64,000 nucleotides of DNA from Modestobacter roseus (GTDB lineage: Bacteria; Actinomycetota; Actinomycetes; Mycobacteriales; Geodermatophilaceae). Below are positions 1 to 64,000 of this stretch, in pieces (the first letter of the stretch is position 1; each line of letters starts with the position of its first letter). The stretch spans positions 682,001 to 746,000 of the forward strand of contig NZ_VLKF01000001.1 of the NCBI RefSeq assembly GCF_007994135.1, written 5' to 3'. The position numbers and the translations under genes are program-made. The notes below the pieces were generated by a model that worked only from the letters and a program-made list of their open reading frames with translations, had not been told where the DNA came from and ran no database searches.

Positions 1-1
1 C

Positions 2-394
2 GAGATCGACGACGAGCACGACGCCGTGCAGCGCCCACCCGTCGAGGAGCTCGAGGACGGGTCGGTGCGGATCACCGCCCGGCTGCCGGTCGAGGACCTC
101 GCCGACCTGTTCAAGGTCGAGCTGCCCGACGACGACGGCGTGGAGACCGTGGGCGGGCTGCTGGCCCGGGAGATCGGCATGGTGCCGATCGAGGGGTCGG
201 CCGCCGAGGTCGGCGGGCTGCACCTGCTGGCGGAGAGCACCGGCGGGCGGCGCAACCAGATCGACACCATCCTGGTCAACCGGGTGCCCGAGCCCGGCTC
301 GGACGACGACCGGGAGGCCGAGGACGCCGTCGAGCCCGAGGGGCGCGGCGCCACCGCCGTCCGGCAGTCGGAGCCGGCCGCTGCCGAGTCGTGA
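2..394 (+). CDS. CorC/HlyC family protein, C-terminal part (5' end outside window)
   Basis: The frame is open from the window edge, so the start lies upstream; 130 residues remain. They match the transporter-associated C-terminal domain of CorC/HlyC hemolysin-family proteins: an acidic GEID-like lead-in, the DGS-like turn, a segment ending in GLLAREIGMVPIEGS, and a closing block that usually contacts nucleotides or ions. The CBS pair and the N-terminal DUF21 membrane domain would lie upstream. These inner-membrane proteins are linked to Mg/Co efflux. In mycobacteria a homologue (Rv2366c) also sits just upstream of a deaminase-like gene and era, which supports the call. The tail after about residue 100 is acidic and low in complexity. 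Confidence 0.8.
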   Translation, partial: EIDDEHDAVQRPPVEELEDGSVRITARLPVEDLADLFKVELPDDDGVETVGGLLAREIGMVPIEGSAAEVGGLHLLAESTGGRRNQIDTILVNRVPEPGSDDDREAEDAVEPEGRGATAVRQSEPAAAES

Positions 395-416
395 CGGCGT
401 GGAATCCTGACGCCTC

Positions 417-755
417 GTGAGCGCCGCTGAGCTGGACCCCGAGGACGGAAAGCTGATCACCCTGGCCCGCTCCGCGCGCGGCCGCACGGGGGCGCCCGAG
501 GGGGCCGCCGTGCGGGACACCGACGGGCGCACCTACCTCGCGGCCACCGTGACGCTGCCCTCGCTGCGGCTGACCGCGCTGCAGGCCGCTGTCGCCGCGG
601 CCGTGTCCAGCGGGGTCGAGAGGCTGGAGGCCGCGGCCGTGGTCAGCGACGCCGAGTCGGTCGAGGCCGCCGGGCTCGCCGCGGTGCACGACCTCACCGC
701 CTCGGCGCCGGTGCTGCTGGCCGGCCCCGACGGCGTGGTCCGCGGCATCGCCTGA
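417..755 (+). CDS. cytidine deaminase-like protein
   Basis: This 112-residue protein starts at GTG, 22 bases after the CorC-like stop. It has the fold pattern of small cytidine deaminase-like proteins: an opening helix (LITLARSARGRTGAPEGAAV), then RDTDGRTYLAATV, then helices rich in alanine. The order CorC - this gene - era is the same as Rv2366c-Rv2365c-Rv2364c in mycobacteria. I do not see the canonical zinc motif pair (H/C-A-E and P-C-x-x-C); the protein has no cysteine at all, so it is probably not an active zinc deaminase. It may be a degenerate, non-catalytic family member. The function is unknown. Confidence 0.7.
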   Translation: MSAAELDPEDGKLITLARSARGRTGAPEGAAVRDTDGRTYLAATVTLPSLRLTALQAAVAAAVSSGVERLEAAAVVSDAESVEAAGLAAVHDLTASAPVLLAGPDGVVRGIA

Positions 756-768
756 CGCCCGCGGGGGT

Positions 769-850
769 TTGATCAGGTTCCCTGATCAACAGGCGTCCTC
801 CTGCACCAGCGTTGGTGCGGGAGGACGCATGTTGGTGCAGGGGGATGCCG
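769..850. repeat. structured repeat, copy 1 (palindrome plus hairpin, duplicated 3' arm)
   Basis: A perfect 9-bp inverted repeat around 3 bases (769-777/781-789, TTGATCAGG/CCTGATCAA) is followed by a 16-bp hairpin (793-808/813-828). A further partial copy of the hairpin's right arm lies at 832-849. Read on the other strand, nearly the same sequence recurs at 62793-62855. It lies between convergent genes. Confidence 0.75.
793..828. terminator. hairpin between convergent genes, likely bidirectional terminator
   Basis: The left arm GCGTCCTCCTGCACCA pairs with 813-828 through 16 base pairs (one G-T) around a 4-base loop. It lies between the stop of the deaminase-like gene (755) and the stop of the minus-strand membrane gene (887). 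There is no clear U-run, as is usual in GC-rich actinomycetes. Confidence 0.6.
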
Positions 851-886
851 CTCCCGGCGCAGGGGCAGTCCCGGGCAGCGGCGGCG

Positions 887-1483
887 TCAGGGCAGCGGGC
901 GGCCCAGGGCGTCGGCGAAGGCCTCGGGGTCGCGCACCCGCACGGTGAACGCCTCCTCGGTCAGCCCGTCCATGCCCAGGTGCCGGACGCTGACCCGGGT
1001 GCGACCCGGCCACCAGCCACCGCGGCGGCGGGCCTTCGGCCAGCCGGCCGGCGGGGCGCCGACCACCACCTCCTGGACCAGCACCCGCGGGACGACGCGG
1101 AACACCGACACCTGCCGGAGCCCGGCGATGTCGGTGGACACCCCGAAGTCGGAGACGGTCAGCCGGCCGGTGGACCCGGCGACCACCAGCGCGCCCAGCG
1201 CCAGGGCGATCGGCAGCTCGCCGGCCATCGCCGAGGCGCCGTCCCGCCAGGCGATGGCGCCGAGCCAGAGGGCGACGCCCAGCACCGTGAGCCCGAGCAC
1301 CAGCGGGCCGGCCGGGTCGTACTGCCAGTAGCGCAGCGGGGCGGGGGTGACCGTGACCGAGCGCTTCGGGCCGCGGGCGGCGACGTAGCCGTAGCTGGTG
1401 ACCTGCGTGACGTGCCGCTCGCGGTCGCGGGCGGCCGTCACCACGAGCGGCTCACCCTGTTCACGTCGGGACCGGGGGGACAT
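887..1483 (-). CDS. membrane protein of unknown function (two TM segments, PH-like tail)
   Basis: This gene encodes 198 residues from an ATG at 1483; a GTG about 17 codons further in is an alternative start. After a charged N-terminus, two hydrophobic stretches follow (about residues 57-78, VLGLTVLGVALWLGAIAW, and 84-105). The soluble C-terminal half is rich in beta strands and contains LTVSDFGVSTDIAGLRQVSVFRV in two adjoining parts, resembling the bPH or DUF3093-type membrane proteins of actinomycetes. I cannot assign a role. It runs away from era with 60 bases between the two starts, so the two share a promoter region. Confidence 0.6.
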   Translation of the reverse strand: MSPRSRREQGEPLVVTAARDRERHVTQVTSYGYVAARGPKRSVTVTPAPLRYWQYDPAGPLVLGLTVLGVALWLGAIAWRDGASAMAGELPIALALGALVVAGSTGRLTVSDFGVSTDIAGLRQVSVFRVVPRVLVQEVVVGAPPAGWPKARRRGGWWPGRTRVSVRHLGMDGLTEEAFTVRVRDPEAFADALGRPLP

Positions 1484-1543
1484 GTGCCCATGATCGCAGC
1501 CGCCCGCACCGGGCTGTCGGTGCGCAGTGGGACACTGACCGGC

Positions 1544-2461
1544 GTGACCGACACCGACCAGCCGCCCTACCGCAGCGGCTTCGCCTGCCTGGTGGGCCGG
1601 CCCAACGCCGGCAAGACCACGCTGACGAACGCCCTGGTGGGGGAGAAGGTCGGCATCGTCAGCAACCGGCCGCAGACCACCCGGCACGCCATCCGCGGCG
1701 TCGTGCACCGGCCCGCCGGGCAGCTCGTGCTCGTCGACACCCCCGGCCTGCACAAGCCCAAGAGCCTGCTGGGCAAGCGGCTCAACGACGTCGTCCGCGA
1801 CACGTTGTCCGAGGTCGACGTCATCGTCTTCTGCATCCCGGCCGACCAGCCCGTCGGCGCCGGTGACGCGTTCATCGCCCGGCAGCTCAAGGAGGTCACC
1901 ACCCCGATCGTGCTGGTGGTGACCAAGACCGACGCGGCCGGCAAGAAGCAGGTCACCGAGCAGCTGGTCGCGGCCAGCAAGCTGGTGGAGGCGCGCGAGA
2001 TCGTGCCCGTGAGCGCCGTCGCCGGTGACCAGGTCGAGCTGCTGGAGGACCTGCTGATCGGCCTGCTGCCCGAGGGGCCGCCGATGTACCCCGACGAGCA
2101 GACCACCGACGAGGACGTCGAGCGCCAGATCGCCGAGCTGGTGCGCGAGGCGGCGCTGGAGAAGGTGCGCCAGGAGGTGCCGCACTCCCTCGCCGTCACC
2201 GTCGAGGAGATCATCCGCAAGCCCGACCCCCGCGACCCCGACGCGGTGTTCACCGAGATCCACGCGCTGCTGCACATCGAGCGCCCCAGCCAGAAGCCGA
2301 TGCTGCTGGGCAAGGGCGGGCAGACGATCAAGGCGATCGGCAGCGAGGCCCGGGTCGGGCTGGAGACGCTGCTGGGGGGCCGGGTGCACCTCGACCTGCA
2401 CGTCACGGTGCTGGGGGAGTGGCAGGACGACCCGAAGAAGCTCAACCGGCTCGGCTACTGA
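1544..2461 (+). CDS. era: GTPase Era
   Basis: Era is an essential GTPase that binds the 3' end of 16S rRNA and helps 30S subunit maturation. The 305-residue protein shows G1 GRPNAGKTT (about residues 18-26), the switch stretch SNRPQTTRHAIRG, G3 DTPG, G4 TKTD and a C-terminal KH domain with the GKGGQTIKAIG loop. Length and domain order are normal. I chose the GTG at 1544 because the product then starts just before the conserved RSGFACLVGRPNAGK stretch and because GACACT lies exactly 7 bases upstream, the leaderless geometry seen at other genes here. An ATG at 1490 would add 18 residues. recO follows after a short duplicated segment. Confidence 0.95.
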   Translation: MTDTDQPPYRSGFACLVGRPNAGKTTLTNALVGEKVGIVSNRPQTTRHAIRGVVHRPAGQLVLVDTPGLHKPKSLLGKRLNDVVRDTLSEVDVIVFCIPADQPVGAGDAFIARQLKEVTTPIVLVVTKTDAAGKKQVTEQLVAASKLVEAREIVPVSAVAGDQVELLEDLLIGLLPEGPPMYPDEQTTDEDVERQIAELVREAALEKVRQEVPHSLAVTVEEIIRKPDPRDPDAVFTEIHALLHIERPSQKPMLLGKGGQTIKAIGSEARVGLETLLGGRVHLDLHVTVLGEWQDDPKKLNRLGY

Positions 2462-2560
2462 GGCGGCGGGCGAGTGAGCATCGCAGTGAGCGCCAGCGAC
2501 CGAGGAGCGGAGCGATCCGTCGCCGGGGACACGGCTACTGAGGCGGCGGGCGAGTGAGCA
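2452..2560 (+). repeat. 29-bp direct duplication around a 51-bp insert at the era/recO junction
   Basis: Bases 2452-2480 and 2532-2560 are identical over 29 bases and include the era stop context and the recO start context. The 51 bases between them (2481-2531) read AGCGCCAGCGACCGAGGAGC-like, a sequence type common in actinomycete intergenic DNA. The first copy holds a decoy GTG (2474) that opens a 27-codon frame ending near the true recO start. Confidence 0.8.
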
Positions 2561-3351
2561 CCACACCGCAGTCGCTGTACCGCGACGAGGGGATCGTCCT
2601 GCGCACCCAGAAGCTGGGTGAGGCCGACCGGATCGTCACCGTGCTCACCCGGCGCACCGGCAAGGTGCGCGCGGTGGCCAAGGGCGTGCGCCGCACCAAG
2701 AGCAAGTTCGGCGCCCGGCTCGAGCCGTTCAGCCACGTCGACCTGCAGCTCTACACCGGCCGGAACCTCGACGTGGTGAGCCAGGCCGAGTCGATCCGCG
2801 CCTACGGCCCCGCCGTCGTCGGCGACTACCGCGCCTACACCGCGGGGACGGCGGTGCTGGAGACCGCCGACCGGCTGACGGTGGAGGAGAAGGAGCCCGC
2901 GCTGCGGATGTTCCTGCTCGTCGTCGGGGCGCTGCGCACCCTCGCCGAGGGGACCAAGCCGCCACCGTTGGTGCTCGACGCGTTCCTGCTGCGCGCCATG
3001 TCGGTGGCCGGCTGGGAGCCCGCGCTGGGTGACTGCGCGCGGTGTGGCGAAGAGGGGCCGCACCGGCACTTCTCCGTCCCGGCGGGCGGCACCGTCTGCC
3101 CGGCCTGCCGCCCCACCGGCTCGGCGATGCCCAGCCCGGTGACCGTCGAGCTGCTGGAGGCGTTGTTGACCGGTGACTGGGGCCGGGCCGAGGCCAGCCA
3201 GGGCATCAACCGGCGGGAGGGCAGTGGCCTGGTCGCGGCGATGCTGCAGTGGCACCTGGAGCGCGGGCTGCGCTCGCTGCCGCTGGTCGACCGCACCGAG
3301 GCGCCCCGCCCCGTCGTGGCCACCGCCTCCCCTGTCGAGGTCGCTCCGTGA
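2554..3351 (+). CDS. recO: DNA repair protein RecO
   Basis: RecO anneals single strands and loads RecA in the RecFOR gap-repair pathway. The 265-residue protein has the N-terminal OB fold ([20 protein letters not shown], then [17 protein letters not shown]) and a helical C-terminal domain with a four-cysteine zinc finger, CARCGE and CPACRP, at about residues 163-193. Length is typical. The GTG start is in the second copy of the duplicated junction sequence; the first copy runs into a stop. The stop overlaps the uppS start (GTGA), so the two genes are translationally coupled. Confidence 0.95.
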
Positions 3352-4112
3352 GGCGTGAGGTGAAGGCGCCGAACCCGCACCCCTCCGGGGTCACCCCGCC
3401 GGCGATCCCGGCCGACAAGGTGCCGGGCCACGTCGCGATCGTGATGGACGGCAACGGCCGCTGGGCGAAGCAGCGCGGGTTGCCGCGCACCGCCGGGCAC
3501 GAGGCCGGCGAGGCCTCGTTGTTCGACTGCGTCGAGGGCGCGATCGAGCTGGGCATCGGGGCGATCAGCGCCTACGCCTTCTCCACGGAGAACTGGCGGC
3601 GCAGCCCGGAGGAGGTCCGCTTCCTGATGGGCTTCAACCGCGACGTGATCCGCCGCCGCCGCGACGAGATGCACGAGCTCGGCGTGCGGGTGCGCTGGGC
3701 GGGCCGACGGCCACGGCTGTGGCGGTCGGTGATCAAGGAGCTCGAGGTCGCCGAGGAGCTGACCCGCGACAACGACGTCCTGACCCTGACCATGTGCGTC
3801 AACTACGGCGGCCGGGCGGAGATCGCCGACGCCGCGGCTGCGATCGCCCGCGAGGTCGCCGCCGGCCGGATCAAGCCGGACAAGGTCGACGAGGAGACCG
3901 TCGCCCGGTTCCTCGACGAGCCGGACATGCCCGACGTCGACCTGTTCGTGCGCAGCTCGGGGGAGAACCGCACCAGCAACTTCCTGCTGTGGCAGTCCGC
4001 CTACGCCGAGCTGGTCTTCCTGGACACCCTGTGGCCGGACTTCGACCGCCGGCACCTGTGGCAGGCCTGCGAGGAGTACGCCAGCCGCCAGCGCCGGTTC
4101 GGCAGCGCTTAG
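3348..4112 (+). CDS. uppS: isoprenyl transferase (undecaprenyl diphosphate synthase family)
   Basis: This cis-prenyltransferase extends an allylic diphosphate with isopentenyl diphosphate to make the polyprenyl carrier for cell-wall synthesis. The 254-residue product has the hallmark [13 protein letters not shown] (catalytic Asp), the [12 protein letters not shown] stretch and the closing [20 protein letters not shown] substrate-binding motif. The start at GTG 3348 overlaps the recO stop; longer in-frame starts inside recO would add an Arg/Pro-rich tail and are unlikely. Chain length of the product (decaprenyl or other) cannot be read from sequence alone; the mycobacterial syntenic gene is Rv2361c. 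Confidence 0.93.
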
Positions 4113-4113
4113 C

Positions 4114-4168
4114 GGCCCCCGTGCAGGGCCCCGCTGCGAGCGTGGGAGCAGTGGGGGCACGGGGGTCC
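4114..4168. terminator. bidirectional terminator between uppS and zur
   Basis: GGCCCCCGTGC (4114-4124) pairs with GCACGGGGGTC (4157-4167). Inside it CCCCGCTGC pairs with GCAGTGGGG, giving a long interrupted stem between two convergent genes. Confidence 0.6.
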
Positions 4169-4172
4169 TTCA

Positions 4173-4565
4173 TCAGCCGCGGCCGGCGGTGCGGCAGGCC
4201 TCGCAGGTGCCCATGATCTCCAGGGTGTGGCTGACGTCGGAGAAGCCGTGCTCGCCGGCGACCCGGTCGGCCCACTGCTCCACCGCCGGGCCGGCCACCT
4301 CCACCGTGCGCCCGCACGAGCGGCAGACCAGGTGGTGGTGGTGCTGGGTGGAGCACCGGCGGTACAGCGCCTCGCCGGAGTCGGTGCGGATCGAGTCGAG
4401 CTCGCCGTCGTCGGCCAGCGCCTGCACGGCCCGGTAGACCGTCGACAGCCCGACCGTGTCACCGGCGGTGCGCAGCTGGGCGTGCACCTCCTGCGCGCTG
4501 TGGAAGCCCTCGAGGGAGTCGAAGGCGGCGGCGACGGCGGCGCGCTGGCGGGTGGTGCGGGCCAT
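4173..4565 (-). CDS. zur: Fur-family zinc uptake regulator (Zur-like)
   Basis: A 130-residue winged-helix metalloregulator. The helix-turn-helix region ends in VGLSTVYRAVQAL, the Fur-family recognition helix. The metal sites are visible: CSTQHHHHLVC with the histidine run, the first structural pair CRSCG and the second pair CEAC near the C-terminus. It overlaps the upstream ArsR-type gene by one base, matching the smtB-furB pair of mycobacteria, which is why I prefer Zur over Fur or PerR. A Zur-box-like palindrome lies upstream of the operon (4978-4992), so autoregulation by zinc is likely. The metal itself is inferred from synteny. Confidence 0.85.
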   Translation of the reverse strand: MARTTRQRAAVAAAFDSLEGFHSAQEVHAQLRTAGDTVGLSTVYRAVQALADDGELDSIRTDSGEALYRRCSTQHHHHLVCRSCGRTVEVAGPAVEQWADRVAGEHGFSDVSHTLEIMGTCEACRTAGRG

Positions 4566-4957
4566 CAGGCGTGCTCCTCGGTGTTCTGCCGGGTCGCGGT
4601 CGCCGCCGGCTCCGCGGGCGCCGACCGGTGGGCGGCCGTGTCCCGGTGCGCCGCATGGGCGATCGCGTCCCGCACGATGTGCGCCACGTGCCCGTCGACG
4701 AGCCGGTAGTCGACCTCCCGGTGCCGGCGCACACCGGTGACCAGGCCGGCGCCGCGCAGCACCCGCAGGTGCTGGGAGACCAGCGGCTGCGGCACCCCGA
4801 GGGCGTCGACCAGCTGGTGCACGCAGCGGGAACCGTGCTCGTCGAGCAGGGCCACGATGGACAGCCGGAGCGGGAAGGCCAGCGCGGTGAGCAGCTCGCT
4901 GGCGGCCAGCACGTCGGCGGGGACGGTCCGGCTGGGGGTGGTGACGGCCACGGACAT
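4565..4957 (-). CDS. ArsR/SmtB-family zinc-sensing repressor
   Basis: A 130-residue winged-helix repressor with the ArsR core LGVPQPLVSQHLRVLRGAGL and wing VTGVRRHREVDYRLV. The C-terminal helix carries DGHVAHIVRDAIAHAAH: Asp, His two residues later, then His at +11 and His at +14 from that, the spacing of the SmtB alpha5 zinc site (Asp104, His106, His117, Glu120 in SmtB, with His in the last place here). An alpha3-type cysteine motif is absent apart from the single Cys in CVHQ. Together with zur it forms a two-sensor zinc operon as in mycobacteria. Expression is probably under its own control and Zur. Confidence 0.85.
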   Translation of the reverse strand: MSVAVTTPSRTVPADVLAASELLTALAFPLRLSIVALLDEHGSRCVHQLVDALGVPQPLVSQHLRVLRGAGLVTGVRRHREVDYRLVDGHVAHIVRDAIAHAAHRDTAAHRSAPAEPAATATRQNTEEHA

Positions 4958-4977
4958 GACATCATCCTCCACGCACA

Positions 4978-4992
4978 TGAGAACGGTTGTCA
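4978..4992. promoter_or_regulatory. Zur-box-like operator
   Basis: TGAGAACGGTTGTCA fits TGA-n-AAC-n-GTT-n-TCA, the hyphenated dyad typical of actinobacterial Zur boxes. It lies 20 bases from the smtB start and 17 bases before the divergent monooxygenase-like gene, so it could serve both. Confidence 0.6.
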
Positions 4993-5008
4993 AACAACGG
5001 AGGTCGTC

Positions 5009-5284
5009 GTGTTCGCCGTCACCCGGTTGCGCGTCCCCGTCGACGACGTCCCGGCCCTGGCCGCCGCGGCGGCCGACCTGCTGGCGGTGCTGCGCGCCCG
5101 GCCCGGCTTCCGCGACGGCGCGGTGGGCCGGGCGGCGGACGACCCGGGGCTGCTCGCGCTCTGGACGTCGTGGGACGGCGTCGGCACCTACCGCCGGGCG
5201 CTGTCCGCCGCCGAGGTGAAGCTCGCCGGGGCGCCGGTGTGGGTGCACGCCCTGGACGAGCCCGGCGCCTACCTCACCGACTGA
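5009..5284 (+). CDS. antibiotic biosynthesis monooxygenase (ABM) domain protein
   Basis: A 91-residue protein of the dimeric alpha/beta-barrel fold: FAVTRLRVPVDD opening strand, a helix, the RPGFRDGAVGRAADDPGLLAL hairpin (split here at 20 residues) and a WTSWDGVGTYRRAL segment, which is the usual ABM pattern. The GTG start is preceded by GGAGG at a suitable distance (4999-5003). It is divergent from the smtB-zur operon and shares its operator region, which suggests zinc-linked expression. ABM proteins range from quinone or haem monooxygenases to non-catalytic members; no specific substrate is evident. Confidence 0.75.
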   Translation: MFAVTRLRVPVDDVPALAAAAADLLAVLRARPGFRDGAVGRAADDPGLLALWTSWDGVGTYRRALSAAEVKLAGAPVWVHALDEPGAYLTD

Positions 5285-5291
5285 GCGCCGG

Positions 5292-7262
5292 TCAGGGCAG
5301 CTGGAACCGGGCGACCAGCCCGCGCAGCTCCTCGGTGATCCGGGCCAGGTCCGCGGCCGTGCCCCGGGTGCTCTCGGTCGAGGTCGCCGTCGAGGCGGTC
5401 GCCTCGGCAACCGAGCGGACGTCGTCGCTGACCCCCTCGGTGCCGTGCGCCGCCTGGGCGACGTTGCGGCTCATCTCCGCGGTCGTCGCGCTCTGCTCCT
5501 CCACCGCCGAGGCGATGGTCTGCTGGAAGTCGTTGACCTGCTCGACGATGCCGGCGATCCCGGAGATGGCGGCGGCCGCGCCGGCGGTGTCGGCCTGGAT
5601 CGCATCGACCCGCCGGGTGATGTCCTCGGTGGCCTGCTGGGTCTGCGCCGCCAGGTCCTTGACCTCGCCGGCCACCACGGCGAAGCCCTTGCCGGCCTCC
5701 CCGGCCCGGGCCGCCTCGATCGTCGCGTTGAGCGCCAGCAGGTTGGTCTGCTCGGCGATCGCGGTGATGACCGAGACCACCTCGCCGATCTGCCGCGAGG
5801 AGTCGCCCAGGCGGGCCACCGTGGCGGTGGTCTCCCGGGCCGCCTCGACCGCGGAGCCGCCCACCCGGGCGGCCTCGGACGTGCTGTGCGCGATCTCCCG
5901 GATGGAGGCGCCCATCTCCTCAGCACCTGCGGCCACCGTGCGCACGTTCTCGCTGACCACGTCGGTCGCTGCCCGCGCCCGGCCGGCCACCTCGGTGCCC
6001 CGGGCGGCGTCCCGGGCGACGTCGTCGGAGAGGTCGCGCAGCCGGTCGGAGGCGCCGGACAGGTCCCCGGTGCGCTCGCGCAGCGCCGAGAGCGCGCCGG
6101 CCACCTTCTCCAGCGACCGGTTGAGCGCCTGGGCGAGCGTGCGCACCTCGTCGGTGCCCGACTCCGGCAGCCTCGGCCGCAGGTCGCCGTCGGCGACCTG
6201 CTCCAGCGCGTCGACCGCGCGGTCCAGCGGCCGGGTGAGCGCCCGCGCGACCAGCAGGGCCACCGCGGTGACGACGACGGCGACCACCAGCGCCAGCAGC
6301 AGCACCGCGCGCAGCAGGGACGACGCCGGGGCGACGGCGTCGGCCAGCTCCTCGCTGAGCACCACGCCCCAGCCGTAGCCGGCGAACCCGAGGGCGCCCT
6401 GGGACGCCGACCAGCCGCGCACCTTCTCCACGCCGTCGCCGGTGCCGTCGGCGAGGTCGTCGGTGCCGTGTCCGGACTCGCCGTCGACCAGGGCGGCGGC
6501 CGCGGGCAGGCCGGCGGCCGCGAGGTCCAGCGACCCGCCGGCACCCGGGCCGACCAGCACCTGGCCGTCGCTGCGGAGCAGCTGCGCGGTGACGTCCAGC
6601 CCGCGGCCGGCCAGCCCGGCGACCTGCTCGTCCAGGATCTGGCCGATCACCCGGGGCACCGAGGCCCAGTTGACCCACAGCCGCTGCACGCTGCCGTCGG
6701 GGCCGTAGACCGGGGCGGCGAACACCAGCGTCGCGTCGTCCCGGCCGGTCGCCGCGGCCACCAGCGGGTCGACCTCGGGGTCCTGCACGTACGTCTGTCC
6801 TGGCTCGAGCGCCAGCGCCTCGGCGAACCAGGGGTAGCTGGACAGGTCCGCGCCCGCGTACGCGGAGGTCCCCACCGGCTCGCCGTCGCCGGTCACGCTG
6901 TTGCCCCCGACCACCCGGCCGGTCCGGTCGACGACGAGCAGGAGGTCGTAGATGACGTAGTTCGTGCTGTAGAAGTCCGCGGCCTCGGCGACCGTCGCCG
7001 GGTCGGCGGAGGCGTCGGGGTTGAAGGCGAAGGCCTGCACGTCGCCGTAGCGCTCGAACAGGTTGCGGTCGATCTTGTCGATCGTCGAGCGGGCCTCGCT
7101 CTGCAGCAGCTCGCCGGAGTTGCGCACCCAGTCGCCCTCGCTGCGCTGCCAGGCGAAGACGCCCAGGCCGACCAGCGGGAGGATCGTGCAGGCGGCGACG
7201 ACCAGGACCAGGAGCACGCGCAGGGAGCGCAGGCGGAGTGCGGTGACCAGGCGGTGGGTCAT
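5292..7262 (-). CDS. methyl-accepting chemotaxis protein
   Basis: A 656-residue chemoreceptor. TM1 spans about residues 14-38, followed by a periplasmic sensor of about 260 residues with a Cache-like pattern (YPWFAEALALEPGQTYVQDP, and a PVYGPDGSVQRLWVNW strand). TM2 lies at about 312-338 and leads into a HAMP domain (RALTRPLDRAVDALEQVADG). The cytoplasmic part holds the canonical signalling tip EQTNLLALNATIEAARAGEA and GKGFAVVAGEVKDLA. The C-terminus ends in FQLP and lacks the NWETF-type pentapeptide, so adaptation enzymes would have to be recruited otherwise. No che or fla gene lies in the window; signalling partners must be elsewhere. The Cache ligand cannot be predicted. Confidence 0.93.
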   Translation of the reverse strand: MTHRLVTALRLRSLRVLLVLVVAACTILPLVGLGVFAWQRSEGDWVRNSGELLQSEARSTIDKIDRNLFERYGDVQAFAFNPDASADPATVAEAADFYSTNYVIYDLLLVVDRTGRVVGGNSVTGDGEPVGTSAYAGADLSSYPWFAEALALEPGQTYVQDPEVDPLVAAATGRDDATLVFAAPVYGPDGSVQRLWVNWASVPRVIGQILDEQVAGLAGRGLDVTAQLLRSDGQVLVGPGAGGSLDLAAAGLPAAAALVDGESGHGTDDLADGTGDGVEKVRGWSASQGALGFAGYGWGVVLSEELADAVAPASSLLRAVLLLALVVAVVVTAVALLVARALTRPLDRAVDALEQVADGDLRPRLPESGTDEVRTLAQALNRSLEKVAGALSALRERTGDLSGASDRLRDLSDDVARDAARGTEVAGRARAATDVVSENVRTVAAGAEEMGASIREIAHSTSEAARVGGSAVEAARETTATVARLGDSSRQIGEVVSVITAIAEQTNLLALNATIEAARAGEAGKGFAVVAGEVKDLAAQTQQATEDITRRVDAIQADTAGAAAAISGIAGIVEQVNDFQQTIASAVEEQSATTAEMSRNVAQAAHGTEGVSDDVRSVAEATASTATSTESTRGTAADLARITEELRGLVARFQLP

Positions 7263-7401
7263 GGTTGGCCTCTCGGGCGGACGCGGGCGGCCAGCTCACC
7301 GGCCGTCCTCGTGCTGCCCATCGGCAGGCTGACCTGCGATGTTGACCCGTTCGGACCCGGCGGTCGGGACTCCCTCGATCCGGTACCACCCGGGCCCGTC
7401 G

Positions 7402-8919
<1,518 letters not shown>

Positions 8920-8968
8920 CTAACGTTCAAGGGTCCACCCCACCGACCGCCAGCCGGATGGAGCCTCC

Positions 8969-10381
<1,413 letters not shown>

Positions 10382-10394
10382 GGCCTGCTGCCGC

Positions 10395-10480
10395 CCGGGT
10401 CAACCCGGCTGGGGAGGGGTTGACCCGCGTGCGCACGCGGCTCAACCCCTCTCGGCTCGGGTCAACCCGCACGGGACGGA
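10395..10480 (+). repeat. palindromic element, downstream copy (overlaps 3' end of the AbiEi/DUF559 gene)
   Basis: A 34-bp palindrome (10416-10449, 16 of 17 pairs matching, centre GTGCGCAC) is flanked by GGGTCAACCC at 10397-10406 and 10459-10468. The stop codon of the minus-strand gene (10462-10464) lies inside the right flank. A near-identical element in the same orientation lies at 11666-11750. Confidence 0.85.
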
Positions 10481-11556
10481 CGACCGGTCGGCCGGACTCC
10501 CACCCGGTCGTCGGCTCGCGCGAGCCACCCGTCGTCGACGACGGAGCCGTCGCGGAGACGGCCTTCAGGGCGAGGGACGTCCTGCCACTCCCGAAGCGCC
10601 GGGCCGGGCCGGGCGAGGCAGCGTCGGACCTGCCGGGCCAGTGCGTTCCGGCCGCCGGACAGGTCCTCGTGCACGACCCGGACGAACTGCACCCCGAGCG
10701 AGCGCAGCAGGTCCTCGTCGCGCTTCTCGCGCCAGAGTTCCTCTGCGGGCGTGCGTCCGTAGGACGGTTCCCGGTACTTCACCCTTCCGTCGAACTCCAC
10801 CGCCAGGGCGGCCTCTCGGTACCAACCGTCGGCGACCTTGACCAGCCGGCCGTCGACCCGGAGCTCCACCTGGGGCAGGAACGGCGGCAGACCGAGCGCG
10901 GCGAACGTCAGGCGGCCGTAGGTCTCCAGCCACGACTCGGCTCGGCCGTCGGCGAGTGCGACGGCTCGGGCCGCCCGGGGGATCCCAGGGACGAACTCCT
11001 GCCTCGCGAGCACGCGGCGCAGCTCGCCCTGGTCGGTCAGCCCACGTAGCAGGGCGGCGTCGGTGGCCGCGACGGCGTGCACCTCGGGCCACGAGCGCGC
11101 CACGTCGATGATCGTGCGGGCCGCCGTGGTCACCCGGTAGGCCCCGCGCAGGGTGACCTCGTCGTCCGGGAGAGCCGCCCGGGTCATCGACCACCCCTGT
11201 CCGCGGCGCCACCGGCGCGGATCGGTCAGCTCCACGGTCGCGGACGACGTACGGGGTCGGGGGAGCCCCCACACCCACGCCGCGGAGCTGCCGCTGAGCA
11301 CCGCCGACGGGCGGCCCAGGCTGGTGGTCACGGCGAGCGCGTCCAGACCCGGACGGCGTCGGGTCTCGGCCACCTCGGCCAGGTCGGCCGCCGTCACCAG
11401 GATGCCTGGCCGCAACCGCACCAGGCTCCCGCTGCGGACCGCGCTGGCGATCTCGGCCTTCGTGACGCCGGCCGCGGCCAGACCGGCGGAGGTGACGATG
11501 CCGAGCCGGCGGCGCGCGGGTTCGTCGACGCTGAGCGGTACCGGTGCGGTGGACAT
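10462..11556 (-). CDS. AbiEi-type antitoxin domain / DUF559 (Vsr-fold nuclease-like) protein
   Basis: A 364-residue two-part protein. The first 70 or so residues are a winged-helix of the AbiEi type (VTSAGLAAAGVTKAEIASAV, then RSGSLVRLRPGILV). A middle region with SSAAWVWGLP and TTAARTIIDVA is typical of AbiEi-like proteins in actinomycetes. The C-terminal part resembles DUF559: ESWLETYGRL, AVEFDGRVKY and a REKRDEDLLRSLGVQFVRV block, giving the Glu/Asp/Lys pattern of Vsr-like PD-(D/E)XK folds. No AbiEii nucleotidyltransferase toxin gene is adjacent, so this is an orphan. It is bracketed by two direct copies of a palindromic element that could be its binding sites. Whether it cuts DNA is unknown. 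Confidence 0.75.
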   Translation of the reverse strand: MSTAPVPLSVDEPARRRLGIVTSAGLAAAGVTKAEIASAVRSGSLVRLRPGILVTAADLAEVAETRRRPGLDALAVTTSLGRPSAVLSGSSAAWVWGLPRPRTSSATVELTDPRRWRRGQGWSMTRAALPDDEVTLRGAYRVTTAARTIIDVARSWPEVHAVAATDAALLRGLTDQGELRRVLARQEFVPGIPRAARAVALADGRAESWLETYGRLTFAALGLPPFLPQVELRVDGRLVKVADGWYREAALAVEFDGRVKYREPSYGRTPAEELWREKRDEDLLRSLGVQFVRVVHEDLSGGRNALARQVRRCLARPGPALREWQDVPRPEGRLRDGSVVDDGWLARADDRVGVRPTGRPSRAG

Positions 11557-11665
11557 GAGCGGACCGTGCCGCGTGCGGGCCGTTCGTGGCCCGTGAACGC
11601 CGAGGCGGTGGACGGCCGCGCCGGTTGGGGACGGGCTCGGGCGCCGTGCGTCGCTGAGGTGCTAC

Positions 11666-11750
11666 TCGGGTCAACCCGGGCCGGACGGGGTTGAGCCGCG
11701 TGCGCACGCGGCTCAACCCCGCCGCCCCCGGCTTGACCCGGACGGGACGA
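11666..11750 (+). repeat. palindromic element, upstream copy
   Basis: A perfect 34-bp palindrome (11687-11720, centre GTGCGCAC, ends GGGGTTGAG/CTCAACCCC) is flanked by GGGTCAACCC (11668-11677) and CTTGACCCGGACGGGACG-like sequence to the right. It is a direct repeat of 10395-10480 and lies between the divergent AbiEi/DUF559 gene and dusB. Confidence 0.85.
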
Positions 11751-11817
11751 CGAGAAGACGACGACGGGCGTGCGGCCGCCTCCCGCGCCGTGAGCCCGGG
11801 CACACATCCGGGCCACC

Positions 11818-11823
11818 TACTCT
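11818..11823 (+). promoter_or_regulatory. leaderless -10 box of dusB
   Basis: TACTCT ends exactly 7 bases before the GTG start at 11831, so transcription would start at or next to the first codon. No good -35 is visible. Confidence 0.55.
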
Positions 11824-11830
11824 GGACGGC

Positions 11831-12991
11831 GTGACCAGCGGGACGCTCGAGCGGACGACGGGGCTGCCGCCGCTGCGGCTGGGCCCGCTGACCGTCGACC
11901 CCGCGGTGGTGCTCGCGCCGATGGCCGGCATCACCAACCCGGCCTTCCGCACCCTGTGCCGTGAGTTCGGTGCGGGGCTGTACGTGTGCGAGATGATCAC
12001 CACCCGCGCCCTGGTCGAGCGCAGCGAGAAGACGCTGCAGATGGTGCAGGCCGCCCCCGGTGAGGCCGACGCGTTCAGCGTGCAGCTGTACGGCGTCGCC
12101 CCGGCCACGGTCGCCCGCGCGGTGGAGATGCTGGTCGACGAGCACGTCGCCGGCACCCGCCCGGCGCACATCGACCTGAACTTCGGCTGCCCGGTGCCCA
12201 AGGTGACCCGCAAGGGCGGCGGCTCGGCCCTGCCCTGGCGGCGCACCCTGCTGCGGAACATCGTCCGCTCGGCGGTCACAGCGGCCAAGGACGTCCCGGT
12301 CACGATCAAGACCCGGATCGGGATCGACGCCGACCACGTCACCTACCTCGACGCCGGCCGGATCGCCCAGGACGAGGGCGCCGCCGGGATCACGCTGCAC
12401 GGGCGCACCGCCGACCAGCTCTACAGCGGCACCGCCGACTGGGCGCCGATCGCCCGGCTGGTGGAGACCCTCGACATCCCGGTGCTCGGCAACGGCGACC
12501 TGTGGGAGGCCGACGACGCGCTGCGCATGGTCGCCGAGACCGGGTGCGCCGGCGTCGTCGTCGGGCGCGGCTGCCTGGGCCGGCCCTGGCTGTTCGGTGA
12601 CCTGGCCGCGGCGTTCGCCGGCTCGTCGCAGCGCGCCCTGCCGACGCTGCGCGAGGTGGCCGCGGTCATGCACCGGCACGCCACCCTGCTCGCGGCGGAC
12701 CAGGGCGAGCTGTGGGGCTGCACCGACTTCCGCAAGCACGTCGCCTGGTACCTCAAGGGCTTCAGCGTGGGCTCCGACGTCCGCCGCGCGCTGGCCATGG
12801 TCTCCGGGCTCGACGAGCTGGCCGAGCTGCTCGCCCGCATCCCCGACCAGCCCTATCCGCAGGCGGTGCTGGGCGCTCCGCGCGGGCGCACCACCCCGCC
12901 CCGGCCGGTCGCGCTGCCGGAGGGCTGGCTGGCCGACCGGGACGACCCGACCCCGCCGTCGGGCGCCGAGCTGACGGTGAGCGGCGGATGA
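11831..12991 (+). CDS. dusB: tRNA-dihydrouridine synthase (DusB type)
   Basis: This FMN enzyme reduces uridines in tRNA D-loops with NADPH. The 386-residue protein has the TIM-barrel start VVLAPMAGITNPAFRTLCRE, the catalytic-cysteine motif DLNFGCPVPKVTRKGGGSAL, the KTRIGID strand and the phosphate-binding ends GITLHGRTADQ, GNGDLW and GVVVGRGCLGRPWLF. The C-terminal helical RNA-binding domain is present (FRKHVAWYLKGF). The start at GTG 11831 is backed by the 7-base spacing from a -10 box. Its stop overlaps the next gene (ATGA), making a two-gene unit. Which uridine it modifies cannot be told from sequence. Confidence 0.92.
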   Translation: MTSGTLERTTGLPPLRLGPLTVDPAVVLAPMAGITNPAFRTLCREFGAGLYVCEMITTRALVERSEKTLQMVQAAPGEADAFSVQLYGVAPATVARAVEMLVDEHVAGTRPAHIDLNFGCPVPKVTRKGGGSALPWRRTLLRNIVRSAVTAAKDVPVTIKTRIGIDADHVTYLDAGRIAQDEGAAGITLHGRTADQLYSGTADWAPIARLVETLDIPVLGNGDLWEADDALRMVAETGCAGVVVGRGCLGRPWLFGDLAAAFAGSSQRALPTLREVAAVMHRHATLLAADQGELWGCTDFRKHVAWYLKGFSVGSDVRRALAMVSGLDELAELLARIPDQPYPQAVLGAPRGRTTPPRPVALPEGWLADRDDPTPPSGAELTVSGG

Positions 12992-13446
12992 CCAGCGGCC
13001 CCTTCCTCTACGACGACGACCCGGCGCCGCTGCACACCGGCACCCCGCGCCGGCGCACGGGCCTGCTGGTGGGGCTGCTCGTCGGCACCCTCGCGCTGGC
13101 GGTCGCCATGGCCGCGTCGATCGGCGTCTTCAAGGGGTCGGCGGAGGAGCAGTCCACGGAGGTCGCCACCGTGTTCGTCCGGGCGCTCGCCGCCGGTGAC
13201 CTCGCCACCGCCTACGACCTGGTCTGCGACGACGTGCGCGCCCGGGTGCTCGCCCCCGACCTCGCCGACACCTACCTGCGTCCGGGAGTCCCGGAGGTCA
13301 CCGGGACCACCCGCGACGAGGTCGACGGGTCGCCGGTGGAGCTGGTCGACGTGCGCTGGGACGACGCCGGCGCGATCTCCCGCACCCAGCTCACCGTCGT
13401 CCCCGAGGGCGGCACGAAGGTCTGCGGCACCCGCGGCCTGGACTGA
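12988..13446 (+). CDS. membrane-anchored DUF4878-like protein of unknown function
   Basis: A 152-residue protein that overlaps the dusB stop. One transmembrane segment (about residues 27-47, LLVGLLVGTLALAVAMAASIG) follows a short cytoplasmic, proline-rich tail. The outer domain starts with STEVATVFVRALAAGDLATA and continues with YDLVCDDVRARV, the helix-turn of SnoaL/DUF4878-like cone folds; two cysteines (VCDD and KVCGT) may form a disulfide. Such anchored domains are common in actinomycetes without a known job. The coupling with dusB is probably positional, not functional. Confidence 0.6.
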   Translation: MTSGPFLYDDDPAPLHTGTPRRRTGLLVGLLVGTLALAVAMAASIGVFKGSAEEQSTEVATVFVRALAAGDLATAYDLVCDDVRARVLAPDLADTYLRPGVPEVTGTTRDEVDGSPVELVDVRWDDAGAISRTQLTVVPEGGTKVCGTRGLD

Positions 13447-13582
13447 TCAGGTCCCGGCGCGGCCGGGTCCTCCGGCTCTGGCCCGGTGACCCCGGCAGCG
13501 CGAGCGTGGTGGTGACGCCACCGGGCACACCGAGGTGCCCCCGCCCCGCGCGGCGTGGTGGCCCGGGTGACCGGAGGACGCC

Positions 13583-16263
13583 ATGTCGCAGGTCTGGGTG
13601 CAGGACTTCCGCCACGGGTCGATGGACCAGAAGGAGCTGCTGGGCGGCAAGGGCGCCCACCTGGCGGAGATGACCAGGATGGGGTTGCCGGTACCGGCCG
13701 GCTTCACCATCACCACCGAGGCCTGCCGCTGGTACCTGACCCACGGCGCGCCGCCGGACGGTCTGGCCGAGCAGGTCGACGCGCACGTGGCCGTGCTCGA
13801 GTCGGCGATGGGCAAGCGGCTGGGCGACCGCCGCGACCCGCTCCTGGTCTCCGTGCGCTCCGGCGGGGCGAGGTCGATGCCCGGGATGATGGAGACCGTC
13901 CTGGACGTCGGGCTGAACGACGAGTCGGTGCTCGGTCTGGCCGAGCAGTCCGGCAACCCGCGCTTCGCGTGGGACTCCTACCGCCGCCTGGTGCACATGT
14001 TCGGCACCACCGTGCTGGGCATCGCCGACCGGCCGTTCGCGGACGCCCTGGACAAGGCGAAGGCGGCGCAGGGGGTGAGCCGCGACGTCGACCTGGACGC
14101 CGGTGCCCTCCAGCAGCTCGTCGGCACCTACCGGGAGCTGGTGCGCGAGCTGGCGGGACGCGAGTTCCCCACCGGTCCCCGGGAGCAGCTCGAGCTGGCG
14201 ATCGCGGCGGTCTTCCGGTCCTGGAACGCCGAGCGGGCCGTGGTCTACCGCCGGCAGGAGCGGATCCCCGCCGACTCCGGCACCGCGGTCAACGTGATGG
14301 CGATGGTCTACGGCAACCTGGGGAGGACTCGGGCACCGGCGTCGCGTTCACCCGTGACCCGGCCACCGGCGCCCCCGGCGTCTACGGCGACTACCTGGCC
14401 GACGCCCAGGGGGAGGACGTCGTCGCGGGCATCCGCAACACGGTGCCGCTGACCGACCTCGCGACCCTGGACGCCCGGTCGTTCGCCGGCCTGCGCGAGG
14501 TGATGCGGCTGCTCGAGGAGCACTACCGGGACCTCTGCGACATCGAGTTCACCATCGAGCGCGGGCGGCTGTGGATCCTGCAGAACCGGGTCGGCAAGCG
14601 CACACCCGGCGCGGCCTTCGTGATCGCCGCGCAGCTGGTCGACGAGGGCGTCATCGACCTCGACGAGGCGCTGCGCCGGGTCACCGGTGACCAGCTGGCG
14701 CACCTGATGTTCCCGGCGTTCGGCGACGCGGGTGGCGCCGTGGAGCTCACCCGGGGGATGAACGCCAGCCCCGGCGCGGCCGTGGGCCGGGCGGTCTTCA
14801 GCTCCGCGGCCGCCGTGGAGTGGGCCGGGCGGGGGGAGGACGTCGTGCTGGTCCGGCGGGAGACCACGCCCGACGACCTGGCCGGCATGATCGCCGCGCG
14901 CGGGGTGCTGACCAGCCGCGGCGGGCGCACCAGTCACGCCGCCGTCGTCGCCCGCGGGATGGGGCGCACCTGCGTCTGCGGCGCCGAGGAGCTCGACGTC
15001 GACCTCGAGGCCCGCCAGGTCACGGCCCCCGGCGGGGTCGTCGTCCGGGAGGGCGACGTGCTGTCGGTGGACGGGACGACGGGGCGGGTCTGGCTGGGGG
15101 CGGTGCCGGTGGAGACCTCGGCCGTCGTCCGGTACTTCGAGGGCGAGCTCGCCCCCGAGGACGGCGACGACGTCGTCCAGGCCGTGCACCGGCTGATCGG
15201 GCACGCCGACGCCCGGGCCCGGCTGGGCGTCGAGGCCAACGCCGACACCCCGGCGGACGCCGCGCGGGCGCGGCGGTTCGGTGCCCGGGGGATCGGGCTG
15301 TGCCGCACCGAGCACATGTTCCTGGGCGAGCGGCGGCCGCTGGTGGAGCAGCTGGTCCTCGCCGAGGACGACGCCGGGCGGGAGGCCGCGCTGGCCGCCC
15401 TGGCGCCGCTGCAGCGCCAGGACTTCACCGAGCTGTTCGCGGCGATGGACGGGCTGCCGGTCACCATCCGGCTGCTCGACCCGCCGCTGCACGAGTTCCT
15501 GCCCGACCTCACCGAGCTGTCGGTGGAGGTGGCGGTCGCCGAGGAGCAGCACCACCACGACGCCCGCGGTCTGCGGCTGCTCGCCGCGGTGCGGCGGATG
15601 CACGAGCAGAACCCGATGCTCGGCCTGCGCGGGGTACGGCTGGGGCTGGTCGTGCCGGGGCTGTACCGCATGCAGGTGCGGGCGGTCGCGGAGGCGGCGG
15701 CCGAACGGATCGCCGCCGGCGGCGACCCACGGCCACAGGTGATGGTCCCGCTGGTGGCCACGGTGACCGAGCTGGAGCTGGTCCGCGCGGAGGCGGAACG
15801 GGTGGTCGCCGAGGTGGCTGCCGAGCGGGGGGTGGAGCTGCGCGTCCCGATCGGCACGATGATCGAGGTGCCGCGCGCGGCGCTCACCGCCGGTGAGATC
15901 GCCGGGGCGGCGGAGTTCTTCTCCTTCGGCACCAACGACCTCACCCAGCTCACCTGGGGCTTCAGCCGGGACGACGTCGAGGCCGCGTTCTTCCCGGCGT
16001 ACCTGCAGCGCGGGGTCTTCGCCGTCTCGCCGTTCGAGTCGCTGGACCGGACCGGCGTCGGTGCGCTGGTGGAGCTCGCCGCCGCGCGCGGCCGGGCCGC
16101 CCGGCCGGGGCTGCGCACCGGCGTCTGCGGGGAGCACGGCGGTGACCCGGAGTCCATCCACTTCTTCGCCCGGGCCGGACTGGACGACGTCTCCTGCTCG
16201 CCGTTCCGGGTGCCGGTGGCGCGGCTGGAGGCGGGCCGGGCGGCGGTGCTGGCGGCCGGCTGA
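13583..16263 (+). pseudogene. ppdK: pyruvate, phosphate dikinase, one-base frameshift
   Basis: PPDK interconverts pyruvate, ATP and Pi with PEP, AMP and PPi. Residues 1-247 (ATG at 13583, GGAGGA before it) read as the N-terminal ATP-grasp domain, e.g. KELLGGKGAHLAEM and VSVRSGGARSMPGMMETVL. At about 14320 the frame changes: after VYGNLG the expected EDSGTGVAFTRDPATG continues only in the +2 frame. A run reading CTGGGGAGG has one G fewer than needed. The rest is intact to 16263, including the phosphohistidine motif GGRTSHAAVVARGMG and the PEP-binding FGTNDLTQLTWGFSRDD. The restored product would be about 893 residues, the normal length. It may be a sequencing error, as everything else is well conserved. 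Confidence 0.88.
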
Positions 16264-16356
16264 CCGTGGGCGGCCGGGAGAGGCGGGGGGGGCCCGGACG
16301 AGCCACCCGCCCCCAGGGGTCCCACGGCTGTCAGCGCAGCGTGGTACCCATGACGG

Positions 16357-16983
16357 GTGGCGTTCGCGGGCCGGCTGGCCGTCCGGGTGATCGGGGCCGC
16401 GGTGGCTGCGGTGACCCTGCTCGTCGGCTCGACGGCGCTGGCGATCTGGTGGACGGCGCGGCAGGACGCGCGGCCGGCCTCCGATGCGATCGTGGTGCTG
16501 GGCTCGGCGCAGTACAACGGCGTCCCGTCGTCCATCTTCGAGGCGCGGCTGGAGCACGCCCGTGAGCTCTACGAGGACGGCGTGGCTCCGGTGATCGTGA
16601 CCGTGGGCGGCCGCGCGGAGGGCGACGAGTTCTCCGAGGCCGAGGCCGGGCGCGACTACCTGGCCGACACCGGTGTCCCGCGCGACGCGCTGCTGGCCGT
16701 GCCGGAGGGCGTCGACACCCTGGAGAGCGTCCGCGCGGTCGCGGCGGAGTTCGCCGACCGTGGCTGGGAGAGCGCCGTCCTGGTCAGCGACCCGTGGCAC
16801 GCCATGCGGGCCGAGCGGATGGCCTCCGACGCCGGCCTCGAGGCGACCAGCTCGCCCACCCGCCAGGGGCCCGCCGTGCAGACCCGCACCACGCAGTTCC
16901 GCTACATCCTCCGGGAGACCGCCGCGTACCTGCTCTACCGCGCGACCGGTGAGAGCGTCGCCGGCGCCCCGGGCATCGGCTGA
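16357..16983 (+). CDS. YdcF/SanA-like DUF218 membrane protein
   Basis: A 208-residue protein with one N-terminal transmembrane segment (about residues 9-30) and a DUF218 domain: ASDAIVVLGSAQYNGVPSS, FEARLEHARELYEDG, IVTVGGRAEGDEFSEAEAG and the SAVLVSDPWHAMRAERMA strand-loop. The family includes SanA and ElyC, linked to envelope integrity and vancomycin sensitivity in enterobacteria; some members bind nucleotides. It starts at GTG 16357 and is followed after 11 bases by the next gene, so it probably leads the operon that contains dnaG. Substrate unknown. Confidence 0.8.
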   Translation: MAFAGRLAVRVIGAAVAAVTLLVGSTALAIWWTARQDARPASDAIVVLGSAQYNGVPSSIFEARLEHARELYEDGVAPVIVTVGGRAEGDEFSEAEAGRDYLADTGVPRDALLAVPEGVDTLESVRAVAAEFADRGWESAVLVSDPWHAMRAERMASDAGLEATSSPTRQGPAVQTRTTQFRYILRETAAYLLYRATGESVAGAPGIG

Positions 16984-16994
16984 GGAGGAGGACC

Positions 16995-17474
16995 GTGCTC
17001 GAGCTGGGCAAGAAGGGGGCGCACGGCGTGCCGAAGGGCGTCGTCCCCGTGCTGTCCGACGGGGCCGTGGTGGCCACGCTGCACGCCGCCCACTGGCGGG
17101 AGGCGGCCACCGCCGAGGTGGGTGACCGGCGCTGGGAGTTCCAGCGGCAGGGCAGCCGCGAGCTGGTCGGCCGGTGGGCGCAGGAGCCGGCGGGCAGCGT
17201 GCGGCTGCGCGCGCACGCGGTGTCGTTCTGGAAGAACCGCTGGGCCGTGGAGCTGGACGGCGTGCCCGTCGACGTCGAGACCGGGTCGTGGTGGAAGGGC
17301 ACCCGCCGCTACCGACGCGGTGATCGGCTGCTGGCCGAGAGCGGCCGCACCGGCGGCTGGGGCTGGCGGCACACCCTGACCACCGACGCCGGCCTCCCGC
17401 TCGACCACGCCGTCTTCCTGCTGTGGTTCGAGTCGGTGCTGACCCGCCGTCAGGCCGCCGCGGCGGCGGCCTGA
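16995..17474 (+). CDS. conserved hypothetical protein upstream of dnaG
   Basis: A 159-residue soluble protein with many aromatic and basic residues: WREAATAEVGDRRWEFQR, SVRLRAHAVSFWKNRWAVEL and GSWWKGTRRYRRGDRLLAES. The alternating strand pattern with repeated W/R positions resembles the beta-barrel of LURP-one or Tubby-like C-terminal folds, but I do not recognise a named family. Its stop overlaps the dnaG start (TGATG), and the gene in front ends 11 bases upstream, so it is part of the dnaG operon. No catalytic motif or signal peptide is seen. Confidence 0.65.
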   Translation: MLELGKKGAHGVPKGVVPVLSDGAVVATLHAAHWREAATAEVGDRRWEFQRQGSRELVGRWAQEPAGSVRLRAHAVSFWKNRWAVELDGVPVDVETGSWWKGTRRYRRGDRLLAESGRTGGWGWRHTLTTDAGLPLDHAVFLLWFESVLTRRQAAAAAA

Positions 17475-19357
17475 TGGCCGGCCGGGGGCGCATCCGCGCC
17501 GCGGACATCGCGCTGGTCCGCGAGCGGGCCAAGATCGACGACATCGTCGGTGAGCACCTGCAGCTCAAGCGCGCCGGCGGCGGCAGCCTCAAGGGGCTGT
17601 GCCCGTTCCACGACGAGAAGTCGCCGTCCTTCCACGTGACCCCGTCGCGGAACCTCTTCCACTGTTTTGGTTGCGGGGCCGGTGGCGACGTCATCCGGTT
17701 CATCCAGGACATCGACCACCTGTCCTTCACCGAGGCCGTCGAGCTGCTGGCCGGCCGGGCCAACGTCGAGCTGCACTACGAGGACGACGGCGGGCGGCCC
17801 ACCGGCGGCCCCGACCGGGCCGCGGCCGGGCAGCGGGCCCGGCTGGTGTCGGCCAACGCCGAGGCCGCGCGGTTCTACGCCGAGCAGCTGATGACCCCCG
17901 ACGCCGCGCCGGCCCGGCAGTTCCTCGCCGAGCGCGGCTTCGACCGGCAGGTCGCCCTCGACTTCGGCTGCGGCTACGCCCCCGGCGGCTGGGACGTGCT
18001 CACCCGGCACCTGCGCGGTCTGGGCTACTCGCAGGCCGAGCTGGTCACCGCGGGCCTGGCCAAGGAGTCCTCCCGCGGCACGCTGATCGACCGGTTCCAC
18101 CGCCGGCTGATCTGGCCGATCCGCGACCTCACCAACGACGTCATCGGCTTCGGTGCGCGCAAGCTGATGGACGACGACCCGGGCCCGAAGTACCTGAACA
18201 CCCCCGAGACGCCGCTGTACAAGAAGAGCTCGGTGCTCTACGGCGTCGAGCGGGCCAAGCGGGACATCGCCCGCAACCACCAGGCCGTCGTCGTCGAGGG
18301 CTACACCGACGTGATGGCCTGCCATGTCGCCGGCGTCACCACCGCCGTCGCCTCCTGCGGCACCGCGTTCGGCGCCGAGCACATCAACGTGCTGCGCCGG
18401 CTGCTGATGGACCAGGACGAGTTCCGCGGGGAGGTCGTCTACACCTTCGACGGCGACGCGGCCGGCCAGGCGGCGGCGATGAAGTCGTTCAAGGAGGACC
18501 AGCGCTTCGTGGCGCAGACCTTCGTCGCGGTCGAGCAGGAGGGCCGCGACCCGTGCGAGCTGCGCCAGGCGCACGGCGACGCCGCGGTGCGTGACCTCAT
18601 CGCCCGGCGCACCCCGCTGATCGAGTTCGTGCTGCGCACGATGCTGGCCGAGTACGACCTGGACACCGTGGAGGGCCGGGTCGCGGCGCTGGACAAGACC
18701 GCACCGCTGCTGGCCCAGATCAAGGACCACGCGCTGCGGCCGGCCTACGCCCGCCGGCTCGCCGGGCTGCTCGGCCTGCCCGACGAGAGCGAGGTGGTCG
18801 CGCGGGTGCGCCGGCTGGCCGACGGCGGTGCCTCCCCCGAGCGCGGCCGGGTGCGCACCCCGCGCAAGAGCCCGGACGACGTCGCGGTCGAGGTGGAGCG
18901 CGAGGCGGTCAAGGCAGCCCTGCAGTGCCCGGAGATCGCCGGGCCGGAGTTCGACGCCGTGCGCGCCGAGGACTTCACCCACCCCGACTACGCCGCGGTG
19001 GCCGCCGCGGTCGCCGCCGCCGGAGGAGCGGCCGGGGCCACGGTCAGCGGCGCCGACTGGGTGGAGCAGGTGGAGCAGCACTGCGACCGGGAGACGGCGA
19101 CGGCGATGCTGACCGCGCTGGCGGTGGAGCCGATGCGGTCGGTGGGGGAGAACGACGTCACCTACGTCAACGCCCTGATGGCGCGGCTGCAGGAGATCAT
19201 CACCATCCGGCAGGTGGCTGCGCTGAAGGGCAAGCTGCAGCGGATGAACCCGGTCGAGGCCGCCGACGAGTACATGAAGGCGTTCAAGCAGCTGATGGAC
19301 CTCGAGCAGCTGGCGATCTCGCTGCGCAAGCGGGCGGCCGGCGGCCTGACGCCGTGA
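17474..19357 (+). CDS. dnaG: DNA primase
   Basis: DnaG makes RNA primers at the replication fork. The 627-residue protein has the N-terminal CHC2 zinc-binding domain (GLCPFHDEKSPSFHV and NLFHCFGCGAGGDV, about residues 41-70) and the primase core. Its Toprim domain shows the Glu motif EGYTDVMA (about 275) and DGDAAG (about 325). A C-terminal helical domain that would contact DnaB follows. Length is usual. The ATG at 17474 overlaps the previous stop by one base. The stop in turn overlaps the next GTG, so three or four genes are tightly coupled. Confidence 0.96.
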   Translation: MAGRGRIRAADIALVRERAKIDDIVGEHLQLKRAGGGSLKGLCPFHDEKSPSFHVTPSRNLFHCFGCGAGGDVIRFIQDIDHLSFTEAVELLAGRANVELHYEDDGGRPTGGPDRAAAGQRARLVSANAEAARFYAEQLMTPDAAPARQFLAERGFDRQVALDFGCGYAPGGWDVLTRHLRGLGYSQAELVTAGLAKESSRGTLIDRFHRRLIWPIRDLTNDVIGFGARKLMDDDPGPKYLNTPETPLYKKSSVLYGVERAKRDIARNHQAVVVEGYTDVMACHVAGVTTAVASCGTAFGAEHINVLRRLLMDQDEFRGEVVYTFDGDAAGQAAAMKSFKEDQRFVAQTFVAVEQEGRDPCELRQAHGDAAVRDLIARRTPLIEFVLRTMLAEYDLDTVEGRVAALDKTAPLLAQIKDHALRPAYARRLAGLLGLPDESEVVARVRRLADGGASPERGRVRTPRKSPDDVAVEVEREAVKAALQCPEIAGPEFDAVRAEDFTHPDYAAVAAAVAAAGGAAGATVSGADWVEQVEQHCDRETATAMLTALAVEPMRSVGENDVTYVNALMARLQEIITIRQVAALKGKLQRMNPVEAADEYMKAFKQLMDLEQLAISLRKRAAGGLTP

Positions 19358-19932
19358 AGGTGCTCGACGCGCTGCGCGCCCGGTTCGCCCGCCCGCCGGA
19401 GCTGGTGCGGGCGGTGGTCGCCGCGTCACCGGACCCGGACGAGCGGGTGCTCGCCTGGGGGCCGCTGGCGGGCGGCGGCTGGCTGGTGGCGACCTCCCGC
19501 GGCCTGCGGGTGGTGCCCGGTGACCTGGCGCTGACCGACGCCGCGGCGGTGCCGGTGCTGCGCTGGCACGAGGTGGGCACGGCGCGGTGGACGGCGGCGG
19601 GTGCCGGGGGGAGCTTCCTGGTCACGCCGCTCACCGAGGTGGAGCCGGGGGTGCAGGCCCGGGGCCCGCAGCAGCGGTACGTGCTGACCGAGGCGGGGGA
19701 ACTGCCGGGCGAGGTGCGCAGCCGGGTCGACCGCACGGTGGTGACCAGCCAGCGGCACCCGCTGCCCGGTGGGGGTGCGGTGCTGCTGGTGGCGCGCCGG
19801 GTGCCCGGTCAGGCGGCGCGGGAGTGGAGCGTGGTGTTCGACGACGACGCCGACCGCGACGACCCGCAGGCCCGGCAGGTCGCCCGGGACCGGCTGGCCG
19901 CCGCGGTGGACGCCGACGACCCGACCCGCTGA
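19354..19932 (+). CDS. conserved hypothetical protein coupled to dnaG
   Basis: A 192-residue protein that starts at a GTG overlapping the dnaG stop by four bases. It opens with a short helix (VLDALRARFARPPELVRAVV) and then runs as beta strands: ERVLAWGPLAGGGWLVATSR, GLRVVPGDLALTD, VPVLRWHEVGTARWT. The pattern is that of a PH-like or small beta-sandwich domain without membrane segments. It is a familiar unnamed neighbour of dnaG in actinomycetes. No active-site motif is visible. Confidence 0.65.
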   Translation: MKVLDALRARFARPPELVRAVVAASPDPDERVLAWGPLAGGGWLVATSRGLRVVPGDLALTDAAAVPVLRWHEVGTARWTAAGAGGSFLVTPLTEVEPGVQARGPQQRYVLTEAGELPGEVRSRVDRTVVTSQRHPLPGGGAVLLVARRVPGQAAREWSVVFDDDADRDDPQARQVARDRLAAAVDADDPTR

Positions 19933-19950
19933 CCGTGGGCCGGGTGGAGG

Positions 19951-20193
19951 TCAGCGCCGGGTGTTGCCCTGCCCGTTGTTGCCCTGCCCGGAGTTGCCCT
20001 GGCCGAGACTGGACTTGACCGACTGCACCGCGGCGTCCGCCTGGGCCTGGGCCATGCCCGCGACGCTCTGCAGGCGCGGGTCGTCCTTGGCGTGGGCGTA
20101 GGCGCGGCGGATCTGCTCGTAGCGCTCCCGGCCGGCCTTGGCGCCGAGGACGTAGCCGGCACCGAAGCCGGCGAGGAAGGACAGCTTGGCCAC
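19951..20193 (-). CDS. small YtxH-like protein
   Basis: An 80-residue protein. The N-terminus LSFLAGFGAGYVLGAKAGRE is a glycine-zipper membrane helix typical of YtxH-type proteins, followed by RYEQIRRAYAHAKDDPRLQ and an Ala/Gln-rich helix. The C-terminus ends in three short repeats of GQGN. YtxH-like proteins are often stress-induced and of unknown role. The ATG at 20193 is preceded by GGAGG on the minus strand. It converges with the dnaG operon with only 18 bases between the stops. Confidence 0.75.
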   Translation of the reverse strand: MAKLSFLAGFGAGYVLGAKAGRERYEQIRRAYAHAKDDPRLQSVAGMAQAQADAAVQSVKSSLGQGNSGQGNNGQGNTRR

Positions 20194-20331
20194 GGGGGCT
20201 CCTCCAGTGATCGGGACGGACTGGGGACGCTACCGGCCGGCGCGCCGCGCGACCCGCCGAGAACCCCCTCCCGGCCACACCGGCGGGGTGGGGTAATCTC
20301 TTCCAGGCGCACGGGCGACCAACCCGTTCGT

Positions 20332-20404
20332 TCCCCCGTAGCTCAATTGGCAGAGCATGCGACTGTTAATCGCAGGGTTACTGGTTCAAGTCCAGTCGGG
20401 GGAG
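20332..20404 (+). tRNA. tRNA-Asn (GTT)
   Basis: A 73-base cloverleaf without encoded CCA. The acceptor arms TCCCCCG and CGGGGGA pair perfectly. The D-arm (GCTCAATTGGCAGAGC), the anticodon arm GCGA-CTGTTAA-TCGC and the T-arm (CTGGTTCAAGTCCAG) are all present. The anticodon GTT is at 20365-20367. A TAATCT -10-like hexamer lies about 40 bases upstream. Confidence 0.97.
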
Positions 20405-20411
20405 CTCCACC

Positions 20412-20446
20412 AGGCTCCTGACCAGCGGAGACGCTGATCAGGGCCT
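20412..20446 (+). terminator. terminator of tRNA-Asn
   Basis: Bases 20417-20427 pair with 20432-20442 (one C-A mismatch) with outer pairing around a bulge; loop GAGA. TTCGTCGTT follows the stem. Confidence 0.55.
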
Positions 20447-20654
20447 TCGTCGTTCCCGGACCGGTCAGCTCGTGGTCTGCCCGGGGGTGGACGTCGCCCC
20501 TCATCGAGTTGGGGCGCCGGGCGCGACGCACCTGGGCGTAGGGTCATGCTCTCTGCCCGACCTGGCGAGGAGACCTCGCGACAGGACTGGGGCCGGACAT
20601 GACACCGAGCACGACGCTCCGCCCCTCTCGGCGGCCGGCCTGCGGGCGCCGGTC

Positions 20655-21494
20655 ATGACCGCGGACGTGCCGTCTTCGGCGCCGCGGGTGGCGGACGTGC
20701 TCGCCTCGGTGGTGAGCCGGGACGACCGTGCGACCTGGCCGATGGCCCTGGTCGAGGAGTGCCGCCGTGCCCTCGGTGCCGACGGTGCGGGCCTGGCGGT
20801 CGCGGACCCGGACGGTTCGATCGCCGTGCTCGCGGCCACCCCGGGCCTGGGGCAGGCGGGGGAGGACCTGCAGTTCACCCTGGGCGAGGGGCCGTGCCAG
20901 GTGGCGTCCGCCTCGGGTCGGCTGGTCCTGAGCCCCGACCTCGGCGCCGATCCCCGCTGGTCGCAGTACTCTCGCGAGGCCGGGGCGCACGGGATCCGCG
21001 CGGCGTTCAGCGCCCCGCTGCAGGTCGGCGCCGTCCGGCTGGGTGTGCTGGACGTCTACCGCCGCGTCCCGGGTTCGTTGACGATGGCCGCGTTGACCTC
21101 GCTGCAGGTGTACGCCGAGGCCGCGGTCGCGGTGCTGCTCCTGATGTCGGATGCCGGGGAGGCAGCAGGTGTGCCGGCCGACGTCATGGAGTTCGCCGAC
21201 ATCCGGCCGGTGGTGCACCAGGCGGCCGGCATGGTCGCCGTCCAGCTGGACGTGAGCCTGCAGGTGGCGCTGGTGCGGCTGCGGGGCGAGGCCTTCGCCG
21301 CGGGACGGTCGCTCCGTGCGGTCGCCGGTGACGTCGTCGCCCGGCGGCTCGCGTTCGACCACACTGACCGCGGGTCGTCGTGGCGTGCAGGTGGGGAGTC
21401 CGGCGACGGTGCCGGTGAGTGTCCGAACGGTCACATCGACCGGGTCGACGACGGCGATGACCCGAGGAGAGGGAGTCCAGATGAGCACGCGTGA
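20655..21494 (+). CDS. GAF-ANTAR transcription antitermination regulator
   Basis: A 279-residue regulator. The GAF domain spans about residues 20-175 (DGAGLAVADPDGSIAVLAAT, LQFTLGEGPCQVASASGRLV, GIRAAFSAPLQVGAVRLGVL). The ANTAR RNA-binding three-helix domain lies at about 180-240 (IRPVVHQAAGMVAVQLDVSL, then ALVRLRGEAFAAGRSLRAVA). ANTAR proteins bind paired RNA hairpins to prevent termination. The ATG at 20655 is chosen because the GAF homology begins soon after; a longer frame upstream looks random. A TAGGGT -10-like box is at 20539-20544. The last 14 bases overlap the next GAF-ANTAR gene in another frame. Confidence 0.85.
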   Translation: MTADVPSSAPRVADVLASVVSRDDRATWPMALVEECRRALGADGAGLAVADPDGSIAVLAATPGLGQAGEDLQFTLGEGPCQVASASGRLVLSPDLGADPRWSQYSREAGAHGIRAAFSAPLQVGAVRLGVLDVYRRVPGSLTMAALTSLQVYAEAAVAVLLLMSDAGEAAGVPADVMEFADIRPVVHQAAGMVAVQLDVSLQVALVRLRGEAFAAGRSLRAVAGDVVARRLAFDHTDRGSSWRAGGESGDGAGECPNGHIDRVDDGDDPRRGSPDEHA

Positions 21495-22197
21495 GGACTT
21501 GATCGCCGACACGTTCGTCGAGTTGGCCGACTCGTTGGCGGCCGGCTTCGAGGTGACCGACTTCCTGGACCGGCTGGTCACCCGGGCGGTGGAGCTGCTG
21601 GACGCCGACGCCGCCGGGATCATGCTGGCCGACTCCCGTGGGCAGCTGCAGGTGCTGGCGGCCGGCTCGCACGACGTGCGGCTGCTGGAGCTCTTCGAGC
21701 TGCAGGGCGACTCCGGTCCCTGTCTGGACAGCTTCCGCAGCGGTCTCCCGGTGACCCCGCCGGACCGGGCGGCCATGCAGTCGTCCTGGCCGCTCTTCGC
21801 GGCCGAGGCGGAGGCGGGCGGCTACTCGTCCGTCCAGGCCGTCCCGATGCGCCTGCGGCACGAGGTGATCGGCGCGATGAACGTCTTCCGCCGGGCCGAG
21901 GGCGCCCTGATCGGCAGCCAGCTCAAGCTCGCGCGGGCCCTGGCCGACGTGGCCTCGGTCGCGCTGATCTCCGAGCGCACCATCTCCGCCCGGGAGCTGA
22001 TGGCCGACCAGCTGCAGGGTGCGCTGAACAGCCGCGTGCTGCTGGAGCAGGCGAAGGGGATGCTGGCCGAACGCACGGGCGTGGGCGTGGACCAGGCGTT
22101 CACCGAGATGCGGGACCACGCCCGGCGCAGTGGGCGGTCCCTGCGGGACGTGGCGGCCGACGTGGTCCGGGACCGAGGGGTGCCACCGCGGGGGTGA
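21481..22197 (+). CDS. GAF-ANTAR transcription antitermination regulator
   Basis: A 238-residue paralogue-type regulator starting inside the end of the previous gene. GAF domain at about residues 15-165 (ADAAGIMLADSRGQLQVLAA, FELQGDSGPCLDSFRSGLPV, YSSVQAVPMRLRHEVIGAMN). ANTAR domain at about 175-230 (LQGALNSRVLLEQAKGMLAE, RSGRSLRDVAADVV), closer to the family consensus than that of its neighbour. The 14-base overlap suggests coupled translation and perhaps a heterodimer. The target RNA and the GAF ligand are unknown; the STAS gene downstream is a plausible partner pathway. Confidence 0.88.
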   Translation: MSTREDLIADTFVELADSLAAGFEVTDFLDRLVTRAVELLDADAAGIMLADSRGQLQVLAAGSHDVRLLELFELQGDSGPCLDSFRSGLPVTPPDRAAMQSSWPLFAAEAEAGGYSSVQAVPMRLRHEVIGAMNVFRRAEGALIGSQLKLARALADVASVALISERTISARELMADQLQGALNSRVLLEQAKGMLAERTGVGVDQAFTEMRDHARRSGRSLRDVAADVVRDRGVPPRG

Positions 22198-22366
22198 TCA
22201 CGCTCGGCGGGACCCGGGGCGACACGCCGGTGACCCGCCGACGGGCTCCGGGTGGACACGTTCGGCCATGGCGCTCAGCCGTTGCGTTCCGCTAGGTTGT
22301 GCTCTGCGCGACAGCGCGCTCACAGGTGGCCCCGGACCCGGCGACCCTCATCTCGAGGGGACTCGC

Positions 22367-22942
22367 ATGTCCGAACTATCCGTCATCTCCATCCACGCCG
22401 GCGACTCCCAGGTCATCGAGATCCAGGAGCACCTGGTCGGGCCCGGGCAGGCCGTCCTCACCGTGGCCGGCGAGGTCGACCAGGGCACCTGTGCCCTGCT
22501 CCGCGCGGTCCTGCTGCGCACCTGGGACACCAGTCCGACCGCCGTGGTCGTCGACCTCCGCCAGGTCACCTTCCTCAACGCCGGCGGCTTGCGGGCCCTG
22601 CTGCTGGCGAGCCGGACGGCGCGGCTCCGCGGGGTCCCGCTCGTGTTGCAGGTCGAGCGGGGGCTGGTGGCCCGGCTGCTCGACGTCGTCGGGCTCGGGG
22701 AGCTGGCGCTGACCCCGGAGGGGCTCCGCGCCGTGCTGCAGGAGACCGCACCCGGGCCCCCGCCGGTGCTGAGCCTCGTGCCGGCCTGGCGGGGCCGCAG
22801 CCGGACGCCGCCGGTGCCGGACCTCGTCGGGCAGCCGCCCGGATCGAGCCGGCGACCGGACCTACGGCTGGTCCCCGCGCCGGGCAGGCTCCGTTCCGCG
22901 CGCACCGACCGGGCGCAGCCGGCGCGCTCCGACGGGGGCTGA
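22367..22942 (+). CDS. STAS-domain anti-sigma-factor antagonist-like protein lacking the phospho-serine
   Basis: A 191-residue protein. The STAS domain covers about residues 20-125: PGQAVLTVAGEVDQGTCALL, TAVVVDLRQVTFLNAGGLRA. In SpoIIAA-like proteins the helix start reads DSSG with a phosphorylated serine; here it is NAGG, so no serine is available. The last 60 residues are Pro/Arg-rich and look disordered. A TAGGTT -10 candidate lies at 22293-22298. It follows two GAF-ANTAR genes, a common stress or light signalling neighbourhood in actinomycetes, but no RsbW-type kinase is nearby. It may act constitutively or bind something else. Confidence 0.82.
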   Translation: MSELSVISIHAGDSQVIEIQEHLVGPGQAVLTVAGEVDQGTCALLRAVLLRTWDTSPTAVVVDLRQVTFLNAGGLRALLLASRTARLRGVPLVLQVERGLVARLLDVVGLGELALTPEGLRAVLQETAPGPPPVLSLVPAWRGRSRTPPVPDLVGQPPGSSRRPDLRLVPAPGRLRSARTDRAQPARSDGG

Positions 22943-23050
22943 CCGGTGCGGTCGCACCGCGCCCCCGCCGGTCGCCTCCCGGTGCCGGTTCGGCTGCCGG
23001 ACCCTGACCCCGTCCGCACCCGAACCGACCCGCACCGGCCCGACGCCGTG

Positions 23051-24730
23051 TCAACCTGCGGTGTCGGCGTCCTCCGCCTGGCTCTCGGTGGCGAAGGAGT
23101 GGGCGATCATCCACGAGGCGAAGTCGGTGATCCGCGCGTCGATGACGATCGGCCGCCGCCGGGGGCCGGCCACCCAGTCCTGCACGGCCTTGAGGTCCTC
23201 GGGGGTCCGCACGGTGACCGCGTCGCAGCCGTAGCCGCGGGCGATCGACGCGATGTCGGTCTCGGGGAACTGGACGATGTCCAGCGGGTGGCCCTCCGGG
23301 CCGAAGTGGTGGGTCTCCGCGCTGTAGGCGTGGTCGTTGTAGACGATCACCGCCAGCGGCAGCTCCAGGCGCACGGCGGTGTCCAGCTCGACGTGGCTCA
23401 TCATGAACCCGCCGTCGCCGACGCCGGCGACCGCGATCCGCCCCGGCGAGGCGAGCCCCGCGCCGATGGCGGTCGACAGCCCCAGGCCGATCGACTGGAA
23501 GGCCAGCGTCAGGCAGAAGCCCCGCTCGTCGGGCACCTCGAGGAACATCGCCGGGTAGCCGTTGAAGTTGCCGCCGTCGGGGGCGACGACGCGCTCCTTG
23601 GGCAGGATGTCGTCCAGCGCGATGGTCAGCGTGCGCGGGTCGATCAGCGCGTCGGTGCTCGTGTCCTCGTACGGCTCGTCCCGCCAGCGCAGCCGGGTCC
23701 GGATCCGCTCCTGCAGCTCGGGGCTGCGCCACGGCGCCGCCGTCCGCGGCCGGGCCCGCAGGCTCTCGGCGGCCGCCTCGGCGGTCGCCCGCACATCCCC
23801 GACGATCCCGTGGTCGACCGCGACGTGCCGGCCGATGGCCGCCGGGTCCTCGTCGATCTGCACGACGGTGGCGTCGGGGCCGACCAGCTGGCCGGCGCGC
23901 AGGGTCCACACGTTCAGCGACGCGCCCCAGCCGACGACGAGGTCGGCGGAGCTGATCAGCTCGGCGGCCAGCGGGCTGGCGAAGCCACCGGACACGTCGA
24001 TGGACCACTCGTGCCCGGCGAACAACCCACGGGCCACGCCCGACGTCGCCAGCAGGGCGCCGCTGAGCTCACCGAGCTCGGCCAGTGCGTCCCGCGCGCC
24101 GGACAGCCGGGCGCCACGGCCGGCGATCAGCACCGGGCGCTCCGCCGAACGCAGCAGGTCGGCCAGCTGCTCGACCGACCGGGCGCCGGCCACGGGGGTC
24201 TCCAGCACCGGCAGCGGCAGCGGCGCGGCGGCGTCGTCGGGCACCTCGGCCTCCTGGATGTCCAGGGGCAGGTTGAGGACGACGGTCCGGTGGTCCACGG
24301 CCGCCCGGCGGAAGGCGCGCACGGCCTCCTGCACGGCGGTGCCCGCAGAGGTGATCGTCTCGGACTCGATCCCCAGGCCGCGGAGCACGGCGGGCTGGTC
24401 GACGTTGAAGTTGGACAGCACGTTCCAGCCGGCGGTGTCGGCCGCCAGCACCAGCAGGGGAGTGCGGCTCTTCGCCGCCTCGGTCAGCCCGGTCAGGGCG
24501 TTGGTCAGCCCGCACCCCTGGTGCACGGTGACCGCGGCCACCCGCTGGGTGGTCCGCGCGTAGGCGTCGGCCATGGTGGCCGCGCCCGCCTCGTGCCGGG
24601 TGGCCACGAACCGCGCACCCGCGCCCACGAGGGCGTTGGTCACGTAGAAGTTGCCGCTGCCGACGACGCCGAACACCTGGTCCAGCCCCTGCCGGGCCAG
24701 CTCCTGACCGATCGCTTCTGCTACTCGCAC
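23051..24730 (-). CDS. thiamine-diphosphate-dependent enzyme (acetolactate synthase/decarboxylase superfamily)
   Basis: A 559-residue enzyme of the three-domain ThDP fold. The N-terminal Pyr domain has the catalytic Glu in ATRHEAGAATMADAYART (about residue 47) and VHQGCGLTNAL, with a His where acetolactate synthases usually have Ser/Gly. The middle domain ends in VVGWGASLNVWTLRAG. The PP domain carries GDGGFMMSHVELDTAVRLEL, the GDG...ND cofactor motif, followed by VIVYNDHAYSAE. The His-containing loop is more like 2-oxo acid decarboxylases than carboligases, but the substrate is not clear. It is the last gene of the ABC importer operon, which suggests that it acts on the imported compound. 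Confidence 0.8.
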   Translation of the reverse strand: MRVAEAIGQELARQGLDQVFGVVGSGNFYVTNALVGAGARFVATRHEAGAATMADAYARTTQRVAAVTVHQGCGLTNALTGLTEAAKSRTPLLVLAADTAGWNVLSNFNVDQPAVLRGLGIESETITSAGTAVQEAVRAFRRAAVDHRTVVLNLPLDIQEAEVPDDAAAPLPLPVLETPVAGARSVEQLADLLRSAERPVLIAGRGARLSGARDALAELGELSGALLATSGVARGLFAGHEWSIDVSGGFASPLAAELISSADLVVGWGASLNVWTLRAGQLVGPDATVVQIDEDPAAIGRHVAVDHGIVGDVRATAEAAAESLRARPRTAAPWRSPELQERIRTRLRWRDEPYEDTSTDALIDPRTLTIALDDILPKERVVAPDGGNFNGYPAMFLEVPDERGFCLTLAFQSIGLGLSTAIGAGLASPGRIAVAGVGDGGFMMSHVELDTAVRLELPLAVIVYNDHAYSAETHHFGPEGHPLDIVQFPETDIASIARGYGCDAVTVRTPEDLKAVQDWVAGPRRRPIVIDARITDFASWMIAHSFATESQAEDADTAG

Positions 24731-24824
24731 TGTGCTCGTGCTCCTCGTGAGATCCGGTGAGATGGGACCGGCCGCCGTCCCGGGGCAGGGCCTCGGGACG
24801 GCGGCCGGTCATGCGCGGCTCAGG

Positions 24825-25820
24825 TCAGCCGCAGACGAGCTCGTCGGCGGTGGGGGCCTCGTCGACGATGTCGTAGGTCTCCAGGAACCCCATCTGCTGG
24901 TCGATGGCGTCGTTCTGCAGCTCCGACTGGTAGACCGGCAGCCGCATCCGGCTGGCGACGTCCTCGGAGATCTGGGTGTAGGTCGGGATGATCTCCCGGA
25001 TGGCGTCCGGGTTCTCCCGGGCGTACTCCAGCGAGGTGGTCATCGCCGACTCGAAGCGCTCGAGGACGTCGGGGTTCTGCTGCACGAACTGCTCGCTCGT
25101 CGCGTAGGACCCGTTCGGGTACTCCGGCGCGATGGTCGACTGCGGCGCGAAGGCGACCTTGCCGCCTTGGTCGAGCACGGTGGTGACGAACGGCTCGGAC
25201 GTGTAACCGGCGTCGATCCGGCCGGCCTCGACTGCGGCGGGCACCTCCGGGAAGGGCACCTCGATCAGGTTGACCGTGCTCCAGTCGACCCCCTCCTGGT
25301 CCAGCGCCGCCTTGAGCATGACCTCGGCGACACCGCCCAGGCCGTTGACGCTGATGGTCTTGCCGGCGAGGTCCGCCGCGCTGGAGATGTCGCTGTCGCC
25401 GCTGGCGACCAGCACCTGCCAGTCGTCCTCGGTGGTGGTCCCCGTGGCGTCGCTGGCGGTCGCCACGCAGACCGGCACCCCCTGGGCGGCCGCGATGCCG
25501 GCGGAGATGTAGCCGACGAAGCCGAAGTCGAAGTCGCCGGACACCAGCCCGGTGATGATGTCGTTGCCGGTCTGCAGGACGGTGGGCTCGATCTCCAGGC
25601 CCTCGTCCTCGAAGAAGCCCTGCTCCATGCCGAGGTACATGGCGGCGGCGTTCGCGATGGGCAGCGTGCCGACCTGCACGGTCTCCGTGCCGCCGCCCTC
25701 ACCCCCGCCGCCGGAGGCCTCGGTGTCGCTGTCGCCGCCACAGCCGGTGGCCGCGAGGGCGACCACGGCCAGGCCGGCGACCGTGGTGGTGGCGCGACGG
25801 GTGAACGGACGGTGGCTCAT
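24825..25820 (-). CDS. ABC transporter substrate-binding lipoprotein (NitT/TauT type)
   Basis: A 331-residue lipoprotein: signal peptide with lipobox ending at Cys27 (ALAATGC), a Gly/Glu-rich linker, then a periplasmic-binding type II fold (VGTLPIANAAAMYLGMEQGF, GLVSGDFDFGFVGYISAGIA, GKTISVNGLGGVAEVMLKAA, VEAGRIDAGYTSEPF). This is the NrtA/SsuA/THI5-like class, which binds sulfonates, nitrate, pyrimidine precursors or small carboxylates. It is followed by the ThDP enzyme gene and preceded by the ATPase and two permeases. The ligand is unknown; the enzyme neighbours suggest a 2-hydroxy or 2-oxo acid. Confidence 0.88.
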   Translation of the reverse strand: MSHRPFTRRATTTVAGLAVVALAATGCGGDSDTEASGGGGEGGGTETVQVGTLPIANAAAMYLGMEQGFFEDEGLEIEPTVLQTGNDIITGLVSGDFDFGFVGYISAGIAAAQGVPVCVATASDATGTTTEDDWQVLVASGDSDISSAADLAGKTISVNGLGGVAEVMLKAALDQEGVDWSTVNLIEVPFPEVPAAVEAGRIDAGYTSEPFVTTVLDQGGKVAFAPQSTIAPEYPNGSYATSEQFVQQNPDVLERFESAMTTSLEYARENPDAIREIIPTYTQISEDVASRMRLPVYQSELQNDAIDQQMGFLETYDIVDEAPTADELVCG

Positions 25821-25890
25821 CGTTCTCCTTCAGGTGGTGTTGCGTCGGTGGAACACCGGGCGGCCCCTCGGGGGAGCGGCCGCCGGAGGA

Positions 25891-26673
25891 TCAGGCCGGG
25901 ACGTCGGCGGCCTCGGGCCGCTTGATGGAACGCCAGACGTAGGCCCGCAGGTGGGCGAAGTCCGCCAGCTCCTTGGTGGCGACCTGGTCGCGGGGGCGGG
26001 GGAGCGGGACGTCGACGATCTCCTGCACCCGGGTGGGCGACGGCGACAGCACCACGACCCGGTCGCTGAGGTACACCGACTCGTCGATGTCGTGGGTGAC
26101 GAAGACGACGGTGACGCCGTACCGCCCGCGCAGCTCCAGCACGAGGTCCTCCAGGTCGGCGCGGGTCTGCGCGTCGACGGAGGCGAACGGCTCGTCCATG
26201 AGCAGGATCTCGGGCTGGTAGGCCAGCGCCCGCGCGATGGCCACGCGCTGCTGCATGCCGCCCGACAGCTGCCAGGGGTACTTCTTCCCGGCCCCGGCCA
26301 GGCCGACCGACTGCAGGGTGTCGCGCACCAGCTCCGCGGACTCGGACTTCTCCAGCTTCCGGTGCTTGAGCGGGAAGGCGACGTTCTCCTCCACGGTCAT
26401 CCACGGGTAGAGCGACCGCGAGTAGTCCTGGAAGACCAGGGCCATCTTCTCCGGCGGGCCGTCGACCACCTCGCCGTCGAGGTAGACACCGCCCGCGGTG
26501 GGCGGCAACAGCCCGGCCATCATCTTCAGCAGCGTGGTCTTGCCCGCGCCCGAGGGGCCGACGATGCAGACCAGCTCCCGCTGCTCGACGGTGAAGGTGA
26601 TGTCGGCAACGGCTTCGAAGGCACGCTTGGTGCCCTCCTGGTAGACCTTCCTGAGGCCTTCGACGCGCAACAT
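25891..26673 (-). CDS. ABC transporter ATPase (NitT/TauT type)
   Basis: A 260-residue nucleotide-binding protein: Walker A GPSGAGKTT at residues 39-47, Q-loop near LVFQDYSRSLYPWMTVEENV, signature LSGGMQQRVAIARAL, Walker B EILLMDEPFASVD and the switch histidine in VTHDIDESVYLSDRV. These match SsuB/TauB-type ATPases. The start at ATG 26673 has GGAGG about 9 bases upstream on the minus strand; a longer version would run into the permease gene. It powers the two permeases encoded upstream. Confidence 0.92.
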   Translation of the reverse strand: MLRVEGLRKVYQEGTKRAFEAVADITFTVEQRELVCIVGPSGAGKTTLLKMMAGLLPPTAGGVYLDGEVVDGPPEKMALVFQDYSRSLYPWMTVEENVAFPLKHRKLEKSESAELVRDTLQSVGLAGAGKKYPWQLSGGMQQRVAIARALAYQPEILLMDEPFASVDAQTRADLEDLVLELRGRYGVTVVFVTHDIDESVYLSDRVVVLSPSPTRVQEIVDVPLPRPRDQVATKELADFAHLRAYVWRSIKRPEAADVPA

Positions 26674-26686
26674 GGGGGACCTCCGG

Positions 26687-27472
26687 TCAGCCGGCGCCGG
26701 CGCGGGCACCGCGGTGCCAGCGGAGCACTCGGCGCTCGACGAGCAGGAACAGGACGTTGAGCACGTAGCCGAGGATGGCCAGGAGGAAGATCCCGGACCA
26801 CATCGCGGTGATGGCGTACGTGCGCTGGGACTGCAGGACGAAGTAGCCGATGCCGTTGCTGCTGGCGATCATCTCCGAGACGACCATCATGATCACGGCC
26901 AGCGACAGGCTGATCCGGGCACCGGCGAAGATCTGCGGCGAGGCCGAGGGCAGCACCACGCGGAACAGCCGGTCCCGCGCCGGGATGCCGTAGCTGCGGG
27001 CGGTCTCCCGCAGCGCCGGGTCGACGCCGGCCACGCCGTCGATGGTGTTGAGCAGGATGGGCCACACGCAGACGAAGGCGATCAGCGCCACCTTCATCTC
27101 CGAGCCGATGCCCAGCAGCAGGATCCCGGCGGGCAACAGCACCGGGGCCGGGATGGCCCGCAGGAACTGGACGACGGGGTCGGCCATCCGGCCGAGCGTC
27201 TTGTTCAGCCCCAGCGCCACCCCGATGACCACCGCGGCGACCACGGCGATCGCGTAGCCGGCGAACATCCGGGCCAGGCTCGGGACGACGTCGCTGCCGA
27301 CCCGCTCGAACAGCCAGGTCTCGCCGAAGGCGCGGAAGATCTCCACCAGCGGCGGGAAGTAGAACGACGTGCTGTTCGACGACGCCAGCGCCCAGGCCGC
27401 CAGCAGGGCGATCGGGACGATGAACTCCAGGCCGATGCCCAGGAACCGGATCGGCCGGCTGGTCTCCCTCAT
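26687..27472 (-). CDS. ABC transporter permease (NitT/TauT type), second subunit
   Basis: A 261-residue inner-membrane protein with about six transmembrane segments. The EAA loop that docks the ATPase is seen as ETARSYGIPARDRLFRVVLP, followed by SASPQIFAGARISLSLAVIM. The ATG at 27472 overlaps the stop of the first permease (ATGA), so the two are made together and probably form a heterodimeric channel, less common than the homodimer in this family. Confidence 0.9.
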   Translation of the reverse strand: MRETSRPIRFLGIGLEFIVPIALLAAWALASSNSTSFYFPPLVEIFRAFGETWLFERVGSDVVPSLARMFAGYAIAVVAAVVIGVALGLNKTLGRMADPVVQFLRAIPAPVLLPAGILLLGIGSEMKVALIAFVCVWPILLNTIDGVAGVDPALRETARSYGIPARDRLFRVVLPSASPQIFAGARISLSLAVIMMVVSEMIASSNGIGYFVLQSQRTYAITAMWSGIFLLAILGYVLNVLFLLVERRVLRWHRGARAGAG

Positions 27473-28431
27473 CGGGCACGCTCCCGCTGCGACGCGTGCC
27501 AGTGCAGCAGACGCCGTTCGATGACGGACAGGACGATGTTCAGCAGCCAGCCGATCAGGCCGGTCACGATGATCAGGGCGTACATCCCGGGCACCGCGCC
27601 GCTCTGCCGGGCGATGTTGATCTCCTGCCCGAGGCCGGGTGCGCCGAGGACCAGCTCCGCGGTCACCGACAGGATCAGCGCGACCGCCGAGGAGATGCGC
27701 ACGCCGGTGACGATGTAGGGCAGCGCGCTGGGCAGCACCACCCGACGCAGCCGGGTGAAGGCGCCGATGCCGAAGGAGCGGGCGGTGTCCAGGCCCACCG
27801 GGTCGACGTCGCGGACGCCGTACAGCGTCTGCAGCAGGATCGGCCACGTCGCGGCGAACGCGGCGAGGAACCACTTGCTCTCCAGCCCGGCCCCGAAGAC
27901 GAGCACGGCCAGCGGGATCAGCGCGACCGACGGGATCGGGCGGAGGAACTCCACCGTCGTCCGGGTGGCCATGAACAGCAGGAACACCGAGCCGATCACG
28001 ATGCCCAGCGGCAGTGCGATCACCAGTGCGGTGCCCAGGCCCAGCCCCCAGCCCTGGAGGGTCTGCCCGATCGGCTCCCAGATGGAGCCGTCGGCGACCC
28101 GGTCCCAGAGCGCGCCGAACATCTCCGACGCCGGCGGGAAGAACCGCCGGTCGATCAGGCCGATCCGGGGGAGCAGCTCGAACAGGCCGATGGCGAGGGC
28201 CACCCCCAGCAGCGGGAGCCCCCAGTCGCGCAGCTGCCCGGCCCGCCGGTCGTCCGGCGTCCGGGCCGCGCGGTCACCGCGCGGGCCGGGCGCCGCGGCG
28301 TCCGCGGCGGACTCGCTGGCCACCGAGGGCGGTGTCGTCGGGCCCACGGGGGCGGTCGTCGTGGCCTCGACCGTGGGGCTGCCCGAGGACCGGGCGTCGC
28401 CAGGTCCCGCAGGTCGACTGGACCTCGTCAC
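27469..28431 (-). CDS. ABC transporter permease (NitT/TauT type), first subunit
   Basis: A 320-residue permease with a long, Pro/Ala-rich cytoplasmic N-terminus of about 60-70 residues before the first membrane helix (LPLLGVALAIGLFELLP). The BPD_transp core includes IPSVALIPLAVLVFGAGLES and the EAA-type loop DTARSFGIGAFTRLRRVVLP. The GTG at 28431 is preceded by GGGAGG on the minus strand; an ATG further upstream would add 29 residues without a clear ribosome site. It is the first gene of the importer operon, divergent from a GlcD-type oxidase. Confidence 0.88.
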   Translation of the reverse strand: MTRSSRPAGPGDARSSGSPTVEATTTAPVGPTTPPSVASESAADAAAPGPRGDRAARTPDDRRAGQLRDWGLPLLGVALAIGLFELLPRIGLIDRRFFPPASEMFGALWDRVADGSIWEPIGQTLQGWGLGLGTALVIALPLGIVIGSVFLLFMATRTTVEFLRPIPSVALIPLAVLVFGAGLESKWFLAAFAATWPILLQTLYGVRDVDPVGLDTARSFGIGAFTRLRRVVLPSALPYIVTGVRISSAVALILSVTAELVLGAPGLGQEINIARQSGAVPGMYALIIVTGLIGWLLNIVLSVIERRLLHWHASQRERAR

Positions 28432-28618
28432 GGTCCTCCCTTCGAGTGCGTCAGGTGGTGGAACGTCCGGCTGTGCATGCGAACGGGGGTGTGCGGGCGT
28501 TCTGTGCGGCACCGCCACCCCGGGATGAGCCTAGGGCGCAGATGTGGCGCGCGACACCATTGCACGGGCCGGTTCGACAGAGCGTTTCCGGCAGGTGGAA
28601 CCGCGACGTCCGTCCTGG

Positions 28619-28644
28619 CCGGCTACGTCGGACGACGTAGCCGG
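28619..28644. promoter_or_regulatory. perfect 12-bp inverted repeat in the importer/oxidase divergent promoter
   Basis: CCGGCTACGTCG and CGACGTAGCCGG flank a GA spacer. The dyad lies 57 bases before the oxidase ATG and 188 bases before the permease GTG. Its size and place suit an operator; no regulator gene is adjacent. Confidence 0.5.
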
Positions 28645-28701
28645 TGTGCGCGCCGCCGCCGGCCGCTTGCCCGCCGGGCCGCCGTCTGCTTGCTTGGGTG
28701 G

Positions 28702-30084
28702 ATGGAGGACACGGTCGCCCAGGGCGCCCCGGTCGAACTGCTGCGGACGGCGCTCCCGGACGGGGTGGTCGTCACCGACCCGGCGGTGGTCGAGGGGTAC
28801 CGCCACGACTGGTCGCGGCTGCCCGACGCCGGGTGGCCGGTGGCCGTGGTGCGCGCCGAGTCGGCCGCCCACGTGCAGACCGCCGTCCGCTGGGCCGCCG
28901 AGCACCGGGTCCCGGTGACCGTGCGGGGCGCGGGCACGAGCCTGGCCGGCGGGGCCACCGCCGTCGACGGCTGCCTGCTGCTGAGCACCGAGCGGATGAC
29001 GGCGATCGAGATCGACCCGGTCGACCGCACCGCCGTCGTCGGGCCGGGGGCGCTCAACGCCGCCGTCAAGGACGCCGCCGCGGCGCACGGGCTCTGGTAC
29101 CCGCCGGACCCCGGTTCCTTCCGGATCTCCTCGATCGGCGGGAACGTCGCGACCAACGCCGGTGGCATCTGCTGCGTCAAGTACGGCGTCACCACCGACT
29201 ACGTCCAGGGGATCGACGTCGTGCTGGCCGACGGGCGGCTGATCACCCTGGGTGGGCGCACCGTCAAGGACGTCGCCGGGCTGCCGCTGCTCAAGCTGTT
29301 CGTCGGCAGCGAGGGCACCCTGGGCGTGATCACCCGGGTCGTGCTCCGGCTGGTGCCGCAGCCGCACCCGGCCGGGACGCTCGTGGCCTACTTCGACACC
29401 CCCCGGGACGCCGCCCGCGCCGTGGTGGCGATGGGCTCCCGGGTGCGGCCCTCGATGCTGGAGCTGATGGACTCGGCGTCGATCAACGCCGTCGAGGACC
29501 TCCGGGCGATGGGCCTGGACCGGGACGCCGGCGCCCTGCTGGTCGGCCAGTCCGACGCGCCCGGCGGCGCCCGGGCCGGCGAGCTCGCCGTCATGACCGA
29601 GTGCTGCGAGGCGGCCGGTGCGACCACCGTGTTCGCGACCGACGACCCGGTCGAGGGGGACCTGTTCCTCGAGGCGCGACGCGCGGTCGGCCCGGCCATC
29701 GAGGTCCGCGGCGCCGCCCTGCACGAGGACATCTGCGTGCCCGTGCACCAGCTGCCCACCGCGATGGCGCGCATCGAGGAGATCGCCGCGACCTTCCAGG
29801 TGGAGATCCCGGTCTTCGCGCACGCCGGTGACGGCAACCTGCACCCGGTGATCGTCCACCGCCCCGGCGACGAGGAGGGCCGGGCGCGCGCCCTGCAGGC
29901 CTTCGACGCCGTCCTCCAGGTGGCCCTCGAGTGCGGCGGCACCATCACCGGCGAGCACGGGGTCGGGCGCACCAAGCGGGCGGCCCTGCTCGACCAGCTC
30001 GACGCCGACGTGATGGACGTCGGACGGCGGGTGCGCAGCGCGCTGGACCCGCTGGGCATCCTCAACCCCGGCGTGCTCTGGTGA
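28702..30084 (+). CDS. GlcD-type FAD-linked oxidase (2-hydroxy acid dehydrogenase)
   Basis: A 460-residue flavoprotein of the D-lactate/glycolate oxidase family, oxidising 2-hydroxy acids to 2-oxo acids. The N-terminal FAD domain shows VPVTVRGAGTSLAGGATAVD and SIGGNVATNAGGICCVKYGV; the C-terminal domain has FAHAGDGNLHPV and GTITGEHGVGRTKR, which hold the active-site His/Glu residues of the family. Ends in LDPLGILNPGV as expected. The ATG at 28702 follows no strong ribosome site. It overlaps the DUF3237 gene and is divergent from the importer-ThDP operon, so the three may form one route. Confidence 0.87.
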   Translation: MEDTVAQGAPVELLRTALPDGVVVTDPAVVEGYRHDWSRLPDAGWPVAVVRAESAAHVQTAVRWAAEHRVPVTVRGAGTSLAGGATAVDGCLLLSTERMTAIEIDPVDRTAVVGPGALNAAVKDAAAAHGLWYPPDPGSFRISSIGGNVATNAGGICCVKYGVTTDYVQGIDVVLADGRLITLGGRTVKDVAGLPLLKLFVGSEGTLGVITRVVLRLVPQPHPAGTLVAYFDTPRDAARAVVAMGSRVRPSMLELMDSASINAVEDLRAMGLDRDAGALLVGQSDAPGGARAGELAVMTECCEAAGATTVFATDDPVEGDLFLEARRAVGPAIEVRGAALHEDICVPVHQLPTAMARIEEIAATFQVEIPVFAHAGDGNLHPVIVHRPGDEEGRARALQAFDAVLQVALECGGTITGEHGVGRTKRAALLDQLDADVMDVGRRVRSALDPLGILNPGVLW

Positions 30085-30593
30085 GCCGCCCTCGACCGGA
30101 TCGGAGCACGGTGCCGCCCACCGCACCACCCTCACCCACCCCGCCTCCCTTGGAGCACCTGCTGCACCTCGAGGTCACCGTCGCTCCGCCGATCGAGATC
30201 GGCGCGACCCCGGGCGGCCTGCGCCGGGTCGTCCCGATCACCGGCGGCATCGTCTCCGGCCCGCTGCTGACCGGCCGGGTGCTGCCGGGCGGGGCCGACT
30301 TCCAGGTGATCCGGACCCCGACGGAGACCGTGGCCGAGGCCCGGTACGTGCTTGAGTCCGACCAGGGGGAGCGGGTCTACGTCGAGAACACCGGCCTGCG
30401 CACCGGGTCGGCCGAGGACATCGCCCGGCTGCGCGACGGCCTCCCGGTCGACCCGGCCCGGATCTACTTCCGGTCGGTGCCCCGCTTCGAGACCGACGCC
30501 CCGCGGCTGGCCGTGCTCACCTCGCACGTGTTCGTCGGGTCAGGGGTCCGGCATCCGGACACCGTCGTCTTCGACTTCTTCCGCGTCGGCTGA
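30081..30593 (+). CDS. DUF3237 family protein
   Basis: A 170-residue protein, GTG start overlapping the oxidase stop by four bases. After a Pro-rich N-terminus come the DUF3237 marks: PIEIGATPGGLRRVVPITGG, SGPLLTGRVLPGGADFQVIR, YVLESDQGERVYVENTGLRT and YFRSVPRFETDAPRLAVLTS. The fold is a small beta-barrel, and the family often accompanies catabolic oxidoreductases. Its biochemical role is not established to my knowledge. Coupling with the GlcD-type gene suggests a shared substrate. Confidence 0.85.
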   Translation: MSRPRPDRSTVPPTAPPSPTPPPLEHLLHLEVTVAPPIEIGATPGGLRRVVPITGGIVSGPLLTGRVLPGGADFQVIRTPTETVAEARYVLESDQGERVYVENTGLRTGSAEDIARLRDGLPVDPARIYFRSVPRFETDAPRLAVLTSHVFVGSGVRHPDTVVFDFFRVG

Positions 30594-30740
30594 CGGACGC
30601 GCTCCCGGCGCTCCCGGCGGTTCCCGCGGAGTTCCCCGCGCGGGTGACGATTCGGTGACAGCTCCGTCCCTGATGGTGGGCCGCGGGCCTCGTGGGAACA
30701 GCTCTGGTGTCAACGACCCCGAGCGGAACGAGGAATCGAG

Positions 30741-31424
30741 ATGACGGAGAGTCGTACACGAACGGAGACGGCGTTCACCGAGAACGTCGCCGAGCCCGTC
30801 GGCGTCAGCGGTGAGGGCGCCACGCGTGCCGGGGCCGTCGACCCGGTCGCCCACACCGGCACCGCGCCGGTGCTCGTGAGCGGGTCGTCGTCCCGCCGCG
30901 ACCGGGTGCGCTGGGGTCCGGTCTGGGCCGGCCTGATCGTGGCCGTGCCGACCTTCCTGCTCCTGCAGGTGGCCACTCTCGCCGTGGGCTGGTGGGACGT
31001 CGGCGCCAACGACGGGGCGAGCAACGCCGACTGGCTCAGCGGCGTCAACGGCCTGATCGCCCTGTTCCTGGGTGGGCTGACCGCGGGTGCGACCGCGCTG
31101 TGGCGCGGGTTCGCCGAAGGGCTGCTGCACGGCATCCTGGTGTGGGCCCTCACCGTGGTCACCCTGGTGGTCCTGACCCTCTTCGGTGGGGGTGCCCTGT
31201 TCGGTTCCCTGGCCGGCGTGGTCACCGACGTCGCCAGCATCCAGCAGGCCAACCTGCCGGACATCGCCGCCGGCCAGGCGGCCGACGTGGCCCGCAACAG
31301 CGCCGAGTGGGCCGCCCTGGGCCTGGGCCTCTCGATCGCCGCGGCTGCGATCGGTGGCGTGATCGGCGCCAAGATGTGGCCGAGCAAGAAGGCCGTCGAG
31401 AAGGACGACTCGACCGTCCGCTGA
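30741..31424 (+). CDS. multi-pass membrane protein of unknown function
   Basis: A 227-residue protein with a disordered N-terminus of about 55 residues and four hydrophobic segments: about 59-83 (VWAGLIVAVPTFLLLQVATL), 98-122, 128-155 (GILVWALTVVTLVVLTLFGG) and 192-212. Small residues at helix ends (GGLTAGATALWRG) suggest tight packing, as in TIGR04086-like proteins. A ribosome site GAGGAA lies before the ATG. No motif points to transport or enzymatic function. A strong hairpin follows 30 bases after the stop. Confidence 0.65.
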   Translation: MTESRTRTETAFTENVAEPVGVSGEGATRAGAVDPVAHTGTAPVLVSGSSSRRDRVRWGPVWAGLIVAVPTFLLLQVATLAVGWWDVGANDGASNADWLSGVNGLIALFLGGLTAGATALWRGFAEGLLHGILVWALTVVTLVVLTLFGGGALFGSLAGVVTDVASIQQANLPDIAAGQAADVARNSAEWAALGLGLSIAAAAIGGVIGAKMWPSKKAVEKDDSTVR

Positions 31425-31453
31425 CGCCTCGGCGCCTCACGAGCGCCTGCCAT

Positions 31454-31489
31454 GACCGCCCCGTGCACCGTCCGGTGCACGGGGCGGTC
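31454..31489 (+). terminator. strong intrinsic-type hairpin
   Basis: Arms 31454-31470 and 31473-31489 are perfectly complementary over 17 bp (GACCGCCCCGTGCACCG and its complement) with two bases between them. It follows the membrane gene by 30 bases. Confidence 0.8.
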
Positions 31490-31585
31490 GTGTGTCCGGG
31501 GGTGCCTCGTCGCGGCTGCCCGGATGCCGGGTGGCGTGGGGACGGCCATGATCGGTGACGTGATCATCTCTGCAGCGGGTCGTGC

Positions 31586-31867
31586 ATGACCGCGTCCGAG
31601 CAGCGCCCCTCCAACCGCTGGGAGCGGGCGGCGCAGGCGGACCGACGACGCTCCAGGGAAGAGGCCAGGGCGTTCCTGGCTCGGCGCTCGTTCGGGCACG
31701 ACCTGGCCGTCCAGCTGGCCTGGGGGTGCCTGGGCGCGGTCGTGGGACTCCTGCTGAGCGGCTGGGGCCTCGCCGCCGTCAACTTCGTGATCCTCACCGG
31801 CGGGGGCCTGCTGACCCGCGAGTTCCTCCGTCGCCGCTACGCCCGCGACCCAGATCCCGACAGCTGA
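31586..31867 (+). CDS. small membrane protein of unknown function
   Basis: A 93-residue protein. A charged N-terminal helix (WERAAQADRRRSREEARAFL) is followed by two hydrophobic segments, about 41-60 (LAVQLAWGCLGAVVGLLLSG) and 64-78, and a short basic tail. The ATG at 31586 has only a weak ribosome site. It converges with the DUF5872 gene (18 bases between the stops). Confidence 0.55.
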   Translation: MTASEQRPSNRWERAAQADRRRSREEARAFLARRSFGHDLAVQLAWGCLGAVVGLLLSGWGLAAVNFVILTGGGLLTREFLRRRYARDPDPDS

Positions 31868-31885
31868 CTGCGCCGGCTCCGCAGC

Positions 31886-32455
31886 TCAGCTCCGGCGGCG
31901 ACGGGACTCGATCGCGGCCAGCACCGTCTTCCGGCTGCTGCCCAGCTCGCGCTCCGCCTGCTCGGCCCGGTCGAGCTGTGAGTCCCCGCTCATCCGTCGC
32001 ACCGCCCGCTGCGCCTCGTCGGCGGTCATCCCGACCAGCTCGGCGGCCGCGCGGGCCTCCCGGGCCGCGTCGGTGTTGGGCACGTGCTGGTCCTGCGCCC
32101 GCTCCTTGACCCTCTCGGTCTCCGCGCGATCATCGTCGCTGAGCAGTTGCCACGCGGCGTCGGGGAGGTAGCGCCCGGTGTGGTCGCCGTGCCGGGCGCG
32201 GTCACCGCCGTCCCCGGTGTGCCAGTCCTGCTCGGTCCACTGCCGCAGGTGCTGCTGGGACTCGCTGCGCTCGCCCTCGTGCCGGTAGCCGCCGCCGTGC
32301 TGCTCGTACTCGTGCACCAGCAGCTGGCTCTTGCGGGCGCTCCACTGACCGGGGCGACCGCCGCGGTCACCTGCCTTGATCTTCTCCTTGAGCCGCTCCC
32401 GCAGCTCGGGGTCGCTGTAGTCGCCCGCGTAGTCCTCCGCTGACTTCCCGCTCAT
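31886..32455 (-). CDS. DUF5872-domain protein
   Basis: A 189-residue hydrophilic protein. The N-terminus reads YSDPELRERLKEKIKAGDRG, GRPGQWSARKSQLLVHEYEQ, HGGGYRHEGERSESQQHLRQ, which is the DUF5872 pattern. The rest holds a WHTGDGGDRARHGDHTGRYL stretch and an Ala/Glu-rich C-terminal helix region with TDAAREARAAAELVGM. Such proteins are common in actinomycetes and halophiles, with no proven function; the name hints found in databases are not experimental. Confidence 0.75.
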   Translation of the reverse strand: MSGKSAEDYAGDYSDPELRERLKEKIKAGDRGGRPGQWSARKSQLLVHEYEQHGGGYRHEGERSESQQHLRQWTEQDWHTGDGGDRARHGDHTGRYLPDAAWQLLSDDDRAETERVKERAQDQHVPNTDAAREARAAAELVGMTADEAQRAVRRMSGDSQLDRAEQAERELGSSRKTVLAAIESRRRRS

Positions 32456-32485
32456 GGGCAGCGCCGTACCCCGGGTTCGGAGACG

Positions 32486-32788
32486 TCAGTCCGAGGGCGG
32501 CAGCAGCCGGGGCGCGAAGACCTCGTCGATCGGGCGCGGACCGACGTACTGCCGGCAGCTGCAGCTCACCCAGGTGTGCCCGGCCCACTTGCCGCGCTTG
32601 GTGTAGGCGTCCCGGGCCACCTCCGAGTGGCAGATGCCCTGCTCCGGGTCGTGCTGGCTCAGCGGATGGCCGCAGCCGCACATCGCCTGCGGCAGCGCCG
32701 GGGCTGCGCCCCGTCGTCGTCCCAGCCGCCCGGCGACGAAACCGACCGCCAGCAACGCGCCACCCACCAGCAGGCTCACCGGCTCCAC
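32486..32788 (-). CDS. small membrane-anchored Cys/His-rich protein
   Basis: A 100-residue protein from GTG 32788, which has AGGAGG upstream on the minus strand; a longer frame to an ATG at 32875 lacks this. One N-terminal hydrophobic segment (LLVGGALLAVGFVAGRL) precedes a compact domain with CGCGHPLSQHD, then GICHSEV and WVSCSCRQYVG. The Cys and His spacing could bind zinc. I do not recognise a family with a known function. Confidence 0.6.
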   Translation of the reverse strand: MEPVSLLVGGALLAVGFVAGRLGRRRGAAPALPQAMCGCGHPLSQHDPEQGICHSEVARDAYTKRGKWAGHTWVSCSCRQYVGPRPIDEVFAPRLLPPSD

Positions 32789-32885
32789 GGGGCACCTCCT
32801 CGACTCACGCTCCGACGGTAGCGCCGTCCGGTGGTCAGGCGGCGACGATGGTTGACCAGTTGTGGCCTGGGGCACACCGAAATGC

Positions 32886-33140
32886 GTGAACAGCTACGCC
32901 GTCGGCTTCGCCCGACCAGACCGCCGGTCCTGGGCCCAGCCGGCAGACCAGCCCATGTCCTGGCACGCGGTGGAGGCCCACCGCCCCGCCGACGAGCTCG
33001 ACGGGGAGGTGGAGCTCGCCGTCTGCGGGGCGATCGTGCAGGTCTGGGGATCGCAGCGGTGGGAGCGGGTCGGCCGCGGACGGTCCGGCTGCACCGACTG
33101 CCGGCGGCGGACGGCGCAGGAGCTGCAGCGGGTGAGCTGA
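32886..33140 (+). CDS. small conserved hypothetical protein with CxxC
   Basis: An 84-residue protein from GTG 32886 (an upstream ATG adds 8 residues). Visible features are DRRSWAQPADQPMSWHAVEA, a central AVCGAIVQVW strand and CTDCRRR near the C-terminus. The single Cys plus CxxC arrangement suggests a small zinc-binding domain. Actinomycete proteins of this size and layout are common but unnamed. The stop is directly next to that of the convergent acyl-CoA dehydrogenase gene. Confidence 0.5.
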   Translation: MNSYAVGFARPDRRSWAQPADQPMSWHAVEAHRPADELDGEVELAVCGAIVQVWGSQRWERVGRGRSGCTDCRRRTAQELQRVS

Positions 33141-33141
33141 T

Positions 33142-34371
33142 TCAGATCGACTGCGGCGGCTCGGGCGCCGTCCGCGGGGCGGCCCGGCGGCCGGTGATCG
33201 CCGAGATGCCGGTGACCTCCCGGCCCACGATCAGCGCCTGCACGTGGTCGGTGCCCTCGAAGGTGTAGATCGCCTCGATGTCGGCGTGGTGCCGGGCCAC
33301 GTGGTGCTCCAGCAGGATCCCGTCGCCGCCGAGCAGGTCCCGCGCGTCGGCCACGATCGCCCGGGCCTTCTTCGCGTTGTTCATCTTCGCCAGCGACGCC
33401 ATCGCCGCGGTCATCCGGTCCTCGTCGGCCAGCACCGACAGCCGCCAGCACAGCAGCTGCATGCTGGTGATCTCCGCGAGCATCCGGGCCAGCTTCTCCT
33501 GCACCAGCTGGTAACCGGCGATCGGCTGGCCGAACTGCTCCCGCCGCAGGGTGTGCGCCAGCGCCAGCTCGTAGGCGGCCTCGGCCACGCCCAGCGCCCG
33601 CCAGGCCACGGTGTACCGGGTCCGGTCGAGCACCTTCGCGACGTCCTTGAAGGAGTGGCACCCGGCCAGCCGGTTCTCCGCCGGCACCCGCACCCCGTCG
33701 AGGGTGATCTCGGCCTGCCACACCGCGCGCAGCGCCGTCTTGCCGGTCATCCGGGTCGCGGTCCAGCCGATCGACCCCTTCGGGACGACGTAGCCGCCGA
33801 CGTCGCCGTCCTCGTCCCTGGCCCAGATCAGCACCAGGTCGGCGATGGTGCCGTTGCCGATCCACTTCTTCGCCCCGGTGAGCACGTACTCGTCGCCGTC
33901 CCGCACCGCCCGGGTCTCCAGCGCCACGGCGTCCGAGCCGTGCTGGGGCTCGGTCAGGCCGAACGCGCCGATCGTCTCCAGCCGGGCCATCGCCGGCAGC
34001 CAGCGCTCCTTCTGCTCCGCGCTGCCGAGCATGTCGATCGACTGCATCGCCAGGAAGCTGTGCACGCCGTAGAAGGTGCCGAGGCTGCCGTCGGCGCGCG
34101 CCCACTCGCGGGCCACCAGCCCGGCCGCGACGGCGCTCATGCCGGGGGAGCCGTACCCGCGCACGGTGCCGCCGGCGATGCCCAGCCCGGCGATCCCCGG
34201 CAGCAGCGCGTGCGGGAACTCGGCGCGCTCCCAGTAGTCGTTGATCACCGGGGTGACCTCGCGGGTGCAGAACTCCCGGACCCGATCGCGGACCTCGATC
34301 TCCGCCGGGTGCAGCAGGTCCTCGAGGACGTAGAAGTCGGTTCCGGTCGGGGTGGTGGCAGCGCTGCTCAC
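33142..34371 (-). CDS. acyl-CoA dehydrogenase (glutaryl-CoA dehydrogenase-like)
   Basis: A 409-residue FAD enzyme that introduces a double bond next to an acyl-CoA thioester. The N-terminal helical domain is followed by FGLTEPQHGSDAVALETRAV, the FAD/substrate loop, then YVLTGAKKWIGNGTIADLVL and the C-terminal helices with FGQPIAGYQLVQEKLARML and GGDGILLEHHVARHHADIEA. The base Glu is in YTFEGTDHVQALIVGREVTG. The FEGT position and the VTGISA ending resemble the glutaryl-CoA dehydrogenase branch, which can also decarboxylate. It is a single gene with no beta-oxidation partner next to it. Confidence 0.85.
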   Translation of the reverse strand: MSSAATTPTGTDFYVLEDLLHPAEIEVRDRVREFCTREVTPVINDYWERAEFPHALLPGIAGLGIAGGTVRGYGSPGMSAVAAGLVAREWARADGSLGTFYGVHSFLAMQSIDMLGSAEQKERWLPAMARLETIGAFGLTEPQHGSDAVALETRAVRDGDEYVLTGAKKWIGNGTIADLVLIWARDEDGDVGGYVVPKGSIGWTATRMTGKTALRAVWQAEITLDGVRVPAENRLAGCHSFKDVAKVLDRTRYTVAWRALGVAEAAYELALAHTLRREQFGQPIAGYQLVQEKLARMLAEITSMQLLCWRLSVLADEDRMTAAMASLAKMNNAKKARAIVADARDLLGGDGILLEHHVARHHADIEAIYTFEGTDHVQALIVGREVTGISAITGRRAAPRTAPEPPQSI

Positions 34372-34398
34372 CCGGCGGACGTTACGCGCGCGAGCGGT

Positions 34399-34908
34399 TC
34401 AGCGGCGGTCGAGGGTGCCGCGCAGGAACGCGGCCTGGCCGGCGTGCTGCAGGTCGTCGGTGAGCACGCTGACCAGCCGGACCCCGAGGGTCACCGGCGG
34501 GTCCCAGCGCTCGTCGACGACCCGGTCGAGGTCGGCGTCGGACAGGCCGCGGACGAACTCCGCGGTCCGGCGGTGCACCTCGGTGGAGTAGCCGGTCAGC
34601 AGTTCGGGGTCGGTCACCCGGGTCGCGGCGACGTCGTCGCTGCTGAAGCCGTAGCCGGTGGCGCCGAGGTCGAACGGGAGGTCGAACCGCTCGGCCCACC
34701 CCGCGTCGGTCCAGGCCTGCGGACGGCCGGCGACCTCGGCCACGTGGTCGTCCTGCACCCGGAGGAGGTGCCAGACCAGCCAGCCGATCGTGTTGGCCTG
34801 GGGGTCGATCCGCTCGTCCAGCAGTGCCGGGTCCAGGCCGTCGAGGACTCCCCGGACGGCCCCTTCGACGTTGTCGAACGCGGTCAGCAGCAGGTCGCGG
34901 CTCAGCAT
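34399..34908 (-). CDS. DinB-family protein (possible mycothiol-dependent enzyme)
   Basis: A 169-residue four-helix-bundle protein. The metal-binding His pattern is visible: TIGWLVWHLLRVQDDHVAEV in the first half and LTDDLQHAGQAAFLRGTLD near the C-terminus, with TEVHRRTAEFV between them. In actinomycetes many DinB/DUF664 proteins use mycothiol as cofactor or are thiol transferases. The start at ATG 34908 gives a normal length. It lies just behind the acyl-CoA dehydrogenase gene on the same strand (27 bases), but its start is 108 bases from the divergent A-T-TE gene. Confidence 0.8.
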   Translation of the reverse strand: MLSRDLLLTAFDNVEGAVRGVLDGLDPALLDERIDPQANTIGWLVWHLLRVQDDHVAEVAGRPQAWTDAGWAERFDLPFDLGATGYGFSSDDVAATRVTDPELLTGYSTEVHRRTAEFVRGLSDADLDRVVDERWDPPVTLGVRLVSVLTDDLQHAGQAAFLRGTLDRR

Positions 34909-35003
34909 GCCGGCGGCGTACCCCCGAGCCGGGTCGCGGCAACATGCGTTCCGCCCGAGCACCCGCTCGGCTGATCGGCGTTCCCTTCCTGCCGATGTCG
35001 TAC

Positions 35004-35009
35004 TACTTT
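35004..35009 (+). promoter_or_regulatory. leaderless -10 box of the first A-T-TE gene
   Basis: TACTTT ends 7 bases before the ATG at 35017. The same arrangement with TAGCTT stands before the paralogue at 37682, and the surrounding CGTACTA.CTTTCCCGA-like sequence is shared. Confidence 0.5.
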
Positions 35010-35016
35010 CCCGACC

Positions 35017-37592
35017 ATGGAGCCCGGGGAGCAACAGGGGTTGCGGTCTGGTCCGGTGGGGTTCGCGCCCCTGGACGAGCGCAGCGTGGACGACTGGTTG
35101 ATCGACCGGATCGCCGAGGTGGCGCTCGGCCAGCCGGAGGTGCCGGCGCTGGCCGACCGGGATCGCGCGGTGTCCTACGCCGACCTCCTGCGGGAGGCGG
35201 AGACCGTCCGCGCCGCGGTCGTGGCGGCCGAGGACGACGGCCGCCCCGTGTGCGTGCTCCGGCGGCCGGGGGTCGACGCGGTGGTCGCGGTTGTCGGGGT
35301 GATCGCCGCCGGCACGCCGGTGGTGGTGCTCGACCCCACGACCCCGGCCCCGCGGCTGCGGCACTACGTGGAGCTGGCCGGGGCGCGGGTGTGCGTCTCC
35401 GAACCGGCGCACGCCGAGGTCGCCGCCGAGGTCTGCCCGGTGGTCGTCCAGCCGACCGGGCCGGCGGGCGACCCGGAGCTGGCGTCGGTCGCCGCGGCGC
35501 TCGGGTCGGCACCGCGAGGGCCGGGCGAGGCGGTCAGCCTGGTGTTCACCTCGGGATCGACGGGGCTGCCCAAGGGCGTGTTCTCCGACTCCCGCACGCT
35601 GGTGCACGACGCCTGGACGAACTCCGTGGCCAGCGGTTGCTACGGCCCCGGTGACGTGGTGGCCAACCTGCTGCCGCTCGGGTTCGACGCGGGGTTGAAG
35701 GGCGCTCTCGCCGGGCTCCTGGCCGGCACGACGCAGCAGCTGTTCGACCCCCGCACCCGGTCGGTCTCCGAGCTGCCGGGCTGGTTGCGGGAGGTGGGCG
35801 CCTCCGTGCTGGTGGCCAGCCCGGCGATCATGCGGGGCCTGGTCGCGACGCTCCCGCCGGGGGACCGCCTGGACACGCTGTCGACCGTCACGATGGGCGG
35901 GGAGACGGTGCACGCCGCCCAGATGGCCGCGATCCGCGGGGTCGTCGGCCCGGACTGCGAGATCCGCAACCGGTACGGGTCGACCGAGACCGGGCTGCTC
36001 GCCGAGTTCCGGCTGCGGCCGGGAGACCCGGCGCCCGCCGGCGCCGTACCGGTGGGCCGGCCGGTGCCCGGCATGCAGTTCCTCGTGGAGATGGAGGACG
36101 GCGAGCGGCGCGAGCACGGCACCGGGCGCCTGGTGGTGACCTCCCACTGGCTGGGCCGCGGGTACTGGGGCGCGCCGGAGCTGACCGCGGCTGCCTTCTC
36201 CGACGCGGCCGACGGGGCCCGCACGTTCCGGACCAGTGACTCGGCCCGGATCGACGAGGACGGCTACGTGACCCTGCTGGGCCGCACCGACCACAGCGTC
36301 AAGGTCCGCGGCCACCTCGTCGAACCGGGCGAGGTCGACGCCGCCCTCTTCGCCCTCCCCGAGGTCCGCGAGGCGGTGGTCGTCGGGGCCGAGAACGCGC
36401 GGGGGCAGATCCGCCTCGTCGCCTACGTCGTTCCAGCGGCCGAGCGGCTGGACGCTGCGACCGTCCGGCGCGCCGTCCGCGACGTGCTGCCCGGCTTCAT
36501 GGTGCCGCAGGACATCGTGTTCCTCACCGCCCTGCCGCGGACCGAGCGGGGCAAGCTGGACCGTTCCGCGCTGCCGCCGCCGCCCGCCCGGACCGGGACC
36601 GTGCCGCCCGGCACCGACTGGGAGCGGGTGGTCGCCGCCGAGTTCGCGCGCGCCCTCGAGCTCGAGGAGGTCGGGCTGCACGATGACTTCTTCGAGCTGG
36701 GCGGCGACTCGCTGGCGGCGGAGGCGCTGCTGGCGTCGATGGGCACCGAGATGAAGGTGCCGGCGCGAGTGCTCACCACCACGCTGCTGCAGGAGTCGCC
36801 GACGGTCGCGTCCTTCGCCGAGGCGGTGCGACGGGGCCGGACCCCCGAGCACCCGACCATGGTCCGGCTCCGCGGCGAGGGCAGCCGTGCGCCGCTGTTC
36901 TGCGTCGCGGGGGCGGGGGTGTGGCCGTCGGTTTCCGGTCGCTGGCCCTCCGGCTCGGGCCGGACCAGCCGGTGTGGGGGTTGCAGGCCCACGGCATGGA
37001 GAACCGCGGGCTGCCGGACTGGTCGGTGCAGGCCATCGCCCGCCGTCACCTGGTCGCCGTGCGGACCGTGCAGCCGCACGGGCCCTACCGGCTCGCCGGG
37101 CACTCCCTGGGCGGGGTCGTCGCCCTGGAGATGGCTCATCAGCTGCGGGCCGCGGGGGAGGAGGTCGCACTGCTGACCGTCCTCGACTCGTTCCCGCCCG
37201 ACCCCCGGACGTCGCCTCCGGCGATCGACGGTGGGCCGCTCAGGCGGGTGAAGCAGATCGGTGCCCTGGTGCTGACCGGGATCGTCCCGGACGCGGGCAA
37301 GGGGCACTACCTGCGCTTCTTCCGGCAGGGGATGTGGCTGCAGCGGCGGTACCGGGGGGTTCCCTGGGACGGCCGCACGCTGGTGCTGGTGGCCGGGGAT
37401 GACCCGGACTCCGCGGCGCGCTCCCGCTGGTCCGGCTACCTGACCGGGCAGTGGTCGATGCACGAGGTGCCGGGCAACCACACCGGGATGCTGCACGAGC
37501 CGAACGTCGCCGAGGTCGCGAAGCTCGTGGCGGCCGAGCTCGACGCGGTGTCCGGCGTCGGCAGCTGGGTCCCCACGGGGCTGGACGCGTGA
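35017..37592 (+). pseudogene. A-T-TE nonribosomal peptide synthetase-like protein, copy 1, one-base frameshift
   Basis: Closely related to the next gene. Adenylation domain: LVFTSGSTGLPKGVF (A3), NRYGSTETG (A5), TSDSARIDEDG (A7), LGRTDHSVKVRGHL (A8), TERGKLDRSALP (A10). Carrier domain with [17 protein letters not shown]. Thioesterase with GHSLGG, Asp in LDSFPP and His in GNHTGML. Just after LFCVAGAG (about 36909-36921) one base is missing compared with copy 2 (GGGGGTGTGG against GGGCGGCGTGG), so the TE continues only in another frame to 37592. The unrepaired frame ends at 37176 after a nonsense tail. The restored length would be about 858 residues. If real, copy 1 lacks release; if an error, there are two full synthetases. 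Confidence 0.85.
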
Positions 37593-37668
37593 CCTGACGA
37601 GGCAGGGGCGGCCTCGCCCCGACCTGCACGCCAGGACGGCCCGGATGTTGCTCCGGACGGTTCCGTAC

Positions 37669-37674
37669 TAGCTT
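37669..37674 (+). promoter_or_regulatory. leaderless -10 box of the second A-T-TE gene
   Basis: TAGCTT ends 7 bases before the ATG at 37682; TTGCTC at 37648-37653 is a weak -35 candidate with a short 15-base spacer. Confidence 0.5.
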
Positions 37675-37681
37675 CCCGATC

Positions 37682-40270
37682 ATGAGCCATGCGGAGCGCG
37701 ACTCGGTTGGCCACCATTTTTCGATGGTTGGTGCAACCGACCGGCTGTCACCGCTGGACGGGCGCGATGCGGACGGCCGCCTGATCGACCGGCTGGTCGA
37801 GGTCGCGCTCGCGCAGCCGGAGGTGCTGGCGCTGGCCGACCGGGAACGCTCGGTCCGGTTCGCCGACGTCGTGTTCGAGGCCGAGGCCGTCCGCGCCGCG
37901 GTGGCCGAGGCCGAGGACGCCGGCCGTCCGGTGTGCGTGCTCCGGACGCCGGGGGTCGACGCCGTGATCGCGGTGGTGGGCGTGATCGCGTCCGGCGCGC
38001 CGATGGTCGTGCTCGACCCCACCACCCCGGCTGCCCGGCTGCGGCACTACGTGGAGCTGGCGGGCGCGCGGGTCTGCGTCAGTGACGCCGCGCACGCGGA
38101 CGTCGCCGCGGAGGTGTGCCCCGTGGTGCTCCTGCCCGGTAGGGGACCCGACGGGCAGGACCTGCAGGAGGTGGCGGCCGCGCTCCGGTCCACCCCGCAC
38201 GGTTCGGGGGACACGGTCAGCATCGTCTACACCTCCGGCTCGACGGGCCTGCCCAAAGGCGTGTTCTCGGCCGCCGGCACCGCGCTGCACGACACGTGGA
38301 CGAACTCCTCCGGCAGCGGCTGCTACGGGCCCGGTGACGTGGTGGCCAACCTGCTGCCGATGGGGTTCGACGCGGGGTTGAAGACCGCCCTCGGCGGCCT
38401 GCTGGCCGGCAGCACCCAGCAGCTGTTCGACCCTCGCACCTGCCCGGTGCCCGAGCTGGCGGGCTGGCTGCGGGAGGTGGGCGCCTCGGTCCTGATCGCC
38501 AGCCCGGCGATCATGCGCGGGGTGGTGGCGACCCTCCCACCCGGCGACCGGCTGGAGACGCTGACGAGGGTCTCGATGGGCGGGGAGACCGTCCACGCCG
38601 CACAGCTCGCCGCGATCCGCTCCGTCGTCGGACCCGGCTGCGAGATCCGCAACCGCTACGGCTCGACCGAGACGGGCTTGCTGTCGGAGTTCCGGCTGAT
38701 GCCCGGTGACCCCCTGCCCGCCGGTGCCGTCCCGGTGGGGCGGTCGGTCGAGGGGATGCACTTCGCCGTGGAGGACGAGCAGGGTCAGCGGCACGAGCAC
38801 GGCACCGGGCGTCTGGTGGTGAGCTCCCGGTGGCTGACCGAGGGCTACTGGGGCGCGCGGGAGGCCACCGCGGCCGCCTACTCCGGTCCGGTCGACGGGG
38901 TCCGGAGCTTCCGCACGAACGACGTCGCCCGGATCGACGAGGACGGCTGCGTGACGTTGCTCGGCCGCACCGACCACAGCGTCAAGATCCGCGGCCACCT
39001 GGTCGCGCCGGGGGAGGTGGACGCCGCCCTCTTCGCCCTGCCCGAGGTGCGGGAGGCGGTGGTCGTCGGCGTCGAGGCGGGCGGGCAGACCCGGCTGGTC
39101 GCCTACGTCGTCCCGGCGGTGCAGCGGCTGGACGCCGCGACGGTGCGGCGCGCGGTCCGCGAGGTGCTGCCGGGCTTCATGGTGCCGCAGGACGTCGTCC
39201 TGCTGCCGGCGCTGCCGCGCACGGAGCGGGGCAAGCTGGACCGTTCCGCGCTGCCGCCGCCCCCGCCCCGGACCGCCACCACCCCGCCGGGCACCGACTG
39301 GGAGCGCGTGGTGGCCGCCGAGTTCGCGCGCGCCCTCGGGCTGGACGAGGTGGGGCTGCACGACGACTTCTTCGAGCTCGGTGGCGACTCGCTGGCGGCC
39401 GAGGCGCTGCTGGCGGCGATGGGGACGCAGATGGACGTGCCGGCCCGGCTGCTGTCCACGACCCTGCTGCAGGAGTCGCCGACGGTCGCCTCGTTCGCCG
39501 AGGCGGTGCGGCGCCGCCGGGCGCCGGAGCACCCGACCATGGTCCGGCTCCGCGCCGAGGGCAGCCGCCCGCCGCTGTTCTGCATCGCGGGCGCGGGCGG
39601 CGTGGCCGTCGGTTTCCGGTCGCTGGCGCTCCGCCTGGGGCCGGACCAGCCGGTGTGGGCGTTGCAGGCGCACGGCATGGAGAACCGGGGGCGGCCGGAC
39701 TGGTCGGTCCAGGCGATCGCACGCCGCCACCTGGCCGCGGTGCGGACCGTGCAGCCGCACGGCCCGTACCGGCTCGCCGGGCACTCGCTGGGCGGGATCG
39801 TCGCGCTGGAGATGGCCCACCAGCTGCGCGCCGCGGGGGAGGAGGTGGCGCTGCTGGCCGTGCTCGACTCCTTCCCGCCGGGCAGGAAGACATCCCCACC
39901 GGCGATCGACGGGGGGCTCCTCCGGCGGGTGAAGCAGATCGGCGCCCTGGCGTTGACCGGCATCGTCCCGGACGCGGGCAAGGGCCACTACCTGCGCTTC
40001 TACCGCCAGGGCATGTTCCTGCAGCGCCGGTACCAGGGCGCTGCCTGGGACGGCCGCACCCTGGTGCTGGTCGCCCGGGACGACCCGGACGCCACCGCCC
40101 GGGCCCGCTGGTCGAGCCACCTCACGGGGGAGTGGGCCTTGCACGAGGTGCCGGGCAACCACACCGGGATGCTGCACGAGCCCGACGTCGGCCGGGTCGC
40201 GGAGCTGGTGGCCGCCGAGCTCGACGCGGTGGTGAACTCGGGACGTCGACCGGGCCACGGCGCGCCGTGA
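37682..40270 (+). CDS. A-T-TE nonribosomal peptide synthetase-like protein, copy 2
   Basis: An intact 862-residue synthetase. Adenylation domain at about residues 20-530: IVYTSGSTGLPKGVF (180s), GFDAGLK (A4, about 225), NRYGSTETG (320s), LGRTDHSVKIRGHL (420s), TERGKLDRSALP (510s). Thiolation domain with phosphopantetheine Ser in GGDSLAAE (about 566). Type I thioesterase with GHSLGG (about 700), LDSFPPG (Asp) and GNHTGMLHE (His, about 825). There is no condensation domain. Proteins with A-T-TE layout, such as RalA of Ralstonia and fungal TdiA/AtromentinS types, dimerise 2-oxo acids; others load and release one amino acid. A4 has Asp then Lys four residues later, an unusual pocket. No tailoring, MbtH or PPTase gene is adjacent. 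Confidence 0.9.
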   Translation: MSHAERDSVGHHFSMVGATDRLSPLDGRDADGRLIDRLVEVALAQPEVLALADRERSVRFADVVFEAEAVRAAVAEAEDAGRPVCVLRTPGVDAVIAVVGVIASGAPMVVLDPTTPAARLRHYVELAGARVCVSDAAHADVAAEVCPVVLLPGRGPDGQDLQEVAAALRSTPHGSGDTVSIVYTSGSTGLPKGVFSAAGTALHDTWTNSSGSGCYGPGDVVANLLPMGFDAGLKTALGGLLAGSTQQLFDPRTCPVPELAGWLREVGASVLIASPAIMRGVVATLPPGDRLETLTRVSMGGETVHAAQLAAIRSVVGPGCEIRNRYGSTETGLLSEFRLMPGDPLPAGAVPVGRSVEGMHFAVEDEQGQRHEHGTGRLVVSSRWLTEGYWGAREATAAAYSGPVDGVRSFRTNDVARIDEDGCVTLLGRTDHSVKIRGHLVAPGEVDAALFALPEVREAVVVGVEAGGQTRLVAYVVPAVQRLDAATVRRAVREVLPGFMVPQDVVLLPALPRTERGKLDRSALPPPPPRTATTPPGTDWERVVAAEFARALGLDEVGLHDDFFELGGDSLAAEALLAAMGTQMDVPARLLSTTLLQESPTVASFAEAVRRRRAPEHPTMVRLRAEGSRPPLFCIAGAGGVAVGFRSLALRLGPDQPVWALQAHGMENRGRPDWSVQAIARRHLAAVRTVQPHGPYRLAGHSLGGIVALEMAHQLRAAGEEVALLAVLDSFPPGRKTSPPAIDGGLLRRVKQIGALALTGIVPDAGKGHYLRFYRQGMFLQRRYQGAAWDGRTLVLVARDDPDATARARWSSHLTGEWALHEVPGNHTGMLHEPDVGRVAELVAAELDAVVNSGRRPGHGAP

Positions 40271-40404
40271 GGGGTTGCGCCGCTTCGCCGGCACCCCTTC
40301 ACTGAGGCCCGGAACGCGGGCTCGGCACCGGTGGTGCCGGGGCCGCGTCGGGGGCTCCGGGGCGGCGACACGATCCCGGGCTGCCTCAGACCGTTGGGGG
40401 ACGG

Positions 40405-42105
40405 ATGAGCAGGTGGCGGGGGCGGACGGCGGTCGGGTACCGCGGGGCTCCGTCGGGGACGCTCGGGCGCCGCGTGGGTGTCGTGGTCACCGCGGGGATG
40501 ACCGTCGCGGCGCTGGCGAGCGCATCGGGCGCCGAGGTCGTGCCGGCGGCAGCGTCGGCTCCGGTCGTGGAACGGCCCGCGCCCCGCACGGAGCGTTCGG
40601 CAGCGCCTCCGGCGGCCGCGAGCGAGGACGCACCCGCCCCACCCGTCGCCGGTGAGCCAGCGGTCCTGGCGGACACCGCGCGACCGCCGGAGCCGCCCGT
40701 GGCCGGGCCGGTGCAGAGCTCACCGCTGGCCGCCGGCGGGATCCCGGCGGCGGCGCTCGGCGCCTACACCCGGGCCGCGCAGGCAGCGCCCCCGTCGTGC
40801 GGCATCCGCTGGGAGCTGCTCGCGGGGATCGGCCTGGTCGAGTCGAACCACGGCCGGTTCGCCGGCGCGGTGCTGCAGCCCGACGGCACCTCGAGCCCGC
40901 GGATCGTGGGCATACCGCTCACCGGGTCCGGAGCGACGGCGGAGATCCGGGACACCGACCAGGGCCGGCTGGACGGCGACGCCAGCTACGACCGGGCGGT
41001 CGGCCCGATGCAGTTCATCCCCTCCACCTGGGCGCGCTACGCGGCCGACGGCGACGGTGACGGCCGCACCGACCCGTTCGACCTCGACGACGCGGCCGCT
41101 GCTGCCGCGCGCTACCTCTGCGCCGCCGGGGGCGACCTGTCGAACCTCGCCGGGCAGGCCCGCGCGGTGTACGCCTACAACCACTCCACCGAGTACGTGA
41201 CCTCCGTGCTGCTGCTCGCCGCGAGCTACGCGGGGACGCCGGTGACGCCGACCGCCCCAGCGCCGGCCGTACGGGTGCCCGCGCCGGAGCCGGTGCCCGC
41301 GCCGTTGCCGGTGCCCGCGCCGGCCGGTCCGCCGCCACCGCCGCCGGTGCTCCTCGCCGCCGAGCCGGCAGCGCCTGTCGAGCCGACCCCGCCGACCCCG
41401 CCGACCCCGCCGACCCCGCCGACCCCGCCGGTCGAGCCTGAGGTGCCGGTCGAGCCTGAGGTGCCGGTCGAACCCGAGGTGCCGGCTGAGCCGCCGCCCA
41501 GCCCGAGTCCGGAACCCACCCCAACGCCGAGCCCGGAGCCGACGCCGAGCCCGGAGCCGACGCCGAGCCCGGAGCCGACGCCGAGCCCGGAGCCGACGCC
41601 GAGCCCGGAGCCGACGCCGAGCCCGGAGCCCACGCCGAGCCCGGAGCCCACGCCGAGCCCGGAGCCGACGCCGCCCACGCCGAGCCCCGGCCCGGAGCCG
41701 ACGCCGCCCACGCCGGCCCCGGAGCCCACCCCGCCGCCGCCCGCGACCTGTGACCCCGAGCCGTGGACCGTCGACGTCCGCGATGCCTCCGCCGACCCCG
41801 CCACCGCGGAGGCGGTCGTCGCGGAGCTGCGGCAGGACGGCGCCGTCGTCGGCACCGTGAGCGTCGCCGACGGCCCGGCGCCGGAGACCGCCGTCGAGTT
41901 CCCGGCCGGCCGGGAGGACGAGGCCGGCGTCCTGGCCGAGGCGCTGGGCCTCGCGGCGGCAGAGCGCGAGACCGGCGCCGTGCGCGAGGCGGACGTCCCC
42001 CAGCTGACCGTCGTCCTCGGCGCCGACGCGGGTGAGCTGCACGCCTTCCTCGGCGGGCTGACCGGCCTCCCGGTCAGGCCGTGCGAGGTGCCGGCCGAGG
42101 ACTGA
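40405..42105 (+). CDS. secreted lytic transglycosylase-like protein with Pro-rich repeats and LytR_C-like tail
   Basis: A 566-residue exported protein. The signal peptide lies at about residues 20-48 (VGVVVTAGMTVAALASAS). An SLT-type domain at about 110-275 has the catalytic Glu in GIGLVESNHGRF (about 146) and AVGPMQFIPSTWARYAADGD, DAAAAAARYLCAAGGDL, VYAYNHSTEYV. A long Pro-rich region (about 285-450) contains PTP repeats, three VEPEVP units and eight PSPEPT units. The last 110 residues (VDVRDASADPATAEAVVAEL, and PQLTVVLGADAGELHAF) resemble the LytR_C cell-wall domain. It probably cleaves peptidoglycan, with the Pro-rich part spanning the wall. Confidence 0.82.
   Translation: MSRWRGRTAVGYRGAPSGTLGRRVGVVVTAGMTVAALASASGAEVVPAAASAPVVERPAPRTERSAAPPAAASEDAPAPPVAGEPAVLADTARPPEPPVAGPVQSSPLAAGGIPAAALGAYTRAAQAAPPSCGIRWELLAGIGLVESNHGRFAGAVLQPDGTSSPRIVGIPLTGSGATAEIRDTDQGRLDGDASYDRAVGPMQFIPSTWARYAADGDGDGRTDPFDLDDAAAAAARYLCAAGGDLSNLAGQARAVYAYNHSTEYVTSVLLLAASYAGTPVTPTAPAPAVRVPAPEPVPAPLPVPAPAGPPPPPPVLLAAEPAAPVEPTPPTPPTPPTPPTPPVEPEVPVEPEVPVEPEVPAEPPPSPSPEPTPTPSPEPTPSPEPTPSPEPTPSPEPTPSPEPTPSPEPTPSPEPTPSPEPTPPTPSPGPEPTPPTPAPEPTPPPPATCDPEPWTVDVRDASADPATAEAVVAELRQDGAVVGTVSVADGPAPETAVEFPAGREDEAGVLAEALGLAAAERETGAVREADVPQLTVVLGADAGELHAFLGGLTGLPVRPCEVPAED
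41383..41670 (+). repeat. in-frame tandem repeats coding the Pro-rich linker
   Basis: Five 9-bp units CCGACCCCG (41383-41427), three 18-bp units GTCGAGCCTGAGGTGCCG (41431-41484) and eight 18-bp units CCGAGCCCGGAGCCGACG (41527-41670). Unit number can change without breaking the frame. Confidence 0.9.
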
Positions 42106-42121
42106 CCGGAGGGCGAGGCGC

Positions 42122-42127
42122 TAGGTT
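42122..42127 (+). promoter_or_regulatory. possible -10 box of the potassium channel gene
   Basis: TAGGTT lies 30 bases before the GTG at 42158, leaving a short leader with AGGAGG (ribosome site) at about 42150. Confidence 0.35.
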
Positions 42128-42157
42128 GCCGGGAACGCCCGACCCGGCAGGAGGCCC

Positions 42158-43186
42158 GTGTTCACGTTGTTCTCGCGGCTGACCCGTGTGGTGAGCAGCC
42201 GGCTGCACGGCTGGCGGCTGCCGCTGGTCGTCATCGTGGTCGTCTTCCTGACCAGCTGGCTGGCGATGGCGCTGGTCGAGCCGCCGGACAGCGAGATCGC
42301 CTCGCCGGGCAACTACTGGTGGTACTTCGTCGTCACCGCCGCGACGGTGGGCTACGGCGACCTGTTCCCGGTCTCCGACGGCGGGCACGTCGTCGGGGCC
42401 TACGTCATCGTCGGCGGCATCGTCACGCTGACACTGCTGTTCACGCGGCTGGCCGACTACCTGTCGACGGTCCGCGGCAAGCGTCTGAGGGGCGTCGTGG
42501 TACTGGACCTGACCGACCATGTCGTCGTCCTGGGGTACACCCCGGGGCGCACGGAGCGGATCCTCGCCGAGCTGGCGAACGAGGGCGCCGGCGAGATCGT
42601 GCTCTGCGCCTGGGAGGACGTCCACGAGCACCCGGTGCCCGAGCAGGACGACGTCTCCTTCGTCCGCGGCGACCTGACCCACACCGACGTGATGAGCCGG
42701 GCCTGCGTCCCCCGGGCCCGGACGGTGATCGTCGACGGGCGCGACGACAACGAGACGCTGGCCATCGCGCTGGCCGCCGACCACGCCAACCACGGGGCGC
42801 ACATGGTGGCCGCCCTGCGTGACCTGGGCCGGCGGGAGAACCTGCGCTACGTCGACCCGCGGATCGCCTGCGTGCAGTGGCACATGCCCTACCTGCTCAC
42901 CGAGGAGGCGCTGGACCCGGGCATCACCGACGTCTACACCGACGTCATGAGCCACGGCGGGCACGGCAACACCTACTCGGTGCGGCTGCCGGCCGGCCAC
43001 CGGTTCGCCGCCTTCGGCGACTGCCAGACGCACCTGGGCCGGGAGTTCGGCGCGACCGTGCTGGCGGTGCGCGACGGGGGCGAGCTGGCGGTCAGCCCGC
43101 CGTGGGACACCCCGGTGCCGGAGGGGACGACGCTCTACTACATCGGCCGACGGCGGATCGAGGCGCGGGAACTGCTCAGCCGCTGA
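42158..43186 (+). CDS. two-TM potassium channel with RCK/TrkA-N domain
   Basis: A 342-residue channel. TM1 at about residues 20-42 (LPLVVIVVVFLTSWLAMALV), pore helix and filter TVGYGD at about 63-68, TM2 at about 73-98. A Rossmann-type RCK domain follows (HVVVLGYTPGRTERILAELA, VSFVRGDLTHTDVMSRA, ARTVIVDGRDDNETLAIALA), then a second C-terminal half with TLYYIGRRRIEARELL. This is the Kch/MthK layout, gating K+ flow by a cytosolic ligand such as Ca2+ or a nucleotide. The GTG start has AGGAGG upstream. The 3' end overlaps the convergent GAF gene by 11 bases. Confidence 0.92.
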   Translation: MFTLFSRLTRVVSSRLHGWRLPLVVIVVVFLTSWLAMALVEPPDSEIASPGNYWWYFVVTAATVGYGDLFPVSDGGHVVGAYVIVGGIVTLTLLFTRLADYLSTVRGKRLRGVVVLDLTDHVVVLGYTPGRTERILAELANEGAGEIVLCAWEDVHEHPVPEQDDVSFVRGDLTHTDVMSRACVPRARTVIVDGRDDNETLAIALAADHANHGAHMVAALRDLGRRENLRYVDPRIACVQWHMPYLLTEEALDPGITDVYTDVMSHGGHGNTYSVRLPAGHRFAAFGDCQTHLGREFGATVLAVRDGGELAVSPPWDTPVPEGTTLYYIGRRRIEARELLSR

Positions 43187-43661
43187 CCGGCGGCCCGGAG
43201 GAGTCGGGGGGCAGCAGCGTGCTGAGCAGCCGGGCGGTGTGCTCCACCGTCGGCAGGAACCGGGCCATGCTGCGCGGCTGGGCCCGCGCGGAGAAGCCGC
43301 ACAGCGTGCCGAACAGCTCGCCGGAACGCGTCACCAGCGGCACCCCGACGTAGGCGGCGATCCGCTCCGGGTGGCCGGCCAGCAGCTGGGAGTACACCGG
43401 GACGGCGGCGGTGACGGTCGCGACCCGGGGCCCGGTGCCGCTGACCATCTGGCGGCAGAAGGTCTGCTCCCAGGGGAACGCGGTGCCGGCGGGCACCGCC
43501 TCGCGGGGATGGGCGTGCAGCACCACCTGCTCGGCACCGGTGACCTCGGTGAGCATCCAGACGTCGAGGCCGATGGTGCGGTGCAGGTGGGTGAGCGAGG
43601 CCTGGACGGCGGCGGCCCAGTCGTCGAACGGCGCGAGGTCGTCGACCACCAGAGGGCGCAT
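43176..43661 (-). CDS. GAF-domain protein
   Basis: A 161-residue stand-alone GAF domain: LTHLHRTIGLDVWMLTEVTG, TFCRQMVSGTGPRVATVTAA, IAAYVGVPLVTRSGELFGTL, CGFSAR. The FC-RQM and Y-GVPL positions match sensory GAF domains found in front of diguanylate cyclases, but no output domain is attached. It may act by protein contact. The gene tail overlaps that of the potassium channel, a convergent arrangement; the ligand is unknown. Confidence 0.8.
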   Translation of the reverse strand: MRPLVVDDLAPFDDWAAAVQASLTHLHRTIGLDVWMLTEVTGAEQVVLHAHPREAVPAGTAFPWEQTFCRQMVSGTGPRVATVTAAVPVYSQLLAGHPERIAAYVGVPLVTRSGELFGTLCGFSARAQPRSMARFLPTVEHTARLLSTLLPPDSSGPPVSG

Positions 43662-43760
43662 GCGGCAACCTGACCGCGTGTCCGGTCGGACGTCAATCCC
43701 CCCGACCGTTCGGGATCCGGTACAGCCGGGTCGGCACGCTCCGTCAGCGGGTGGTCTCGC

Positions 43761-44261
43761 TCAGTTCCGTTCCCCGAACCGCCGGTTCAGCACCTCGTCC
43801 TCGCGCCGGAACACGACCCCGATCAGCTCGCGGACGGCGGCCTCGGCCTGCCGGCCGATCAGCGGGGCGTCGACCGTGGCCTCACCGGTCACCGTGGAGC
43901 GGCTGCCCGCGGCGTCCGGGACCAGGCGCCGCTCGCCGGTGACCTGCACCGTCCGGCCGAACACCTCGGCCTGCACGTCCAGGTCGCTGCGGTGCCCGCC
44001 GGTGCCGTCCGGCGTCCACGCGGTGCGTTCGACCACGGTCACCCGGTCGCCGACGAAGCGGGCGAACACCGGTGGGATGCCGGTGGTCGGCGCGGCCAAC
44101 CGCACCTCGGTGCGGGGCCGGTCGCCGTCCGTGCGCACGGTGAGCTCCTGGACGTCGGCGCCGAGCGCGGCCGCCCGTTCCCGGAGGAAGGCCTCGTCGG
44201 TCAGCGCCGCGAGCAGTGCGTCGGGGGACACGGGGTAGGTGGCGTCCTGGGTGATCGGCAC
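43761..44261 (-). CDS. DUF2505 family protein
   Basis: A 166-residue protein of the SRPBCC/START-like fold: ATYPVSPDALLAALTDEAFL, RERAAALGADVQELTVRTDG and the later GEATVDAPLIGRQAEAAVRE with an amphipathic C-terminal helix. This is the DUF2505 pattern, common in actinomycetes, thought to bind a hydrophobic ligand, although none is known. It starts at ATG 44261 and runs alone on the minus strand with 99 bases before the GAF gene. Confidence 0.82.
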   Translation of the reverse strand: MPITQDATYPVSPDALLAALTDEAFLRERAAALGADVQELTVRTDGDRPRTEVRLAAPTTGIPPVFARFVGDRVTVVERTAWTPDGTGGHRSDLDVQAEVFGRTVQVTGERRLVPDAAGSRSTVTGEATVDAPLIGRQAEAAVRELIGVVFRREDEVLNRRFGERN

Positions 44262-44315
44262 GCCGTCATCCTGCCGCCGGCGCGCCCGGGCCGCTCCGTG
44301 GCCCGGGCGTCGGGC

Positions 44316-44609
44316 TCAGTCGTCCCGGCCGACGATCCTCAGGTGCGGCCTGGTGCGCGCACCGGTGGGGGCGGTGGTCGGCAGGCCCGCGGCGCGGCGC
44401 ACCCGGTGCTCGGGCACCCCGAGTGACCGGGCCAGCGCCCGGGCGACCCGGTCGTTGACGTAGATCGACGTGGTGCCGGCGACCAGGCCGCGGATCGCCT
44501 CCTTGGAGAGCGTGCCCTCGGTGCGCTTCGCCGCCTCGTCGGCCGTGAGGCCCAGCTCGAACAGCCGGCGCCAGATGAGCCGCTGCAGCCGCAGCCGGGT
44601 CGTGGTCAC
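44316..44609 (-). CDS. small XRE-like HTH protein
   Basis: A 97-residue protein with a helix-turn-helix-like region: WRRLFELGLTADEAAKRTEG, TLSKEAIRGLVAG, then TSIYVNDRVARALARSLGVP. The spacing is like XRE/Cro domains used by small actinomycete regulators. The last 30 residues are basic and disordered. The true DNA target is unknown. It is upstream of the DUF2505 gene and downstream of the cstA pair on the same strand. Confidence 0.65.
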   Translation of the reverse strand: MTTTRLRLQRLIWRRLFELGLTADEAAKRTEGTLSKEAIRGLVAGTTSIYVNDRVARALARSLGVPEHRVRRAAGLPTTAPTGARTRPHLRIVGRDD

Positions 44610-44664
44610 CAGCGCCTCGATAGCCCCTGGCGGGGGCCGGGAAACCTGGTGCGCCGGGAGGGGG

Positions 44665-45057
44665 TCAGGGCAGGCCGAGCTCCGCCCGGGTGGCGGCGAG
44701 CGCGGCGTCCGGCGGCGGGAGCCCTCCGGAGGCGAGCACCGAGCCGCCCGCGATCAGCGACTCCAGGGCCAGCCCGGCGCGCACCGAGCGCCGCAGCGCG
44801 GCTCCCCGGAGCCCGCGCCGCCGGCCGTCGCCCACCAGCGCGGGCACCAGCCACAGCCAGTTCGACGGGGAGACGACCTCGATCGCGACGTCGTCGGGCA
44901 GCCCGGTGCGCAGCGCGCGGTAGACCGCGCCGACCGGGTCGTCCGGCGTCCGGTGGTGGTGCTGACCACCGGCGTCGAAGGGGCGCACGTCCCCGCTGCA
45001 GCACCCGCCTCCGCCCGGGCCGCGCGCGCCCCGGACCAGCACGACGCGGCGGCTCAC
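44665..45057 (-). CDS. small Cys-Cys protein translationally coupled to cstA
   Basis: A 130-residue protein from a GTG overlapping the cstA stop by four bases. It starts VSRRVVLVRGARGPGGGGCC, with CCSGD following the glycine run, then HHHRTPDDPVGAVYRALRTG, IEVVSPSNWLWLVPALVGDG and an Ala-rich C-terminus with GGSVLASGGLP. In enterobacteria the partner of CstA is the short YbdD protein; this one is twice as long and unrelated by eye. The Cys pair could bind metal or act as a redox site. No known family is recognised. Confidence 0.6.
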   Translation of the reverse strand: MSRRVVLVRGARGPGGGGCCSGDVRPFDAGGQHHHRTPDDPVGAVYRALRTGLPDDVAIEVVSPSNWLWLVPALVGDGRRRGLRGAALRRSVRAGLALESLIAGGSVLASGGLPPPDAALAATRAELGLP

Positions 45058-46787
45058 CGCGGCTCGTCCCGCGCCACCGCCGGTCGCTCCCCGGCGTCCG
45101 TCGTCGTCCGGTCGCGGAAGGCGCCGCGCAGCGCCAGGGCGGCCTCGACGATCAGCCACAGCGCGAGCAGGAAGATGACGGCGTCCAGCGGGGCCAGCAC
45201 CCACTGGTCGTCGCGGACGAAGTTGCGCAGGTTGACCAGCAGCGCCCACGAGGTCATGGCCAGCAGGAACACCAGCGGGATGAGCACCACGACCGGGCTG
45301 CGGCCGCGGCGGGTGACCCAGACGGCGATGACGGCGAGCGCGAGGCCGGCGGTGAGCTGGTTGGTGGTGCCGAACAGCTGCCACAGCACGCCGAAGGTGT
45401 AGCCGGCCTCCCCGCCGCCGGGCAGCAGCGCCATCGCCAGCGGGATCACCACGGCGATGGTGGTGGCGAGGCTGAGGTTGCGGGCCAGCACCCGGATGCC
45501 GGTGAGCTCACCGATCTCCTGCACGACGTACCGCTGCAGCCGGACGCCGGTGTCCATCGTGGTGGCGGCGAAGCTGATCACCACCACTGCGGCGAAGATC
45601 GTGGCGATGTCCAGCGGGATGCCGATGTTGTTGGCGAAGACCGCGACCCCGTCGACGAAGTTCCCGGTGGCGCCGCCCGATGCGGTGGCGAAGTCGGGGT
45701 AGAGCGCCTGCCACTCGGCCTGCGAGGCGGCCACGCCGGCGGTGGCGGCGAGCACCGCACCCGTGGCCAGCGAACCCTCACCGACCGCCCCCATGTACCC
45801 GACGTAGCGGGCGTCGGTCTCCCGGTCCAGCTGCTTGGACGTCGTCCCCGAGGCGACGAGGGAGTGGAAGCCGGAGATGGCGCCGCAGGCGATGGTGATG
45901 AACAGGAACGGGAAGAAGCTCGGCGACCCCTCGGGGACGTCGTTGACCAGCGGTGCCTGGATGGTGTTCAGGCCGATGATCACGCCGAGGGAGATGACGC
46001 CCAGGGCGATGAAGAGCTGGTGGCTGTTGATGTAGTCCCGCGGCTGGAGCAGCACCCACACCGGGATGCGCGAGGCCACCCACGTGTAGACGAACAGCAG
46101 GATGACCCACAGGTTGCGGGTCTGCTCGAAGCCGAGGGTCTCGGCGAGGCCGTCGAGGGAGACCGGGACGGCGTTGCCGACGAGGATCAGCGCGTAGAGC
46201 AGCAGCACCCCGACGATCGAGGGGATGAGGGCGGAGGACCGGGTCTTGTAGATGTACTGGCCGATGAGCATGGCCACCGGGATCTCCACCACGATCGGGA
46301 TGACCGCGCCGGGGTTGTTCACGAACAGGTTGCCGATGACCACGGCGAAGACGGCGTTCACCAGGGTCAGCAGGAAGAAGATGATCGCCAGGAACAGGCC
46401 CCGGGCCCGGCCGTTGACGACCTCGCCGGCGAGGGTGCCGATGCTGCGGGCCTTGTGCCGCACCGAGACGACCAGCGAGCCGAAGTCGTGCACGCCGGCG
46501 GCGAAGATCGTGCCCAGCACGATCCAGGTGAGCGCCGGGCCCCAGCCCCAGAACACGGCGATCGCCGGGCCCACGATGGGGGCGGCGCCGGCGACGGAGG
46601 TGAAGTGGTGGCCGAAGAGGACGTGCTTGTTCGTCGGCACGAAGTCGTTGCCGTCGTTGAACTCGTGCGCCGGCGTGACGAACGCCGGGTCGAGCACGTA
46701 GACCTTCCGGGCCAGGTAGCTGGAGTAGTACCGGTACCCGAGGAAGAACAGCACCCCGACCACGGCGGCCACGACGACTGCGGGCAC
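45054..46787 (-). CDS. cstA: CstA-family peptide/pyruvate transporter
   Basis: A 577-residue protein with 14 or more hydrophobic segments. The family marks are HEFNDGNDFVPTNKHVLFGH, FTSVAGAAPIVGPAIAVFWG, HDFGSLVVSVRHKARSIGTL, ISGFHSLVASGTTSKQL and FGTTNQLTAGLALAVIAVW. CstA proteins import peptides or pyruvate under carbon starvation. The GTG at 46787 has GGAGG upstream on the minus strand; the frame further upstream is Pro/Arg-rich. A TACTCT -10-like box lies at 46836-46831. It is followed without gap by the small Cys-Cys protein gene. Confidence 0.92.
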   Translation of the reverse strand: MPAVVVAAVVGVLFFLGYRYYSSYLARKVYVLDPAFVTPAHEFNDGNDFVPTNKHVLFGHHFTSVAGAAPIVGPAIAVFWGWGPALTWIVLGTIFAAGVHDFGSLVVSVRHKARSIGTLAGEVVNGRARGLFLAIIFFLLTLVNAVFAVVIGNLFVNNPGAVIPIVVEIPVAMLIGQYIYKTRSSALIPSIVGVLLLYALILVGNAVPVSLDGLAETLGFEQTRNLWVILLFVYTWVASRIPVWVLLQPRDYINSHQLFIALGVISLGVIIGLNTIQAPLVNDVPEGSPSFFPFLFITIACGAISGFHSLVASGTTSKQLDRETDARYVGYMGAVGEGSLATGAVLAATAGVAASQAEWQALYPDFATASGGATGNFVDGVAVFANNIGIPLDIATIFAAVVVISFAATTMDTGVRLQRYVVQEIGELTGIRVLARNLSLATTIAVVIPLAMALLPGGGEAGYTFGVLWQLFGTTNQLTAGLALAVIAVWVTRRGRSPVVVLIPLVFLLAMTSWALLVNLRNFVRDDQWVLAPLDAVIFLLALWLIVEAALALRGAFRDRTTTDAGERPAVARDEPR

Positions 46788-46846
46788 GGCGACCTCCAGC
46801 GCAGGGCGGCCCGAGCGGCCGCAGGCACGGAGAGTAGACAGCGGAT

Positions 46847-47626
46847 GTGACAGCGGACACAAATCCGACGCGAGCGGTGCGGGCCGCCGGGCTGGCCGAG
46901 CTGGTCTGGCGGCGCGACGGCGGTCCACCCGGGGCTCTCGGCGTCGTCCCGCTGCTGCTCGGCGAGCGCCCCGCGGTGGCCCTGCCGTGGGCGCAGGCGG
47001 CCACCGCCCGCAGCGCGGCCGGGGCGGACGCCGTCGCGCTCGTGCTCTCCGACCCCCGGCTCACCGGGTCCGGCTGGGAGCCGCTGGTGCTGAGCGGCCG
47101 GCCGACCCTGCTGGAGGACGGCGACGGTGCGCTGTTCACCGGGGAGCTGCTGGCCCAGGAGCTGCGCAAGCACCCGCCCTCGCGCGCGCTGGCCGACTCG
47201 GCGATGCTCCGCCGGGAGCACTGGTGGTACCTGCCGCGGCTGGTGCTGGTCCTCGACGACGTCCGGATCACCCCGACCCGGCGCCGCGACGGGCCGGCGG
47301 ACGTCGTCCTCGCGGTCGACGACGGCGGCCTGCACGTGGGCACGGCGCGGGTGGGGGAGTGGGGTGCCGACCCGCTGGTGCTCGAGGGCGCGCCGGACGT
47401 GTCCGGCCCGGCGACCCTGGTCGGACAGGAGGTCTCGGTGCCCGACGCCGAGCGGTGGACGGTGCACGAGACGACCGGGTGGCTGGCCGGTGGACAGCTG
47501 TCCGGCGTCGTGCCTGCGGCGACCCGCGAGCTGGAGCCGACCCCGGGCCTGCTGGCCCGGGTCCGCCGGCAGCGGGCGCTGCACCGGGCGTGCGTGGCGG
47601 AGCTGCGGGCAGCCGGCCGCGCCTGA
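46847..47626 (+). CDS. conserved hypothetical protein divergent from cstA
   Basis: A 259-residue soluble protein from GTG 46847. Segments such as VVPLLLGERPAVALPWAQAA, AVALVLSDPRLTGSGWEPLV and LVLSGRPTLLEDGDGALFTG recall the FMN-binding split barrel of pyridoxamine oxidase-like proteins, followed by HWWYLPRLVLVLDDVRITPT. The match is loose and the C-terminal half is not recognisable. It is divergent from cstA with 59 bases between starts and converges with the marR gene 5 bases away. Role unknown. Confidence 0.6.
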   Translation: MTADTNPTRAVRAAGLAELVWRRDGGPPGALGVVPLLLGERPAVALPWAQAATARSAAGADAVALVLSDPRLTGSGWEPLVLSGRPTLLEDGDGALFTGELLAQELRKHPPSRALADSAMLRREHWWYLPRLVLVLDDVRITPTRRRDGPADVVLAVDDGGLHVGTARVGEWGADPLVLEGAPDVSGPATLVGQEVSVPDAERWTVHETTGWLAGGQLSGVVPAATRELEPTPGLLARVRRQRALHRACVAELRAAGRA

Positions 47627-47631
47627 CCGGA

Positions 47632-48141
47632 TCAGTCCCGGCGGGCGGTGCGCTCCTCCAGGGCCTCCTCGGCCTGCAGGTCGCGGACGTGCCCGAGCAG
47701 GCGGCGCAGCAGGTGGTTGAGCTGGGCGACGTCGTCCTCGGAGAGGTCGGCCAGGATGATCTCCTGGCCGCGCAGCGAGATCGGCAGCATGGCGTCGTGC
47801 ATCTGGGCGCCGGCCGTGGTCAGGAACAGCTGCCGGGACCGGCCGGTGTCCTCCACCTGCACGATCAGCCGGCGGTCGGTCAGCACCCCGACGCTCTTGG
47901 AGATGATCGCCTTGTTCATCGCCACGAACTCGGAGATCTCACTCGCCGTCGCACCGGGACGGATGGCGAGGGCGGAGATGACGCGCCAGTCGTTGGTGCC
48001 CAGGCCGAAGCGGGTGCGCAGGGCGCGCGACTCGCGCCAGACCAGGGTGTTGGACAGCAGGGAGATCAGGCGGGGGGTGAAGTTGTCGCTGTCGATCACG
48101 GTCGGCATCGGGTCGGAGACGGCATCCGGCGGCAGCTCCAT
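47632..48141 (-). CDS. MarR-family transcriptional regulator
   Basis: A 169-residue winged-helix protein: LISLLSNTLVWRESRALRTR, GLGTNDWRVISALAIRPGAT, SEISEFVAMNKAIISKSVGV, LTDRRLIVQVEDTGRSRQLF. The recognition helix and wing (EDTGRSRQLFLTTAG) are typical. It lies 130 bases downstream of the aldehyde dehydrogenase gene on the same strand, next to the sugar catabolic cluster, so it is a candidate regulator of the twin palindromes at 49887-49945. The inducer is unknown. Confidence 0.88.
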   Translation of the reverse strand: MELPPDAVSDPMPTVIDSDNFTPRLISLLSNTLVWRESRALRTRFGLGTNDWRVISALAIRPGATASEISEFVAMNKAIISKSVGVLTDRRLIVQVEDTGRSRQLFLTTAGAQMHDAMLPISLRGQEIILADLSEDDVAQLNHLLRRLLGHVRDLQAEEALEERTARRD

Positions 48142-48270
48142 CGTTCGCGTTTCCTCATCGGGGTGGCACGGCGCGCGGCCCCATCCCTCATGAGATGCGA
48201 CTTCTGCCTGTCCGGAAAAGCCTAGTCACGGCACGGTGCCGGGGCGCGCTGTGCGCCCCGGCACCGCGGG

Positions 48271-49770
48271 TCAGTGCGCGGCCCCGGCCTGCTGCGTCTC
48301 GTTGGCCGCGTGGGCGATCGAGCGGGTGTCCTGGAACGCCCGGACCCCCTCGATGCCCTGCTCGCGGCCCATGCCCGAGGCCTTCATGCCGCCGAAGGGG
48401 GCCCGCAGGTCCAGCCGCGCCGCGCCGTGGTCGTTGACCCAGACGTAGCCGCACTCCAGCTGGGAGCCCAGCCGGTCGGCCGCGTCGTCGTCGGCGGTCC
48501 ACACCGAGGCGCACAGCCCGGCCCAGGTGTCGTTCGCCTGGCGCACGGCCTCGGCGTCGTCGTCGAAGGGGATGACCGGGATGACCGGGCCGAACTGCTC
48601 CTGGGTGACCACCCGCAGCGAGGGGTCGGGGTCCACGACGACGGCCGGGCGGAGGAAGTTGCCCTCGGCGAACTCGCCGCCCGGCAGCTCGCCGAACTCC
48701 AGCACCGTCGCCCCGGCGGCCTTGGCCTCCTCGATGATCTCGGCGACGAAGGCCTTCTGCGCCGGCTGGTGCAGCGGGCCCATCGTGGTGCCCTCGGCCA
48801 GGCCGTGACCGAGCACGACCTTCTCCAGGCGGGCGGTGAGCCCGGCGACGAGCTCGTCCATCCGGGACCGGTGCACGTACAGCCGCTTGGCGTTCATGCA
48901 GATCTGGCCCGTGGTGTCGTACACGGCCCCGAACAGCCGGTCCAGGTGGTCGTCGTCGAGGACGGCGTCGGCCCGGATGATCGCCGGGTCGTTGCCGCCA
49001 AGCTCCAGGGTGACCCGGGTGAGGCTGCGGGAGGCCATCTCCATGATCCGCTTGCCGCCGTTGACGCTCCCGGTGAAGCAGACCTTGGCGATGTCGGGGT
49101 TGTCGATCAGGCCGGCCATCTCGCCGTCCCGGCCGGTGACCACGTTGAGCACGCCCGGTGGCAGCTTCTCCGCCACGCGCTGCACCAGGCGGGTGGTGGC
49201 CAGCGGGGTCGAGGGCGGCGGCTTGACGATGGCGGTGTTCCCCGCGAGCAGGGCGTGGGGCAGTGCCGCCGCGAGGATCGCGATCGGCCAGTTGAACGGG
49301 ACGATCACGGTCACCACGCCGATCGGCTGGTAGGCGACGGTCGTCTGCACCGGGATGCCGGGGGCGGGCGGCAGCACCTTGGTCGCGTCCACCTCCTCGG
49401 CGAGGGAGAGGGCGAGCTGCCAGCGGATCTCGAAGACCAGCGCGTCGACCCACGCCTCGTGCACGATCTTGCCGTTCTCCAGGGAGAGCACCCGGGCGTC
49501 CTCGTCGCGCTCGTCGGCGATCCCCGCGATGGCCGCGGCCATCCGGGCCGCGCGCTCCGTGGCCGACAGCGCCGACCAGGCCGGGTACGCCGCCTTCGCC
49601 GCGGCGACGGCGTCCGCCACGTCCTCCTCGGACGCCGCCGCCGCGTGGCCGACGACGACGCCGGGCCGGGCCGGGTCGACGACGTCGAGCACGTCGCTGG
49701 TGCTGCGCTCCTGTCCGCCGATGTAGAGCCCCGTCGTCACCGGAGCCGTCGTGCTGGATGTGACCGTCAT
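48271..49770 (-). CDS. NAD(P)-dependent aldehyde dehydrogenase
   Basis: A 499-residue class 3-like ALDH that oxidises an aldehyde to the acid. NAD-binding: IVPFNWPIAILAAALPHALL and GNTAIVKPPPSTPLATTRL; the Rossmann loop FTGSVNGGKRI; general-base Glu in LELGGNDPAI; catalytic Cys in TGQICMNAKRLYVH; C-terminal PFGGMKASGMGREQG. All key residues are present. ATG 49770 is preceded by GGAGAT-like sequence on the minus strand. It is divergent from the transketolase-led operon across a 290-base region with twin palindromes. A 2- or 3-carbon aldehyde from the transketolase or alcohol dehydrogenase step is a likely substrate. Confidence 0.9.
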   Translation of the reverse strand: MTVTSSTTAPVTTGLYIGGQERSTSDVLDVVDPARPGVVVGHAAAASEEDVADAVAAAKAAYPAWSALSATERAARMAAAIAGIADERDEDARVLSLENGKIVHEAWVDALVFEIRWQLALSLAEEVDATKVLPPAPGIPVQTTVAYQPIGVVTVIVPFNWPIAILAAALPHALLAGNTAIVKPPPSTPLATTRLVQRVAEKLPPGVLNVVTGRDGEMAGLIDNPDIAKVCFTGSVNGGKRIMEMASRSLTRVTLELGGNDPAIIRADAVLDDDHLDRLFGAVYDTTGQICMNAKRLYVHRSRMDELVAGLTARLEKVVLGHGLAEGTTMGPLHQPAQKAFVAEIIEEAKAAGATVLEFGELPGGEFAEGNFLRPAVVVDPDPSLRVVTQEQFGPVIPVIPFDDDAEAVRQANDTWAGLCASVWTADDDAADRLGSQLECGYVWVNDHGAARLDLRAPFGGMKASGMGREQGIEGVRAFQDTRSIAHAANETQQAGAAH

Positions 49771-49886
49771 GCGGATCTCCACCTCTCTGTGTGTCCGTTG
49801 CTGGTCGGGCGCCAGGACCGACGCCCCCGGGCCGGACGTCGGGAGCGCCGGCCCGTCGTGTGTCCCGCACTCCGGCGGGGCGAGCT

Positions 49887-49900
49887 GTTTACATGTGAAC
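49887..49900. promoter_or_regulatory. operator-like palindrome 1 (GTTTACATGTGAAC)
   Basis: A near-perfect 14-bp dyad (12 of 14 bases symmetric) followed by CAT. The same word with one change stands 45 bases downstream. AACCATAGCTGGTT next to it is a second small inverted repeat. Confidence 0.55.
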
Positions 49901-49931
49901 CATAGCTGGTTAGTGTGGCGGCGCACACAGT

Positions 49932-49961
49932 GTTGACATGTGAACCATCCACTGCAACTGT
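49932..49961 (+). promoter_or_regulatory. promoter of the transketolase operon with operator-like palindrome 2
   Basis: The consensus -35 TTGACA (49933-49938) is 17 bases from AACTGT (49956-49961). GTTGACATGTGAAC (49932-49945) covers the -35, so a bound protein would block RNA polymerase. Leader length would be about 90 bases. Confidence 0.6.
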
Positions 49962-50060
49962 GACGCAGCTCACATAACAGGGCGCAGCTGGCGCACCCGG
50001 CAGTCCGGGCGCAGCCGCCAGCACCCGCACCTGACCGTCATCGACGAGGAGTTCCCGAGG

Positions 50061-50939
50061 ATGAGTGACGACGTTGGCCGGCTGGAGGGTGAGCGACCCT
50101 CGGTGCCGGAGCTGGAGGACCTGGCCTTCGAGCTGCGGTCCAAGCTGCTGCACCTGTGCGGCACGTACGAGGGTGCGGTGCACATCGGCGGGGACCTCTC
50201 CGCGGCGGACATCTTCACCGCGCTGTTCCACTACGGGCTGCGGGTCGACCCCGACGACATCAGCAACCCCCGGCGGGACCGCTTCCTGCTGAGCAAGGGC
50301 CACGCCGCCGTCTGCATGTACATCGCGATGTCCATGCGCGGCTTCTTCTCCTACGACGGGATCGTCGAGACCTACGGGAAGCTCGACAGCGCCTACGGGA
50401 TGCACCCGTGCAAGGTGCAGCTGCCCGGCGTGGAGGCGTCCACCGGCTCGCTCGGCCACGGCCTCCCGCTCGCGGTCGGCATGGCGCTGTCCGCCCGGCA
50501 CCGCGGTGAGTCGCACCGGGTGGTCTGCCTGCTCGGCGACGGCGAGACCGGTGAGGGCTCGGTGTGGGAGGCCGCGATGGCCGCCCGCAGCAACCACCTC
50601 GGCAACCTGGTCGCCTTCGTCGACCGCAACCGCCAGCTGATGACCAGCCACGCGGAGGAGCGGATCGCCTTCGAGCCCTACCCGGACAAGTGGCGGGCCT
50701 TCGGCTGGGACGTCGTGGAGATCGACGGCCACGACATGGCCTCGCTGGTGGCCGCGATCGACGCGCTGCCGGCCACCGACAGCGACCGCCCGACCGTCGT
50801 CATCTGCGAGACGGTCAAGGGCAAGGGCGTCGACTTCATGGAGCGCAACCTCGCCTGGCACGCCGGCTCGCTCGGCGCCGCCGACCTCGAGCGGGCGCTG
50901 GCCGCCCTCGAGGCATCCCGGGAGAAGGAGTCGGTCTGA
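50061..50939 (+). CDS. transketolase, N-terminal (ThDP-binding) subunit
   Basis: A 292-residue protein equal to the first third of transketolase. It has the substrate/ThDP histidine in LLSKGHAAVCMYIAMSMRG, the HP in YGMHPCKV, EASTGSLGHGLPLAVGMALS and the ThDP motif GDGETGEGSVWEAAMAARSN followed by HLGNLVAFVDRNRQ. It starts at ATG 50061 and overlaps the C-terminal subunit gene by one base. Split transketolases of this type act on phosphorylated sugars in some organisms, and in others on free ketoses or sulfosugars. It is the first gene of a kinase-free sugar operon. Confidence 0.92.
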   Translation: MSDDVGRLEGERPSVPELEDLAFELRSKLLHLCGTYEGAVHIGGDLSAADIFTALFHYGLRVDPDDISNPRRDRFLLSKGHAAVCMYIAMSMRGFFSYDGIVETYGKLDSAYGMHPCKVQLPGVEASTGSLGHGLPLAVGMALSARHRGESHRVVCLLGDGETGEGSVWEAAMAARSNHLGNLVAFVDRNRQLMTSHAEERIAFEPYPDKWRAFGWDVVEIDGHDMASLVAAIDALPATDSDRPTVVICETVKGKGVDFMERNLAWHAGSLGAADLERALAALEASREKESV

Positions 50940-51904
50940 TGCCGGTCACGTTCACGTTCGGCGAGATGCTGTCGGCCCGGTCGGTGATCGGGTCGACCCT
51001 GGCGGAGCTGGGGAAGACCCACGACAACCTCTGGGTGCTGACCCCGGACATCGGCGCGACGCTGGTGGAGTTCCAGGAGACCTTCCCCGACCGCTTCGTC
51101 GACGTCGGCCTCGCCGAGCAGGTCTGCGTCGGCATCGCCGCGGGCCTCGCCTACGACGGCAACATCCCGGTCGTCTCCGGGATGCTGCCCTTCCTGAGCA
51201 TGCGGGCGCTGGAGCAGATCCGCACCGACGTCTGCTACCCGAACCTGCCGGTGAAGATCATCGGTACGCACGGCGGGCTGGTCGGCAACGGGGGCTCCAC
51301 GCACTACGCCGTCGAGGACCTCGCGCTGATGTGCGCCCTGACCAACATGACGGTCACCTCGATCGGCGACCCGATGATGGTCGGCGAGGTGCTCCGCCAG
51401 TCGATGACCATGCCGGGCCCCCTCTACATCCGGCTCGCGGTCGGCAAGAAGGACAAGGTGCTCTACGCCGAGGGCGAGCACGACGTCCGGATCGGCAAGG
51501 GCATCGTCGCCCGGGACGGCACCGACGCCACGATCTTCACCCACGGGACCACGGTGGCCCAGGCGCTGCAGGCCGCCGAGGACCTCGCCGTCGACGGCCG
51601 GTCGGTGCGGGTGGTCGACATGTTCACCCTCAAGCCGATCGACGCCGACCTCATCGCCCAGTGCGCCGAGGAGACCGGTGGCCGGTTCGTCGTGCTCGAG
51701 GACCACCTGGCCTACGGCGGCCTCGCGAGCCGGGTCGCCGACGTCGTCGCCGACCGCGGCATCCGCCTCACCGGGTTCGAGCGGCTCGGCATCCCGCAGG
51801 TCTACGCCGGCTTCGGCGACGACGAGGAGCTGCGTGACAAGCACGGTTACGGCCTGGCGGCCACCGTGGCCGCCACCCGCCGCGTGATCGCCGCCAAGCC
51901 CTGA
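50939..51904 (+). CDS. transketolase, C-terminal (Pyr) subunit
   Basis: A 321-residue partner of the preceding protein. The catalytic Glu is in RFVDVGLAEQVCVGIAAGLA, followed by VVSGMLPFLSMRALEQIRTD, the GGLVGNGGSTHYAVEDLALM loop and a C-terminal domain with VVDMFTLKPIDADLI and EDHLAYGGLASRVADVV. The order Pyr-C matches split transketolase/DXPS-like proteins. The ATG overlaps the previous stop (TGATG), so equal amounts are expected. The donor ketose is unknown. Confidence 0.92.
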   Translation: MPVTFTFGEMLSARSVIGSTLAELGKTHDNLWVLTPDIGATLVEFQETFPDRFVDVGLAEQVCVGIAAGLAYDGNIPVVSGMLPFLSMRALEQIRTDVCYPNLPVKIIGTHGGLVGNGGSTHYAVEDLALMCALTNMTVTSIGDPMMVGEVLRQSMTMPGPLYIRLAVGKKDKVLYAEGEHDVRIGKGIVARDGTDATIFTHGTTVAQALQAAEDLAVDGRSVRVVDMFTLKPIDADLIAQCAEETGGRFVVLEDHLAYGGLASRVADVVADRGIRLTGFERLGIPQVYAGFGDDEELRDKHGYGLAATVAATRRVIAAKP

Positions 51905-51943
51905 CCCCCTTCCCCGCTTCATCGGCGCTCAACGGAGAGACGG

Positions 51944-53034
51944 ATGAGAACAGTCGCGGTCACCAAGATCGGCAGCCTGCGCGACCCGGACGAGTCGGCG
52001 CGCGGCCGGGTCGGCATCGTCGAGCTGCCCGACCAGCCGCTCGGGCCGGAGGACGTCCGGATCCGCGTCGCCTACGCGGCGATCTGCGGTTCGGACCCGC
52101 ACCTGGCCGAGGGGTTCTTCGGCACCGACGTGCCGATCGGCCTCGGACACGAGCTGTCCGGCGTCGTGGAGGCGGTGGGGGACGGCGTCCGCACCGGGAT
52201 CCGGGTGGGCGACCGGGTCGCCGGCAACTTCCTGCGCTTCTGCGGCAGCTGCGGGCCGTGCCGGGACGGGCGCCAGCAGTTCTGCGAGCACATCCAGGAC
52301 TACAACCGCCCCGGCATGGCCGAGACGGTCACCTGGCACGAGTCGCAGGCGTACCGGCTCCCGGAGTCGGTGAGCCTGCGGCAGGGGTGCCTGCTCGAAC
52401 CGGTGTCGGTCGCCGTCCGGATCGCCGACAAGACGCGGCTGCGGGTCGGTGACCGGGTCGCGGTCTGCGGCGGTGGCCCGATCGGGCAGCTCGCGCTCCA
52501 GGTCATGCGGCTGCACGGCGCCACCTCGCTCACGCTGATCGAGCCGATCGCCGCCCGCCGCGAGATGGCGCTGGCCGCCGGCGCCGAGCACGTCATCGAC
52601 CCGGTCGGGGAGGACCAGGCGGCCCGCGCGGCCGAGATCACCGGCGGGCGCGGGTACGACGTGGTGATCGACGCGTCCGGTTCGACCCGCGCGGTGCGCG
52701 GCCTGCTGGACATCGCGGCCAAGGGCGGCACCGTCGTCTACGGGGCCATGTACCCGCACGACTTCGAGATGCCGCTGAACCTGTCGGACGCCCTGTACCT
52801 CAAGGAGCTCACCCTCACCGGCGTCTTCGTCTCGCCCTACGCCTTCCCGCGGGCGGTGCAGCTGCTGCCGCTGCTGGACCTCGACGCGCTGAGCGCCACC
52901 TGGTTCCCCTTCGACCAGGCCGTCGAGGCGTTCGCCGCGCACCTGTCCGGCGAGCACCCGAAGGTGCTCATCCGGTGCAACGACCTCGACAGCCACGACC
53001 TCGACAGCCACGACCTGGACGAGGGTGGTGCGTC

Positions 53035-53038
<4 letters not shown>
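51944..53038 (+). CDS. zinc-dependent alcohol/polyol dehydrogenase (MDR family)
   Basis: A 364-residue medium-chain dehydrogenase. Catalytic zinc: CGSDPHLAEG and GLGHELSGVVEAVGDGV. Structural zinc: CGSCGPCRDGRQQFC with four cysteines. Cofactor fold: VAVCGGGPIGQLALQVMRLH, then LIEPIAARREMALAAGAEHV. The group is close to sorbitol/xylitol or threonine dehydrogenases. The last residues contain a small tandem repeat, DLDSHDLDSHDLDE, coded by a duplicated 15-base unit. It lies 39 bases behind the transketolase genes and overlaps the ABC ATPase gene by four bases, so it probably oxidises the imported polyol or a product. Confidence 0.87.
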
Positions 53039-54551
<1,513 letters not shown>

Positions 54552-54552
<1 letters not shown>

Positions 54553-55568
54553 TGACGACGAGTGAAGACCGCGCCGTGACGGCGCGGGACGACCGCCCGA
54601 TGGCGGCTCCGGACCTCCCGGCCCAGCCGCGCACGTCCATCGGGAAGACCCTGGTGCAGAGCGGTACGTCCATCGCCCTGCTGGCGCTGATCGTGTTCTT
54701 CTTCGCGATGCGCCCGGACGTGTTCCTGACCTTCACCAACGTCCGGAACATCCTCTACCAGATCTCCATCCTGGCGATCATCGCCGGGGCGCAGACCCTG
54801 GTGATGGTCGTCGGGGACTTCGACCTCTCGGTCGCCGCCACCTCCAGCCTGGCCGGCGCCGTGGCCGCCTCGCTGATGCTGGACGGGCAGCCGACCCTGG
54901 CGGCGATCCTGGTCGCGCTCGCCGTGGGGCTCGCGATCGGCCTGGCCAACGGGGCTCTGGTCGCCTACCTCAACCTCTCCGCCTTCGTGGCCACACTGGC
55001 GACGATGACGTCGGTGACGGGGCTGGCCTACCTCGTCACCGAGGGGACGACGCTGTTCAACCTCCCGGCCGGGTTCAACTCACTGGGCCAGGGCCGGGCG
55101 CTGAACATCCCCGTGCCGGTGTTCGTCGCCATCGGGCTGGCCGTCCTGCTCTGGGCGTTGCTGCGGTTCACCACGACCGGGCGGAAGTGGTACGCCGTCG
55201 GCGGCAACGTCGAGGTGTCCCGGCTCTCGGGCATCAACGTCCAGCGGGGCCGGCTGATGGCCTTCGCCGCCGCGGGGCTGATCGCGGCCGTCGGCGGGGT
55301 CCTGCTGGCGGCCCGGCTGGGCAGCGCGAGCGCCGTCCAGGGCAGCGACAACCTGCTGTTCTCGGTGGCCGCGGTGTTCCTGGGGATGACGGTCATCAAG
55401 TCCGGCCGGGCGAACATCGTCGGGACGATGGTGGGCGTCGCGATCATCGGGGTGATGAGCAACGGGCTCAACATCCTCGGCGTGAACTCCTACGTCCAGC
55501 AGGTGGTCACCGGGCTGATCATCATCGCCGCCGTGACCCTCTCGTCGGTCCGCACCCGGGAGCGGTGA
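54552..55568 (+). CDS. sugar ABC transporter permease (RbsC type)
   Basis: A 338-residue membrane protein with about 9-10 hydrophobic segments after a 30-residue cytoplasmic N-terminus. Family marks: QTLVMVVGDFDLSVAATSSL, LANGALVAYLNLSAFVATLA, TGRKWYAVGGNVEVSRLSGI and VFLGMTVIKSGRANIVGTMV. It probably works as a homodimer with the RbsA-type ATPase coded just upstream. Confidence 0.93.
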
Positions 55569-55672
55569 CCGGGACTCCTCCCGCCGCTCCGCACTCCCCG
55601 CACTCCCCGCACCCGGCCGGCACCCGCCGGCCTCGGTTGGCACACCCGCACGTCCTACAAAGGAGTAAGACC

Positions 55673-56662
55673 ATGCGCAGAATCACCGGACTGGGCGCCA
55701 GCGTCGCGGTCCTGACCCTGGTCCTGGCCGGCTGTTCGTCCGGTGACGACGGCGGCGGTGGTGGCGGGGGCGGTGACGACTCGTTCCGGGTGGTCGCCTT
55801 CACCTCGGGCAACCAGACCCCGATCGGCGCCTGGTGGGTCAAGGCGGTGGAGGAGAAGGCCGACGAGCTCGGCTGGGACCTGACCATGATCCAGGGCGAC
55901 TTCGACTTCCAGAAGATGAACCCGCAGGTGGAGAGCGCCATCGGGCAGGGCACCGACGTGGTCCTGGACGGCTACACCGACGTCGCCTCGATCGGGTCGA
56001 TCGTCACCGCTGCCCGGGACGCCGAGGTGCCCATCTTCGCGATGGACAGCGCGACCGAGGCGACGGACGCGTTCGCGCTCAACATCACCACCGACCAGCA
56101 GGGCATCGTCGACGGCACGCTGGGGGCGCTCGAGGAGTCGCTCGGTGGGCTCGAGGGCAAGAACGTGATGGTCATCGGCCACGACCCGCACCCCGGCATC
56201 CGGATGCGGGCCGAGCTCGCGATGGAGAGCCTGGAGGAAGCGGGGGCGACCATCGCCGGCGGCGGGGTCCAGAAGGTCGAGTCCCCGGCCACCGGCCGTA
56301 CCGAGGCGCTGTCCCTGGTCACCGACTACCTGACGGCCAACCCGGACGGCCTGGACGCGGTCTGGGTCGGCTGGGACGACGCGGCGCTGGGCGCGTCGCA
56401 GGCCATCGCGGAGGCCGGTTCGCAGGCGAAGGTGACCGGCTCGGACGCCACCAGCGAGGCCATCGCCCAGATCCAGGGCGGCGACACGTTCGTGGCCACC
56501 GCCAACCAGCCGTGGCCGGAGGTGCTGGACACGGTGGTCGAGCAGGTGGAGACCTACCGGGAGACCGGTGAGCTGCCGGCGGAGAACTACGAGGCGGTGG
56601 ACACCACCATCGTCGACGACGAGAACGCCTCGACCATCACGCCCTCGGACAAGTTGGGCTGA
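55673..56662 (+). CDS. sugar-binding lipoprotein of an ABC importer (RbsB-like)
   Basis: A 329-residue lipoprotein. The lipobox LAGC puts the lipidated Cys at residue 21, followed by a Gly-rich linker and a type I periplasmic-binding fold: VVAFTSGNQTPIGAWWVKAV, TDVVLDGYTDVASIGSIVTA, DAEVPIFAMDSATEATDAFA, GKNVMVIGHDPHPGIRMRAE. The ATG at 55673 has AAAGGAG upstream. A 104-base gap from the permease could hold an internal promoter, giving the abundant binding protein its own supply. Ligand not predictable from sequence. Confidence 0.92.
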   Translation: MRRITGLGASVAVLTLVLAGCSSGDDGGGGGGGGDDSFRVVAFTSGNQTPIGAWWVKAVEEKADELGWDLTMIQGDFDFQKMNPQVESAIGQGTDVVLDGYTDVASIGSIVTAARDAEVPIFAMDSATEATDAFALNITTDQQGIVDGTLGALEESLGGLEGKNVMVIGHDPHPGIRMRAELAMESLEEAGATIAGGGVQKVESPATGRTEALSLVTDYLTANPDGLDAVWVGWDDAALGASQAIAEAGSQAKVTGSDATSEAIAQIQGGDTFVATANQPWPEVLDTVVEQVETYRETGELPAENYEAVDTTIVDDENASTITPSDKLG

Positions 56663-56747
56663 GCCCCACCCCGAGCGGTCGGGGGCGGGAGCGTCCGTCC
56701 CGTCCCCGACCGCTGTCCACGATCGACGTCAGCGGAAGGCAGTTCCC

Positions 56748-57545
56748 ATGCGTGGAGAAGGCAAGCGTCTCGAGGGCAAGGTCGCCCTGATCACCGGCGG
56801 GGCCAGCGGCATCGGCCTCGCGACGGTGCAGAAGTTCGTCCGGGAGGGCGCCAAGGTGCTCGTCGTCGACATCGACGCCGAGCGCGCGGAGAAGGTGGTC
56901 GCGGAGATCGAGGCCGACGGCCAGGCCGGGTCCGTCGCGGCGGCGCAGGCCGACGTGTCGGTGTACGCCGACGTCGAGGCCGCCGTGCAGCGCGCGGTCG
57001 ACGTCTTCGGCAGGCTCGACGTCATCTTCAACAACGCCGGCATCGCCGGGGGCAAGGCGCTGCTCGACCACGACCCGGCTGTCGACTACGCGCCGATGAT
57101 CCGGGTCGACCAGGACGGCGTCTACCACGGCATCCTCGCCGCCGGCCGCCAGTTCAAGTCGCAGGGCACCGGTGGGGTCATCATCAGCACCTCCTCCATC
57201 TACGGGGAGCAGGCGGCCGAACTGGCGTTCAGCTACAGCGCGGCGAAGGCCGCGGTCATCTCCTTCACCCGCTCGGCGGCCTACGAGCTGGCCGAGTACG
57301 GCGTACGCGCGGTGGCGATCACGCCCGGGCGGGTGGGCACCCCGATCATCAACCAGTTCAGCGAGGAGCTGCGGACGACGTTCGCATCCGAGCAGCTGCG
57401 CAACGCGCTGACCGAGCCCAGCGAGATCGCCGACGTCGTGGCGTTCCTCGCCTCCGACGAGGCGAACGCGATCAACGGCACCGTGGTGCACGTCGACGAC
57501 GGCTACTCGGTGTTCAAGCAGCGCCTCGACCTGCCGACGTTCTGA
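56748..57545 (+). CDS. short-chain dehydrogenase/reductase
   Basis: A 265-residue classical SDR: cofactor motif GGASGIG near residue 17, VVDID acidic residue (NAD preference), NNAG, catalytic Ser in IISTSSIYGEQ, and Tyr/Lys in FSYSAAKAAV. The C-terminus has TPGRVGTPI and a normal INGTVVHVDDGYS end. It lies 85 bases after the sugar-binding gene and 9 bases before the epimerase gene. Likely a second oxidoreductase on the same sugar or polyol. Confidence 0.9.
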   Translation: MRGEGKRLEGKVALITGGASGIGLATVQKFVREGAKVLVVDIDAERAEKVVAEIEADGQAGSVAAAQADVSVYADVEAAVQRAVDVFGRLDVIFNNAGIAGGKALLDHDPAVDYAPMIRVDQDGVYHGILAAGRQFKSQGTGGVIISTSSIYGEQAAELAFSYSAAKAAVISFTRSAAYELAEYGVRAVAITPGRVGTPIINQFSEELRTTFASEQLRNALTEPSEIADVVAFLASDEANAINGTVVHVDDGYSVFKQRLDLPTF

Positions 57546-57554
57546 GGGGTCGAC

Positions 57555-58409
57555 GTGCCGATCGAGGTCGCCTGCCACCTCAACGTGCTGGTGCCGGACA
57601 TGGCCGAGCCGGAGCTGGGCCGGGCGCTGCGCACGCTGGCCGACCTGGGCTACACCGCGGTGGTGCTGCCGCCGATCGACCCGGACAGCGCGCCGCTGGG
57701 GGAGTGGGCCGCGGTGTTCCGCGACCACGGGCTCACCCCGATCACCATCGCGGGGCAGGCGCCGGGTGCCGACGTCTCCTCCGCCGACCCGGTCGAGCAG
57801 GAGCGGGGCGCACAGGCGCTGCGCCGGATGGTCGAGGCCACCGCGGCGCTGGGCGGTGACCAGATGAACGGGGTCTCCTACGGGCTGTTCGGGCGGGCGC
57901 CGACCGCGGCGCCGGCCGGGGCGTTCGAACGGGCGGCGGCCCAGCTCGGCGCCGTCGCCGACCACGCGCACGACCAGGGGGTCGCGATGACCTTCGAGGT
58001 GCTCAACCGCTACGAGACCGCGCTGATCAACACGGCGGCGCAAGCGCGGGACTTCGTGGCCGCCAGCGGCTCATCGCACCTGCGCGTGCACCTGGACACC
58101 TTCCACATGGCGGTCGAGGAGACCGACATGGTGGGTGCGGTGCAGGAGACGGCGCCGGTGCTCGGCTACCTGGAGCTGGGGCAGTCGGGTCGGGGAGCGC
58201 TGGCCGGCGGGGTGGTGGACGTCGAGGCGGTGGTGCGGGCGGCGATCGACGCCGGGTACTCCGGCCGGGTCGGGCTGGAGGCGTTCTCCCGCTCGGTGCT
58301 GACGGCCGGGGCGAGCGACCTGCTCGCCATCTGGCGGGAGACCTACACCGACGGCGCCGCGCTGGCCGCGGAGGCGATCGAGCTGGTGCGGAAGGCCGAG
58401 GCCGGCTGA
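57555..58409 (+). CDS. TIM-barrel sugar isomerase/epimerase
   Basis: A 284-residue protein of the xylose-isomerase-like AP endonuclease 2 superfamily, near D-tagatose/D-psicose 3-epimerases. Metal ligands by position: Glu in MTFEVLNRYE, Asp in RVHLDTFHMAVEE and Glu in GRVGLEAFSRSVL. Where D-tagatose 3-epimerase has a His ligand before the GExxR loop, this protein reads LELGQSGRG, so a Glu may replace it. GTG start 57555, 9 bases behind the SDR stop. Probably the last gene of the catabolic operon; it would epimerise or isomerise a ketose. Confidence 0.83.
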   Translation: MPIEVACHLNVLVPDMAEPELGRALRTLADLGYTAVVLPPIDPDSAPLGEWAAVFRDHGLTPITIAGQAPGADVSSADPVEQERGAQALRRMVEATAALGGDQMNGVSYGLFGRAPTAAPAGAFERAAAQLGAVADHAHDQGVAMTFEVLNRYETALINTAAQARDFVAASGSSHLRVHLDTFHMAVEETDMVGAVQETAPVLGYLELGQSGRGALAGGVVDVEAVVRAAIDAGYSGRVGLEAFSRSVLTAGASDLLAIWRETYTDGAALAAEAIELVRKAEAG

Positions 58410-58456
58410 CGGCCCGGTCCCTTGCCCTCCGCGGTGCGCCGGGCCAGGGTGAGCGG

Positions 58457-58822
58457 GTGCCCACGCTCCGTGCGCCCTACCTCTGGTTCGTCGGGCTCTA
58501 CGCCGCCGCCCTGCTGGTGGCGCAGCTGCCCGGCGACCCGAGCGGGGACTTCCCGCCGTTCTGGCTGGCCGTCGACCTGCTGCTGACGGTGCTCGCCTGG
58601 CGGGGGAGCCGGGCGGCGTGGGCGGTACTGCTGGCGCTGCACCTGTTCTTCCTGGCCAGCTTCTTCCTGCTGGTCTGGCCGATCGGGTGGCAGCTCGCCG
58701 CCTTCTACGGCCTGCTGGCGCTGGCCGCGGTGTCGCTGGCTGGGGTGCCGCTGGGCAGCCGCGAGGCCCGGGGTGCGGGTCCGGCGGCCCGACGTGAGGT
58801 CATCGCCGGTCGAAGGGCGTGA
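58457..58822 (+). CDS. small membrane protein of unknown function
   Basis: A 121-residue protein from GTG 58457 with three to four hydrophobic segments (LWFVGLYAAALLVAQLPG, FWLAVDLLLTVLAW, WAVLLALHLFFLASFFLLVW, LAAFYGLLALAAVSLAG). No motif is seen. Its 3' end overlaps the convergent gene by 23 bases. It might still belong to the sugar operon transcript, 47 bases behind the epimerase. Confidence 0.55.
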   Translation: MPTLRAPYLWFVGLYAAALLVAQLPGDPSGDFPPFWLAVDLLLTVLAWRGSRAAWAVLLALHLFFLASFFLLVWPIGWQLAAFYGLLALAAVSLAGVPLGSREARGAGPAARREVIAGRRA

Positions 58823-59180
58823 CCTCGTCCGGGGTGGCGGTGAACGGGTTGGCCCATTCCGAGGCGGCGCCGGTGATCGGCTGGGCATCGGTGACGACGG
58901 TGAACGGCGTGCCGGGGTAGATCGCCAGCACCCGGGTGGCCGAGGTCAGCGTCTCGGTGTGCTCGAGCACCTCACCGCGGCGCAGCAGCCGTGTGGTCCG
59001 GACGCCGCTCAGCTCCTCACCGACCTGCGCGGTCCACCGGGCGTCGTCCTGGTCGAAGGTGATCGCCCGGACCCGCTCGCCGGCCGGGGCGGCGGCGACG
59101 CCGGCGAACTCGGCCAGCGCGTCGTACAGCCGTTCGGCCTGCTCGGCGTCGGCGGCGCGGGGGACGAAGAAGGCGACCAT
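58800..59180 (-). CDS. conserved hypothetical protein
   Basis: A 126-residue soluble protein: FFVPRAADAEQAERLYDALA, ERVRAITFDQDDARWTAQVG, TTRLLRRGEVLEHTETLTSA, TRVLAIYPGTPFTVVTDAQP. The alternating strand and helix pattern suggests a small alpha/beta domain; no family is recognised. ATG 59180 opens the gene, and its end overlaps the membrane gene on the other strand. Confidence 0.6.
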   Translation of the reverse strand: MVAFFVPRAADAEQAERLYDALAEFAGVAAAPAGERVRAITFDQDDARWTAQVGEELSGVRTTRLLRRGEVLEHTETLTSATRVLAIYPGTPFTVVTDAQPITGAASEWANPFTATPDEVTPFDRR

Positions 59181-59318
59181 GCCCGACAGCCTGCCTGCTC
59201 CCACCGACGGTTCCGTTCGCCAGGCGATGGGGCCCCCGCCGGCCACGGGGGTAACCGGCGGAGGCGGAATCGACAGTACATGCGGAACCTGGCGTTCTCG
59301 GTAGGTGCTCCCCGGGGC

Positions 59319-59332
59319 CACCCCAAGGGGTG
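59319..59332 (-). terminator. short hairpin behind tRNA-Met
   Basis: CACCCCAAGGGGTG is a 6-bp stem with a 2-base spacer, 12 bases past the tRNA 3' end on the minus strand. No U-run. Confidence 0.35.
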
Positions 59333-59343
59333 TGCCGATGCGG

Positions 59344-59417
59344 TGGGGCGGGTGGGGCTCGAACCCACGACCCAGGGATTATGAGTCCCATGCTCTGACC
59401 GGCTGAGCTACCGCCCC
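59344..59417 (-). tRNA. tRNA-Met (CAT), probably elongator
   Basis: A 74-base cloverleaf on the minus strand without encoded CCA: acceptor GGGGCGG/CCGCCCC plus A, D-arm GCTCAGCCGGTCAGAGC, anticodon arm GGGACTCATAATCCC (CAT at 59383-59381) and T-arm GTGGGTTCGAGCCCCAC (one G-C/T variation at the stem). The fully paired first position argues against initiator. A CAT anticodon could also be a lysidine-modified tRNA-Ile, which sequence alone does not settle. Confidence 0.92.
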
Positions 59418-59442
59418 AGGTCGTTCACGCTAGCGGTCGCGC

Positions 59443-60894
59443 TCAGTCGCCCAGCACGGTGCTGCCCAGCACGCCGCCGTCGGCGTCCAGCGCCTCCACC
59501 GCCACGTACGCCGGGTCGCCGTCCAGTGGGACGGCCGTCTCGAAGCCGGTGCGCGGCACCGGGTCGCCGGCCACCGCGCTCTCCTCGTCCTCCCCGGTCA
59601 CGACGCGCCAGGCGGCCACCTCGGTCGCGCCGTTCCAGCTCACGTGCACCCGGCCGTCCGCCAGCACCGCATCCGGGTCGGTCTCCGGCCGCCCGGTCCA
59701 CCGATCGCGGTAGGCCCGGTAGTTGTCACCCGAGCCGAGCGCGACGTCGGTCAGCAGCGTGCCGTCGTCGGCGAACTCCGAGTAGAACGGCCGCGACCCC
59801 CAGCCGATGAGCACGGTCCCGTCGGGCAGCTGCTGGAAGCTGCCCTGGCTGCCGGCCAGCCGGTCCGGGTCGGGCGGCAGGTACTCGGTCACCACCGCGG
59901 CCGTCATCGCCTGCTCGTCGAGGGCCAGCCGCAGCCCCCGGGACGTCGGGCCGACGTCGGGCTCGGACTGGTTGTCGAAGAGGGTGAGCGTGCCGTCGGG
60001 CTGGCGCTCGGCGTCGTGCTGCCAGGCGAACTCGACGCCGTCCCCGAGCGCGAAGTCGCTGGCCTCCCCGCCGAGCGTCCACGCGACCTCCCCGGTCGCC
60101 CGGTCGACGTCGTAGACCGCCCAGGTGTTCCGCGCCGACACCAGCAGCGACCCGTCGGCGTCCTCGGCGACCGAGTTGACGTGGAACCAGTCGAACGGCT
60201 CCTCCTCGGTGCCGCCGTCCTCGGGCAGCTCGCTCCTGGTCTCCTCCAGCGGCACGTGCTCCAGGGCGCTCCAGTGCAGCAGCACCTCACCGGTGTCGAC
60301 GTCGACCTCCTGCACGACGCCGTCCCAGACCCAGCCGTCCTCGGAGCCGCCCACGGAGGTGAGGTCGTGCTCCTGCTTCACGTACGCGGCCAGCAGCATC
60401 GTGCCGCGGTCGGTCAACCGGCCCTCGTGGATGTCGGCCTGGCCGGGTTCGAGCGGGGCGCCGGTGGTGACCGTGCCGATCTCGGAGTAGGACTCGTCGA
60501 CCAGCACGAACTCCCCGGCTCCCAGGCCCACGGTGGGGCTCTCCCCGCGCCACCAGGTGAGCACCGGCTCGCCGTCCAGCTCCTGCACCCGGACGTCGTA
60601 GGCGCGGCTCTCCGTGGGGTGGATCCAGACCGGGTCCCCGGCGTCGTCGACGATCAGGACCCCGGTGAGCGGCGCCCCCTCGCTCTTGGGCCCCAGGAAC
60701 AGCAGCGACCCGTCGGGGGAGCGGGCGGGGCCGCGCTGGTCGACCTCCAGGTCGGGCGCGACCAGGTCGGGCCGGCTCACGAACTCCACCGCCGGGCCGG
60801 TGCTGGGGGCGGCCTCGGACGTCTCCGGGTCGCCGTCGCCGCACGCGGTCAGCAGCAACCCGAGGCACACCATCGCCACCGCCGGCCGGTTCAT
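59443..60894 (-). CDS. arylsulfotransferase-family lipoprotein
   Basis: A 483-residue exported lipoprotein (LLTAC, Cys18). The body is a repeated-strand propeller-like protein of the Arylsulfotran_2 type: VLIVDDAGDPVWIHPTESRA, FVLVDESYSEIGTVTTGAPL, QADIHEGRLTDRGTMLLAAY, DWFHVNSVAEDADGSLLVSA, WTLGGEASDFALGDGVEFAW. The His residues in DIHEG, WFHVNS and WQHDAE lie where the family keeps its active-site histidines. Bacterial ASST transfers sulfate between phenols; most actinomycete members are untested. ATG 60894. Confidence 0.82.
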   Translation of the reverse strand: MNRPAVAMVCLGLLLTACGDGDPETSEAAPSTGPAVEFVSRPDLVAPDLEVDQRGPARSPDGSLLFLGPKSEGAPLTGVLIVDDAGDPVWIHPTESRAYDVRVQELDGEPVLTWWRGESPTVGLGAGEFVLVDESYSEIGTVTTGAPLEPGQADIHEGRLTDRGTMLLAAYVKQEHDLTSVGGSEDGWVWDGVVQEVDVDTGEVLLHWSALEHVPLEETRSELPEDGGTEEEPFDWFHVNSVAEDADGSLLVSARNTWAVYDVDRATGEVAWTLGGEASDFALGDGVEFAWQHDAERQPDGTLTLFDNQSEPDVGPTSRGLRLALDEQAMTAAVVTEYLPPDPDRLAGSQGSFQQLPDGTVLIGWGSRPFYSEFADDGTLLTDVALGSGDNYRAYRDRWTGRPETDPDAVLADGRVHVSWNGATEVAAWRVVTGEDEESAVAGDPVPRTGFETAVPLDGDPAYVAVEALDADGGVLGSTVLGD

Positions 60895-60945
60895 CGCCGC
60901 AGCGTCCCAGACGTGTGGCGCGGCCGCGCGCCGATCGCGCACCAC

Positions 60946-60951
60946 TACCTT
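60946..60951 (+). promoter_or_regulatory. leaderless -10 box of the DUF368 gene
   Basis: TACCTT ends 7 bases before the GTG at 60959. The spacing is the same as at dusB and the two A-T-TE genes. Confidence 0.55.
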
Positions 60952-60958
60952 GGAACGG

Positions 60959-61909
60959 GTGCGTACCGAGCAGTCAGGCAGTCCGACCGTCCCCGTCGCC
61001 GACGGGGGGCTCCGCACCTCGCCCGGCCACGTCGTCCGCGGCCTGGCGATGGGTGCCGCAGAGGTGGTGCCCGGGGTGAGCGGCGGCACCGTCGCGCTGG
61101 TACTGGGGGTGTACGAGCGGCTCATCGACGGGGCGGGGCACGTCGTCACCGCACTGCGGCACGCCGTCACCGGGCGGTTCGCCGAGGCGCGCGCGGAGAT
61201 CGGCCGCGCGCACTGGTGGACCATCCTGCCGCTGCTGGCCGGGATGGCCGTCGCCGTCCTGGCCGGTGCCCGGGTGCTCGAACCGCTCATCGAGGACCAC
61301 CCGGTCGGCGCCCGGGCGGTCTTCTTCGGCATGGTGCTGTTCTCCATCGCCGCCCCGGCGCGGATGGTCGGCCGCTGGTCGGCCCGGGACGTCGTCGTCG
61401 CGGTGCTGGCGGCGGTCGGCGCCTTCCTGCTCACCGGCCTGCCGCCCGGTGGCGAGGCGAACCCACCCCTGCCCGTGGTCGTGCTCGCTGCCGCCATCGC
61501 GATCTGCGCCCTCGTGCTGCCCGGCATCTCCGGGTCGTTCATCCTGCTCACCCTGGGCCTCTACGGGCCCACGCTCGCCGCCGTCAACTCCCGCGACCTC
61601 GCCTACGTGGGTGCCTTCGCCCTGGGCGCGGCCCTCGGGCTGGGGCTGTTCGTCAAGGCGTTGCAGGCGGCCCTCCGCAGCCACCGCGCGCTCACGCTCG
61701 CGCTGATGACCGGCCTCATGGTCGGCTCGCTCCGTGCGCTGTGGCCCTGGCAGACCGAGGACCGCACCCTGTTGAGCCCGGACGACGGCGGCCTGGCGAT
61801 GGTTGCCCTCGCGCTCGGCGCCGGCCTCGTCGTCGCCGGTGCCCTCGGGCTGCAGACCTGGCTGGACCGGCGTGCCGCGGCCCCGCCTCTGGCGCCGCGG
61901 GCCGACTGA
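60959..61909 (+). CDS. DUF368 family polyprenyl-phosphate transporter (PopT-like)
   Basis: A 316-residue membrane protein. DUF368 proteins, with DedA/UptA proteins, were shown to return undecaprenyl phosphate across the membrane for reuse in cell-wall synthesis. The two family repeats are visible: RGLAMGAAEVVPGVSGGTVA at about residues 27-46 and ICALVLPGISGSFILLTLGL at about 181-200, in an inverted-topology arrangement, with about eight other hydrophobic segments (LPLLAGMAVAVLAGARVL, ALTLALMTGLMVGSLRALWP). It would act on the lipid carrier made by the uppS product. GTG start backed by a -10 box 7 bases upstream. Confidence 0.85.
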   Translation: MRTEQSGSPTVPVADGGLRTSPGHVVRGLAMGAAEVVPGVSGGTVALVLGVYERLIDGAGHVVTALRHAVTGRFAEARAEIGRAHWWTILPLLAGMAVAVLAGARVLEPLIEDHPVGARAVFFGMVLFSIAAPARMVGRWSARDVVVAVLAAVGAFLLTGLPPGGEANPPLPVVVLAAAIAICALVLPGISGSFILLTLGLYGPTLAAVNSRDLAYVGAFALGAALGLGLFVKALQAALRSHRALTLALMTGLMVGSLRALWPWQTEDRTLLSPDDGGLAMVALALGAGLVVAGALGLQTWLDRRAAAPPLAPRAD

Positions 61910-62221
61910 CCTGCAGACTGGGCGTCGACCGGCGAGGGGCGTCGAGCCCGCCGGGCGTCCACTCAGTGAGATGGACATTTACTGCCCGTATCGTCCACTT
62001 CTCGCGGTAAAAGCCGTGGTCGACGCGCGCCTCACTCGTCCCACTGGACACATCGCACCCCAGGCGTCTCGCTCGTCACAGATGGCACTGGCGCGCTGCA
62101 TGATCGGTCGGGCAGACTGGCGGCCGGTTGCTCCTGGAGCCGCCGCAGTGCGAACGCAGCGCCACCGAACACGACAGGTCCGTTGGGGAAGACGAACCAG
62201 TCGAGTCGATGGAGGTGCGCC
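61910..62221. other. 312-base intergenic region, no gene seen
   Basis: Lies between the DUF368 gene and the DUF3145 gene. It is lower in GC than its surroundings around 61970-62010 and holds TTTACTGC and GCGGTAAA as an inverted repeat (one G-T) around 18 bases. An open frame continues from 61969 into the DUF3145 gene but shows no actinomycete codon bias. The DUF3145 promoter probably lies here; I cannot place it. Confidence 0.5.
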
Positions 62222-62722
62222 GTGCAGCGACGGTCAACCCAGGGTGTCGTCTTCGTGCACGCGTGCCCGAAGGCGTTGTGCCAGCACGTCGAATGGGCGC
62301 TCGAGCGCGTCGTCGGCGCGCCGGTGTCTTTGACGTGGGCCGACCAGCCCGTGGCGCACGGCTCCTACCGTGCCGAGATCGCCTGGACGGGCGCCCCCGG
62401 CACCGGGGCCAAGCTCGTCGCTGCCCTCAAGCAGTGGCCGATGCTGCGCTTCGAGGTGACCGAGGAGGCCAGCCACGGCAACGACGGCGAGCGCATGTCC
62501 TACGTGCCCGGGCACGGGGTGCACCGCGCGCCGGTCAGCGCCAACGGCGACCTCGTCATCACCGAGCAGCAGCTGCGGCACCTCGCCGCCACCGCCACCT
62601 CGGTCGAGGCCTTCCGGCACGGCGTCGACACGCTGCTCGGTGCCGCCTGGGACACCGACCTGGAGCCCTACCGCTACGCCGGCGACGCCGCGCCGGTCAC
62701 CTGGCTGCACCAGGTCGTGTGA
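62222..62722 (+). CDS. DUF3145 family protein
   Basis: A 166-residue actinomycete-specific protein: TQGVVFVHACPKALCQHVEW, GAPVSLTWADQPVAHGSYRA, KQWPMLRFEVTEEASHGNDG, ERMSYVPGHGVHRAPVSANG. DUF3145 genes sit next to the fabD-fabH-acpP-fabF fatty-acid synthesis genes in Streptomyces, and here the gene faces an acyl-CoA carboxylase gene, so a link with FAS-II seems likely. GTG start at 62222. Biochemical role unknown. Confidence 0.85.
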   Translation: MQRRSTQGVVFVHACPKALCQHVEWALERVVGAPVSLTWADQPVAHGSYRAEIAWTGAPGTGAKLVAALKQWPMLRFEVTEEASHGNDGERMSYVPGHGVHRAPVSANGDLVITEQQLRHLAATATSVEAFRHGVDTLLGAAWDTDLEPYRYAGDAAPVTWLHQVV

Positions 62723-62792
62723 GCAACGGGCGGCGTCCTGACTCGACCGCCGCCGTCCCTGGGGCGCACCAGCGCCCCTCCTCCCGCACCAC

Positions 62793-62855
62793 AGGGCGTC
62801 CCCCTGCACCGATGTCGGTGCAGGGGGACGCCCTTTGATCAGGTGACCTGATCGA
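62793..62855. repeat. structured repeat, copy 2 (inverted relative to copy 1)
   Basis: A perfect 20-bp hairpin (62793-62812/62815-62834, core GCGTCCCCCTGCACC) is followed by the TTGATCAGGTGACCTGATCGAA dyad (62835-62856). On the minus strand it aligns without gaps to 768-830. It lies between convergent genes, as copy 1 does. Confidence 0.75.
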
Positions 62856-62864
62856 ACCCACCGG

Positions 62865-62912
62865 ACGACGACGGCCCGGCACCCTCTCAGCGGGGTGCCG
62901 GGCCGTCGTCGT
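62865..62912. terminator. bidirectional terminator between DUF3145 and accD genes
   Basis: Arms 62865-62884 and 62893-62912 are perfectly complementary over 20 bp with an 8-base loop. GTTCG follows on the plus strand. It is 3 bases from the accD stop. Confidence 0.75.
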
Positions 62913-62915
62913 TCG

Positions 62916-64000
62916 TCAGAGCGGGATGTTGCCGTGCGCGCCCCGGCCGGCCGGGGTCTCCGCCAGCGCGGCCACCAGCCGGCGCTTTGTCTGGGCCGGC
63001 TCGACGACGTCGTCGACGACGCCGATCTCCCGGGCCCGGTTCACCCCGCCGGCGATCCGCTCGTGCTCCTCGGCGAGCTGCGCGTGCAGCGCCTCCCGCT
63101 CCCCGGGCGGGGCGGCGGCGAGCTTCTTGCGGTGCAGGATGCCGACCGCGGCCTTGGCGCCCATCACGGCGACCTCCGCGCCCGGCCACGCGAACACCGC
63201 GTTGGCGCCCAGCGAGCGGGCGTTCATGGCGATGTACGCGCCGCCGTAGGACTTGCGGGTCACCAGCGTCACCCGCGGCACCACGGCCTCGGCGAAGGCG
63301 TGCAGCAGCTTGGCGCCCCGGCGGACGACGCCGTCCCACTCCTGGCCCACGCCGGGCAGGTAGCCGGGCACGTCGACCAGCACCACCAGCGGCACCCCGA
63401 AGGCGTCGCACATCCGCACGAAGCGGGCGGCCTTCTCCGCCGAGGCGGAGTCCAGGCAGCCACCCAGCCGCAGCGGGTTGTTCGCGATCACCCCGACGGT
63501 GCGCCCGGCGAGCCGGCCCAGTGTGGTCACGATGTTCGGCGCGAACCGCGGGTGCAGCTCCAGGCCGGGACCGTCCAGCAACGCGGCGACCAGCGGCTTC
63601 ACGTCGTAGGCCCGGTTGCGCTGCTCGGGCAGCAGCGCCGCGAGGTCGACGGCCGGCTCGTCCTGGGCTGGGGCGAAGCTGCCCTGCGCGGCCAGCAGGT
63701 CGACCGCCGTCCGGGCGGTCTCCAGCGCCTCGGCCTCGGTGTCGGTGACCACGTGCACGACACCGGAGCGCCGGCCGTGGGTGTCCGGCCCGCCGAGCTG
63801 CTCCTGGTCGACGACCTCGCCGGTCACCGACCGGACGACGTCGGGACCGGTCACGAACACCCGCCCGGCCGGACCCATGATCACCAGGTCGGTGAGCGCC
63901 GGCCCGTAGGCGGCGCCGCCGGCGGCCGCCCCGAGGACGACGGAGATCTGCGGGACCCGCCCGGAGGCGCGCACCATCGCGGCGAACACCTCACCGACCG
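62916..64000 (-). CDS. acyl-CoA carboxylase beta subunit, C-terminal part (5' end outside window)
   Basis: 361 residues are inside the window; the start lies beyond the right edge. The carboxyltransferase fold is clear: ISVVLGAAAGGAAYGPALTD, VFVTGPDVVRSVTGEVVDQE, the CT-C half with IANNPLRLGGCLDSASAEKA, FVRMCDAFGVPLVVLVDVPG and RKSYGGAYIAMNARSLGANA. It resembles AccD6-type subunits that supply malonyl-CoA to FAS-II, in line with the DUF3145 neighbour. The rest of the fatty-acid operon is expected upstream, outside the window. Confidence 0.9.
   Translation of the reverse strand, partial: VGEVFAAMVRASGRVPQISVVLGAAAGGAAYGPALTDLVIMGPAGRVFVTGPDVVRSVTGEVVDQEQLGGPDTHGRRSGVVHVVTDTEAEALETARTAVDLLAAQGSFAPAQDEPAVDLAALLPEQRNRAYDVKPLVAALLDGPGLELHPRFAPNIVTTLGRLAGRTVGVIANNPLRLGGCLDSASAEKAARFVRMCDAFGVPLVVLVDVPGYLPGVGQEWDGVVRRGAKLLHAFAEAVVPRVTLVTRKSYGGAYIAMNARSLGANAVFAWPGAEVAVMGAKAAVGILHRKKLAAAPPGEREALHAQLAEEHERIAGGVNRAREIGVVDDVVEPAQTKRRLVAALAETPAGRGAHGNIPL

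What the first reader, a model, noticed from the sequence alone, without database searches (positions are those of the whole stretch)
47632..58409. Kinase-free sugar or polyol catabolic cluster with split transketolase
Seen: MarR gene, aldehyde dehydrogenase, two-gene transketolase, Zn-alcohol dehydrogenase, RbsABC-type importer, SDR, 3-epimerase-like protein, nearly all overlapping or closely spaced. No sugar kinase, phosphatase or phosphosugar isomerase is present. Known: RbsABC imports free sugars, and split transketolases occur in sulfosugar and branched-pentose routes. Inferred: imported polyol is oxidised to a ketose, epimerised, then split by transketolase without prior phosphorylation, with the aldehyde product oxidised by the ALDH. 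Such a non-phosphorylating transketolase route would be unusual; the substrate is not predictable.
Basis: partly seen in the sequence, partly recalled or inferred. Interest (0 to 1): 0.7.

Follow-up and report, generated by a model that had tools for sequence, protein, structure and literature searches.

The report
Transketolase pathway for lignin side chains
A ten-gene bacterial cluster looks like an unrecognised route that imports small lignin-type aromatic alcohols and snips off their carbon side chain with a modified sugar-metabolism enzyme, leaving the aromatic part for ordinary vanillate breakdown.

Summary
In detail: MarR, ALDH, split transketolase (TK), Zn-ADH, CUT2 importer, SDR and a ketose-3-epimerase-like protein form a kinase-free cluster conserved in many Actinobacteria. 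Of 29 distinct actinobacterial genomes with this TK, 23 carry a vanillate-type O-demethylase (LigM or VanA); in a Microbacteriaceae sample 27 of 299 do. In several the demethylase lies beside the cluster. The TK clade has lost a phosphate-binding Arg (kept in 0 of 22 rows, 77 of 85 other split TKs) and is altered at positions mutated to make E. coli TK accept benzaldehydes. A palindrome at the TK promoter was found nowhere else in the own genome or in 11 relatives. I propose an arylglycerol pathway: triol -> 1,3-dihydroxy-1-arylpropan-2-one -> aromatic aldehyde plus a transferred C2 unit -> aromatic acid -> O-demethylation. All chemistry is inferred. Six TK-positive genomes lack LigM and VanA; the two whose surroundings I read have ring-cleavage-type genes beside TK. 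Searches of an open-access library found no description of such a route.

The parts
47632..48141 (-). MarR-family regulator (169 aa), probable regulator of the cluster
   Evidence: Pfam MarR_2 35.6 bits, cut-off 27; MarR orthologs beside most of the actinobacterial TK clusters read
48271..49770 (-). Aldehyde dehydrogenase (499 aa), proposed to oxidise the aromatic aldehyde
   Evidence: Pfam Aldedh; below the cut-off of the 25 NCBIfam families shown; nearest PDB chains are general, aminoaldehyde and betaine aldehyde dehydrogenases; a different ALDH (34-38% identical) stands after the epimerase in L037 and L040
49887..49945 (+). Two operator-like palindromes (GTTTACATGTGAAC at 49887, GTTGACATGTGAAC at 49932); consensus in relatives GTTTACNTGTAAAC
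   Evidence: only two sites in the own genome at up to 3 mismatches; in relatives only at the TK promoter at up to 1 mismatch
50061..50939 (+). Transketolase N-terminal subunit (ThDP-binding, 292 aa)
   Evidence: Pfam Transketolase_N; best PDB 6yak split TK; active-site His and GDGE motif align with human and C. hydrogenoformans TK
50939..51904 (+). Transketolase C-terminal subunit (pyrimidine and C-terminal domains, 321 aa) with altered phosphate site
   Evidence: best PDB 6yaj; residues at human S345, D424, R474 are T (or A, alignment ambiguous), G, V; clade support 100/100 in a 42-row tree
51944..53038 (+). Zn-dependent alcohol/polyol dehydrogenase (364 aa)
   Evidence: Pfam ADH_N, ADH_zinc_N; best PDB 4oh1, named L-iditol 2-dehydrogenase, E 1.4e-63
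53035..54552 (+). CUT2 (RbsA-type) double ATPase
54552..55568 (+). CUT2 (RbsC-type) permease
55673..56662 (+). Substrate-binding lipoprotein (RbsB family), Trp 68, 231, 234, 281 invariant in 17 aligned members
   Evidence: Pfam Peripla_BP_4; alignment A1; W234 falls where the nearest PDB chain 4ry0 has Asn
56748..57545 (+). SDR-family alcohol dehydrogenase (265 aa)
   Evidence: Pfam adh_short_C2
57555..58409 (+). Ketose 3-epimerase-like TIM barrel (284 aa) with Glu in place of the metal-ligand His
   Evidence: NCBIfam D-psicose 3-epimerase 115.6 bits, below its cut-off of 300; PDB 8yeb, 5zfs, 3vyl; alignment with 14 orthologs

Best explanation
The cluster is a transketolase-based pathway for arylglycerols (Ar-CHOH-CHOH-CH2OH: guaiacylglycerol and its 4-hydroxyphenyl, syringyl or methoxyphenyl analogues, such as lignin breakdown releases). 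The CUT2 importer brings the triol in. The Zn-ADH and/or SDR oxidise the middle carbon to HOCH2-CO-CHOH-Ar, which has the head group of a transketolase donor. The epimerase-like TIM barrel inverts the benzylic carbon (C3 in ketose numbering), or shifts the carbonyl, so that all stereoisomers become usable. The split TK cleaves C2-C3, releases the aromatic aldehyde (vanillin type) and hands the two-carbon unit to an acceptor, perhaps GAP to give xylulose 5-phosphate as in sulfo-TK. The ALDH makes the aromatic acid; LigM or VanAB encoded elsewhere demethylate it. MarR represses the cluster through a dedicated operator. Shown by computation: gene set, conservation, genomic association with O-demethylases, altered TK site, dedicated palindrome. 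Inferred: every chemical step, the substrate, the acceptor and the regulator-operator pairing.
For: 1) Linkage: LigM, PurU-type and MTHFR-like genes directly beyond MarR in L036, L038 and L052; LigM and PurU beyond the epimerase in G625; VanA and a VanB-like reductase directly beside MarR, and PobA a few genes further, in the 1.7-Mb genome G572; VanA about 1.8 kb from TK-N in G680 and about 10 kb in G583; a CYP199-type P450 in L044. 2) Co-occurrence: own family 6 of 6 TK+ genomes have LigM against 31 of 112 overall (p 3e-4); Microbacteriaceae 7 of 13 TK+ have LigM or VanA against 27 of 299 (p 2.7e-5; relatedness ignored); of 12 actinobacterial TK genomes reached through named contigs 9 have LigM and the other 3 VanA. 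3) TK site: R474 lost in 22 of 22 clade rows (V in 17, Q in 5) and kept in 77 of 85 other split TKs; D424 is G in 22 of 22. S385Y/D469T/R520Q at what I take to be the corresponding positions gave E. coli TK that uses benzaldehyde derivatives (PMC5073344, abstract and section 6); a split TK accepts phenylacetaldehyde (PMC7661550, passages). 4) Ketose 3-epimerases act at C3, which in the proposed ketol is the benzylic carbon (PMC8167858, passages). 5) Own genome has four LigM homologs, three of them near folate C1 genes (mostly by eye; one PurU by NCBIfam). 6) A MarR protein with vanillate and syringate as effectors controls ligM in SYK-6 (PMC6888825, abstract).
Against: No enzyme or growth test exists. 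Six of 29 TK+ actinobacterial genomes have neither LigM nor VanA at the thresholds used. None of ten aromatic reference genes lies in the 64-kb window; of 19 distinct actinobacterial neighbourhoods only 9 showed such a gene, mostly within about 10 kb. The importer, Zn-ADH and epimerase belong to sugar/polyol families. The epimerase family lacks the canonical His metal ligand, so its activity is uncertain. D424 is also lost in most other split TKs (27 of 85 keep D), so only the R474 change is nearly clade-specific, and L056, L057, L058 and L061 lost it too. R318 is kept in 22 of 22, so some phosphate binding may remain. The palindrome is not found at the LigM or VanA genes, so no shared regulation was seen.
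Confidence: 0.55

Rival explanations
1. One reading: a free non-aromatic polyol or sugar is imported, oxidised to a ketose, epimerised and split by the TK without phosphorylation. The aromatic genes nearby reflect a shared plant-litter lifestyle only.
For: CUT2 importer, polyol-type Zn-ADH, ketose-3-epimerase-like TIM barrel; six TK+ genomes without LigM/VanA; sulfo-TK shows that a TK can use an unphosphorylated ketose (PMC9594981, passages).
Against: Does not explain why LigM and VanA stand in for one another beside or with the TK cluster, the loss of R474, or the conserved Trp in the binding protein.
Confidence: 0.2
2. The substrate is aromatic but not an arylglycerol (for example a phenolic glycoside or another aryl ketol), or the TK runs in the condensing direction to detoxify aromatic aldehydes.
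For: The genomic association shows only that aromatic acids or aldehydes are involved; engineered TK forms aryl ketols from aldehydes in vitro.
Against: No glycosidase among the ten genes; importer, two dehydrogenases, epimerase and ALDH fit an arylglycerol stepwise; a detoxifying TK would not need an importer.
Confidence: 0.17
3. The TK is a dihydroxyacetone-synthase-like enzyme that fixes formaldehyde released by O-demethylation.
For: Co-occurrence with O-demethylases; VanAB is known to release formaldehyde (recalled).
Against: LigM passes the methyl group to folate (recalled), yet 18 of the 23 demethylase-positive TK genomes have LigM; X5P as donor needs the phosphate site that is altered here; importer, SDR and epimerase would be unexplained.
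Confidence: 0.04
4. Sulfosugar (sulfo-TK) or branched-pentose (apulose-4-phosphate TK, recalled) pathway.
For: TK with ADH or aldehyde dehydrogenase, as in sulfo-TK clusters (PMC9594981, passages).
Against: No SqwI-type (PF02502) isomerase, sulfonate gene or sugar kinase among the ten genes.
Confidence: 0.04

Closest known systems
Sulfo-TK pathway, SqwGH (6-deoxy-6-sulfofructose transketolase)
   Same: TK said to cleave an unphosphorylated ketose and pass the C2 unit to GAP; the aldehyde product is then reduced or oxidised (PMC9594981, passages read)
   Different: No sulfosugar genes here; different importer and O-demethylase association; sequence relation to SqwGH not tested
Engineered E. coli transketolase S385Y/D469T/R520Q
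   Same: The positions I take as corresponding are changed in this natural clade (T/A/N, G, V or Q)
   Different: Natural two-chain enzyme; other replacements (Q for R only in the Bacillota/Chloroflexota rows); R318 (E. coli R358, recalled) kept
Carboxydothermus hydrogenoformans split transketolase (6yak/6yaj)
   Same: Two-chain architecture; nearest solved structure
   Different: Keeps the S345, D424 and R474 equivalents
Sphingobium/Novosphingobium beta-aryl ether and HPV pathways (LigDLNO, HpvY/HpvZ)
   Same: Lead lignin C6-C3 units to vanillate (PMC11837543, passages read); vanillate then demethylated by LigM (PMC6888825, abstract)
   Different: Side chain shortened by oxidation via vanilloyl acetaldehyde; no transketolase in the passages seen
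L-ribulose/D-allulose 3-epimerases (3vyl, 5zfs, 8yeb)
   Same: Fold family, catalytic Glu pair, Asp ligand and O1-binding residues align
   Different: Metal-ligand His replaced by Glu; GESHR becomes GQSGR in the window protein and its 14 orthologs

Membership tests
Transketolase (ThDP-dependent) | ThDP-binding N domain, pyrimidine domain, catalytic Glu and active-site His | tested here: met
   Pfam; Glu366 equivalent kept in 22 of 22 clade rows; His positions of the window protein align
Canonical pentose-phosphate transketolase | Phosphate-binding residues (human R318, S345, H416, R474; assignment recalled) | tested here: not met
   R474 lost in 22 of 22, S345 not S in 21 of 22, R318 kept in 22 of 22, H416 kept in 17 of 22
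Sulfo-TK pathway | TK beside sulfosugar isomerase and sulfonate genes | tested here: not met
   None recognised among the ten genes
Ketose 3-epimerase (D-tagatose 3-epimerase family) | Metal ligands Glu, Asp, His, Glu (PMC8167858, passages) | tested here: not met
   His replaced by Glu in the window protein and all 14 orthologs aligned; the 25%-identical L099 row, not an ortholog, keeps His
Ketose 3-epimerase (D-tagatose 3-epimerase family) | O1-binding Glu/His/Arg | tested here: met
   NRYE, FHM and GR conserved in the window protein and its orthologs
CUT2 (RbsABC) importer | Double ATPase, BPD_transp_2 permease, Peripla_BP_4 binding lipoprotein | tested here: met
Arylglycerol catabolic pathway (proposed) | Linked or co-occurring aromatic O-demethylase | tested here: met
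   23 of 29 distinct actinobacterial genomes; 6 of 29 not. The five Bacillota/Chloroflexota genomes (L047-L051) have no LigM (VanA not tested there)
Arylglycerol catabolic pathway (proposed) | TK cleaves an unphosphorylated aryl ketol | not testable with these tools
   needs enzyme assay

The most novel reading that the evidence does not exclude
A natural, widespread transketolase has been re-purposed for aromatic catabolism: it splits the glycerol side chain of lignin-derived arylglycerols and feeds two of its carbons into sugar metabolism. It evolved changes at the positions that directed evolution used to give E. coli TK benzaldehyde activity, and it runs in soil Actinobacteria, in small streamlined actinobacterial genomes and, in a different gene setting, in some Bacillota and Chloroflexota.
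Probability: 0.5. Interest if true: 0.86.

Novelty: new variant of a known kind. Interest (0 to 1): 0.76.

Why it matters
[quoted passage not shown] A transketolase route would join lignin catabolism to sugar-phosphate metabolism, explain an orphan operon found in several actinobacterial families, and supply a natural TK for making or breaking aryl dihydroxyketones in lignin valorisation.

Tried and rejected
Sulfo-TK and apulose readings were rejected as family membership: no accompanying genes recognised. A co-regulated kinase was sought through the palindrome and not found. NCBIfam gave no equivalog above cut-off among the families shown (best 25 per protein). I first thought that CYP199 also replaces LigM; it does not, since the genome of L044 also has four LigM matches. 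I first read the binding protein's WW pair as replacing RbsB's FF; the profile alignment does not support that, so only the Asn-to-Trp position is used. The structure prediction of the binding protein was not finished at any collection, so no fold evidence is used. Paper searches cover an open-access library and list only the best hits; the only listed paper holding both guaiacylglycerol (or arylglycerol) and transketolase was PMC3777014, seen in the listing only. In PMC9618137 and PMC12997858 (passages) transketolase does not occur in the main text. Older subscription literature on guaiacylglycerol degradation was not searched. The 87-locus control differs in taxonomy from the actinobacterial loci and includes short contigs, so it is weak. 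P450 genes were examined in one locus only. The gene caller in my scripts is crude and produced some wrong-strand ORFs. Rows dropped from the TK-C table: L001-L004 and loci whose TK-C match spanned about 170 residues or less.


Full report
WHAT IS THERE. MarR and ALDH read leftwards. TK-N, TK-C, Zn-ADH, CUT2 ATPase, permease, binding lipoprotein, SDR and a TIM-barrel protein read rightwards; TK-N/TK-C, Zn-ADH/ATPase and ATPase/permease overlap by one to four bases. No kinase, phosphatase or phosphosugar isomerase is among them by Pfam. NCBIfam assigns none above an equivalog cut-off among the families shown. The own genome has 4.5 Mb; its other Transketolase_N matches are a strong one in an 809-residue frame and a weak third one, so the split TK appears to be an extra enzyme.

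CONSERVATION. Among these is a group at 81-92% identity in Actinobacteria (Geodermatophilaceae, Microbacteriaceae, Micrococcaceae, Jiangellaceae), mostly with the same gene order, and a group at 61-72% in Bacillota and Chloroflexota (L047-L051), where a Zn-ADH stands near the TK genes in 4 of 5 but the rest of the set is different; L048 has a CUT2-type importer and another AP_endonuc_2 TIM-barrel gene further upstream. Identity then falls to 53% and below. A TK-C tree of 42 rows puts the 14 sampled members in one group with support 100/100. In L045 and L046 the TK genes are followed at once by the epimerase-like gene, which ties these two functions together. ALDH is kept but exchangeable: a different ALDH (34-38% identical) follows the epimerase in L037 and L040, a cut-off gene of the same cluster in L035, and both kinds occur in L036, L038 and L043.

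AROMATIC NEIGHBOURS. In L036, L038 and L052 the genes directly beyond MarR are an MTHFR-like gene, a formyl-THF deformylase (PurU type) and a GcvT-family gene. In L036 the last is a full-length homolog of vanillate/3-O-methylgallate O-demethylase LigM (PDB 5x1i and 5tl4, E 5e-217 and 1e-216). In G625 LigM and PurU lie beyond the epimerase. The one-contig 1.7-Mb genome G572 has no LigM at E <= 1e-100; there the genes beyond MarR are a VanB-type reductase (by eye; NCBIfam finds related reductases below cut-off), a Rieske oxygenase with Pfam VanA_C, a PadR regulator, an ALDH and a 4-hydroxybenzoate 3-monooxygenase (NCBIfam 445 bits, cut-off 351). The nearest solved structure of that oxygenase is dicamba O-demethylase. 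L044 carries a P450 whose closest solved relatives include CYP199A4 (E about 1e-106), known for 4-methoxybenzoate O-demethylation (recalled); the genome of L044 also has LigM. L051 (Lachnospiraceae) has a URO-D family protein upstream, which may be a corrinoid O-demethylase; this is weak. L045 (= G510) and G642 have an intradiol dioxygenase, an iron-ADH of possible maleylacetate-reductase type (by context) and a FAD monooxygenase next to TK; L035 has a phenol-hydroxylase-like gene. In all, 9 of 19 distinct actinobacterial neighbourhoods (window, L034-L045, L052, L053, G625, G572, G642, G316) show such a gene; P450s were looked at in L044 only. Of 87 loci of other split TKs, 1 does (URO-D, 31%), a control that differs in taxonomy.

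CO-OCCURRENCE. Microbacteriaceae sample, 299 genomes: TK-N clade (E <= 1e-100) 13, LigM-like (E <= 1e-100) 16, VanA-like (E <= 1e-60) 11, no genome with both LigM and VanA; 7 of 13 TK+ genomes have one of the two, expected 1.2, hypergeometric p 2.7e-5; 7 of 8 TK+ genera. In 6 of the 13 the gene lies within about 20 kb of TK-N on the same contig (LigM in G634, G625, G316; VanA in G572, G680, G583); a rough chance expectation within 22 kb is 0.03 for LigM and 0.007 for VanA (assuming 2.9 Mb per genome). Own family, 112 genomes: TK 6, LigM 31, all 6 TK+ have LigM, p 3e-4. These p values ignore relatedness. Twelve actinobacterial TK genomes reached through named contigs (L034-L040, L042-L044, L046, L053): LigM in 9, VanA in the other 3, and two partial VanA matches in L035's genome besides LigM (thresholds 1e-60 and 1e-40). 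Merging duplicates (L034 = G781, L040 = G583, L041 = G538, L045 = G510, L052 = G634, judged from shared contig lengths or gene positions), 23 of 29 distinct genomes carry LigM (18) or VanA only (5). The six that carry neither (G407, G488, G510, G563, G597, G642) are genomes of 1.3-1.8 Mb, 77-95% complete, from two genera, one of which (g249) also holds the VanA-positive G680. I read the surroundings of two of the six (G510, G642); both have the intradiol/iron-ADH set beside TK. The five Bacillota/Chloroflexota genomes have no LigM. The own genome has four LigM homologs (67, 51, 44 and 42% identity), three of them near PurU, FolD and MTHFR-like genes (by eye; PurU of L120 by NCBIfam; the MTHFR-like gene of L120 had no Pfam match at 1e-10), but none of ten aromatic reference genes lies within the 64-kb window, and no VanA was found in the own genome.

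TRANSKETOLASE SITE. Aligned with human TK and the C. hydrogenoformans split TK, the 22 clade rows (17 actinobacterial with the window, 5 others) keep the catalytic Glu366, R318 and F392 equivalents in 22 of 22. They change R474 to V (17) or Q (5), D424 to G (22) with a one-residue deletion, and S345 to T, A or N (21 of 22; the alignment is ambiguous there because of a two-residue deletion). Among 85 other split-TK rows R474 is kept in 77, D424 in 27, S345 in 55. The five non-actinobacterial rows also lose H416. The correspondence of human S345/D424/R474 to E. coli S385/D469/R520 and the phosphate-binding roles are recalled. In E. coli TK, S385Y/D469T/R520Q was reached by substrate walking from phosphorylated to aromatic aldehydes; D469T makes room for the ring and R520Q improves Km (PMC5073344, abstract and section 6). 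The split TK of C. hydrogenoformans accepts phenylacetaldehyde (PMC7661550, passages). So this clade looks naturally tuned to unphosphorylated, bulky, probably aromatic partners. Against a full loss of phosphate binding: R318 stays, and in Actinobacteria H416 stays; against clade-specificity: D424 is lost in most other split TKs and R474 in eight other rows.

THE OTHER PROTEINS. The TIM barrel is closest to ketose 3-epimerases (8yeb, 5zfs, 3vyl). In such an enzyme O1-O3 of the ketose are held and two Glu exchange the proton at C3; metal ligands are Glu, Asp, His, Glu (PMC8167858, passages). The window protein and all 14 orthologs aligned have Glu instead of that His and GQSGR instead of GESHR (the 25%-identical L099 row is not an ortholog). 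The rest of the O1-O3 end is kept. In the proposed ketol HOCH2-CO-CHOH-Ar the C3 carbon is the benzylic one, so such an enzyme could make both stereoisomers usable; a carbonyl shift is the alternative. The Zn-ADH is nearest to a chain named L-iditol 2-dehydrogenase. The binding-protein alignment of 17 members has invariant Trp 68, 231, 234 and 281; W234 stands where the ribose-type protein 4ry0 has Asn, compatible with an aromatic ligand but not proof.

REGULATION. The ALDH-TK intergenic region holds two copies of a palindrome (49887, 49932), and relatives have GTTTACNTGTAAAC there. In the own genome it occurs only there at up to 3 mismatches. In 11 of 12 related genomes every hit at up to 1 mismatch lies at the TK promoter (each of the 14 loci returned carries TK-N beside the site); the twelfth, G810, has no hit at that setting but a two-mismatch site in L044. 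So neither a kinase nor a demethylase appears to share this site. A MarR protein regulated by vanillate and syringate controls ligM and desB in SYK-6 (PMC6888825, abstract), a parallel only.

HOW IT PROBABLY WORKS. Arylglycerol is imported; its middle carbon is oxidised; the benzylic stereocentre is adjusted; TK releases Ar-CHO and hands the C2 unit to an acceptor; ALDH gives Ar-COOH; LigM or VanAB (and PobA for 4-hydroxybenzoate) lead on to ring cleavage. [quoted passage not shown]). Known bacterial routes for related lignin units shorten the side chain by oxidation (PMC11837543, passages). I found no description of a transketolase route in the searches listed, which cover open-access papers only and show capped lists.

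LIMITS. No step of chemistry has been measured. The association shows that the cluster goes with methoxy-/hydroxy-aromatic metabolism; that the substrate is an arylglycerol follows from enzyme logic. Sampling is of one genome per species. The acceptor of the C2 unit is unknown.

Noticed in passing
L120 and L122 (own genome C1:1572000-1591999, 1267500-1287000): Two gene sets of PurU, FolD, MTHFR-like and LigM (mostly identified by eye) and four LigM paralogs in all: an extensive folate-linked O-demethylation capacity.
   Followed up: partly
L122:11257-12957(+): FAD_binding_4 protein that looks like a vanillyl-alcohol/eugenol-oxidase type enzyme (by eye) near the LigM genes.
   Followed up: no
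L056, L057, L058, L061: A second split-TK group (support 100/100 in the TK-C tree) that also lost R474 (V or I); three of the four share neighbour gene clusters. Possibly another unphosphorylated-ketose pathway.
   Followed up: no
L048:14597-19975: UxaE (tagaturonate epimerase family) and TRAP transporter genes near the Bacillota form of the TK cluster.
   Followed up: no
L035:16609-17466, L041:18690-19535, L043:16511-17332: A second SDR gene (28-29% identical to the window SDR) in three clusters, and also in L044; in L035 and L041 together with a second binding-protein gene, perhaps for a further stereoisomer.
   Followed up: no
L053:14431-18234: In the Phytoactinopolyspora draft the permease, binding-protein and epimerase genes each appear as two ORFs.
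   Followed up: no
window 45054-46928(-): Carbon-starvation (CstA-like) membrane protein gene next but one to the cluster (by eye).
   Followed up: no
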